A DNA stretch of 34,511 bases from Pseudomonadota bacterium (lineage in GTDB: Bacteria > Desulfobacterota > Desulfobacteria > Desulfobacterales > RPRI01): positions 1 through 34,511 of the forward strand of contig JAHITX010000103.1 of NCBI GenBank assembly GCA_018817425.1. The letters run 5' to 3'. Numbering within the stretch: position 1 is the stretch's first letter; every line of letters starts with the position of its first letter. Of the stretch, positions 1 through 34,511 are shown in pieces. Under the pieces are notes generated by a model, which was given only the letters and a program-made list of their open reading frames with translations, did not search any database and had not been told where the DNA came from. The position numbers were made by a program, and so were the translations under genes.

Positions 1-1
1 A

Positions 2-229
2 GATGACAGGCACGGTGATGATGTTGTTGAGACTGCTACTCTAAAGGATCACTCAGCCTGGCAAAAGGATCTGGCCCTTTCTGCCCGTTTTGATATAAAT
101 TCAAACTGGATATTTAAAGTTGAAGGCCACAAAGTAAACGGTACCGCAGATGTTCTGCTTGCGGATAATTCCGACAGATCAGAAAAAGACTGGTATTATG
201 GCGCAGCAAAGCTGACATTCAGCTTCTAA
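2..229 (+). CDS. C-terminal end of an outer-membrane beta-barrel (porin-like) protein, partial
   Basis: An open frame runs in from the left edge and stops at TAA 227-229, giving 75 visible residues. The last part alternates polar and aromatic residues as beta-barrel strands do (NWIFKVEGH, DWYYGAAKLTFSF) and the chain ends in phenylalanine, the usual C-terminal signal for the BAM outer-membrane assembly machinery. I therefore read it as the final strands of a porin or other barrel in the outer membrane. The N-terminus, signal peptide and substrate are outside the window, so no specific family can be named. A strong hairpin 15 bases downstream probably ends its transcript. Confidence 0.6.
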   Translation, partial: DDRHGDDVVETATLKDHSAWQKDLALSARFDINSNWIFKVEGHKVNGTADVLLADNSDRSEKDWYYGAAKLTFSF

Positions 230-244
230 CCGCCTGTAACATAG

Positions 245-280
245 ATTCAGTTGCAGGGAATGTATTCCCTGCAACTGAAT
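245..280. terminator. Perfect 17-bp hairpin, probable terminator after the barrel gene
   Basis: ATTCAGTTGCAGGGAAT at 245-261 is repeated in perfect inverted form at 264-280 with only GT between. The stem is very stable, but no T-run follows on either strand, so it may stop or stabilise the 3' end of the upstream message without being a textbook intrinsic terminator. It separates the barrel gene from the chemotaxis gene that starts at 341. Confidence 0.55.
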
Positions 281-340
281 TGAAAATCTAATTGTTAACA
301 GCTTCCGGTAAAGCCGGATTAAGGAGGCTATAGGTTAATT

Positions 341-1882
341 ATGCAAAACTTAAGTATGTCAAAAAAAATATGGCTAAGTATGAGTATTCTGGTTATAGGC
401 TATTTTTTAACCATGGTATTCGGGTTCGGAATGGGAGCCCGCATGGAAGCCAGAATGCATAGTGTTTCCGAATATCTGTTTCCAGCGTCAAACCTTGCTC
501 AAGAGTCACTGACAGCGTTTAAAGATCAGGTGCGTCTTTATAATGACGGCATCATGCTGGGTGATTCCAGTACTATTGATAGTGCCGGCATTGAGGCTGG
601 AAACGTTCAAAAAGCAATGGACGGCATATTGAATATTCCCGGTGTGGATGAAGTATCTGCTGTTCAGGTAAGAGAAGCTCTTGCGGCACTTAAATCATTT
701 ACACAAGAAGCTCAACCGATTTATCTGTCTATGAGCAAAGGAGAAAACCAATCGGCAAGTGCCTCGCGTCTGGCAGGACAAACCGAAGCATTACGCAATA
801 AACTCTTAAAAATTCAAAAAATGTTTGCAGACCGCCTGAAGGAAGAGCTAACGGCCAATATTCAGATCAGCAAAAACCAGCGTTATATAAATGTAGGGGT
901 TTTTGTGGCAGTAGTGTTATTGGGAATTATCATAACCGGGCTTATTATCAGTCGTTCTATCACAGGTCCCATCGGCAGAATCATCGGGGGGCTTACCGAA
1001 GGGGCCAGCAAAGTCAACGATGCGTCTGATCAGGTATCCAGCGCAGGCCAGACTATGGCTACAGGCACATCACAGCAGGCATCATCTATAGAGGAAATTG
1101 CGTCTTCACTTGAAGAAATGACCTCCATGATCAAACAGAATGCAGAAAACTCCACAGAAGCCAACCGGGTAATGGCAGATTCGGATCGTACGGTATCGGA
1201 AGCTCACAATGCCATGGAGCAACTCAGCAAATCTATGGATGATATTTCAAATGCAAGTAAAGAAACCCAAAAGATAATTAAGACTATTGATGAGATTGCA
1301 TTCCAGACTAATCTTTTAGCCTTAAACGCTGCTGTTGAAGCTGCCAGAGCAGGTGAAGCAGGTGCAGGTTTTGCGGTGGTAGCTGATGAAGTTAGAAATT
1401 TGGCGATGCGTGCTGCCGATGCTGCCCGCAACACGGCAACTCTGATAGATAATACCATTAATGCCGTAAAAAATGGTTCTGAATATTCGGAAACCACTTT
1501 GAGTGCATTTACAAAGACCATGGAATCCTCAAAGAAAGTCAGCAGTCTGGTATCTGAAATCGCTGCCGGTTCGCAAGAACAGGCACAAGGCATTCAGCAG
1601 GTTAACAGTGCCATGTCCGAAATTGATACAGTAATTCAAAAGACTGCCGCTATCGCTGAAGAATCAGCTTCTGCAGGTGAGGAGCTTAACGCCCAGTCAA
1701 AAGCAATGAAGGACTATGTCGAACAACTTGTGGTTCTGGTGGGGCTTAAAAATAACAATAATAATGGAAACGGGCACGCTAATACTACTGCAACAAAATA
1801 TGTGGAAAAAAGAATCATCAAAGCCGACCAAAATAATTTTGCACCTGATCGGTTAATTACACATCATGACAATGATTTTTAA
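341..1882 (+). CDS. Methyl-accepting chemotaxis protein
   Basis: A 513-residue transmembrane chemoreceptor. Residues about 10-31 form a first membrane helix, followed by a helical periplasmic sensor region of about 145 residues (four-helix-bundle type by length and composition), then a second membrane helix at about 182-204. A short HAMP-like stretch ([15 protein letters not shown]) leads into a long cytoplasmic coiled coil. The kinase-contacting tip is intact and highly conserved ([20 protein letters not shown], then [13 protein letters not shown]). Such proteins relay ligand occupancy to CheA/CheW. The C-terminus has an asparagine-rich linker and no CheR-tethering pentapeptide of the NWETF type. 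TAAGGAGG lies 13 bases before the ATG. No che genes are adjacent, so it is an orphan receptor; its ligand cannot be inferred. Confidence 0.93.
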
Positions 1883-1954
1883 GAAATTCTTTTTGCAGTA
1901 ATATGGCTCATAACAGGCATGCGCCATATATGCTTATTACACAGAAGTACAAAA

Positions 1955-1984
1955 CTTGATGGGTTCCAAAAAAACTCCATCAAG
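1955..1984. terminator. Hairpin between convergent genes, candidate bidirectional terminator
   Basis: CTTGATGG at 1955-1962 pairs with CCATCAAG at 1977-1984 around a 14-base loop. On the minus strand the stem is followed by TTTTGT, and on the plus strand by CTTTGTAATTTC. It lies between the convergent chemoreceptor and metallo-hydrolase genes, where a shared terminator is expected. Confidence 0.5.
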
Positions 1985-2007
1985 CTTTGTAATTTCTTTA
2001 AATTGAA

Positions 2008-2634
2008 TTATTCGATTCTAACAAATGGATTATACTTTTTTTCTATAGCAATAGAAGTTTCAGGACCGTGTCCTGTAAGTACTCTTATATTATCTCCAAG
2101 CACAAAAAGCTTGTTTCTTATACATGATATAAGAGTATCATAATCACCGCCGGGGAAATCCGTGCGCCCTATCGATCCTGAGAAAAGCGTATCTCCTACA
2201 AAAACGCATCCATCCGTATAAAGCGAAATACCGCCCGGTGAATGCCCTGGAGTGTGGATAACCTTAAAAGTGATATCTCCGAATTTAATCTCATCACCAT
2301 CTTCTAACATCCGATCAGGAGGGGGGGAGTCTTCCACATTAAGTCCCCATGCTGCACCGGTAGCCGCAATACGGGCAAGCATTGGCACATCAAGGCTGTG
2401 TATCAAAAGATCTGCGCCTGTGGCTTCCTTCAATTTTTTGTTACCGCCTACATGATCAACATGACCATGTGTATTTATGATGTATTTAACTTGCAATTTA
2501 TGTTTTGCAACCACCATCAGAATTTTGTTGGGCTCATCTCCCGGATCGATAACTACAGCCTCTTTTGTGTTTTCACATCCGACAATAAAACAATTTGACA
2601 TTATCGGTCCTACAACTATGTCTTCTATAATCAA
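2008..2634 (-). CDS. MBL-fold metallo-hydrolase, glyoxalase II (GloB)-like
   Basis: A 208-residue metallo-beta-lactamase-fold hydrolase. The metal ligands are visible: THGHVDH at residues 55-61, His133 in TPGHSPGG, Asp150 in VFVGDTLF, and a late GHG near residue 189. The stretch GSIGRTDFPGGD is typical of the compact YcbL/GloB-like group, which hydrolyses hydroxyacyl-thioesters such as S-lactoylglutathione or related thioesters; the true substrate here is unknown. I start it at TTG 2632-2634 because GGAGG (2640-2644) lies five bases upstream; the first in-frame ATG is at codon 12 with no such site. It was probably the last gene of the rib-nusB operon before a MITE separated it from nusB. Confidence 0.88.
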   Translation of the reverse strand: MIIEDIVVGPIMSNCFIVGCENTKEAVVIDPGDEPNKILMVVAKHKLQVKYIINTHGHVDHVGGNKKLKEATGADLLIHSLDVPMLARIAATGAAWGLNVEDSPPPDRMLEDGDEIKFGDITFKVIHTPGHSPGGISLYTDGCVFVGDTLFSGSIGRTDFPGGDYDTLISCIRNKLFVLGDNIRVLTGHGPETSIAIEKKYNPFVRIE

Positions 2635-2644
2635 AACAACCTCC

Positions 2645-2796
2645 GATTAGAGACCTTTGCAAAACGTCCCCTTTTGCCCGATTTCTGCGTCAGGCTCAAA
2701 TTTCTATCCTCGAAATACTCAATGTATTCCTGCGGTTGAAATCATCGCCTTCCTTGAACTCGAACAAAATTGAACATTTTTCAAAGGCCTCGATTA
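2645..2796. repeat. 5-bp direct repeats (GATTA) flanking the MITE-like element
   Basis: GATTA at 2645-2649 and GATTA at 2792-2796 directly abut the two ends of the element at 2650-2791, as expected for a target-site duplication. The right copy contains the TAA stop codon of nusB (2794-2796, minus strand); the left copy touches the ribosome binding site of the next gene. Confidence 0.65.
2650..2791. mobile_element. 142-bp MITE-like palindromic element
   Basis: The element begins GAGACCTTTGCAAAA and ends TTTTTCAAAGGCCTC; the ends match as inverted repeats at 13 of 15 positions, and the similarity continues at lower identity to about 32 bases. The centre is itself an inverted repeat (AATAC-TCAAT-GTATT), so the whole element can fold as one long imperfect hairpin. 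It has no convincing coding sequence and is flanked by a 5-bp direct repeat, GATTA. These are the marks of a non-autonomous miniature transposable element, mobilised in trans by a transposase not in this window. The ends recall IS5-type elements, but the family assignment is not secure. Confidence 0.72.
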
Positions 2797-3231
2797 TATT
2801 ATCAGTTTTTTTGGTTTAATTATTTCTGTTTCAACAGCATTTCTGACACTGTCAAGAATCCCATTTATAAAAGGTCCGGATTCATTAGTTCCATATTTTT
2901 TCCCTACGTCAATTGCTTCATTTATAGAAACCTTAAAGGGAATATCATTGCACCAAACAAGCTCAAATACTGCAATCCTCATGATATTTCTGTCAACACA
3001 GGACATACGGCTTATTTTCCAGTTGCTGGAAAACCGCTCTATTATAGTATCAATTTCCGATCCGGAGCTTATAACTCCTCTGACAAGCCTGTAAAAAAAA
3101 GGCAGGATATCTTCGGATGGATTAAAATTATCCCGGAAGTTCTCTAAAACCTCTTCAGAATTATCATGGCATTTATCCATGAAAAAAAGAACCTGCATTG
3201 CAAGTTCCCGTGACTTTCTGCGACTACCCAT
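2794..3231 (-). CDS. nusB: Transcription antitermination protein NusB
   Basis: A 145-residue, all-helical protein that binds boxA RNA together with ribosomal protein S10 (NusE) and supports antitermination on rRNA operons. The N-terminus SRRKSRELAMQVLFFMD and the later stretch DRNIMRIAVFEL...PFKVSINEAIDVGKKYG match the NusB family, and the length is usual. It starts four bases after ribH, the common ribH-nusB arrangement. Its TAA stop overlaps the right target duplication of the MITE, so the insertion left the protein intact by a single base. Its partner S10 is encoded at the other end of the window. Confidence 0.96.
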   Translation of the reverse strand: MGSRRKSRELAMQVLFFMDKCHDNSEEVLENFRDNFNPSEDILPFFYRLVRGVISSGSEIDTIIERFSSNWKISRMSCVDRNIMRIAVFELVWCNDIPFKVSINEAIDVGKKYGTNESGPFINGILDSVRNAVETEIIKPKKLII

Positions 3232-3235
3232 ATTG

Positions 3236-3709
3236 CTATTCTTTATCTATAAGTTCAACCAGATTTGCCATTTCAATTGCAGAAACTGCGGCACTCCATC
3301 CTTTGTTACCAGCCTTAGTTCCGGCACGTTCTATCGCCTGCTCAATAGTATCTACCGTAATTACTCCGAAAATCACAGGGATTCCCGTTTCCAAACCAAC
3401 CATGGCAACTCCCTTTGTAACTTCAGCGCTAATGTAATCAAAATGCGGGGTTGCCCCCCGTATAACAGCACCAAGGCATATTACAGCATTATACTTTTTT
3501 CTTTCAGCTATTTTTTTGGCAACAAGAGGAATCTCAAAAGCACCCGGAACCTTTATTATATCAATATCCGAGTCCATTGTTCCTGAACGCAGTAAAGCAT
3601 CAACAGCACCTCCGACAAGCTTGTCGGTAATAAAATCATTAAACCGGCTTGTAACAATCGCGAATTTCTTGCCTTCCGCGATAAGCTTGGCCTCGATTAT
3701 TTTAGGCAT
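3236..3709 (-). CDS. ribH: 6,7-dimethyl-8-ribityllumazine synthase
   Basis: A 157-residue lumazine synthase, which condenses 3,4-dihydroxy-2-butanone 4-phosphate (from RibB) with 5-amino-6-ribitylamino-uracil (from RibD plus a phosphatase), the penultimate riboflavin step. Family motifs are present: SRFN near residue 21, [22 protein letters not shown] including the catalytic histidine, and [16 protein letters not shown]. Length is typical for subunits that assemble into pentamers or 60-mers. GGGAGG lies five bases before the ATG. It sits between ribBA and nusB in the same operon. Confidence 0.97.
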
Positions 3710-3755
3710 ACTATCCTCCCAAATTTTAGAAAAACTAAAAAAAAGAACAACGGAT

Positions 3756-4970
3756 TTAAGGTATTTTATCTACGTTAATCAGGTGGCCCATTTTATATTT
3801 CTTACATGATAGATATTTTTCATTAAATTGATTAGGCCCAACCTCAATCCCGACCTGCTCAACAACACTTAATCCATATCCTTCAAGTCCGATTATTTTT
3901 TTTGGATTGTTTGTTATGAGCCTCATCTTTCTTACACCAAGATCAACCAGAATCTGCGCACCGATACCATAATTTCTCAAATCAGGCTTAAATCCCAGTT
4001 CAGCGTTTGCTTCAACGGTGTCAAACCCCTGATCCTGCAAGGCATAGGCTTTAATCTTGTTGACAAGTCCTATACCACGCCCCTCTTGGCGTATGTACAG
4101 AAAAACCCCCGATCCTTCATTGTCAATCATTTTCATAGCCTCCTTAAGCTGATCGCCGCAATCGCATCTAAGAGATCCGAATATATCTCCCGTGAGGCAT
4201 TCTGAATGAACTCTGACAAGGACAGGCTTTTTTGAATCAATTTCTCCTTTTATCATCGCGATATGAAGAAATCGGTCAATATCGTTTTCATATACAACAG
4301 CCCTGAACTCACCTGCAATAGAAGTAGGAATTACAGTTTCAGCGGATCGCCTTACAAAACGCTCATTCGCCAAACGGTATTCTATGAGATCCGCTATAGA
4401 GCAAATGCCTATCCCGTGTTTTTCACTGAATTTTTCAAGCGAAGGCATTCTGGCCATTGTACCGTCGTCATCCATTATTTCACAAATTACCCCGGACGGT
4501 CTCAAACCGGCAAGGCGCGCAAGGTCTACCGACCCCTCAGTCTGGCCGGTTCTTACAATTACTCCACCGTCTCTTGCTCTTAAAGGAAAAATATGGCCGG
4601 GCCTCACCAAATCACCAGGCCTGGCATCTTCGGCTGAGGCGGTCAGAATTGTAGTTGCCCGGTCGGCTGCGGATATTCCCGTTGTTACTCCGCATCTGGC
4701 TTCTATTGAAACAGTGAACCCTGTTTGGAAAGGGGAAGTATTGTTTTCCACCATTGGCGGAAGAAAAAGGGAATCCGCTTTTTCACTTGTCATAGAAAGA
4801 CATATAAGTCCTCTTCCGTATTTTGCCATAAAATTTATGGCTTCAGGCGTTACTTTTTCAGCGGCCATTGTGAGGTCACCTTCATTCTCACGGTCTTCAT
4901 CATCAACAAGGATAACCATGCGCCCTTCACGTATATCCTTGATTGCTTCTTCAATTGAAATTATCGGCAT
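3756..4970 (-). CDS. ribBA: Bifunctional 3,4-dihydroxy-2-butanone-4-phosphate synthase / GTP cyclohydrolase II
   Basis: A 404-residue fusion that feeds both branches of riboflavin synthesis. The N-terminal RibB half (about 1-200) carries [11 protein letters not shown] and [14 protein letters not shown] and converts ribulose 5-phosphate to the C4 unit. The C-terminal RibA half (about 205-400) carries the zinc cysteines in [20 protein letters not shown] and the [10 protein letters not shown] motif, and opens the GTP ring. Both active sites look complete. The C-terminus has a short tail ([11 protein letters not shown]). An in-frame stop lies three codons upstream of the ATG, so the start is fixed; an AGGAG site is about 13 bases away. 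No FMN riboswitch is seen upstream. Confidence 0.97.
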
Positions 4971-5024
4971 TTTTAAATATTAATCTCCTAAAAAATTATG
5001 TCCCTACCTGGAACAATTATTCTG

Positions 5025-5690
5025 TTATATATATCCGGTTTTTGATAAAAAGGCCATATCTATGGATGACTTTACATCTTTTTTACCACCGGGAGTTTTT
5101 TGAGTACCAATAAATCGTTCTATGTATTTTCCTATCATATCGGTTTCTATGTTTACAAAATTATTTTCTGCTTTTATACCAATTGTAGTCAGTTTTGCAG
5201 TATGAGGTATTATGCTTACTTCAAACCATCCTTCATCGCAGTTGTTTACCGTAAGACTTACACCATCGATAGCAACAGAACCTTTTTTTATTATGTAACG
5301 GGAAAGTGATACAGGCACATCAAATGTAATTATCACTGCGTTACCTGTTAATTTTTTCCTGCTTATTTTGCCGATTCCGTCAATATGACCTGAAACCAGA
5401 TGACCGTCCAGCCTATCCGATAGGCGTAAGGCGCGCTCGATATTTACCCTGTCTCCTGTTTTTGTATCGCCCAAGGTTGTTTTATCAAGGGTTTCAGGAG
5501 AAACGTCAACATCAAAACGTTTTTTGTCGATTTTAACAACTGTAAGACAAGCTCCGTTAACCGCAATACTGTCTCCGATTTTGGTTCCATCAAGATCAGT
5601 ATCCGTTTCTATGGCAAGTTGCTTTCCTATCCTGCCCGAAGAACGAATCGAAGAAATAGTACCAAGGCTTTCTATTATACCTGTAAACAT
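5025..5690 (-). CDS. ribE: Riboflavin synthase alpha chain
   Basis: A 221-residue riboflavin synthase, which dismutates two lumazine molecules into riboflavin plus the ribitylamino-uracil substrate of RibH. It begins MFTGIIESLGTI, the family signature, and shows the internal duplication into two lumazine-binding barrels (NGACLTVVKI near 50; DGVSLTVNNC near 145). It extends about 15-20 residues past the usual end with a lysine-rich segment. It follows ribD with a single base between the stop codon and this ATG, so the two are probably translationally coupled. Called ribE by the common bacterial convention (ribC in E. coli). Confidence 0.96.
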   Translation of the reverse strand: MFTGIIESLGTISSIRSSGRIGKQLAIETDTDLDGTKIGDSIAVNGACLTVVKIDKKRFDVDVSPETLDKTTLGDTKTGDRVNIERALRLSDRLDGHLVSGHIDGIGKISRKKLTGNAVIITFDVPVSLSRYIIKKGSVAIDGVSLTVNNCDEGWFEVSIIPHTAKLTTIGIKAENNFVNIETDMIGKYIERFIGTQKTPGGKKDVKSSIDMAFLSKTGYI

Positions 5691-5691
5691 A

Positions 5692-6792
5692 TCAGATATA
5701 GCCCTCTATCAAAATATCATCTCCGAACTTTTGAATACCAATCTCTTTTACCATAACAGAATCACGCATGAGAACCGGCCCCGGACCACTGCAAATACTA
5801 ACACCATCGCCGCCAAGAATTTTGGGCGCATAGAAAAAAAATATTTTATCGACAATCTTATTAGAAAATGCGGATGAAATCACACGACTTCCACCTTCTA
5901 TAAGAAGACTTGTAATACCCATTGAACCCATCATATCCATCAGTATATCAAGATTTATCAGATTATTTTTGGAAGGTGCCTTTATAATCTTTATACCTTT
6001 TTCTTCAAGTCGCATCTTTTTTTGCAAAATTGCTTTATCAAGAGCAAGATCGCTTATGACCACAATCGTATCAGAATCAACATCCTGATTCAACACAAAC
6101 GCGTCTTCAGAGATTGAAAGTCTGGAATCAAGCACTATTCTTACAGAGTTAAGGCCATTTATACCATTAATACGTGTTGTTAGATTGGGATTATCCCTTT
6201 TTACCGTATCAATGCCAACCATTATAGCATCGGTATAATGTCTTAGTTTGTGAACAAATTGCCTTGATTCTTCATTTGTAACCCATTTTGAATCTCCGGT
6301 TTTAGTGGCAATTTTACCATCTAAAGTTGAAGCGCATTTTACTATGACAAACGGACGTTTTGTCTTGATATATTTAATAAAAATTTCATTCTGTTTTAAT
6401 GCTTCTTTTTCGCAGACCCCAAAAGTCACTTCTACGCCGTTACTTCTTAATAATTGTTCTCCGTTTCCTTTAACATCAGGATTGGGGTCCTTGATTGCTG
6501 CTACAACTCTCTTTATGCCTGATTCAATAATTTTTTTTGTACATGGAGGTGTTTTACCAAAATGGTTGCATGGCTCAAGTGTTACATAAAGAGTCGCTCC
6601 GTATGAGTGCTCTTTAGCATCATCAATGGCATTTACTTCTGCATGAGCTTTACCGTAAGCTTCGTGATAACCCTTTCCAACAACTTTGCCGTCTTTTACA
6701 ACAACTGCGCCTACCATAGGGTTTGGAGAAGTATGCCCGCGGCCATTTTCAGCAAGGTCAATGGCCATTTTCATATATAATAAATCGTCCAT
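5692..6792 (-). CDS. ribD: Bifunctional riboflavin deaminase / reductase RibD
   Basis: A 366-residue enzyme doing two consecutive steps after GTP ring opening. The N-terminal deaminase domain holds the zinc site HAEVNAI and TLEPCNHFGKTPPC; the C-terminal reductase domain (from about residue 140) has the substrate/NADPH region (STLDGKIATKTGDSKWVT, MVGIDTVKRDNPNLT). I start it at ATG 6790-6792 (MDDLLYMKMAIDLA), nine bases after the nrdR stop, as in the family. A longer reading from TTG 6834 would add 14 residues overlapping nrdR. The upstream ribosome binding site is weak, which fits coupling to nrdR. Confidence 0.95.
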   Translation of the reverse strand: MDDLLYMKMAIDLAENGRGHTSPNPMVGAVVVKDGKVVGKGYHEAYGKAHAEVNAIDDAKEHSYGATLYVTLEPCNHFGKTPPCTKKIIESGIKRVVAAIKDPNPDVKGNGEQLLRSNGVEVTFGVCEKEALKQNEIFIKYIKTKRPFVIVKCASTLDGKIATKTGDSKWVTNEESRQFVHKLRHYTDAIMVGIDTVKRDNPNLTTRINGINGLNSVRIVLDSRLSISEDAFVLNQDVDSDTIVVISDLALDKAILQKKMRLEEKGIKIIKAPSKNNLINLDILMDMMGSMGITSLLIEGGSRVISSAFSNKIVDKIFFFYAPKILGGDGVSICSGPGPVLMRDSVMVKEIGIQKFGDDILIEGYI

Positions 6793-6800
6793 ATAAGATT

Positions 6801-7256
6801 CTACTGTTTGCTTAACAGTTTCTTTAATTCCCAAATAAAATCATTAATATCTTTAAACTCCCTGTAAACAGATGCAAACCTGACGTATGCCACATCATCA
6901 ATTTCATGAAGCTTTTCCATAATCTTTTCGCCAACTATGTGAGCAGGAGTTTCTTTTTCTCCTGTTTCTTTAAGGTCGCGTTCAAGTTCATCAAGAAAAT
7001 CTTCAATAGCATTCATGCTTACTTTGCGTTTTTCACATGCCTTGAGAATACCGGTACGTACTTTGTCTTTTGAAAATACCTCCCTGCGTCCGTCTTTTTT
7101 TATTATCATGACAGGAAGTTCTTCAATCTGCTCATATGTTGTGAAACGTCTGCCGCAACCGATACATTCCCTGCGTCTGCGTATCACTGTTCCTTCCTTG
7201 TTTAATCTGGAATCAATAACCTTGTTATCAAGCTCGGCACAAAAAGGACATTTCAT
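6801..7256 (-). CDS. nrdR: Transcriptional repressor NrdR
   Basis: A 151-residue regulator that senses ATP/dATP and represses ribonucleotide reductase genes at NrdR boxes. The zinc ribbon is complete (CPFC at residues 3-6, CIGC near 32-35), followed by the RRFTTYEQ segment and an ATP-cone domain with the characteristic [18 protein letters not shown] start. Length is standard. It sits between the dCMP deaminase and ribD genes, its usual place in this lineage, linking deoxynucleotide control with the deaminase upstream. No ribonucleotide reductase gene is in the window. Confidence 0.97.
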
Positions 7257-7270
7257 AAAAACCCTCCCGC

Positions 7271-7732
7271 TCAGATAATTTCCAGCTTAATTACCTCAAT
7301 ACCTGCCTCCTCCAACATTTCCGATGACATTTCATCTGCATATCCATCCAGATAATATATTTTTACTATACCAGCATTTATAATCATTTTAGCACATATG
7401 GAACAGGGAAGATTTGTGCAGTAAAGCACGGCCTCTCTTATGGAAACACCATGAAAGGCAGCTTGAATGATAGCATTCTGTTCAGCATGAATTCCTCTGC
7501 AAAGCTCATGCCTTTCCCCTGAAGCAATCTTTCTTTTTTCACGAATACAACCGATTTCAAGGCAATGCTTCAACCCGGTTGGCGCACCGTTATACCCTGT
7601 TGTAAGTATCCTCTTGTCTTTTACTATGCAAGCACCCACAAAACGTCTTAAGCACGTTGACCTCTTGGCAACAAGAGTTGTAATGTCCATAAAGTATCTA
7701 TCCCACGCAGGGCGGCTGCTCTTATCCGGCAT
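7271..7732 (-). CDS. dCMP deaminase family protein (ComEB-like)
   Basis: A 153-residue zinc-dependent cytidine/deoxycytidylate deaminase. The active-site motif HAEQNAI and the zinc cysteines in PCSICAKMI are intact, and an additional Cys/His-containing loop ([10 protein letters not shown] ... [13 protein letters not shown]) matches the dCMP deaminase subgroup that supplies dUMP for thymidylate synthesis. The position between glyA (which supplies methylene-tetrahydrofolate) and nrdR supports a role in dTMP supply. In Gram-positive bacteria the homologue is called comEB, a name of historical origin. An AAGGAG site lies about 13 bases before the ATG. Confidence 0.92.
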
Positions 7733-7759
7733 TTTATCTGATACTCTCCTTTCTCAAGC

Positions 7760-7791
7760 CAGTTTCTTTTTTATTCAATAGAAAGAAACTG
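7760..7791. terminator. Perfect 10-bp hairpin between glyA and the deaminase gene
   Basis: CAGTTTCTTT at 7760-7769 pairs with AAAGAAACTG at 7782-7791 around a 12-base loop. It is followed by TTTTT on the plus strand, but the flanking genes are both on the minus strand, where no T-run follows. In the operon message it may be a processing or stability element, not a stop. Function is a guess. Confidence 0.35.
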
Positions 7792-7822
7792 TTTTTGGAT
7801 TTCCAACTCTTTTCTATAGGCA

Positions 7823-9076
7823 CTAACTCATATTATCATTATATACCGGAAATGCGTCACAAAGTTTTTGCACTTTTTCTGCTGTCAGCTTTATAAGTGA
7901 TTCATCATTTTGCTTTTTCAAAAGATCAGCTATAAGCTTTGCAATTGTTTCCATTTCCGCCTCTTTCATGCCTCTTGTCGTCAAAGAAGGTGTCCCGATT
8001 CTGATTCCGCTTGTAACAAATGGGCTTTGTGTATCAAAAGGTATGGAATTTTTATTTACAGTTATTCCGGCTCGCCCCAAAATATTTTCGGCATCTTTTC
8101 CTGTAATATTCAAATTTCTTAAGTCAACAAGCATCATATGATTGTCAGTTCCGCCTGATACAAGATTGATACCTTCATCCATTAATACATTAGCCATTTT
8201 TTTTGCGTTTTTGACAACACTGATCTGATACTGTTTAAATGATTCACTAAGGGCTTCTTTAAAACAGACCGCCTTTGCTGCAATTGTATGCATAAGCGGG
8301 CCACCCTGAATCCCGGGGAAAATTTCCTTGTTAAGCTTTTCCCCGAATTGAGTTTTGGCAAGTATCAACCCTCCTCTTGGCCCCCTTAATGTCTTGTGAG
8401 TTGTCGCCGTAATAATATCTGCGTACGGCACAGGAGAAAGATGTTCACCCGCTGCAACAAGCCCTGCTATATGAGCCATATCAACCATCAGGTATGCACC
8501 TACCGATTCTGAAATTTCGGCAAAAGCTTTAAAGTCTAAAGTTCTGGGATATGCGCTTGCGCCTGCTACTATCATTTTTGGCCTGTGCTTTAAGGCTAAT
8601 TGACTAACTTCGTTATAGTCTATAGTTCCGGTACTTCGGCCCACCCCATAATGAACGAAGTTAAAAAACCTGCCCGAAAAACTCGCCGGACTACCGTGAG
8701 TCAGATGGCCACCGTGGGCAAGGTTCATACCAAGCACCGTATCTCCCGGTTCAAGCAATGCAAAATATACCGCCATATTGGCCTGGGAACCGGAATGCGG
8801 CTGTACATTGGCATACGAAACCCCAAATAGTTTTTTTACTCTTTCAAGAGCCAGCTTTTCGGCAACATCAACGTTTTCACATCCGCCATAAAAACGTTTG
8901 TCGGGATAACCTTCTGCATATTTATTCGTTAGAATGCTTCCCTGTACAGCCATAACCGCCCGGCTGGCGATATTTTCAGATGCTATCAACTCCAGGGTAT
9001 TTTTTTGCCTTTCATATTCACAGACTATTACTTTTGCTATTTCCGGATCTGTTTCTTCAATATATTCCAACTTCAA
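7823..9076 (-). CDS. glyA: Serine hydroxymethyltransferase
   Basis: A 417-residue PLP enzyme converting serine plus tetrahydrofolate to glycine and methylene-tetrahydrofolate. The family N-terminus ([20 protein letters not shown]) and the PLP-lysine region [13 protein letters not shown] are clear. I chose TTG 9074-9076 as start: it lies one base after the rpiB stop and seven bases after AAGGGA (9084-9089), and gives the usual length. A longer reading to 9157 adds 27 residues, all inside rpiB, with no family support; ATG 9103 is the alternative. The two genes are probably translationally coupled. Confidence 0.95.
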
Positions 9077-9077
9077 C

Positions 9078-9536
9078 TTATTTTCCCTTATTTCCCAAAT
9101 CATTAAATTTATCAATCCGTTTCTGATGGCGCCCTCCTGCCTCATATGCAGTTTCAAGCCAGGCTTTTAATATTTCGATCGCAAGCACATCCCCGATAAT
9201 CCGGGCTCCCATCACCAGGATATTTGAATTGTTGTGTTTTCTGCTTAAAATAGCAGAAAAAAGATCATTGCAAAGAGCAGCTCTGACATTACAAAATCTG
9301 TTGGCAACAATAGACATCCCTATCCCGCTGCCACAAAGAAGTATCCCACGGGCAAATTCTCCTTCGGAAACAAGCGAAGCTACCTTTATCCCATAATCCG
9401 GATAATCAACAGAGCTTTCATTTTGAGTTCCAATGTCCTTAACTTCAATATCATTATCAATAAGATAATTTTTTATTTGTTCCTTAAGCTGATATGCAGC
9501 ATGATCGTTTCCGATAACAACAGGTGTTTTATCCAT
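9078..9536 (-). CDS. rpiB: Ribose-5-phosphate isomerase B
   Basis: A 152-residue RpiB/LacAB-type isomerase interconverting ribose 5-phosphate and ribulose 5-phosphate, the latter being the C4 donor substrate used by RibBA downstream. Visible family motifs are [10 protein letters not shown] near the start, DYPDYG, the [14 protein letters not shown] phosphate/active-site loop and the VMGARIIG segment. I start at ATG 9534-9536 because GGAG lies six bases upstream at 9543-9546; the ATG four codons earlier (9548) overlaps that site and has none of its own. It is the first gene of the minus-strand operon as seen here, with its promoter expected in 9537-9779. Confidence 0.95.
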
Positions 9537-9779
9537 CTGCAACTCCATATTAAAATTTTATTACTACAATAAATCTATTGTTTATAATAAATTATGGAGG
9601 ATACATATATTATTGCATAACCGCAAGAAAAAAAACTGCTTGTCGCATAATTTGTTTAATATATTACTCTAAACAATATTTGCTGTCATATTTTATATGT
9701 GATAAAATTGGTCTTCTTTATTAAACTATTGGCACAAGAATCATCTATAAACTTTCCAGAAAAGGTTCAGGATAAAAAA
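9537..9779. promoter_or_regulatory. Divergent intergenic region between rpiB and the hybrid kinase gene
   Basis: A strongly AT-rich gap of 243 bases separates two diverging genes, so promoters for both are expected. It contains the small perfect inverted repeat ACAATA-AATC-TATTGT (about 9565-9580) and a TGTTTA/TAAACA pair near 9652-9674. I cannot identify convincing -35/-10 pairs. Confidence 0.35.
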
Positions 9780-10745
9780 ATGGAAGAGCGTTTAAACTCT
9801 CTTATGAAAGCTATTAGAATTGTAAGCCAGCTAATAATTAAAGAAAAAAATCGTGAGCGTCTGATCCAGGCGGTTTCCGAGACTCTTGTTGAAACGATTG
9901 ATTTAAAAAGTGCATGGATTGCGCTTACAGACTCATCAGAAAAATTGATACACATAGCAGAATCCGGCCTTGGGGAAAATCTCAAACAATTTAAAAAACT
10001 GCTTGAGAAAAATGTTTTGCCCGTTTGCGCAAAAAAAGCTCTTGCTCAAAATAAAGCTTTAATAACTTTAGACATCTCTATAGAGTGCCGTAATTGTCTG
10101 CTTAAGCCGCTTTGCAATGAAACCAATTCTTTTGCTTCAATTCTTAAGATCGATGGAAAAAAATATGGAATACTAACCGTCTCAATGGCTAAAAATTTTA
10201 CATTTGATAAAACAGATCAGGTATTGTTTCAGGAAATTACAGACATCATTGCCTTTGGCCTTTATAATATAGATTTGTCAGAAAAACAAAACATCATTTT
10301 AAAGGATTTAAAGAATAAATATTATGATGCGCTAAAAGAAAGTGAAGAAAGATTCAGGGCTTTGTTTGAACATGCACCCGATGCTTATTTCCTGCACGAT
10401 ATTAAAAGCTTCAGGTATGTCGATTGTAACCTTGCTGCACAAAAACTAACCGGTTACACCAAAGAAGAGATTATCGGAAATAATTATTTGCAACTAAAAT
10501 TATTGCCTCAGGAACAACTTGGAAAAATTGCAACGTTCCTCGAACAACTAAAGTGTAATTTGAATAAGGAAAACATATTGCCTTACGAAATAAGAGCCAA
10601 TCGTAAGGATGGAACGCAGGTCTTTGTTGAAGCCAGGACTTTTGCTTTGCAGATTGGAGGCAAAGCTTTTTTTTTTGGGTATAGCCAAAGATATTTCAGA
10701 AAAAAGAAATCTGGAACAACAGCTGCTACATTCACAGAGGCTTGA
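9780..10745 (+). pseudogene. N-terminal part (GAF-PAS) of a frameshifted hybrid sensor histidine kinase
   Basis: This frame encodes a GAF domain (about residues 10-175) and a PAS domain (about 185-310, ERFRALFEHAPDAYFLHDI ... GYTKEEIIGNN). It stops at TGA 10743-10745 shortly after a run of ten T at 10667-10676. The kinase half continues in the next frame; removing one T joins them into a protein of about 692 residues. The GAF domain has a cysteine cluster (IECRNCLLKPLC), a possible ligand or metal site. I prefer ATG 9780 (AGGA seven bases upstream) over GTG 9699, which lacks a binding site. It has no membrane helices, so it would be a cytoplasmic sensor. Broken gene, phase-variable gene and sequencing error are all possible. 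Confidence 0.75.
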
Positions 10746-11859
10746 AGCAGTTGGCAGGCTATCAGGAGGAATTGCCCATGATTTCAACAATCTATTAACA
10801 ATGATTCTGGGAAATGCCGAGTTGATTCTTGAAGATAGCATAATAACTGATAAGGTGCGGGAAAGGATTCAGGAAATTCACACAGCGGGAGAGCGCGCCG
10901 CCTCGCTTACGCGGCAACTTCTGGCTTTTAGCCGAAAACAGGTTCTTCAGCCCAAAATAATGAATCTCAATAAAACGGCTAAAAACATGGAAAAAATGCT
11001 TTTGCGAATGATTGGAGAAGATATCGAATTAAGAGCATTTCTTGCCCCGGACTTGGGACAGATAGAAGCTGATACCGGTCAAATCGAACAGGTCATAATG
11101 AATCTTATTGTAAATGCCAGGGATGCCATGCCCGAGGGTGGAAAAATAACATTGGAAACAGAAAATGTAGATATAGATGAGAAGTATGCCGATACTCATA
11201 CAAGTGTAATACCGGGTTCATATGTGATGCTTAGCATAAGTGATACGGGAATCGGCATGTCTGATGAAACTAGAATCCGGATTTTTGACCCCTTTTATAC
11301 AACCAAGGATAAAGGGAAAGGAACGGGACTCGGGCTTTCCACCGTTTATGGCATCATAAAGCAAAGTAAAGGGAATATCTGGGTTTACAGCGAGCCCGGC
11401 AAAGGCTGTACTTTCAAGATTTATTTGCCCCAGGTTGAGAAACCAATACCGAAAGCAGAATTAATGCCTAAAAGCATAGACACACTGATCGGTTCGGAAA
11501 CAATTTTGGTTGCTGAAGACGATGAGATGGTTCGCAATTTTATCGTAAGGGCATTACAGGGGTATGGATATAAAGTTCTTACTGCTGCAAGTGGTGAGGA
11601 GGCTATCGAAATTTCTTTAGCGTATAAAAATACTATTCACCTTTTGTTGACGGATGTTATCATGCCGGGGATAAACAGCAGGGATATGGAAGAAAGCATA
11701 AAAACCTCAAGGCCAAAGATCAAGGTTCTTTACATGTCCGGCTATACCGATAATACTATTGTACACTACGGGGTATTGGATCCCGGAAAGGAATTTATCG
11801 CAAAACCCTTCACGCCCGAGTCTATGGCCCGTAAAGTGAGAGAAGTAATTGAAAAATAG
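10609..11859 (+). pseudogene. C-terminal part (HisKA-HATPase-receiver) of the frameshifted hybrid histidine kinase
   Basis: This frame carries the end of the PAS domain (GIAKDISEKRNLEQQ), a HisKA domain with phospho-acceptor histidine in GGIAHDFNNLL (codon at about 10777), an ATPase domain with N box (NLIVNARDAMPEGG), G1 (DTGIGM) and G2 (KGTGLGLSTVYG) motifs, and a receiver domain with acidic pair EDD, acceptor Asp in LLLTDVIMPG and Lys in IAKPF. All catalytic residues look intact. The formal open frame begins at ATG 10609, but codons before about 10672 are out-of-frame PAS sequence, so it is not an independent gene. Intact downstream domains suggest either a recent lesion or that full-length protein is still made by slippage. 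Confidence 0.78.
10667..10676 (+). repeat. Run of ten T at the kinase frameshift point
   Basis: Ten consecutive T occur within the PAS domain. Reading nine T gives Ala-Phe-Phe-Leu-Gly-Ile-Ala-Lys-Asp, the expected end of a PAS/PAC domain; reading ten gives an early stop at 10745. Homopolymers of this length are prone to replication and transcription slippage and to read errors. Confidence 0.85.
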
Positions 11860-11940
11860 AGGAAAGAGAAAGCATGAATGAAGCTTAAAACTTCTTAAAC
11901 AAGATTAGTGGGCATATTGATATAAAAACAGAAGCAAATT

Positions 11941-12168
11941 TCAGCGGGAGCTAATAAAATCTATAACATCTTTCACAGTCACAAGCGTTTCCGCGTCATC
12001 ATCTGAGATCTCCATTTCAAATTCTTCTTCCATTGTCATAATAAGTTCAACCAGATCAAGGGAATCCGCTCCCAAATCATTTACAAAAGACGCTTCAGGC
12101 ACAACATCGGAAAGATCTACCCCAAGTTTATCTACAATAATTTTTTTTACTTTATCTTCAACTGACAT
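11941..12168 (-). CDS. acpP: Acyl carrier protein
   Basis: A 75-residue acidic acyl carrier protein that carries growing fatty acids as thioesters. The phosphopantetheine attachment site is Ser36 in [12 protein letters not shown], and the four-helix composition and length are standard. It follows fabG by 23 bases in the same operon. In most bacteria fabF comes next; here the next gene is a kinase on the opposite strand, so acpP ends the cluster. No clear terminator stem with a T-run is visible in the 80 bases between acpP and the convergent kinase gene. Confidence 0.96.
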
Positions 12169-12191
12169 CGAATCTATTCTCCCAAAAAGAA

Positions 12192-12950
12192 TTACATATA
12201 CATTCCTCCATTAACATGAATAACTTGCCCAGTAATATAAGAAGCACCTTTTGAAGCAAGGAAAATAACTGCTGCCGCAATATCTTCCGTTTTACCGATA
12301 CGTCCAAGCGGAATACCGTTTATCAAGATTTCTTTAGCTTTTTCAGAAAGTGCTCCAGTCATGTCAGTTTCTACAAAACCGGGGGCAACGGCATTAACTG
12401 TTATATCTTTTGATGCGAGTTCTTTTGCAACAGCCTTCGTAAACCCTATTATACCGGCCTTTGAAGCAACATAATTAGCCTGCCCCGGATTTCCGCTAGC
12501 ACCGACAACTGAAGATATATTTATTATCCGACCATATCTTTGCTTTATCATAGGCTTGGCAGCTATTTTAGTACACAGAAAGGCACCTTTCAAATTGGTA
12601 TCAAGTACATCATCCCAATCTTTTTCTTTCATTCTAACCAATAGACCATCTCTTGCAATACCGGCATTATTAACAAGAACATCAATTCTTTTGCTTTCTT
12701 CAATTATTTTGGCGAAAAAAGATTCTACCTCTTGTCCCGACAGCACATCAACCTGCATTCCTTTTGCAAATCCGCCTGCCTCACCAATTGTCTTTTCAAG
12801 TTCTTGTGCAGCAGAGGCAGATGAAGAATAGTTAAAATAGATGCGGGTATCGGGCCCTGCAAAAGCAAGACAAATTGCTCTTCCTATGCCTCTTGTTCCT
12901 CCGGTAATTACTACTGTACGAGTTGTCTTGTCTGTTATATGATCAGGCAT
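12192..12950 (-). CDS. fabG: 3-oxoacyl-[acyl-carrier-protein] reductase FabG
   Basis: A 252-residue short-chain dehydrogenase that reduces 3-oxoacyl-ACP with NADPH in fatty-acid elongation. It has the Rossmann glycine motif TGGTRGIG near residue 17, NNAG near 92, and the catalytic Ser in [10 protein letters not shown] followed by Tyr and Lys in YVASKAG, with the typical PGFVETDMT and [13 protein letters not shown] ends. It starts two bases after the stop of the acyl-CoA dehydrogenase gene and precedes acpP; the acpP neighbour supports FabG over other short-chain dehydrogenases. Confidence 0.93.
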
Positions 12951-12952
12951 TT

Positions 12953-14617
12953 TTATCTTTCAAAAATTATATCTGCCAATTTATCCATATCTGCCAGAAT
13001 ATTTTCATAACTTAGCATAAGCTCATTATATGAAATGGCTTCCATAAAATCTGAGATTTGATTTTTATCAAAAATACCCGAACCAATTAAAATCTTATCT
13101 ACATTATTTAGTATTATCCGTGCGGTTTCATTGGCAAATATTCTTGATATAACCCTAATTTTTTCGGCCTCCTTGCTGCCATTTTGTATAAGTAAAACAG
13201 ATTTTCTGGCAAGGCTTGCGCCAACTTCAACATGGGCCATCATATCGGAAAGCAGAAACATGATATACTGCTGTCTGGTAAGTTTATTTTCATGAACAAA
13301 GTTTATTGTATCGTTAAGCGCTTTAGCTGAAAGGCCGTAATAGCGACATCCTGCATCTGTTATAGAGGAATTCAGTTTATCCATCTCATTTTTTATGGAA
13401 AGATAAAATTCACCTTTTGTTTTCCTGGACTTTTTCCAGCGGAATGTGCTTATAATATTTTGCTGAATTTCACTCGTTCCTTCGTATATACGAGTAATTC
13501 TAACATCTCTTTTAATCTTTTCAATTTCATATTCAGCTATATACCCATATCCGCCAAGACCCTGAATTGCATCATCTGCTGCTTTATCGGCTGATTCGGT
13601 TGTAAAAAGCTTAGCGATTGAGCCTTCAACCTGGAGATCTTTTTCACCGGAATCAAGACGATGTGCGACTTCATCAATATATGCGGCAGCCGCTTCGGCT
13701 CTTACAACATGAGGAACAACGAGTTTATGTGTGTACCCCTGTTTTTCGGAAAGAGGGGTACCAAATTGAATTCTTTGTTGTGCATAAGGGATAAGAATAT
13801 TAAGAGATGCCTGTGCTGCACCAAGAGCCATGGCTGCAACCATAACTCTTGTATATCCGAAAACCTTATTTGCCTGTTTTAAGCCCTGACCCGGAACCCC
13901 ACCGATAAGATTTTCAACAGGTACAAAAACATCCTCAAACAAAAGAGGGGATGTATTCGATGCGCGTATTCCGTGTTTTTCTTCACCTTTACTCTGAATA
14001 AAACCTTTGGCTCCTTTTTCTACAACAAAAAAAGCAGGGCCTTCCGGGGTATTGGCAAGAAGTGTGATAAAATCAGCATATCCACCGGTTGAAATAAACT
14101 GTTTGGTGCCGTTAATTATATAGCCGGTTATCCTGCCATTCTCAGTTACTGGCTCAGCCTTTGTTTTTAAGGCTGCAAGGTTACTTCCGGCATCTGCTTC
14201 CGTAACAGCGTATGCAACAAGAGATGACCTGTTTGCAATTGCGCCAAGCCATTTCTCTTTCTGCTCTTCTGTACCCCCCACAAGCAGAGGATCTGCACCA
14301 AGCTGAAGAGCAAAAAATGCCGTTGTTATACCAAGGCAGATTTTTGACATTTCCCGTACCAAATCGCAGATGTCTCGGGCTCCTCCGCCCATACCGCCAT
14401 AAGCTTCAGGAATTCCCAAGAGCTGCAAGCCTATTTCCGGGCTAAGCAATTCTCTTATCGTCTCTTCAGGGAAAAATTCCTTTTTATCAAATTCCAGAAT
14501 TTTTTCTTTGGTAAGAACCCTGTTCCTTAACCGGTTAACAGTGTCCAAAATCATTTGTCTTGATTCGAGATCAAGCCCATAGAGTTTGATTTCTTTACCA
14601 GTTTCAGGTGAAACCAT
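12953..14617 (-). CDS. Acyl-CoA dehydrogenase family flavoprotein with a C-terminal extension
   Basis: A 554-residue FAD enzyme. Residues 1 to about 389 form a normal acyl-CoA dehydrogenase: FAD-contacting AYAVTEADAGSN and KQFISTGG segments, GLGGYGYIAEY, and the catalytic base at about Glu379 in IYEGTSEIQQN. A further 165 mostly helical residues follow, as in the long (VLCAD/ACAD9-like) subgroups. The family oxidises acyl thioesters to 2-enoyl thioesters and passes electrons to ETF. Its place between rpmF and fabG-acpP, where plsX, fabH and fabD usually are, hints at a link to fatty-acid synthesis, for instance acting on acyl-ACP or supplying primers; this is inference. It starts six bases after the rpmF stop. 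Confidence 0.88.
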   Translation of the reverse strand: MVSPETGKEIKLYGLDLESRQMILDTVNRLRNRVLTKEKILEFDKKEFFPEETIRELLSPEIGLQLLGIPEAYGGMGGGARDICDLVREMSKICLGITTAFFALQLGADPLLVGGTEEQKEKWLGAIANRSSLVAYAVTEADAGSNLAALKTKAEPVTENGRITGYIINGTKQFISTGGYADFITLLANTPEGPAFFVVEKGAKGFIQSKGEEKHGIRASNTSPLLFEDVFVPVENLIGGVPGQGLKQANKVFGYTRVMVAAMALGAAQASLNILIPYAQQRIQFGTPLSEKQGYTHKLVVPHVVRAEAAAAYIDEVAHRLDSGEKDLQVEGSIAKLFTTESADKAADDAIQGLGGYGYIAEYEIEKIKRDVRITRIYEGTSEIQQNIISTFRWKKSRKTKGEFYLSIKNEMDKLNSSITDAGCRYYGLSAKALNDTINFVHENKLTRQQYIMFLLSDMMAHVEVGASLARKSVLLIQNGSKEAEKIRVISRIFANETARIILNNVDKILIGSGIFDKNQISDFMEAISYNELMLSYENILADMDKLADIIFER

Positions 14618-14623
14618 TAGACC

Positions 14624-14806
14624 TTACACCTCTTTTTGTTTGATAACTTCACGCTTATTGTAATATCCGCATTCCGGGCAAACCCGGTGTGCAGGTTTTG
14701 CCTCACCACACTGAGAGCATTTAGATAAATTAATAGCTTCAATTTTCTGATGAGTACGACGTTTGTCACGTTTCGATTTGGATGTTTTGTGTTTTGGTAC
14801 AGCCAT
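14624..14806 (-). CDS. rpmF: 50S ribosomal protein L32
   Basis: A 60-residue basic protein of the large subunit. It begins MAVPKHKTSKSKRDKRRTH, the family start, and has the zinc-ribbon cysteines CSQC and CPEC. It heads the fatty-acid cluster, as rpmF does in many bacteria, but the usual partner yceD is not found upstream. A possible promoter lies about 90 bases upstream. Confidence 0.96.
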   Translation of the reverse strand: MAVPKHKTSKSKRDKRRTHQKIEAINLSKCSQCGEAKPAHRVCPECGYYNKREVIKQKEV

Positions 14807-15178
14807 GAATAAAATCCTAATATTAAAAAATCATTATTAAAAACCATTAATCGGCAACAGTACAAATTATCAGGTTTAATTAATTTAAATACATAAGATT
14901 GTCAAGAAGTTTTGCGTTTTATTTATGGGTCATATTCCTTTCAATGAGGTTCCATTTAGACCTAAACCCATTCAGATTATTCTAAGAACTTTAATTAAAT
15001 CTGACCACAAGTCTATGGAATACTTTTAGTATATTATAAATATATACAAGAATATTTCTTCAAAATATTTTATATTGCATATTCTGTTTTTTTATTATAA
15101 ATACAGATATATCCATATTATATGCCGATATATATCTAATTTTATTAAGTTTTCATCCCATTATAAAGGAACCCTGAA
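14807..15178. promoter_or_regulatory. 372-base divergent intergenic region upstream of rpmF and the diguanylate cyclase gene
   Basis: Very AT-rich and without a supportable gene; yceD is not here. On the minus strand a perfect -35 hexamer TTGACA lies at 14900-14905, with only a weak -10 (TAATTA, about 14877-14882) 17 bases away, suitable for rpmF. On the plus strand TTGCAT (about 15075-15080) with TATAAA roughly 15 bases later could serve the cyclase gene, but this match is poor. No riboswitch or repeat is recognised. Confidence 0.35.
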
Positions 15179-16930
15179 ATGAAGGGAAAGAAACAAACAA
15201 AGCCCGGGCTTCTTTCAGAACATTCAGATCTTGACCAAAAAAACTCGGCCCCTGCAAAACTCAAACAAAAGACTCCTGTATTTCCCTCTAATGAAAAGCA
15301 AGAATGGTATCACCTTTTGTTTAATAATATAAGCGATATCGCATTTGTAAATGAATGGCCTGATAAAACAGATTTTCCGGGCACTTTTGTTGAAGTAAAT
15401 GATGCTGCCTGCGAGCAGTTAGGTTATACCAAAGATGAGCTTTTATTAATGACTCCTCCTGACATTGACAAAATATTTGAGGGGGCTTTTAATGAATCTG
15501 ATATTCCGAAACTACTTTTAAAAAATAAGCGGGCTATGTGGGAAGGATTGGTTATAAACAAAGATGGCCGGCAAATGCCGGTAGAAATGCATAACAGGCT
15601 ATTTTATAAAGATAATAAAACGTTTATTCTCTCAACTATAAGAGATGTAGGAGATCGAAAACAAGCTGAAGAAGCGCTTAAAAAGAGTGAAGAAAAATAT
15701 CATGAACTTTTTGAAAAAGCAAACGATGCAATCTATCTTACGGATGCAGATGGCAATATAACAGCAGTTAATAATAAAGCGCTTGAATTACAGGGATATT
15801 CACGTTACGAGCTAATCGGAACGAGCCTTTACAATCATATATCAGAAAACAATTTGCCTTATGTCAAGAAGATGATAATAAAATTTAAAAAAAATGGCAC
15901 ACATGATAGTTTTCTGGCAAATACATTAACTAAAGACGGGCGGACACTGATTTTTGAGCTTAGCGCATCCGCCATAAAAGATGGAGACAATTATGTTGGT
16001 GCACTAACAATAGTGCGGGATATTACTGATCGCATTATGGCTGAAAAGGCGCTGCGTGAAAGCGAACAGCGTTATAGAGATTTGGTAGAAAAATCACCTA
16101 ATATAATTTATTCTTATTCTGATAAGAGGGGCATAATCTTTTGCTCTTCACTCTACCAGGATATTTTGGGATATTCCTTAGAACAATTTACAGAAAACCC
16201 CTTTATATGGCGAACATATATTCATCCTGAAGATCATTATATAACTTCTCAGGTTATTAAATCTTTTTCAGAAGGCAAGCATTTTAATGTAGAATACCGA
16301 ATTAAAGACCAACAAGGAAAATGGCATTGGTTTGAGGACAAATCTATAAGCATACGTAAAGAAAATAACGAATTTATTGCAAATGGCCTTATAACAGAAA
16401 TTACAGAACGCAAAATGATGGAGCAAGAGATACGTGAATTATCTATGCGTGACCAACTAACTGAATTATATAATAGGCGTGGATTTATTACCCTTGCTGA
16501 GCAGCAATTAAAATCTGCTAAAAGGACAAAAAGACAGATGACACTTTTATTCCTTGATGCGGATGATCTTAAAACAATAAATGATACCCTTGGTCATGAA
16601 GAAGGAGACAAGGCACTGTATAATACGGCAGATATTCTCCGTCAGACTTTTCGTGAATCAGATATAATTGCCCGTATTGGCGGTGACGAGTTTGCGGTAT
16701 TAGTCGTTGATTCAACAGATATGAACTCTAAAATAATTACGCAACGACTTTTGCAAAATATAAATATTTTTAATACAAGCAAAGTCAGAAAATACAAACT
16801 TTCCCTTAGCTGGGGCACCGCTATTTACGATCCTGATTCCACACTCACATTGGACAAGCTTATGTCTATAGCCGACGGATTAATGTATACTCAAAAAAGA
16901 TCTAAAAAAAATATAAAAGATAATTATTGA
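15179..16930 (+). CDS. Diguanylate cyclase with three PAS domains
   Basis: A 583-residue cytoplasmic sensor making cyclic di-GMP. Three PAS/PAC units occupy roughly residues 43-165, 170-290 and 295-415, each ending in the linker pattern RDVGDRKQAEEAL, RDITDRIMAEKAL or TEITERKMMEQ; the third is of the PAS_3 type (YIHPEDH, EYRIKDQQGKWHWFED). The GGDEF domain (about 418-575) has the metal/GTP segment DADDLKTINDTLGHEEGD and an intact GGDEF active site. RESD lies five residues before it, a complete inhibitory RxxD site, so product feedback is expected. No EAL domain and no membrane helices are seen. AAAGGA lies about nine bases before the ATG. The signal sensed is unknown. Confidence 0.93.
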   Translation: MKGKKQTKPGLLSEHSDLDQKNSAPAKLKQKTPVFPSNEKQEWYHLLFNNISDIAFVNEWPDKTDFPGTFVEVNDAACEQLGYTKDELLLMTPPDIDKIFEGAFNESDIPKLLLKNKRAMWEGLVINKDGRQMPVEMHNRLFYKDNKTFILSTIRDVGDRKQAEEALKKSEEKYHELFEKANDAIYLTDADGNITAVNNKALELQGYSRYELIGTSLYNHISENNLPYVKKMIIKFKKNGTHDSFLANTLTKDGRTLIFELSASAIKDGDNYVGALTIVRDITDRIMAEKALRESEQRYRDLVEKSPNIIYSYSDKRGIIFCSSLYQDILGYSLEQFTENPFIWRTYIHPEDHYITSQVIKSFSEGKHFNVEYRIKDQQGKWHWFEDKSISIRKENNEFIANGLITEITERKMMEQEIRELSMRDQLTELYNRRGFITLAEQQLKSAKRTKRQMTLLFLDADDLKTINDTLGHEEGDKALYNTADILRQTFRESDIIARIGGDEFAVLVVDSTDMNSKIITQRLLQNINIFNTSKVRKYKLSLSWGTAIYDPDSTLTLDKLMSIADGLMYTQKRSKKNIKDNY

Positions 16931-16949
16931 TTATAAAAATGAGCCACAT

Positions 16950-17423
16950 ATGCCTACCAAATTATTTATTCATGGCCTCGAAAGCTCCGGAAAAGGGACA
17001 AAGGGGACATTTTTTAAGAAAACATATCCTGACATGATAGTTGAGGACTTTTTAGGTAATTTTGAAGAAAGAATGCTAAAGTTAACTACTGTTTCATCGA
17101 AAAAGGATGATCTTGTAATAGTCGGTTCCAGCTATGGAGGATTAATGGCTACTTTTTTTGCAAGTCATACTTTAAATAAAATCAGAAAGCTTATTCTATT
17201 GGCACCAGCCTTAAACCATATGCCCTCTGAATTTTTTCCTGAAAAAAGCTTGGATCTCCCTGTTTACATATATCATGGAAATCATGATGAAATTATCCCA
17301 CCTGGTCCGGTCCGTGAAATAGCTAATAAAATATTTTCTAACCCTATCTGGAATTTGGTTGATGATGACCACTCCCTTCATAAGACCTTTTTTAGCTTAA
17401 ACTGGAATATTCTCTTATCCTGA
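16950..17423 (+). CDS. Small alpha/beta hydrolase, YqiA/UPF0227-like esterase
   Basis: A 157-residue single-domain alpha/beta hydrolase. It opens with FIHGLESSGKGTKG (oxyanion-side HG loop), has the nucleophile serine in GSSYGG near residue 66, the acid in YHGNHDEIIPP and the histidine in DDDHSLHKTF, so a full catalytic triad is visible. The size and HGxxSS start resemble YqiA-type esterases; the substrate is unknown. There is no signal peptide. It follows the diguanylate cyclase gene by 19 bases with only a weak ribosome binding site, so they probably share a transcript. Confidence 0.82.
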   Translation: MPTKLFIHGLESSGKGTKGTFFKKTYPDMIVEDFLGNFEERMLKLTTVSSKKDDLVIVGSSYGGLMATFFASHTLNKIRKLILLAPALNHMPSEFFPEKSLDLPVYIYHGNHDEIIPPGPVREIANKIFSNPIWNLVDDDHSLHKTFFSLNWNILLS

Positions 17424-17451
17424 AATATTTTTTTTAAATCAACTAAATTTT

Positions 17452-17550
17452 TGATATATAATGATATTCTAAAATATCAGAAATAATTCTGTTATTTGTG
17501 CAAATTATTTTTGATATTTCAGAATTAATGTTATATCGTATTAAATATCA
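17452..17550. promoter_or_regulatory. Cluster of TGATATTT half-sites upstream of the sigma-54 regulator gene
   Basis: The octamer TGATATTT or a one-mismatch form occurs repeatedly in both orientations: about 17452-17459 and 17462-17469 (plus), 17472-17479 (minus), 17512-17519 (plus) and 17543-17550 (minus). Positions 17462-17479 form a palindrome TGATATT-CTAA-AATATCA. The spacing upstream of a regulator gene suggests operator or enhancer sites, possibly for autoregulation. The surrounding sequence is very AT-rich, so chance similarity is a real alternative. No good -24/-12 sigma-54 promoter was found. Confidence 0.35.
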
Positions 17551-17627
17551 TAAAATTATCCGGCATAATTTTGGTATTTTATAAGTTTATATTTTTGATA
17601 ACATCTGAAATATATTTGAGGTTTTAA

Positions 17628-19193
17628 ATGAATATTAATGAAAAAGATTTTTTTCATCAAGCTACCATTCGTATTTGCGGCAGTCTTGAGATAGATCAGG
17701 CATTGATGAATTCTTTTCTGTATCTAAAAGATTTTATCCCCTTAGATGACATGTGGCTTGCCTTATTTGATAAAGACATTGGGGCATTGCGGGCTATAGC
17801 AATCGCTGATTTTTCAGGTGTAAAAAAAATGGACACAGTTATTCCACTTCCTCGCAATGTGAGAACCGAGATTGACAAGCAGGATTTCACTCCTAAAAAG
17901 GTTACAATAGTTAACCGGATGGAGCTGAATCCAATGGCACTGAATTTATCAAATATTCTTGGGTATCCTGAATCTTCATGCATGATTTTTCCTCTTTTGA
18001 CAGACAGCGCAAGAATTGGGGTTTTAGTGATGAGGGCCGGGGGCAGAGACAGATATCTTGATTCACACGCAAGATTGGTTGCCATGCTGCACGACCCTTT
18101 TGCGGTTGCCATGTCTAATGCTTTAAGGCACGAAGATGTTCTTAAACTTAAAGATATGTTGGCTGATGACAATCAATATCTGATCCGCGAACTCCGACAG
18201 TTAGCTGGAGATAAAATTGTAGGCGCGGATTCCGGCCTTAAAAATGTCATGGACATGGTACATCAAGTTGCTCCTCGTGATAATCCGGTGCTACTCATGG
18301 GTGAGACCGGGGTTGGCAAAGAAGTTGTCGCAAACGCCATTCATTATACCTCACCCCGCAAAGAAGGCCCATTTATTAAAGTAAACAGCGGCGCTATCCC
18401 GGAAGGTCTTATAGACAGCGAATTGTTTGGACATGAAAAAGGTGCATTTACCGGTGCTGTATCTCAAAAAAGAGGCCGATTTGAAAGAGCAAATGGGGGA
18501 ACGATCTTTTTAGATGAAATCGGAGATCTGCCCATGCAGGCACAGAGCAGATTGTTACGGGTAATTCAGCAAAAAGAACTTGAACGTGTTGGTGGCACAA
18601 AAACAATTACTGTTGATACGCGCATCCTTGCCGCTACTCATCGTAATCTGGAGCAGATGGTAGGAAATAATAAATTTCGCGAAGATCTATGGTACAGGTT
18701 AAGTGTTTTTCCTATCGTCATACCTCCTTTAAGGCAAAGAAAATCAGATATCCCAGCGCTTGTAGAGCACTTTTTAAAACGTAAAACAAGAGAGCTTAAT
18801 TTTCGTGGTATTCCACCTATTGCACCGGAAGCAATTGAACGACTTATGGATTATCCATGGAAGGGAAATGTAAGAGAGCTTGAAAATATGGTTGAAAGGG
18901 CATTAATCCAATATAGCGGCGGATTATTAAATTTCGGCCACTTCATATTTTCTCAGGAAAATGATGCTCCTGCTTTTTCTAGCAGAAACGGCAGGAAACT
19001 CAAACTGGACGAAGTTATTGCCACTCATATCAAATCTATGCTTGAAGAAACCCAGGGGAAAATCAGTGGTGCAGGTGGCGCCGCAGAACTCCTTGGCGTA
19101 AATTCCAATACACTAAGGTGCAGGATGGATAAACTAGGTATAAAATATGGGAAAAAGAAACGGGAAGTTCATGCAAATAGCTCTCAATATTAA
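17628..19193 (+). CDS. Sigma-54-dependent transcriptional regulator (GAF, AAA+, Fis-type HTH)
   Basis: A 521-residue enhancer-binding protein. Residues about 1-170 resemble a GAF sensor domain; there is no receiver domain. The AAA+ domain has Walker A GETGVGKE (225-232), the sigma-54 contact loop GAFTGA (272-277) and Walker B FLDEI (294-298), so it should hydrolyse ATP and remodel sigma-54 polymerase. The sensor II region (PWKGNVRELENMVERAL) and a C-terminal Fis-like helix-turn-helix (GAAELLGVNSNTLRCRMDKLGI) are intact. Overall architecture is FhlA/NorR-like; the effector is not identifiable. It starts 204 bases after the hydrolase gene, with a motif cluster in that gap, and ends at a strong hairpin. 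Confidence 0.93.
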   Translation: MNINEKDFFHQATIRICGSLEIDQALMNSFLYLKDFIPLDDMWLALFDKDIGALRAIAIADFSGVKKMDTVIPLPRNVRTEIDKQDFTPKKVTIVNRMELNPMALNLSNILGYPESSCMIFPLLTDSARIGVLVMRAGGRDRYLDSHARLVAMLHDPFAVAMSNALRHEDVLKLKDMLADDNQYLIRELRQLAGDKIVGADSGLKNVMDMVHQVAPRDNPVLLMGETGVGKEVVANAIHYTSPRKEGPFIKVNSGAIPEGLIDSELFGHEKGAFTGAVSQKRGRFERANGGTIFLDEIGDLPMQAQSRLLRVIQQKELERVGGTKTITVDTRILAATHRNLEQMVGNNKFREDLWYRLSVFPIVIPPLRQRKSDIPALVEHFLKRKTRELNFRGIPPIAPEAIERLMDYPWKGNVRELENMVERALIQYSGGLLNFGHFIFSQENDAPAFSSRNGRKLKLDEVIATHIKSMLEETQGKISGAGGAAELLGVNSNTLRCRMDKLGIKYGKKKREVHANSSQY

Positions 19194-19237
19194 ACGACCT
19201 ATTGATGGGCTATTTACTAGTCAATGAATAGGTCGTT
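19193..19237. terminator. Bidirectional terminator hairpin between the sigma-54 regulator gene and rplQ
   Basis: AACGACCTATT at 19193-19203 pairs perfectly with AATAGGTCGTT at 19227-19237, starting inside the regulator's stop codon. AT-rich sequence follows on both sides (ATTATATTTAT on the plus strand, TAATATTG on the minus strand). The genes converge here, so one stem can serve both. Confidence 0.65.
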
Positions 19238-19294
19238 ATTATATTTATCAGAATAGCGCTTTAAAATAGTGGATTAAACCGTACCTGCGTTGTT

Positions 19295-19768
19295 TTATTC
19301 CGGTGCAGGCACTGCTTCTTCTTTTGCTATATCCTTTACTGGTTTTTTTGCACTGATCTTTGTTTTCTTTACGGCTGTCTTTTTCTTTTTTACATCTTTA
19401 GTTTTACCTTCACCTGAGCCGACAAGTTCAACCATAGAAATGAGCGCGGCATCTCCGGGGCGAATTCCAATTTTGACTACCCTCGTATATCCGCCGGCAA
19501 TTGAACCAAATCGTTCGGAGGCTTCTTCAAAAAGCTTATGGACAACATCTTTTTCTCTGACTATGGACAAAGCCTGCCGTCTGGCACTTAGATCACCCTG
19601 TTTTGCAAGAGTTATAATTTTATCAGCCCACCGTTTCAATTCTTTTGCTTTAACATCGGTGGTACGTATTCTGTCATATTTTAATAAAGAAGTTACCATG
19701 TTCCTAAACATGGCATTCCTATGACTACTTGTTCTTCCTAATTTCAAACCTGCATTTTGATGTCTCAT
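19295..19768 (-). CDS. rplQ: 50S ribosomal protein L17
   Basis: A 157-residue large-subunit protein near the exit tunnel. The first 120 residues match L17 ([20 protein letters not shown], then [23 protein letters not shown]). The last 40 residues are an additional tail rich in lysine and alanine ([17 protein letters not shown]), longer than the roughly 120-residue E. coli protein and probably disordered. It is the last gene of the alpha operon, eight bases after rpoA. Confidence 0.96.
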
Positions 19769-19776
19769 ATAGCTTA

Positions 19777-20799
19777 TTATTCTCCTTCTGCTTCGTCTTC
19801 TTCAGGAAGTACAAATTCTTCCAGTTTCATTCCGAGAGAAAGTCCCATTTCACTCAATACTTCTTTGATTTCGTTTAATGACTTTCTTCCGAAATTTTTA
19901 GTTCGGAGCATTTCTGCCTCAGTTTTATTTACTAGCTGATAAATCTTAAATATATTAGCGTTTTTAAGACAATTTGCGCTTCTTACCGAAAGTTCCAATT
20001 CTTCAACACTCCGGTACAAATTTTCATTAAATTGCGGTTTCTGTCGCTTATCTGTTTTCTTCTCTACCTCCGGCTCAAGTTTTTCATCAAAATTGATGAA
20101 AATTGACATCTGCTCTTTTAATATTTTCGCAGAATATGAAAGTGCGTCTCTTGGAGAAACACTTCCATCCGTCCAGACTTCAAGTGTAAGCTTGTCATAA
20201 TCGGTTCTTTGGCCGACACGTGCATTTCCCACCACGTAGTTAACCCGTTTTACAGGAGAAAAAACTGAATCTATAGGAATAGTGCCTACAGGATCTTCTT
20301 CACCCTTATTGCTTTCAGATAAAGCATAGCCTTTACCGACTTTAATGGTCATATCAGCTTTAAAAACAGCATCTTTAGATAAAGTTGCAATATGGATATC
20401 AGGATTTAATGCTTCACATTTACCATCATCACTTATTATATCGCGTGCTGTTATCTCGCATTCACCTGCTGCATCTATGCGAACTTTTTTTGGTTCATCG
20501 TCTGCCGTCTTGAATCGAACACCTTTAAGGTTAAGGATAATCTCTGATACATCTTCGAGCACACCCGGTATCACGCTGAATTCATGAAAAACTGAATCGA
20601 ATTTCACAGATACAACAGCGGCGCCATACAGCGAAGACAACATTATGCGCCTTAAAGCATTACCGATAGTTAATCCAAATCCTCTTTCAAGAGGTTCACA
20701 AACGAACTTGTCATAGTTGGGCATATTGGTGGTCACCTGAACTTTATCAGGCATAATCATCTCTTGCCAGTTCATGTACATAAGTTCATTTGAAGCCAT
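19777..20799 (-). CDS. rpoA: DNA-directed RNA polymerase subunit alpha
   Basis: A 340-residue alpha subunit. The N-terminal domain (dimerisation and assembly) is shown by [25 protein letters not shown]; the C-terminal domain (DNA UP elements and activators) by [20 protein letters not shown] and [15 protein letters not shown]. The tail is acidic ([10 protein letters not shown]). A GGAG site lies nine bases before the ATG. Unlike most genes of this block it is set apart from the preceding rpsD by 141 bases. Confidence 0.98.
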
Positions 20800-20940
20800 A
20801 ATTATTTTCTCCAGATTTTTTCAGGGAACAATTTATATGAATGTATATAGTAAAACTATTCAAATATATAGTGATGCCACATATTTTATTTCACATATGC
20901 ATATTTTACAAAGCACTGTTACAAGTGCCATGTATGTATA
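20800..20940. promoter_or_regulatory. 141-base gap between rpsD and rpoA
   Basis: An AT-rich non-coding gap inside an otherwise compact operon. Just after rpsD there is a small inverted repeat, GCACT (20913-20917) with AGTGC (20924-20928). It may hold an internal promoter or a weak attenuator for rpoA; I see no convincing promoter hexamers. Confidence 0.3.
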
Positions 20941-21570
20941 TTATTTAGAATAAAGTTCTACTATTAGCTGTTCCTGGATAGGCATAGTAATATCTTCGCG
21001 AACAGGAAAACTATTAACTTTTCCTTTAAAATTTTCTTTTTCCAATTCGAGCCATTGCGGTATCCCCCTACGAGCAACAGCATCCAAGGAATCACTTATC
21101 GCCTTAACATTACGACTATTCTCATTTAGCTCCAATATATCCCCTATTTTTATCAGATAAGACGGGATGTTTATTTTTTTTCCGTTTATCTTAAAGTGAT
21201 TATGTCTAACAAAATGGCGACCCTGAGAACGCGAGGAAACAAAACCAAGTCTATATACAACATTATCAAGCCTTCGTTCCAGCATCACAAGAAGGTTAGT
21301 TCCGGTTATATCCCTTTGCCGTTCTGCTCTTTCAAAAAAAAGACGAAACTGTTTTTCTGAAAGGCCATATAATCTTTTTGTTTTTTGCTTCTCCCTTAGC
21401 TGCACCCCATAATCAGAAAATTTCCTGCCTCGCCGCTGGCCATGCTGTCCTGGTGCATAGCTTCGCCTGTCAAAAGCACATTTATCCGAATAACAGCGAT
21501 CACCTTTAAGAAACATTTTTAAATTTTCACGCCGGCAAAGCCGACATACCGCACCTATATATCGTGCCAA
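20941..21570 (-). CDS. rpsD: 30S ribosomal protein S4
   Basis: A 209-residue primary 16S-binding protein of the small subunit, which in E. coli also represses alpha-operon translation. The N-terminus has a zinc-type cysteine set (CRLC near residue 9, CYSDKC near 26) followed by RRSYAPGQHGQRRGRK; the S4 RNA-binding domain follows (ERRLDNVVYRLGFVSSRSQGRHFVRHNH). It begins at TTG 21568-21570 behind a perfect AAGGAGG (21576-21582) five bases upstream. That start gives the canonical MARYIGAVCRLCRRE terminus. Confidence 0.97.
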   Translation of the reverse strand: MARYIGAVCRLCRRENLKMFLKGDRCYSDKCAFDRRSYAPGQHGQRRGRKFSDYGVQLREKQKTKRLYGLSEKQFRLFFERAERQRDITGTNLLVMLERRLDNVVYRLGFVSSRSQGRHFVRHNHFKINGKKINIPSYLIKIGDILELNENSRNVKAISDSLDAVARRGIPQWLELEKENFKGKVNSFPVREDITMPIQEQLIVELYSK

Positions 21571-21730
21571 ATCTTCCTCCTTTTAAAACTTATAACACAC
21601 TATGTTTAACTCGAGTTGGCAATAATTGCTTATTATAATCTATGACTATACCAATAACCCATTGGCAATATTTAAGATAAGAAATAGATGTTATTCAAAA
21701 CTGGGCTTATGTTTATAGCCATTATCCATT
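21571..21730. promoter_or_regulatory. 160-base gap between rpsK and rpsD
   Basis: An AT-rich gap within the alpha operon containing the rpsD ribosome binding site (21576-21582), the palindrome AACTCGAGTT (about 21608-21617), a CCAAT-AACCC-ATTGG stem (21651-21665) and two copies of TTGGCAAT. It could be an S4-responsive leader or hold an internal promoter, but no known S4 leader structure is recognised. Confidence 0.3.
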
Positions 21731-22117
21731 TTACACTCTTCGTCTTTTTGGTGACCTGCATCCATTATGTGGAATTGGTGTTACATCCTTAATCATCAAA
21801 ATATTAAAACCGGCGGCTTGAAGCGAGCGAAGTGCTGATTCCCTTCCAGGCCCAGGTCCTTTGACATATACATCTACATTTTTCATCCCATGTTCCATCG
21901 CCTTTTTTGCGGCATCTTCAGCTGCAAGCTGTGCGGCAAAGGGCGTGCTTTTTCTTGAGCCTTTAAAACCCTGAACTCCGGCACTCGACCATCCGACAAC
22001 ATTGCCTGCAGGATCTGTAATTGAAATTATGGTATTATTAAAAGTAGAATAAATATGGACTACTCCGCTGGGAATATTCTTTTTTTCTTTCTTTTTTACT
22101 CGGGTTTTTTTCGCCAT
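21731..22117 (-). CDS. rpsK: 30S ribosomal protein S11
   Basis: A 128-residue small-subunit platform protein near the mRNA exit. Family signatures are [22 protein letters not shown], the [20 protein letters not shown] segment, [19 protein letters not shown], and the C-terminal [15 protein letters not shown]. The N-terminus is lysine-rich. It follows rpsM by 26 bases and is separated from the next gene, rpsD, by a 160-base gap. Confidence 0.98.
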
Positions 22118-22143
22118 ATAATGTAAAGCCTCTGTATATTAAT

Positions 22144-22527
22144 TTACTTCTTTTTGGTTACAGCCTTTTTCCTTACCGTAGAACGTTTCGGGCCCTTTCT
22201 GGTTCTTGAATTTGTTTTTGTTCTCTGACCCCGCACGGGAAGTGATTTTCTATGGCGAAGACCGCGGTAACAACCAAGATCCATAAGTCTCTTGATATTC
22301 ATCGAAATATCGGTTCGGAGTTCACCTTCAACTTTATATTCTGTAGTTAAAATCTTACGGATACTGTTGATTTCTACTTCAGATAACTGATCCACTTTAG
22401 TATCCGGATTAATATTAAGCTTTGAGAGTATCGCTTTTGACATAGATCTTCCGATGCCATAAATATATGTCAGGCCGATTTCGACTCTCTTCTGCTTAGG
22501 TAGATCTACGCCTGCAATTCTTGCCAA
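22144..22527 (-). CDS. rpsM: 30S ribosomal protein S13
   Basis: A 127-residue protein of the small-subunit head contacting L5 and L31 bridges and P-site tRNA. It has [20 protein letters not shown] at the start, the helix-two-turn-helix region, and the basic end [20 protein letters not shown]. Translation starts at TTG 22525-22527, seven bases after a perfect AAGGAGG (22535-22541); this gives the canonical N-terminus and no ATG is nearby. It is the first gene of the alpha operon, 15 bases after rpmJ. Confidence 0.98.
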
Positions 22528-22542
22528 AGCTTATCCTCCTTA

Positions 22543-22656
22543 TTATCCCTGCCTTTGTTTATGTCTTTTGTTTTCACAGATTACCCTTATAACACCTTTT
22601 CTGCGAACAATTTTGCATTTAGTGCATATTTTCTTCACTGATGCCCTGACTTTCAT
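22543..22656 (-). CDS. rpmJ: 50S ribosomal protein L36
   Basis: A 37-residue zinc-ribbon protein too short for most gene tables. Translation of the minus strand from ATG 22654-22656 gives [20 protein letters not shown], then [17 protein letters not shown] and TAA. The ligands Cys11, Cys14, Cys27 and a histidine near 32 are the zinc-binding (C+) form. It lies in its canonical place between infA and rpsM. Confidence 0.96.
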
Positions 22657-22710
22657 TTACGATACTCCTTCTATGCTCTGGGCTATTATCTACTATAAAT
22701 ATTGAATCTT

Positions 22711-22929
22711 TTACTTTGTTCTATATGTTATTCTGCCACGAGTAAGATCATAAGGCGACAGTTCGACAGTAACTTTATCTCCTGGAAGTATTTTAATAAA
22801 ATGCATCCGCATCTTCCCTGAGATATGTGCAAGAACCTGATGTTTGTTTTCAAGTTCAACCTTGAACATCGCATTGGGCAGCGTCTCAAGCACTGTTCCT
22901 TCCACCTTGATCGCTTCCTCTTTTGCCAT
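22711..22929 (-). CDS. infA: Translation initiation factor IF-1
   Basis: A 72-residue single OB-fold factor that occupies the ribosomal A site during initiation. The sequence [20 protein letters not shown], ...[19 protein letters not shown] and [15 protein letters not shown] is essentially the bacterial consensus. It starts three bases after the map stop codon and is followed by rpmJ, the arrangement seen in many bacteria. Confidence 0.98.
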
Positions 22930-22932
22930 AGC

Positions 22933-23688
22933 TTAGCTCCCAATCCTTTTGCTTAAAATAGCAGGTTTATTATCAGTAATTGCTATTGTATGTTCAAAGT
23001 GTGCAGATAACCCGCCATCTTTTGTTATAGCTGTCCAACCATCTCCTAAGATATCTACTTCACAACCTTTTTCATTAACCATTGGTTCAATTGCCAATGT
23101 CATTCCAGCTTTCAACATAATGCCAATTCCGGGTTTACCATAATTCGGAATCTGCGGATCCTCATGCAGACTGCTTCCTATCCCATGCCCGACAAAAATA
23201 CGAACAACGGAATAACCGGCAGCTTCTACATGAGACTGAACAGCATGCGATATGTCTGATAGTCTTCCACCAGGTACCGCTTTTTCAATGCCTTTGTATA
23301 ATGCCTCTTTTGTAATCAGAACAAGCTTCTTTGCTGACTTTGATATTTTACCAACAGGAACCGTTATGGCAGAGTCACCATAATATCCATTAAACAAAAC
23401 TCCAAAATCAAGGCTAACAATGTCACCTTCTGCAAGCGGTTTTTTAGAAGGTAATCCGTGCACAACAACATTATTTACAGAGGTGCAAAGAGAATATGGA
23501 TACCCCTTATAACCCTTAAATGCCGGTACTGCATCCTTTTCAAGAGCCAGCTTCTCAGCAACATCATTTAGATATAAAGTAGTTATACCCGCTCTTACTT
23601 CTTTTTCAAGTCTTCCAAGTATATCAGCTACAATCTGGTTGCTAACCCTAATTTTTTCAATTTCTTTAGGTGATTTAAAAACCACCAT
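22933..23688 (-). CDS. map: Methionine aminopeptidase, type I
   Basis: A 251-residue metalloprotease that removes the initiator methionine from nascent proteins. It has the type I fold without extension; the metal ligands are visible as Asp in SLDFGVLFNGYYGDSA (two aspartates), His in VGHGIGSSLHEDP, Glu in AIEPMV and Glu near the C-terminus in HFEHTIAIT. One base separates it from secY and three from infA, so the three are tightly coupled. The adk gene that often sits between secY and map is absent. Confidence 0.97.
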   Translation of the reverse strand: MVVFKSPKEIEKIRVSNQIVADILGRLEKEVRAGITTLYLNDVAEKLALEKDAVPAFKGYKGYPYSLCTSVNNVVVHGLPSKKPLAEGDIVSLDFGVLFNGYYGDSAITVPVGKISKSAKKLVLITKEALYKGIEKAVPGGRLSDISHAVQSHVEAAGYSVVRIFVGHGIGSSLHEDPQIPNYGKPGIGIMLKAGMTLAIEPMVNEKGCEVDILGDGWTAITKDGGLSAHFEHTIAITDNKPAILSKRIGS

Positions 23689-23689
23689 A

Positions 23690-25006
23690 TTAGAAACGCC
23701 CTTTAATTTTTGCCCCGCCTTTTTTAAGAAAACCTTCGTAATTGCGGGAAATCATATGTGATTCTATCTGCGAAACAGTATCTATTGCAACACCGACAAC
23801 AATTAGCAAAGCAGTCCCGCCAAAATAAAACGGAACACTAAGTTTACTAATCAATATAGACGGAAGTACGCATATAGCTGAAACATAAATTGCACCTCCC
23901 AACGTAATTCGTGTAAGCACTTTATCTATGTAATCAGCGGTTCTTTTTCCAGGTCTTATTCCTGGAATATAACCTCCCTGTTTTTTCATATTTTCTGCAA
24001 CATCAACAGGGTTAAAGGTAATAGCCGTATAAAAATAGCAGAAGAAAATTATCATTCCAACAAAGATAAGTTCATAAATCAGGCTACCCGGCGTAAGAGC
24101 TTTAGCAAAATTCTGCATCGCCTCTATTTTAATAAAGCTTGCAATAGTTGCAGGAAACATCATTATAGAAGATGCAAAAATCGGAGGAATAACTCCGGAT
24201 GTATTTAACTTAAGCGGCAGATGCGTGCTCTGTCCACCGTACATTTTTCTGCCAATTACCCTTTTTGCGTATTGAACCGGAATTCGCCTCTGACCCTGCT
24301 CGCAAAATATAATAATGGCAACTACTGCTACCATAAACACCAGCAGTAAGATAGCCAGAAATATACTCATTTCACCGGTTGAAACCAGTTTGAATGTATT
24401 GGCTATAGCATTCGGCATCCGGCAAATGATACCGGCAAATATAATAAGGGATATTCCATTTCCAATACCGCGTTCTGTGATCTGCTCTCCAAGCCACATT
24501 ATAAAGGCTGTTCCGGCTGTAAGTGTAATTACAGTTACCAATCTGAATCCCCAGCCCGGATCTATTACAATAGCCGCACCACCCGGAGAAGTCATGCTTT
24601 CAAGACCTATACTGATACCAAAGCCCTGTATTATGCTTAATACTACTGTACCGTACCGGGTATATTGGGTAATCTTTTTACGGCCCTGCTCTCCTTCTTT
24701 CGAGAGTCTTTCCAGATGCGGAACAGCAACAGTTAAAAGCTGTAAGATAATAGATGCGCTGATATATGGCATTATACCAAGAGCAAATACAGACAATTTT
24801 TCAAATGCCCCGCCGGAAAACATATCAAACAAACCAAGTAAAGTTCCCTTTGCACTAGCAAAAAAAGAAGCAAGAGCAACACTGTCGATACCCGGAACCG
24901 GAACATGTACACCGATCCGGTAAACAATAATTAATGCCAGAGTTACTATTATTCTTTTTTTAAGCTCAGGTATTTTGAATATATTCTGGAAGCCGCTCCC
25001 AACCAT
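23690..25006 (-). CDS. secY: Protein translocase subunit SecY
   Basis: A 438-residue inner-membrane protein forming the Sec channel with SecE and SecG. About ten membrane helices are visible. Family segments include [17 protein letters not shown], the cytoplasmic loop [36 protein letters not shown] and [21 protein letters not shown]. Its ATG overlaps the rplO stop by one base (TAATG), which couples translation of the channel to the ribosomal genes. It ends one base before map. Confidence 0.98.
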
Positions 25007-25446
25007 TATATAACCTCGATTTTACCACCGGCTTTTTCAATCTTTGCCCTTGCGCCGTTGCTTACTCCGTTAACTTTTATCGTCAATGAATAATTTATAT
25101 CACCTTGCGCAAGAAGCTTTATACCATCGTGTCTTCTCTTAACAATCCCTGAGCTTATCAAAAGATCATGATCTACTATTGAACCGCTTTCAAATTTTAA
25201 AAGATCACGTATATTAATAATGGCAATGTCCTTCTTAAAAATATTTGTAAAGCCTACCTTAGGAAGACGCCTTTGAATAGGCATTTGTCCGCCTTCAAAT
25301 CCCGGCCTAACACCTCCACCTGAACGGGCTTTATGACCTTTATGACCTTTTCCGGCAGTCTTACCTGTTCCTGACCCCGGTCCACGCCCAAGCCGCTTGC
25401 GCGGACTTTTTGACCCCTTGGCTGGTGATAATTCATTTAGTCTCAT
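25006..25446 (-). CDS. rplO: 50S ribosomal protein L15
   Basis: A 146-residue late-assembly protein of the large subunit. The glycine- and lysine-rich N-terminus ([20 protein letters not shown], then [18 protein letters not shown]) is the family hallmark. The start overlaps the rpmD stop in an ATGA, and its own stop overlaps secY, so three genes are chained. Length is normal. Confidence 0.98.
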
Positions 25447-25631
25447 CTATCTTTCTCCTCAGTCTTGACAAGATGTGATACCTTGCCGATCATGCCTCGA
25501 ATAGAAGGGGTATCAATTAACTCAACTGTTTTGTTGAGCTTTGTAAGGCCCATACCACACAATACTTTTCTGTGTTTTTCAGGTCGCCCTATCATGCTTT
25601 TTATAAGTGTAATTTTCAGTATCCCAGACAT
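25443..25631 (-). CDS. rpmD: 50S ribosomal protein L30
   Basis: A 62-residue short bacterial L30 with KITLIKSMIGRPEKHRKVLC, GLTKLNKTVELIDTPSIRGM and VSHLVKTEE. It lies between rpsE and rplO, its normal place, and its TGA stop overlaps the rplO ATG. Confidence 0.97.
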   Translation of the reverse strand: MSGILKITLIKSMIGRPEKHRKVLCGMGLTKLNKTVELIDTPSIRGMIGKVSHLVKTEEKDR

Positions 25632-25660
25632 TTACAATATTCCCTGTTATAGCTCACTAA

Positions 25661-26155
25661 TTATAGGTCTTCTATGGTTTTACCCCGCCGCTCAGCCACC
25701 TGTTCACGACTCTGAAGTTTTTGCAATCCGGCAATGGTCGCTTTTACGACATTATGGGGATTATGAGATCCCATGCACTTCGTAAGAACATTCTGAACAC
25801 CCACAGCTTCAAGAACTGCACGGACAGCACCACCGGCAATAAGCCCTGTACCTTTGGATGCAGGCTTTAAAAGAACACGGCCTGCCCCAAATTTACCTAT
25901 AACTTCAAAAGGAATCGTTCCTTCCACAAGAGAAACGCTTACCATATTTTTCTTTGCCTGATCTACGCCCTTACGTATAGCCTCCGGAACTTCTCCGGCT
26001 TTTCCAAGACCATAACCAACACTTCCTTCACCATCTCCGACAACAACGATAGCGCTGAAACTAAATCTGCGGCCACCCTTAACTACTTTGGCTACTCTGT
26101 TAATATATACTACTTTATCTATTAACTGATTTTCGCCTGTATCTCGTTTGAACAA
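25661..26155 (-). CDS. rpsE: 30S ribosomal protein S5
   Basis: A 164-residue small-subunit protein involved in decoding accuracy. The double-stranded-RNA-binding part is [20 protein letters not shown] and [20 protein letters not shown]; the C-terminal part has [20 protein letters not shown]. Translation starts at TTG 26153-26155, seven bases after AAGGAGG (26163-26169); this gives the only start consistent with family length. Confidence 0.97.
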
Positions 26156-26185
26156 GGCCCTGCCTCCTTCACAATAATTAAAAAA

Positions 26186-26554
26186 CTAGAAATCCAAACC
26201 GGCTTCACGCGCACCTTCCGACAAAGCCTTAACGCGCCCATGATATAAAAACCCACTACGGTCGAAAACTACTTTTTTACAACCTTTTTCAATAGCACGA
26301 ACACCTATGGTCTTTCCCACCAGACTTGCAACTGAGCATTTTTTTTTCGCATCAGCTTGATTTGTAACCTCTTTGTCAGTACTGGAAGCGGCAACTATTG
26401 TATGCCCTTTTGTATCATCAATTAACTGAGCATAAATATGCTTCGCGCTTCTAAAGACGCATAACCTGGGGCGCTCCGGTGTGCCGGACAATTTTTTTCT
26501 AATTCTTTTTTTTCTTTTTAATCGTGCCTGATATTTAATATCTGTTGACCCCAT
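26186..26554 (-). CDS. rplR: 50S ribosomal protein L18
   Basis: A 122-residue 5S-rRNA-binding protein ([55 protein letters not shown]). I start it at ATG 26552-26554 ([12 protein letters not shown]) because AAGGAA lies about eight bases upstream; a frame from TTG 26578 would add eight residues and run through that site. The start then fits the family better. Confidence 0.96.
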
Positions 26555-26639
26555 ATTTATATTTCCTTGTTTTATCAACGATTATGAGATCGAAAAGCTT
26601 ATTTCTTTCATCATCAAATCGTAACATATAAAACTATAA

Positions 26640-27179
26640 TTATTTAGTTCCCGTTTTCCCTGCTTTCTTGCGAATTTTTTCCTCAGCGTATTTTATTCCC
26701 TTACCCTTATATGACTCAGGGGGCTTTAATCTTCTTATTGTCGCAGCAGCCAATCCAAGCTCTTGTTTGTTAATGCCTGAAAGCTTGATAACCGTGTTTT
26801 TTTCAATTGCAGCAACAATCCCCTCAGGAAGATCAAAAACAACCGGATGTGAATATCCAAGATTGAATATTATACTAGTATCTTTGATTTCTGCTCGATA
26901 TCCTATGCCGTTTATTTCAAGAATCCGCTCAAATCCTTTATTAACTCCGGTTACCATATTACTGACAAGGCTTCTCGTCATACCATGCAAAGCATTTCCT
27001 GACTTGCTATCTGAACTTGTTGATACGGTAATAATACCATTTTCAATCTTTAAATCTATATCCGGATGGATCGTCTGGGTGAGAGAACCCTTTTCTCCCT
27101 CAACGGTTATTACTTTATCCTCATATAATATTTTAGTCTTATCAGGAACCTGAATCGGTTTTTTTCCTACGCGAGACAT
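26640..27179 (-). CDS. rplF: 50S ribosomal protein L6
   Basis: A 179-residue large-subunit protein near the factor-binding site. It has MSRVGKKPIQVPDKTKI at the start, GMTRSLVSNMVTGVNKGFE in the middle and the signature RRLKPPESYKGKGIKYAEE near the end. It sits between rpsH and rplR in spc-operon order, with 85 bases before rplR. Confidence 0.98.
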   Translation of the reverse strand: MSRVGKKPIQVPDKTKILYEDKVITVEGEKGSLTQTIHPDIDLKIENGIITVSTSSDSKSGNALHGMTRSLVSNMVTGVNKGFERILEINGIGYRAEIKDTSIIFNLGYSHPVVFDLPEGIVAAIEKNTVIKLSGINKQELGLAAATIRRLKPPESYKGKGIKYAEEKIRKKAGKTGTK

Positions 27180-27211
27180 CTGTTACTCCTATATTCTTAC
27201 CGGATATTATC

Positions 27212-27610
27212 TTACCAAATTTTACAGAGGACTTCGCCCCCCAAATTTTCCTTAACAGCTTTTTTATCAGTCATTAAACCTTTTGAAGTGGACAAAACAG
27301 CAACACCCATCCCATTTAGAATCGGCTTTATTTTATTGCTTTTTACATATGTTCTGCGTCCCGGCTTGCTGACCATTTCTATCCCGTAGATAGCACTGCT
27401 CTGATTCTGACCGTACTTAAGATAAACCCGCAAAATACCCTGTTTATCATCTTTTATATATTTGTAGTTTTTTATAAAACCCTCGTTTTTGAAAACTCTT
27501 GCCAACTCAGCTTTCAACTTCGAGGCGGGTATATCAACGCTGTTTAATCTTGCCTTTCCGGCATTCCTTATCCGAGTTAACATATCCGCAATTGGATCAA
27601 TTATTGCCAT
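27212..27610 (-). CDS. rpsH: 30S ribosomal protein S8
   Basis: A 132-residue primary 16S-binding protein, the spc-operon translational repressor in E. coli. It opens DPIADMLTRIRNAGKARLNS and ends with VAVLSTSKGLMTDKKAVKEN...GGEVLCKIW, both family hallmarks. It lies between rpsN and rplF. I did not identify an S8 binding mimic upstream of rplE. Confidence 0.98.
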   Translation of the reverse strand: MAIIDPIADMLTRIRNAGKARLNSVDIPASKLKAELARVFKNEGFIKNYKYIKDDKQGILRVYLKYGQNQSSAIYGIEMVSKPGRRTYVKSNKIKPILNGMGVAVLSTSKGLMTDKKAVKENLGGEVLCKIW

Positions 27611-27670
27611 TCTTCTCTCCGATCTTTATAAACATATAAACCAAAAAACACCCCATAAAAAACCAATCTT

Positions 27671-27856
27671 TCACCAACTAGATTTGGTAACTCCGGGAAG
27701 TTTGCCTGCTGAGGCAAGATCTCTAAAACAAATACGGCAAATTCCAAACTTTCTGATAAACCCACGCGGTCTACCACAAATCGGACATCTGTTATAAGCC
27801 CTTACGTCAAACTTAGGTTTTTCCTTCGCTTTATTTCTTAGCGCCTGCTTCGCCAA
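27671..27856 (-). CDS. rpsZ: 30S ribosomal protein S14, zinc-binding type Z
   Basis: A 61-residue S14 of the short, zinc-binding type: CPIC and CRIC flank [11 protein letters not shown]. It ends [15 protein letters not shown], as type Z proteins do. Also often called rpsN. Translation starts at TTG 27854-27856, five bases after a perfect AAGGAGG (27862-27868). A 7-bp hairpin abuts that ribosome binding site. Confidence 0.97.
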
Positions 27857-27869
27857 CTTATCCTCCTTG

Positions 27870-27903
27870 AGACCTTATTACAAAAGAATGTTTTCAAAGG
27901 TCT
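27870..27903. repeat. Short hairpin before rpsZ resembling the MITE ends
   Basis: AGACCTT at 27870-27876 pairs with AAGGTCT at 27897-27903. Read on the minus strand, CCTTTGAAAA and TTTTGT match the corresponding end of the element at 2650-2791, and the other end AAGGTCTC matches too. It could be an internally deleted MITE relic or an unrelated leader hairpin. No target duplication is visible. The AAGGAGG of rpsZ begins one base beyond the stem. Confidence 0.35.
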
Positions 27904-27968
27904 ATAATTATGTCTTTTAAGTCGATACCTTAGGCTTTTTATTTTGCCGTTTATGACATTAATTTTAA

Positions 27969-28508
27969 TTAATTTTTAAATGGCACCCCAAGAAGTTTTA
28001 ATAGTTCTTTCCCTTCTTTATCGGTATTTGCAGAAGTCACAACACAAATATTTAACCCTTTAATTTTTTCTATCTTATCGTACTCAATTTCCGGGAAAAT
28101 TATATGTTCTTTAATGCCTAATGTGTAATTCCCTGAGCCATCAAACGCTTTACCGGATACCCCCCTGAAATCTCTTACCCGTGGGAGTGTAATATTTACA
28201 AGCTTATCAAAGAAATCATACATACGATCTTTTCTAAGTGTAACCATACAGCCGATAGGCATACCTGCCCTTAATTTGAAAGCGGCAATTGATTTTTTTG
28301 CTCTGGTAACAACGGGTTTCTGGCCCGTTATAATTTTCAGTTCCTCAACTGCCGCATCAAGCAGTTTTATATTATGAATTGCTTCTCCAAGACCAATATT
28401 AACAACAACTTTTTCTATTTTAGGAACCTGCATTCTGTTCTTATACTGAAATGTTTCAATCAGTTTAGGAACAACATTTTCATTGTAATAAAGTTTTAAC
28501 CGTGCCAT
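27969..28508 (-). CDS. rplE: 50S ribosomal protein L5
   Basis: A 179-residue protein binding 5S rRNA and the P-site tRNA region. It shows [60 protein letters not shown] and [20 protein letters not shown], all conserved. It follows rplX by 37 bases; the next gene, rpsZ, lies 112 bases further on, one of the larger gaps in this block. Confidence 0.98.
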
Positions 28509-28545
28509 TATTTTCCTTTCAAAAACAAAAACCCTTTATCTGACA

Positions 28546-28872
28546 CTATTTATCAATTATCTCGCTGCACTTTGGGCAAACGCGGACTTTTTTTTCATTT
28601 TCGAGATATTGCTTCTTAATGCGAACAGGCTTGATACAGCTATTGCACATCAACATAGCATTTGACACATGAATCGGAGCTTCAACAGAAATTATGCCGC
28701 CCTGCCTGTTCTTTGCAGAGGGTTTAGAATGCCGCTTTATTATATTAACATTCTCCACAACAATTCTGTTGTCTTTTTTTACTACTTTGACAACTTTGCC
28801 TATTTTGCCCCTATCCTTGCCGGCAATTATCTTAACCTTGTCGTCTTTCTTAATACTTATCATATTTACCAT
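28546..28872 (-). CDS. rplX: 50S ribosomal protein L24
   Basis: A 108-residue assembly-initiator protein with a KOW motif (KKDDKVKIIAGKDRGKIGKV) and a C-terminal part containing cysteine pairs CNSC and CPKC. I start at ATG 28870-28872 because GGAG (28882-28885) lies nine bases upstream; the frame could extend five codons to GTG 28887, which overlaps that site. Confidence 0.95.
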   Translation of the reverse strand: MVNMISIKKDDKVKIIAGKDRGKIGKVVKVVKKDNRIVVENVNIIKRHSKPSAKNRQGGIISVEAPIHVSNAMLMCNSCIKPVRIKKQYLENEKKVRVCPKCSEIIDK

Positions 28873-28900
28873 AAAGCACTTCTCCACGAGAGAAATTATA

Positions 28901-29269
28901 CTATAATACTTCCGGAGCCAACGAAATGATTTTCATAAATTTTTTCGCTCTGAGTTCTCTTGCAACAGGCCCAAAAATTCGTGTTCCAATCGGTTCTTTG
29001 CTGGCTGAAATCAATACAGCCGAATTATCGTCAAATCTTATATAAGATCCGTCCGGCCTTCTTATCTCTTTTTTGGTGCGCACCACAACCGCTTTAAGCA
29101 CCTCACCTTTTTTTACTTTGGAATTAGGAATCGCTTCTTTCACAGTAACGACAATAATATCGCCAATACTGGCATAACGCCTTCGTGAACCACCAAGGAC
29201 TTTAATGCAATAAACAACTTTCGCACCGGAGTTATCGGCTACCGTCAACCTCGTTTCTGCCTGAATCAT
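28901..29269 (-). CDS. rplN: 50S ribosomal protein L14
   Basis: A 122-residue protein at the subunit interface. [40 protein letters not shown] and [20 protein letters not shown] are near-consensus. It sits between rpsQ and rplX with short spacers. Confidence 0.98.
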
Positions 29270-29287
29270 TGTAATTATCCTCTAAAA

Positions 29288-29557
29288 TCAAACAGCTTTT
29301 TTAACTATCTCGCTGATACGCCATCTTTTTGTCTTGCTTAAAGGCCTGGATTCGGTGATCAAGACCTTATCTCCGGCTTTGCAAGAATTCTGTTCATCAT
29401 GAGCGGCAAATTTAGTTCGTCTTCTTATATACTTATGGTAAAATTTATGTTTGACCAGTCTTTCAACCTGGACAACAACCGTTTTATCCATCTTGTCGCT
29501 TACAACAGTTCCGACCATTTGTCTTTTTATTCCTCTTTTATTCATGGCAGCAATCAT
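29288..29557 (-). CDS. rpsQ: 30S ribosomal protein S17
   Basis: An 89-residue OB-fold primary binder of 16S r[41 protein letters not shown] and [18 protein letters not shown] identify it. The ATG at 29557 overlaps the rpmC stop (ATGA), favouring this coupled start over the ATG four codons later at 29545, which is an alternative. Confidence 0.96.
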
Positions 29558-29760
29558 TCTTTGTCTTTGTTTGTAAGTTCAAATTCCCGAATAATAGTCT
29601 TTATTCGTGCAATTTCGAGCTTATTAAGCTTCAACTTGCCGGGACTTTCAAGCTGACCAACTCCATGCTGAAAGCGCAGATTAAACAGACCTTCTTTCAA
29701 CTCACCTAATTTATTTAAACGCTCTTCCTGGCTAAGATCTCTTATTTCACTCGCTTTCAT
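29554..29760 (-). CDS. rpmC: 50S ribosomal protein L29
   Basis: A 68-residue two-helix protein at the tunnel exit, forming part of the docking site for trigger factor and [23 protein letters not shown] and [20 protein letters not shown] match the family. One base separates it from rplP, and its TGA overlaps rpsQ. Confidence 0.97.
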
Positions 29761-29761
29761 C

Positions 29762-30175
29762 TTATATATTACTCCTGTCTATGATTCTTGTTTTCACAGA
29801 AAGTTTATGTGATGCAAGTCTCAACGCCTCTTTTGCAAGTTCCCTTGTAATACCTTCCATCTCATATAGTATTCTCCCAGGACGAATGATTGCAACCCAA
29901 CCTTCAGGGGCACCTTTTCCCTTGCCCATTCTAACTTCAGCAGGTTTTTTTGTAAAAGGCTTATCCGGAAAAATCCTTATCCACATTTTGCCGCCTCTCT
30001 TAACATGCCTTGTAATAGCAATACGGGCAGCTTCAATTTCCTTGGAACTGATTTTACCACATTCTATCGCCTGCAATCCATATTCACCGAAATTCAAACT
30101 CGACCCACGGTGGGCAATACCTTTCATTCTTCCTTTTTGCTGTTTTCTGAATTTTACTTTTTTGGGGCTCAGCAT
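29762..30175 (-). CDS. rplP: 50S ribosomal protein L16
   Basis: A 137-residue protein near the A site and peptidyl-transferase centre. It begins [20 protein letters not shown] and has [40 protein letters not shown] and an [16 protein letters not shown] end, as expected. It lies between rpsC and rpmC. Confidence 0.98.
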
Positions 30176-30195
30176 CTGATTTTCTCTCCCGCAGG

Positions 30196-30849
30196 TTAGT
30201 TTGTACCCGCTTCAATTTGATCCTTTCCAAGGATCTCTCCTTTAAAAACAAAAACTTTTATGCCTATTATTCCATAAGTTGTCAGAGCTTCAGTAAAGCC
30301 GTAATCAATATCGGCTCTTAAGGTGTGAAGTGGAACACGACCTTCACGGTACCACTCTCTCCTTGCCATTTCTGCTCCCCCAAGCCTGCCGGAACATATA
30401 ATTTTTACACCCATTGCACCAAATCTCATAGCCGATGCAACACCACGTTTCATAGCTCTTCTGAAAGCTACTCTTTTTATAATCTGCTGAGCAACACTTT
30501 CGGCAATTAACTGGGCATCTATTTCAGGCTTTCTTACTTCCTGAATGTCTATAAGTACTTCATGAGATATCTGTTTCTCAAGCTCCTGCTTAAGCAGCAG
30601 TATTTCCGAACCTTTTTTGCCTATTATTATACCGGGCCTTGATGCATAAATCCGGAGTCTTACCCGCTTGGATGACCTTTCAATTTCAATCCTTGATATT
30701 CCAGCACTATTAAGCTTCTTTTTCAAGAACTTCCGAATATTGGAATCTTCCAGTATATAATCGGCATAATTTTTGCCGGCATACCATCTTGATTCCCATG
30801 TTTTTACTATACCCAATCTAAGCCCAATAGGATTTACTTTCTGACCCAA
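30196..30849 (-). CDS. rpsC: 30S ribosomal protein S3
   Basis: A 217-residue protein of the small-subunit head lining the mRNA entry. The start [20 protein letters not shown], the KH-domain GXXG loop in [12 protein letters not shown] and the C-terminal [20 protein letters not shown] are conserved. It starts at TTG 30847-30849, seven bases after AAGGAGG (30857-30863); no other start would give the canonical N-terminus. Confidence 0.98.
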
Positions 30850-30864
30850 GCTTTTTCCTCCTTT

Positions 30865-31203
30865 TTAAGACGAACTGTCCGCCAAAGTTACAGTAATATG
30901 TGTAGTTCTTTTAAGTATGCGTGTTCCTCTGCCGCGTGCTCTTGCTGCAAATCGTTTCAATGTTGGACCACTGTCTGCAACAACATTGCGAACAACTAAG
31001 GAATCAACATCCATATTTGCGTTTTGATTAGCATTTGCAACAGCAGATCTTATTATCTTTTCAAGTATTCCTGCAGATTTTTGCGGCATGAATTTAAGTT
31101 CATTCAAAACTGCCTCAACCCTTTTCCCCTTAACCGCACCAACCAGTTTTCGAACTTTCTGAGGGGAAATACGTATATATCTTGCTAACGTCTTGACCTC
31201 CAT
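30865..31203 (-). CDS. rplV: 50S ribosomal protein L22
   Basis: A 112-residue protein whose beta-hairpin loop lines the exit tunnel. [20 protein letters not shown], the [20 protein letters not shown] segment and the tunnel-loop region [20 protein letters not shown] are conserved. It lies between rpsS and rpsC with short spacers. Confidence 0.98.
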
Positions 31204-31225
31204 AGCAATTATTCCTTTTTCTCTC

Positions 31226-31507
31226 TTACTTCTTCAGTTTAGTTTTCTTATCACCCGCATGTCCGTAAAAAGTCCTTGTTGGAGAAAACTCTCCAAGCTT
31301 GTGCCCTACCATATTTTCTGAAATAAAAACCGGGATAAACTTTTTCCCGTTGTGAACAGCCATTGTGGCTCCAACCATTTCAGGAATAATAGTTGAACGC
31401 CTTGACCATGTTTTTATAACTTTGGCACCCCGACTTTCACTAACAGTCATAACTTTTTTTAATAAACTTTGTTCTATGTATGGACCTTTTTTTAACGACC
31501 GTGGCAT
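31226..31507 (-). CDS. rpsS: 30S ribosomal protein S19
   Basis: A 93-residue small-subunit head protein forming a complex with S13. [39 protein letters not shown] and [20 protein letters not shown] are near-consensus. It follows rplB after 67 bases. Confidence 0.98.
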
Positions 31508-31574
31508 ATATTCTCCTGCAATACAAAATATGGCTTACCTTTAATAAGATATAGAAGATAAACAACGCCTTACT

Positions 31575-32402
31575 TTATTTCTGTGTGCGCTTTTTTACTA
31601 TATAAATATTTGTTTTTTTATTCTTTCTTGTTTTATATCCTTTTGTCGGCATACCCCATGGACTGCAAGGATGACGTCCACCCGATGATCTGCCTTCTCC
31701 TCCACCCATCGGATGATCAACAGGGTTCATAGCAACTCCTCTGACTTTCGGCCTTCTTCCAAGCCATCGTGATCGTCCGGCTTTACCGATGGATATATTC
31801 TCATGAACGACATTACCAATCTGCCCTATCGTTGCCCTACAGTTCAAAAGAACCATCCTGACTTCTCCTGATGGCAATTTTACCAGAGCATACTTATCTT
31901 CTTTCGCCATAAGCTGAGCGAATGTACCGGCGCTCCTAACTATCTGTCCACCCTTACCTATGCGCAGTTCAATATTGTGTATATGAGTACCTAACGGTAT
32001 ACTGCTCAATGGCAGTGAGTTGCCCGGTTTAATATCAGCATCCGGACCGGATATAACAGTATCATCAACATTAAGATTCAAGGGAGCAAGAATATAGCGT
32101 TTTTCCCCATCAACATAATGAAGCAGTGCAATTCTGGCACTCCTATTGGGATCATATTCAATTGAAGCAACCCTTGCAGGAATCCCTGTTTTATCCCGCT
32201 TAAAATCAATTATCCTGTAATGCCTCTTACTTCCACCGCCAATGTGTCTGCTGGTAATACGGCCATGAACGTTACGGCCACCACTTTTATTTAAGGCTTT
32301 TACCAGGCTTTTTTCCGGTTTTGAGCGAGTAATTTCCTCAAATGTTGAATAAACCTGGAAGCGTCTTCCGGGAGATGTTGGTTTTACTTTCTTTACAGCC
32401 AT
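31575..32402 (-). CDS. rplB: 50S ribosomal protein L2
   Basis: A 275-residue protein essential for subunit association and peptidyl transfer. It has [20 protein letters not shown], the RNA-binding SH3/OB core, and the conserved C-terminal region [20 protein letters not shown] with the histidine implicated in peptidyl transfer. It lies 15 bases after rplW. Confidence 0.98.
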
Positions 32403-32417
32403 GCTATACTCCTAAAT

Positions 32418-32705
32418 CTATACCCCTTCAAAAAATTCAATACGCTCACCAGGCATGAGTCTGACAACAGCCTTTTTATAATCATTACGTTTTCCAAGAA
32501 TTCTACCTCTGCGTTTGAATTTTCCCATAACCTGAATCGTTTTTACACCAGCGACTTTGACTTTAAAAATATCTTCGACCGCTTTTTTAATTTCGACCCT
32601 GTTTGCTTTACGGTCAACTTCAAAAGTAATCTGGTTAGCTAATTCTTTTTGAATCGTGCTTTTTTCAGTAATCAAGGGCCTTTTTATAATATCGTAACTA
32701 ATCAT
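32418..32705 (-). CDS. rplW: 50S ribosomal protein L23
   Basis: A 95-residue tunnel-exit protein that docks trigger factor and [23 protein letters not shown] and [20 protein letters not shown] are typical. Its ATG overlaps the rplD stop (ATGA). Confidence 0.97.
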
Positions 32706-33325
32706 GCCGACAACCTCCCTTCAATACCTTTTATTGAAGACTCAAGCAAAATAAGTTTTTCGTACTTCAAGATATCATAAACATTTAAGCCTTCGAATCT
32801 CATTACCTTAATATCAGGTACATTCCTCGAAGAAAGTTCAAGACTTTCATTTGTTTTTTCTGTAACAATCAATGCTTTTTTGACCTTAAGAATGTCAAGA
32901 ACAGAAATAAAACTTTTTGTTTTTGCTTTCTCAAGTTCAAATTTATCAAGGACAAGAATATTATTATTAATTATCTTGCTGCTTAACGCCATCTTAAGCG
33001 CAAGTTTTTTTATTTTCTTGGGAACTTTGTAAGAATATGATCTCGGATCAGGCCCGAATATCGAACCTCCTCCTCTTAACAAGGGGGATTTGATATCACC
33101 TCTGCGCGCCCTGCCGGTTCCTTTTTGCCGAAAAAGTTTTCTTGTACTACCCCTGACATCGCTGCGATGTTTTACAGAAGCACTGCCTGCACGTTTACAG
33201 GCAAGCTGCATAGTAACAACTTCATGCAGCACACTGGATTTAACAGGAATATTGAATATACTCTCTGCAAGCTCAAGTTGCGAAACTTTTTCCCCGTTTA
33301 AATTGTAAACATCTATAAGTGACAT
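32702..33325 (-). CDS. rplD: 50S ribosomal protein L4
   Basis: A 207-residue protein whose extended loop reaches the tunnel; in E. coli it also autoregulates the S10 operon. The loop region is clear: [40 protein letters not shown]. It overlaps rplW by four bases and follows rplC by 56. Confidence 0.98.
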
Positions 33326-33381
33326 AATCTACCCGTCCTAATCAATTTGCTTTTTAACTCTTTATCCTAAAGCAAAATTCA

Positions 33382-34023
33382 TCATGCTAATTTATTTAAA
33401 ATATTTGGCTTTAAGACAGAAATCAGGCCTGATTTTGGCCCCGGCACAGCTCCTTTAAGCAATATTAAATTATCGTTTTCCCTGATATCAATGATCTCTA
33501 AATTCCGCATAGTCTGCTTTGTGCATCCATAATGACCCGGAAGTTTTTTGCCTTTAAAAACCCTTGAAGGCCAAGCACTCGCACCTATAGATCCTGGAAT
33601 TCTGTGGCTGTGACTACCATGCGTTTTTCTTCCACCGGCAAATCCATGCCTTTTAATTACACCGGCAAAACCCCTTCCTTTTATGATACCTGTTACATGC
33701 ACCAAATCGCCGACATTAAACATTTCTACATTTAATACCTGGCCCAGCTTATACTCTTCCGGGTTTTCAACAGAAAACTCACGAATGTATTCACAGGATT
33801 CAACTCCGCCTTTTTTTAATTGACCTTTAACCGGCTTATTAATACGCGTTTGCTTTTTTTCACCAAAGGCAACCTGAAGCGCATTATAACCATCTGTTTC
33901 ATTGGTCTTTATCTGGGTTACCACACATGGCCCGACCTTTAATACAGTTACCGGTACACATTTTCCTTCTGAAGAAAATGTGACGGTCATCCCTAATTTT
34001 TTACCTATCAATCCTCTACACAT
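33382..34023 (-). CDS. rplC: 50S ribosomal protein L3
   Basis: A 213-residue assembly-initiator protein reaching the peptidyl-transferase centre. [20 protein letters not shown] at the start, [20 protein letters not shown] and [20 protein letters not shown] in the central loop identify it. The glutamine methylated in E. coli L3 appears to be replaced (GSIGASAW), as in many bacteria. It follows rpsJ by 20 bases. Confidence 0.98.
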
Positions 34024-34043
34024 AGCTATTACCGTTTCCTGCG

Positions 34044-34355
34044 CTATAGTTTTATCTCGACATCCACTCCCGGAGAAAGGTCAAGTTTCATCAGGGCGTC
34101 AACTGTCTGCTGCGTTGGGTCTATAATATCGAGTAACCTTTTATGTGTTCTCATTTCAAACTGCTCTCTTGATTTCTTATCAATATGAGGTGAACGTAGA
34201 ACACAATATTTATTTATCCTTGTCGGCAATGGAATCGGCCCGATAACCTTCGCACCGGTCTTATTTGCTGTATCAACAATATCTGATGCCGACTGATCCA
34301 ACAGCTTATGATCATAAGCTTTAAGCTTGATCCTGATTTTGGTGTTCATTATCAT
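34044..34355 (-). CDS. rpsJ: 30S ribosomal protein S10 (NusE)
   Basis: A 103-residue small-subunit protein that also pairs with NusB in antitermination. [40 protein letters not shown] and [20 protein letters not shown] are conserved. Starts at ATG 34355 or two codons later at 34349 are both possible; neither has a strong binding site. It follows the tuf stop codon by 15 bases, so the S10 operon probably continues from the tuf transcript. Confidence 0.97.
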
Positions 34356-34370
34356 AAGTTATCTTTCTTT

Positions 34371-34511
34371 TTATCCTATAATATTGCTTACAACTCCTGC
34401 ACCGACCGTCCGTCCGCCTTCCCTTATCGCAAACCGAAGCTCGGTCTCCATTGCTATAGGAGTTATCAGCTCCGCCGATATCGCTACATTGTCTCCGGGC
34501 ATTATCATCTC
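34371..34511 (-). CDS. tuf: Elongation factor Tu, C-terminal 46 residues (partial)
   Basis: The minus strand from the right edge reads [39 protein letters not shown] and VVSNIIG, then TAA at 34371-34373: the C-terminal end of domain 3 of EF-Tu, which delivers aminoacyl-tRNA to the ribosome. The rest, and probably fusA, rpsG and rpsL, lie beyond the window. Position just before rpsJ is the normal str-S10 junction. Confidence 0.97.

Follow-up and report, generated by a model that had tools for sequence, protein, structure and literature searches.

MITE Insertion at the nusB–Hydrolase Junction

The window, as the whole stretch of 34,511 nucleotides analysed here is called, includes nusB (positions 2794 to 3231, minus strand; Pfam NusB, E 2.4e-34) and, downstream on the same strand, a gene for a metallo-beta-lactamase-fold hydrolase (2008 to 2634; Pfam Lactamase_B). 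Open reading frames and Pfam matches showed both genes to be whole. The hydrolase gene has a TTG start codon (at 2634), also found in most relatives, and is preceded by the Shine-Dalgarno sequence GGAGG (2640 to 2644, minus strand) in a layout that was the same in most relatives shown. The two genes are separated by a near-palindrome of 142 bp (2650 to 2791, plus strand) that runs GAGACCTTTGCAAAA...TTTTTCAAAGGCCTC and has a copy of GATTA on either side (2645 to 2649 and 2792 to 2796). Its 15-nt terminal inverted repeats, GAGACCTTTGCAAAA on the left (2650 to 2664, plus strand) and GAGGCCTTTGAAAAA on the right in the minus-strand reading (2777 to 2791), pair with each other, matching at 13 of 15 positions and differing at two. 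Between them lies a conserved hairpin core (2670 to 2772, plus strand) that scored 115.9 bits with covariance model R1, the window copy being one of the 25 sequences from which the model was built. A search of Rfam produced no match in the window; the region 2600 to 2840 gave four matches with E values of 2.2 to 9.8, all far under the gathering scores.

The element at 2650 to 2791 is short and non-coding, it has terminal inverted repeats and a target duplication, which together set its boundaries, relatives exist without it, and copies are dispersed in the source genome and in related genomes. These properties confirmed that it is a MITE insertion, as the initial annotation had proposed, with the target duplicated between the nusB stop codon and the ribosome binding site of the next gene. 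When the element is removed together with one GATTA, what remains is TAA-TC-GGAGG-TTGTT-TTG, a gap of 12 nt identical to the one predicted. The duplicated target reads TAATC in the orientation of the operon (minus strand), and its TAA, complementary to the TTA at 2794 to 2796, is the nusB stop codon. Duplication of TAATC therefore kept both the nusB stop codon and the ribosome binding site and TTG start of the hydrolase gene, in agreement with the prediction that neither gene was broken. The description of the 12-nt junction as typical of this operon held only loosely; neighbouring gaps in the source operon range, according to the ORF table, from overlap up to about 90 nt.

A genome free of the element at nusB had been suggested as a check. 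A clear nusB orthologue was present in eight of nine same-genus genomes, and all eight junctions were free of the element. In the two closest relatives, G009 and G006 (84% and 83% NusB identity), the gaps are 17 nt and 21 nt and the GGAGG/TTG layout is the same. The gap is 25 nt in G003 and 3 nt, with an ATG start, in G004, and gaps of 34, 94 and 107 nt were found among G005, G001 and G002; the script did not locate the hydrolase start in G008. In G005, G001, G008 and G002 (L063, L064, L066 and L067) the junction is filled by a different foldable repeat of ~80-90 nt (AGGCTGT...CAGCCTA), and short pieces resembling it also occur elsewhere in L066 and L067.

Copies, End Classes and Target Duplications

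Further copies were found, as had been anticipated, in the source genome and in its relatives. All 40 candidates scored in the source genome, out of 267 first-look candidates, matched the element, and a match was obtained in 33 of 59 genomes, source included, with at most 14 candidates scored per genome. Neither outcome named beforehand as contrary to the insertion, the lack of any second copy or an unrelated junction in element-free relatives, was encountered.

An imperfect-hairpin core of ~100 bp was common to at least five classes of ~142-bp MITEs that have different ends and target duplications of different length or sequence. A total of 165 copies were sorted into five end classes; an exact direct repeat of at least 3 bp was present at the boundary in 100 and absent in 65. 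Class A, to which the window copy belongs, has GAGACCTTTG ends and, among 63 copies examined, a 5-bp duplication in 30 of the 33 in which one was detectable. The duplication was 4 bp long in 35 of 39 class B copies (ends GAGCCA[GC]TTTC), CTAG in the three of class C (GAGGCTGTCCG), 6 bp in 17 of 18 of class D (GTGTCCATCC), 12 of them TAnnTA, and 6 bp in all seven of class E (GTG[CT]C[CT]GAACG). Duplication length was that of the class in 92 of the 100 copies; the best of 10000 shuffles reached 51. The commonest element length was 142 bp in classes A, B and D and 141 bp in class E, and there were longer variants of about 165 and 188 bp. Other end types beyond these five were each seen in single loci; the loci inspected for this included 29 of 30 from the covariance-model search, one from the source genome being left out.

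Since MITEs with different ends carry the same core, the core hairpin itself could be the recognised unit, for example by a single-strand (HUH/Y1) transposase, with the ends being incidental. Y1 transposases were indeed present in all 12 core-bearing genomes examined. However, one core-reading enzyme would not make duplication length follow the end class. In addition, 24 Y1 loci (68.6 kb) contained two cores, both in one locus, which is about the expectation at ~200 copies per 5 Mb. A 37-bp end-to-end dimer of class A ends without core (G057, L208:5620-5656), flanked on both sides by ATGTT as judged by eye, also speaks against recognition of the core, in that it suggests that the core may be unneeded for movement, or may have been deleted later; the dimer may represent a minimal mobile unit or the result of core loss. 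Recognition of the core is considered very unlikely.

The end classes could instead represent one family in which the ends drifted, were never exchanged, and share a core by plain descent. Such a history would fit with the partial similarity of class A and class B ends, with an element length near 142 bp across classes, and with the finding that in 148 of 164 comparisons (102 of 116 with possible duplicate genomes removed) the nearest core in another genome had the same ends. Against it, GAGACCTTTG and GTGTCCATCC are unlike, the duplications differ (4, 5 and 6 bp, and CTAG), 12 of 42 genomes have more than one end class (possible duplicates removed), and the core tree, which is weakly supported and built on about 98 columns, requires at least 14 end-class changes across the five classes. 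Drift without exchange appears to us possible but doubtful. If ends were exchanged, this would probably not have occurred often within a genome: the median identity of cores of different classes was 0.786 in the same genome versus 0.784 in different genomes (0.786 versus 0.765 with possible duplicate genomes removed), and a difference this small does not support frequent swapping. As cores and ends mostly travel together, replacement of ends would be rare or old.

The abundance of the classes within the source genome was estimated from end counts. Class B ends were found 412 times within one mismatch, compared with 1 in the control, which translates into about 200 class B copies. Class A left ends with up to three mismatches numbered 44 versus 11 in the control, four of them exact and one with a single mismatch; the window copy is a member of the minor end class in its genome. 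In genome G160 (L295 to L314), class D ends were counted 219 and 234 times on the two strands (control, 1) and the top-scoring cores were near-identical; these counts suggest that this genome probably underwent a recent burst that produced over 200 class D copies. No transposase partner was seen in the G160 stretches sampled. Several copies were located at contig ends, and with about 200 class B copies in the source genome the family marks assembly breaks.

Under stricter filters, and with no more than 27 candidates per genome scored, the covariance model detected the core in 35 genomes, source included, of 148 sampled from the phylum. A scan of genomes with the core pattern matched at least 114 stretches; among the matches listed, nearly all belonged to Deltaproteobacteria, Desulfobacterota-type groups or unclassified Proteobacteria, and one to Sandaracinaceae. 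This last one (L173, a Sandaracinaceae MAG, Myxococcota contig) is a weak core match of 33 bits with GAGCTGTCCAGAAATGG-like ends, and it is uncertain and was given no weight because it was selected by the pattern itself. Outside the phylum, E. coli genomes, phages and plasmids gave no match, and the core pattern was not matched in viral contigs. A CCGTCATACCGGACTTGATCCGGTATCCAG-type repeat in L024 (G000:C53) resembles CGTC-tagged REPs.

Structure of the Core

The core alignment consisted of 25 sequences, the window copy together with 24 of 25 non-redundant cores (L048 was left out). The fold has 27 pairs, 16 of which show two-sided changes, a number not reached in any of 500 shuffles. Pairing was maintained in 96.3% of cells, none of the 500 shuffles reached the observed value in any of five measures, and versions in which the structure was slid along the alignment scored far below. 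This covariation is support for the structure rather than proof, since related sequences can exceed shuffles without any structure and a structure derived from an alignment tends to exceed its slid versions.

Two internal loops of the core remain mismatched. Conservation of the central loop is partly by construction, as the search pattern fixed some of those columns. The outer loop, GCGTY opposite KCCTTG, lies outside the search pattern; most of the divergent cores that the model detected have it as well. Its first pair was readable in 106 of 133 cores, where it was C:T in 54, T:G in 46, C:G in none and otherwise in 6; when possible duplicates were removed the figures were 34, 28, 0 and 6 among 68 readable of 87. 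Five switches were counted on the weakly supported tree, and well-supported branches contained only one independent pair, so the apparent C:T/T:G coupling is suggestive only. A reading of the outer loop as a kink-turn, made by eye, was given up, as the outer helix is not adjacent.

Short additions to the core were also noticed. One of ~23 nt (GCACGAAGTGAAGC...TAGCGCTA or close) precedes the inner loop on one of the two sides of the core in L078, L088, L145, L146, L149, L158, L164 and L294, and occurs in copies of both class A and class B from several genomes. L150, L159, L180 and L189 have other short hairpins inserted close to the loops of the core.

We infer that the core has persisted on account of a benefit that its structure brings to the element. 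A more speculative proposal, which we put forward tentatively and regard as possible rather than probable, is that the ~100-bp core, an imperfect hairpin whose two conserved internal loops are non-Watson-Crick, forms a DNA module maintained in its own right, which different transposase systems have repeatedly acquired between their ends. The module would be either a structure parasite that uses any available transposase or a booster of the transposition of any carrier.

Mobilising Enzyme

The left end of the window copy is identical at 15 of 15 positions to the end given in Table 2 of PMC4596501 for ISNme1, an element of the IS5 family, and the right end matches that end at 13 of 15. The most likely mobiliser, to judge from these ends, would therefore be an ISNme1-like DDE enzyme of the IS5 family. 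Some ends of BrickBuilt of Porphyromonas gingivalis begin GAGACCTTTGCA and are similar to those of class A (PMC4596501). As described there, BrickBuilt differs in having 23-nt tandem repeats inside, not this hairpin core, and its duplications vary in length (e.g., GAAA) while those of class A are mostly of 5 bp. The lack of a constant 5-bp duplication in BrickBuilt counts against an IS5-type account, as do the two differences between the ends of the window copy and the failure to find an autonomous element with class ends in the genomes, hits and stretches examined.

The search for a full transposase copy with the same ends, advised in the initial annotation, returned none in the parts searched. 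DDE_Tnp_1 produced 134 hits in eight genomes by per-genome counts, and the flanks of 30 loci screened for 13 end patterns revealed no partner. Matches to the IS5 N-terminal domain, DUF4096, were confined to two of 28 genomes and were all partial or broken. Nine distinct long end pairs were found in the fetched loci, mostly two MITEs around ordinary genes; Pfam analysis of the open reading frames of five of them detected no transposase, and the end pair in L081 was judged from its ORF list only. End pairs and unpaired ends were scanned in 19 stretches of the source genome and 20 of G160. Several of 15 unpaired ends inspected continue into core sequence and others into unrelated DNA, and the longest adjoining open reading frame, scanned for 12 of the 15, was in no case a transposase. 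When three end sequences, among them 31 bases of the left end, were compared with plasmids, matches were at chance level only, and a Vibrio plasmid record with two end matches had no transposase at the one place inspected. An IS1-type element in G057 (L206, Pfam DDE_Tnp_IS1) was rejected as a partner because it has its own 26-nt inverted repeat. An autonomous partner may be missing from draft assemblies.

Effect on the Operon

The operon-strand RNA of the element is predicted to fold with -65 kcal/mol (z = -7.1), and none of 200 shuffles folded as well. A hairpin of this stability could be the basis for post-transcriptional control, in which RNase III cuts it or the hairpin stabilises the upstream message, shifting the expression of the hydrolase relative to nusB. 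RNase III cleavage of Correia elements within transcripts has been described (PMC10969869), and by analogy cutting of this hairpin is possible. One core pair that is U-G in 24 of 25 sequences, and would be A-C on the opposite strand, could hint at a strand-specific structure. This pair is absent from the 17-pair structure in which wobbles were counted, and there, over 133 cores, G-T occurred 27 times and A-C 28 times. Copies are also not biased with respect to co-directional neighbours, 55 having the same orientation and 51 the opposite. The equal counts and the lack of orientation bias argue against selection as a strand-specific RNA. Moreover, the predicted Shine-Dalgarno pairing is alike with and without the element, and the element-free state of the junction in all same-genus genomes with a nusB orthologue also weighs against a regulatory role there. 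The region has no terminator-like site and no promoter-like site on the operon strand; the single antisense promoter-like match is the number expected by chance. The regulatory effects suggested at the outset (attenuation of the hydrolase, cleavage by RNases or altered message stability) consequently received no computed support, and post-transcriptional control is judged improbable.

Landing sites of the family place the nusB insertion in context. As assigned with a crude ORF caller, the open reading frames on either side are co-directional for 106 of 194 copies, convergent for 40 and divergent for 31; 11 copies are inside an open reading frame and 6 are without a flank. After removal of the element, the gap was at most 30 nt for 30 of the 177 copies with an open reading frame on each side (same ORF caller). 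Tight junctions like that of nusB are thus a recurrent landing place, and the nusB site is not exceptional. The insertion is most simply regarded as neutral for expression, with any effect likely to be small or none.

Altogether, the history of the locus can very probably be reconstructed as follows. A MITE would have been moved in trans by a transposase, IS5-like, that recognised its 15-nt inverted ends. The enzyme would have made a cut staggered by 5 bp in TAATC (operon strand), where the nusB stop codon immediately precedes the ribosome binding site of the hydrolase gene, and repair would have duplicated TAATC, keeping the nusB stop, the ribosome binding site and the TTG start, and leaving both genes intact. 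The operon messenger would now include a long hairpin with little or no consequence for expression.

Relation to Known Elements and Significance

The nusB element is confirmed as a MITE insertion of a known kind, for which Chunjie of Geobacter uraniireducens is a published parallel. Both are non-coding MITEs with conserved ends, target duplications and many intergenic copies; the comparison is by description, and Chunjie is longer (178-235 bp versus 142 bp). One operon copy of Chunjie disrupts a phosphate-uptake operon, according to a review, and is a precedent for insertion within an operon. Unlike the family described here, Chunjie has, in its review description, no common core under other ends.

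Nested palindromes resembling these are found in Anabaena variabilis and Halothiobacillus neapolitanus, where REP dimers occur within longer palindromes (PMC3733652). REPs are 20-40 bp long with GTAG or CGTC tags (PMC3733652); the core, in contrast, is about 100 bp long, has two internal loops and is enclosed by transposon ends with duplications. CGTC-tagged REPs have been defined by a length of 20-40 bp, a stem of 8-9 bp starting with A-T pairs, an unpaired CGTC at one end and a CCA tail (PMC3733652). GCGTC or GCGTT is present in an internal loop of the core, but comparison by eye with that definition showed differences in size, stems and tail, and identification as a CGTC-tagged REP was rejected. 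TIMEs, which derive from Tn3, are likewise non-autonomous and have varied interiors (PMC4133298). In TIMEs a single end type (38 bp, Tn3 family) encloses different interiors (PMC4133298), the reverse of the pattern found here. Correia/NEMIS elements of Neisseria are also short MITEs present in transcripts (PMC10969869, PMC3733652).

One conserved hairpin core under several transposon end types is an unusual arrangement and a new variant, and no description of the hairpin core was found among the open-licence papers searched. Correia elements keep their ends and vary inside, the opposite of what is seen in this family, where the inside is kept and the ends vary. Taken alone, the insertion at nusB is an ordinary, well-preserved case of an operon that tolerates a MITE. 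In bacteria it is the ends that define a MITE, and the interior is usually regarded as dispensable. An interior conserved across at least five end classes makes the role of a MITE interior directly testable, and the wider family would gain importance should the core prove functional.
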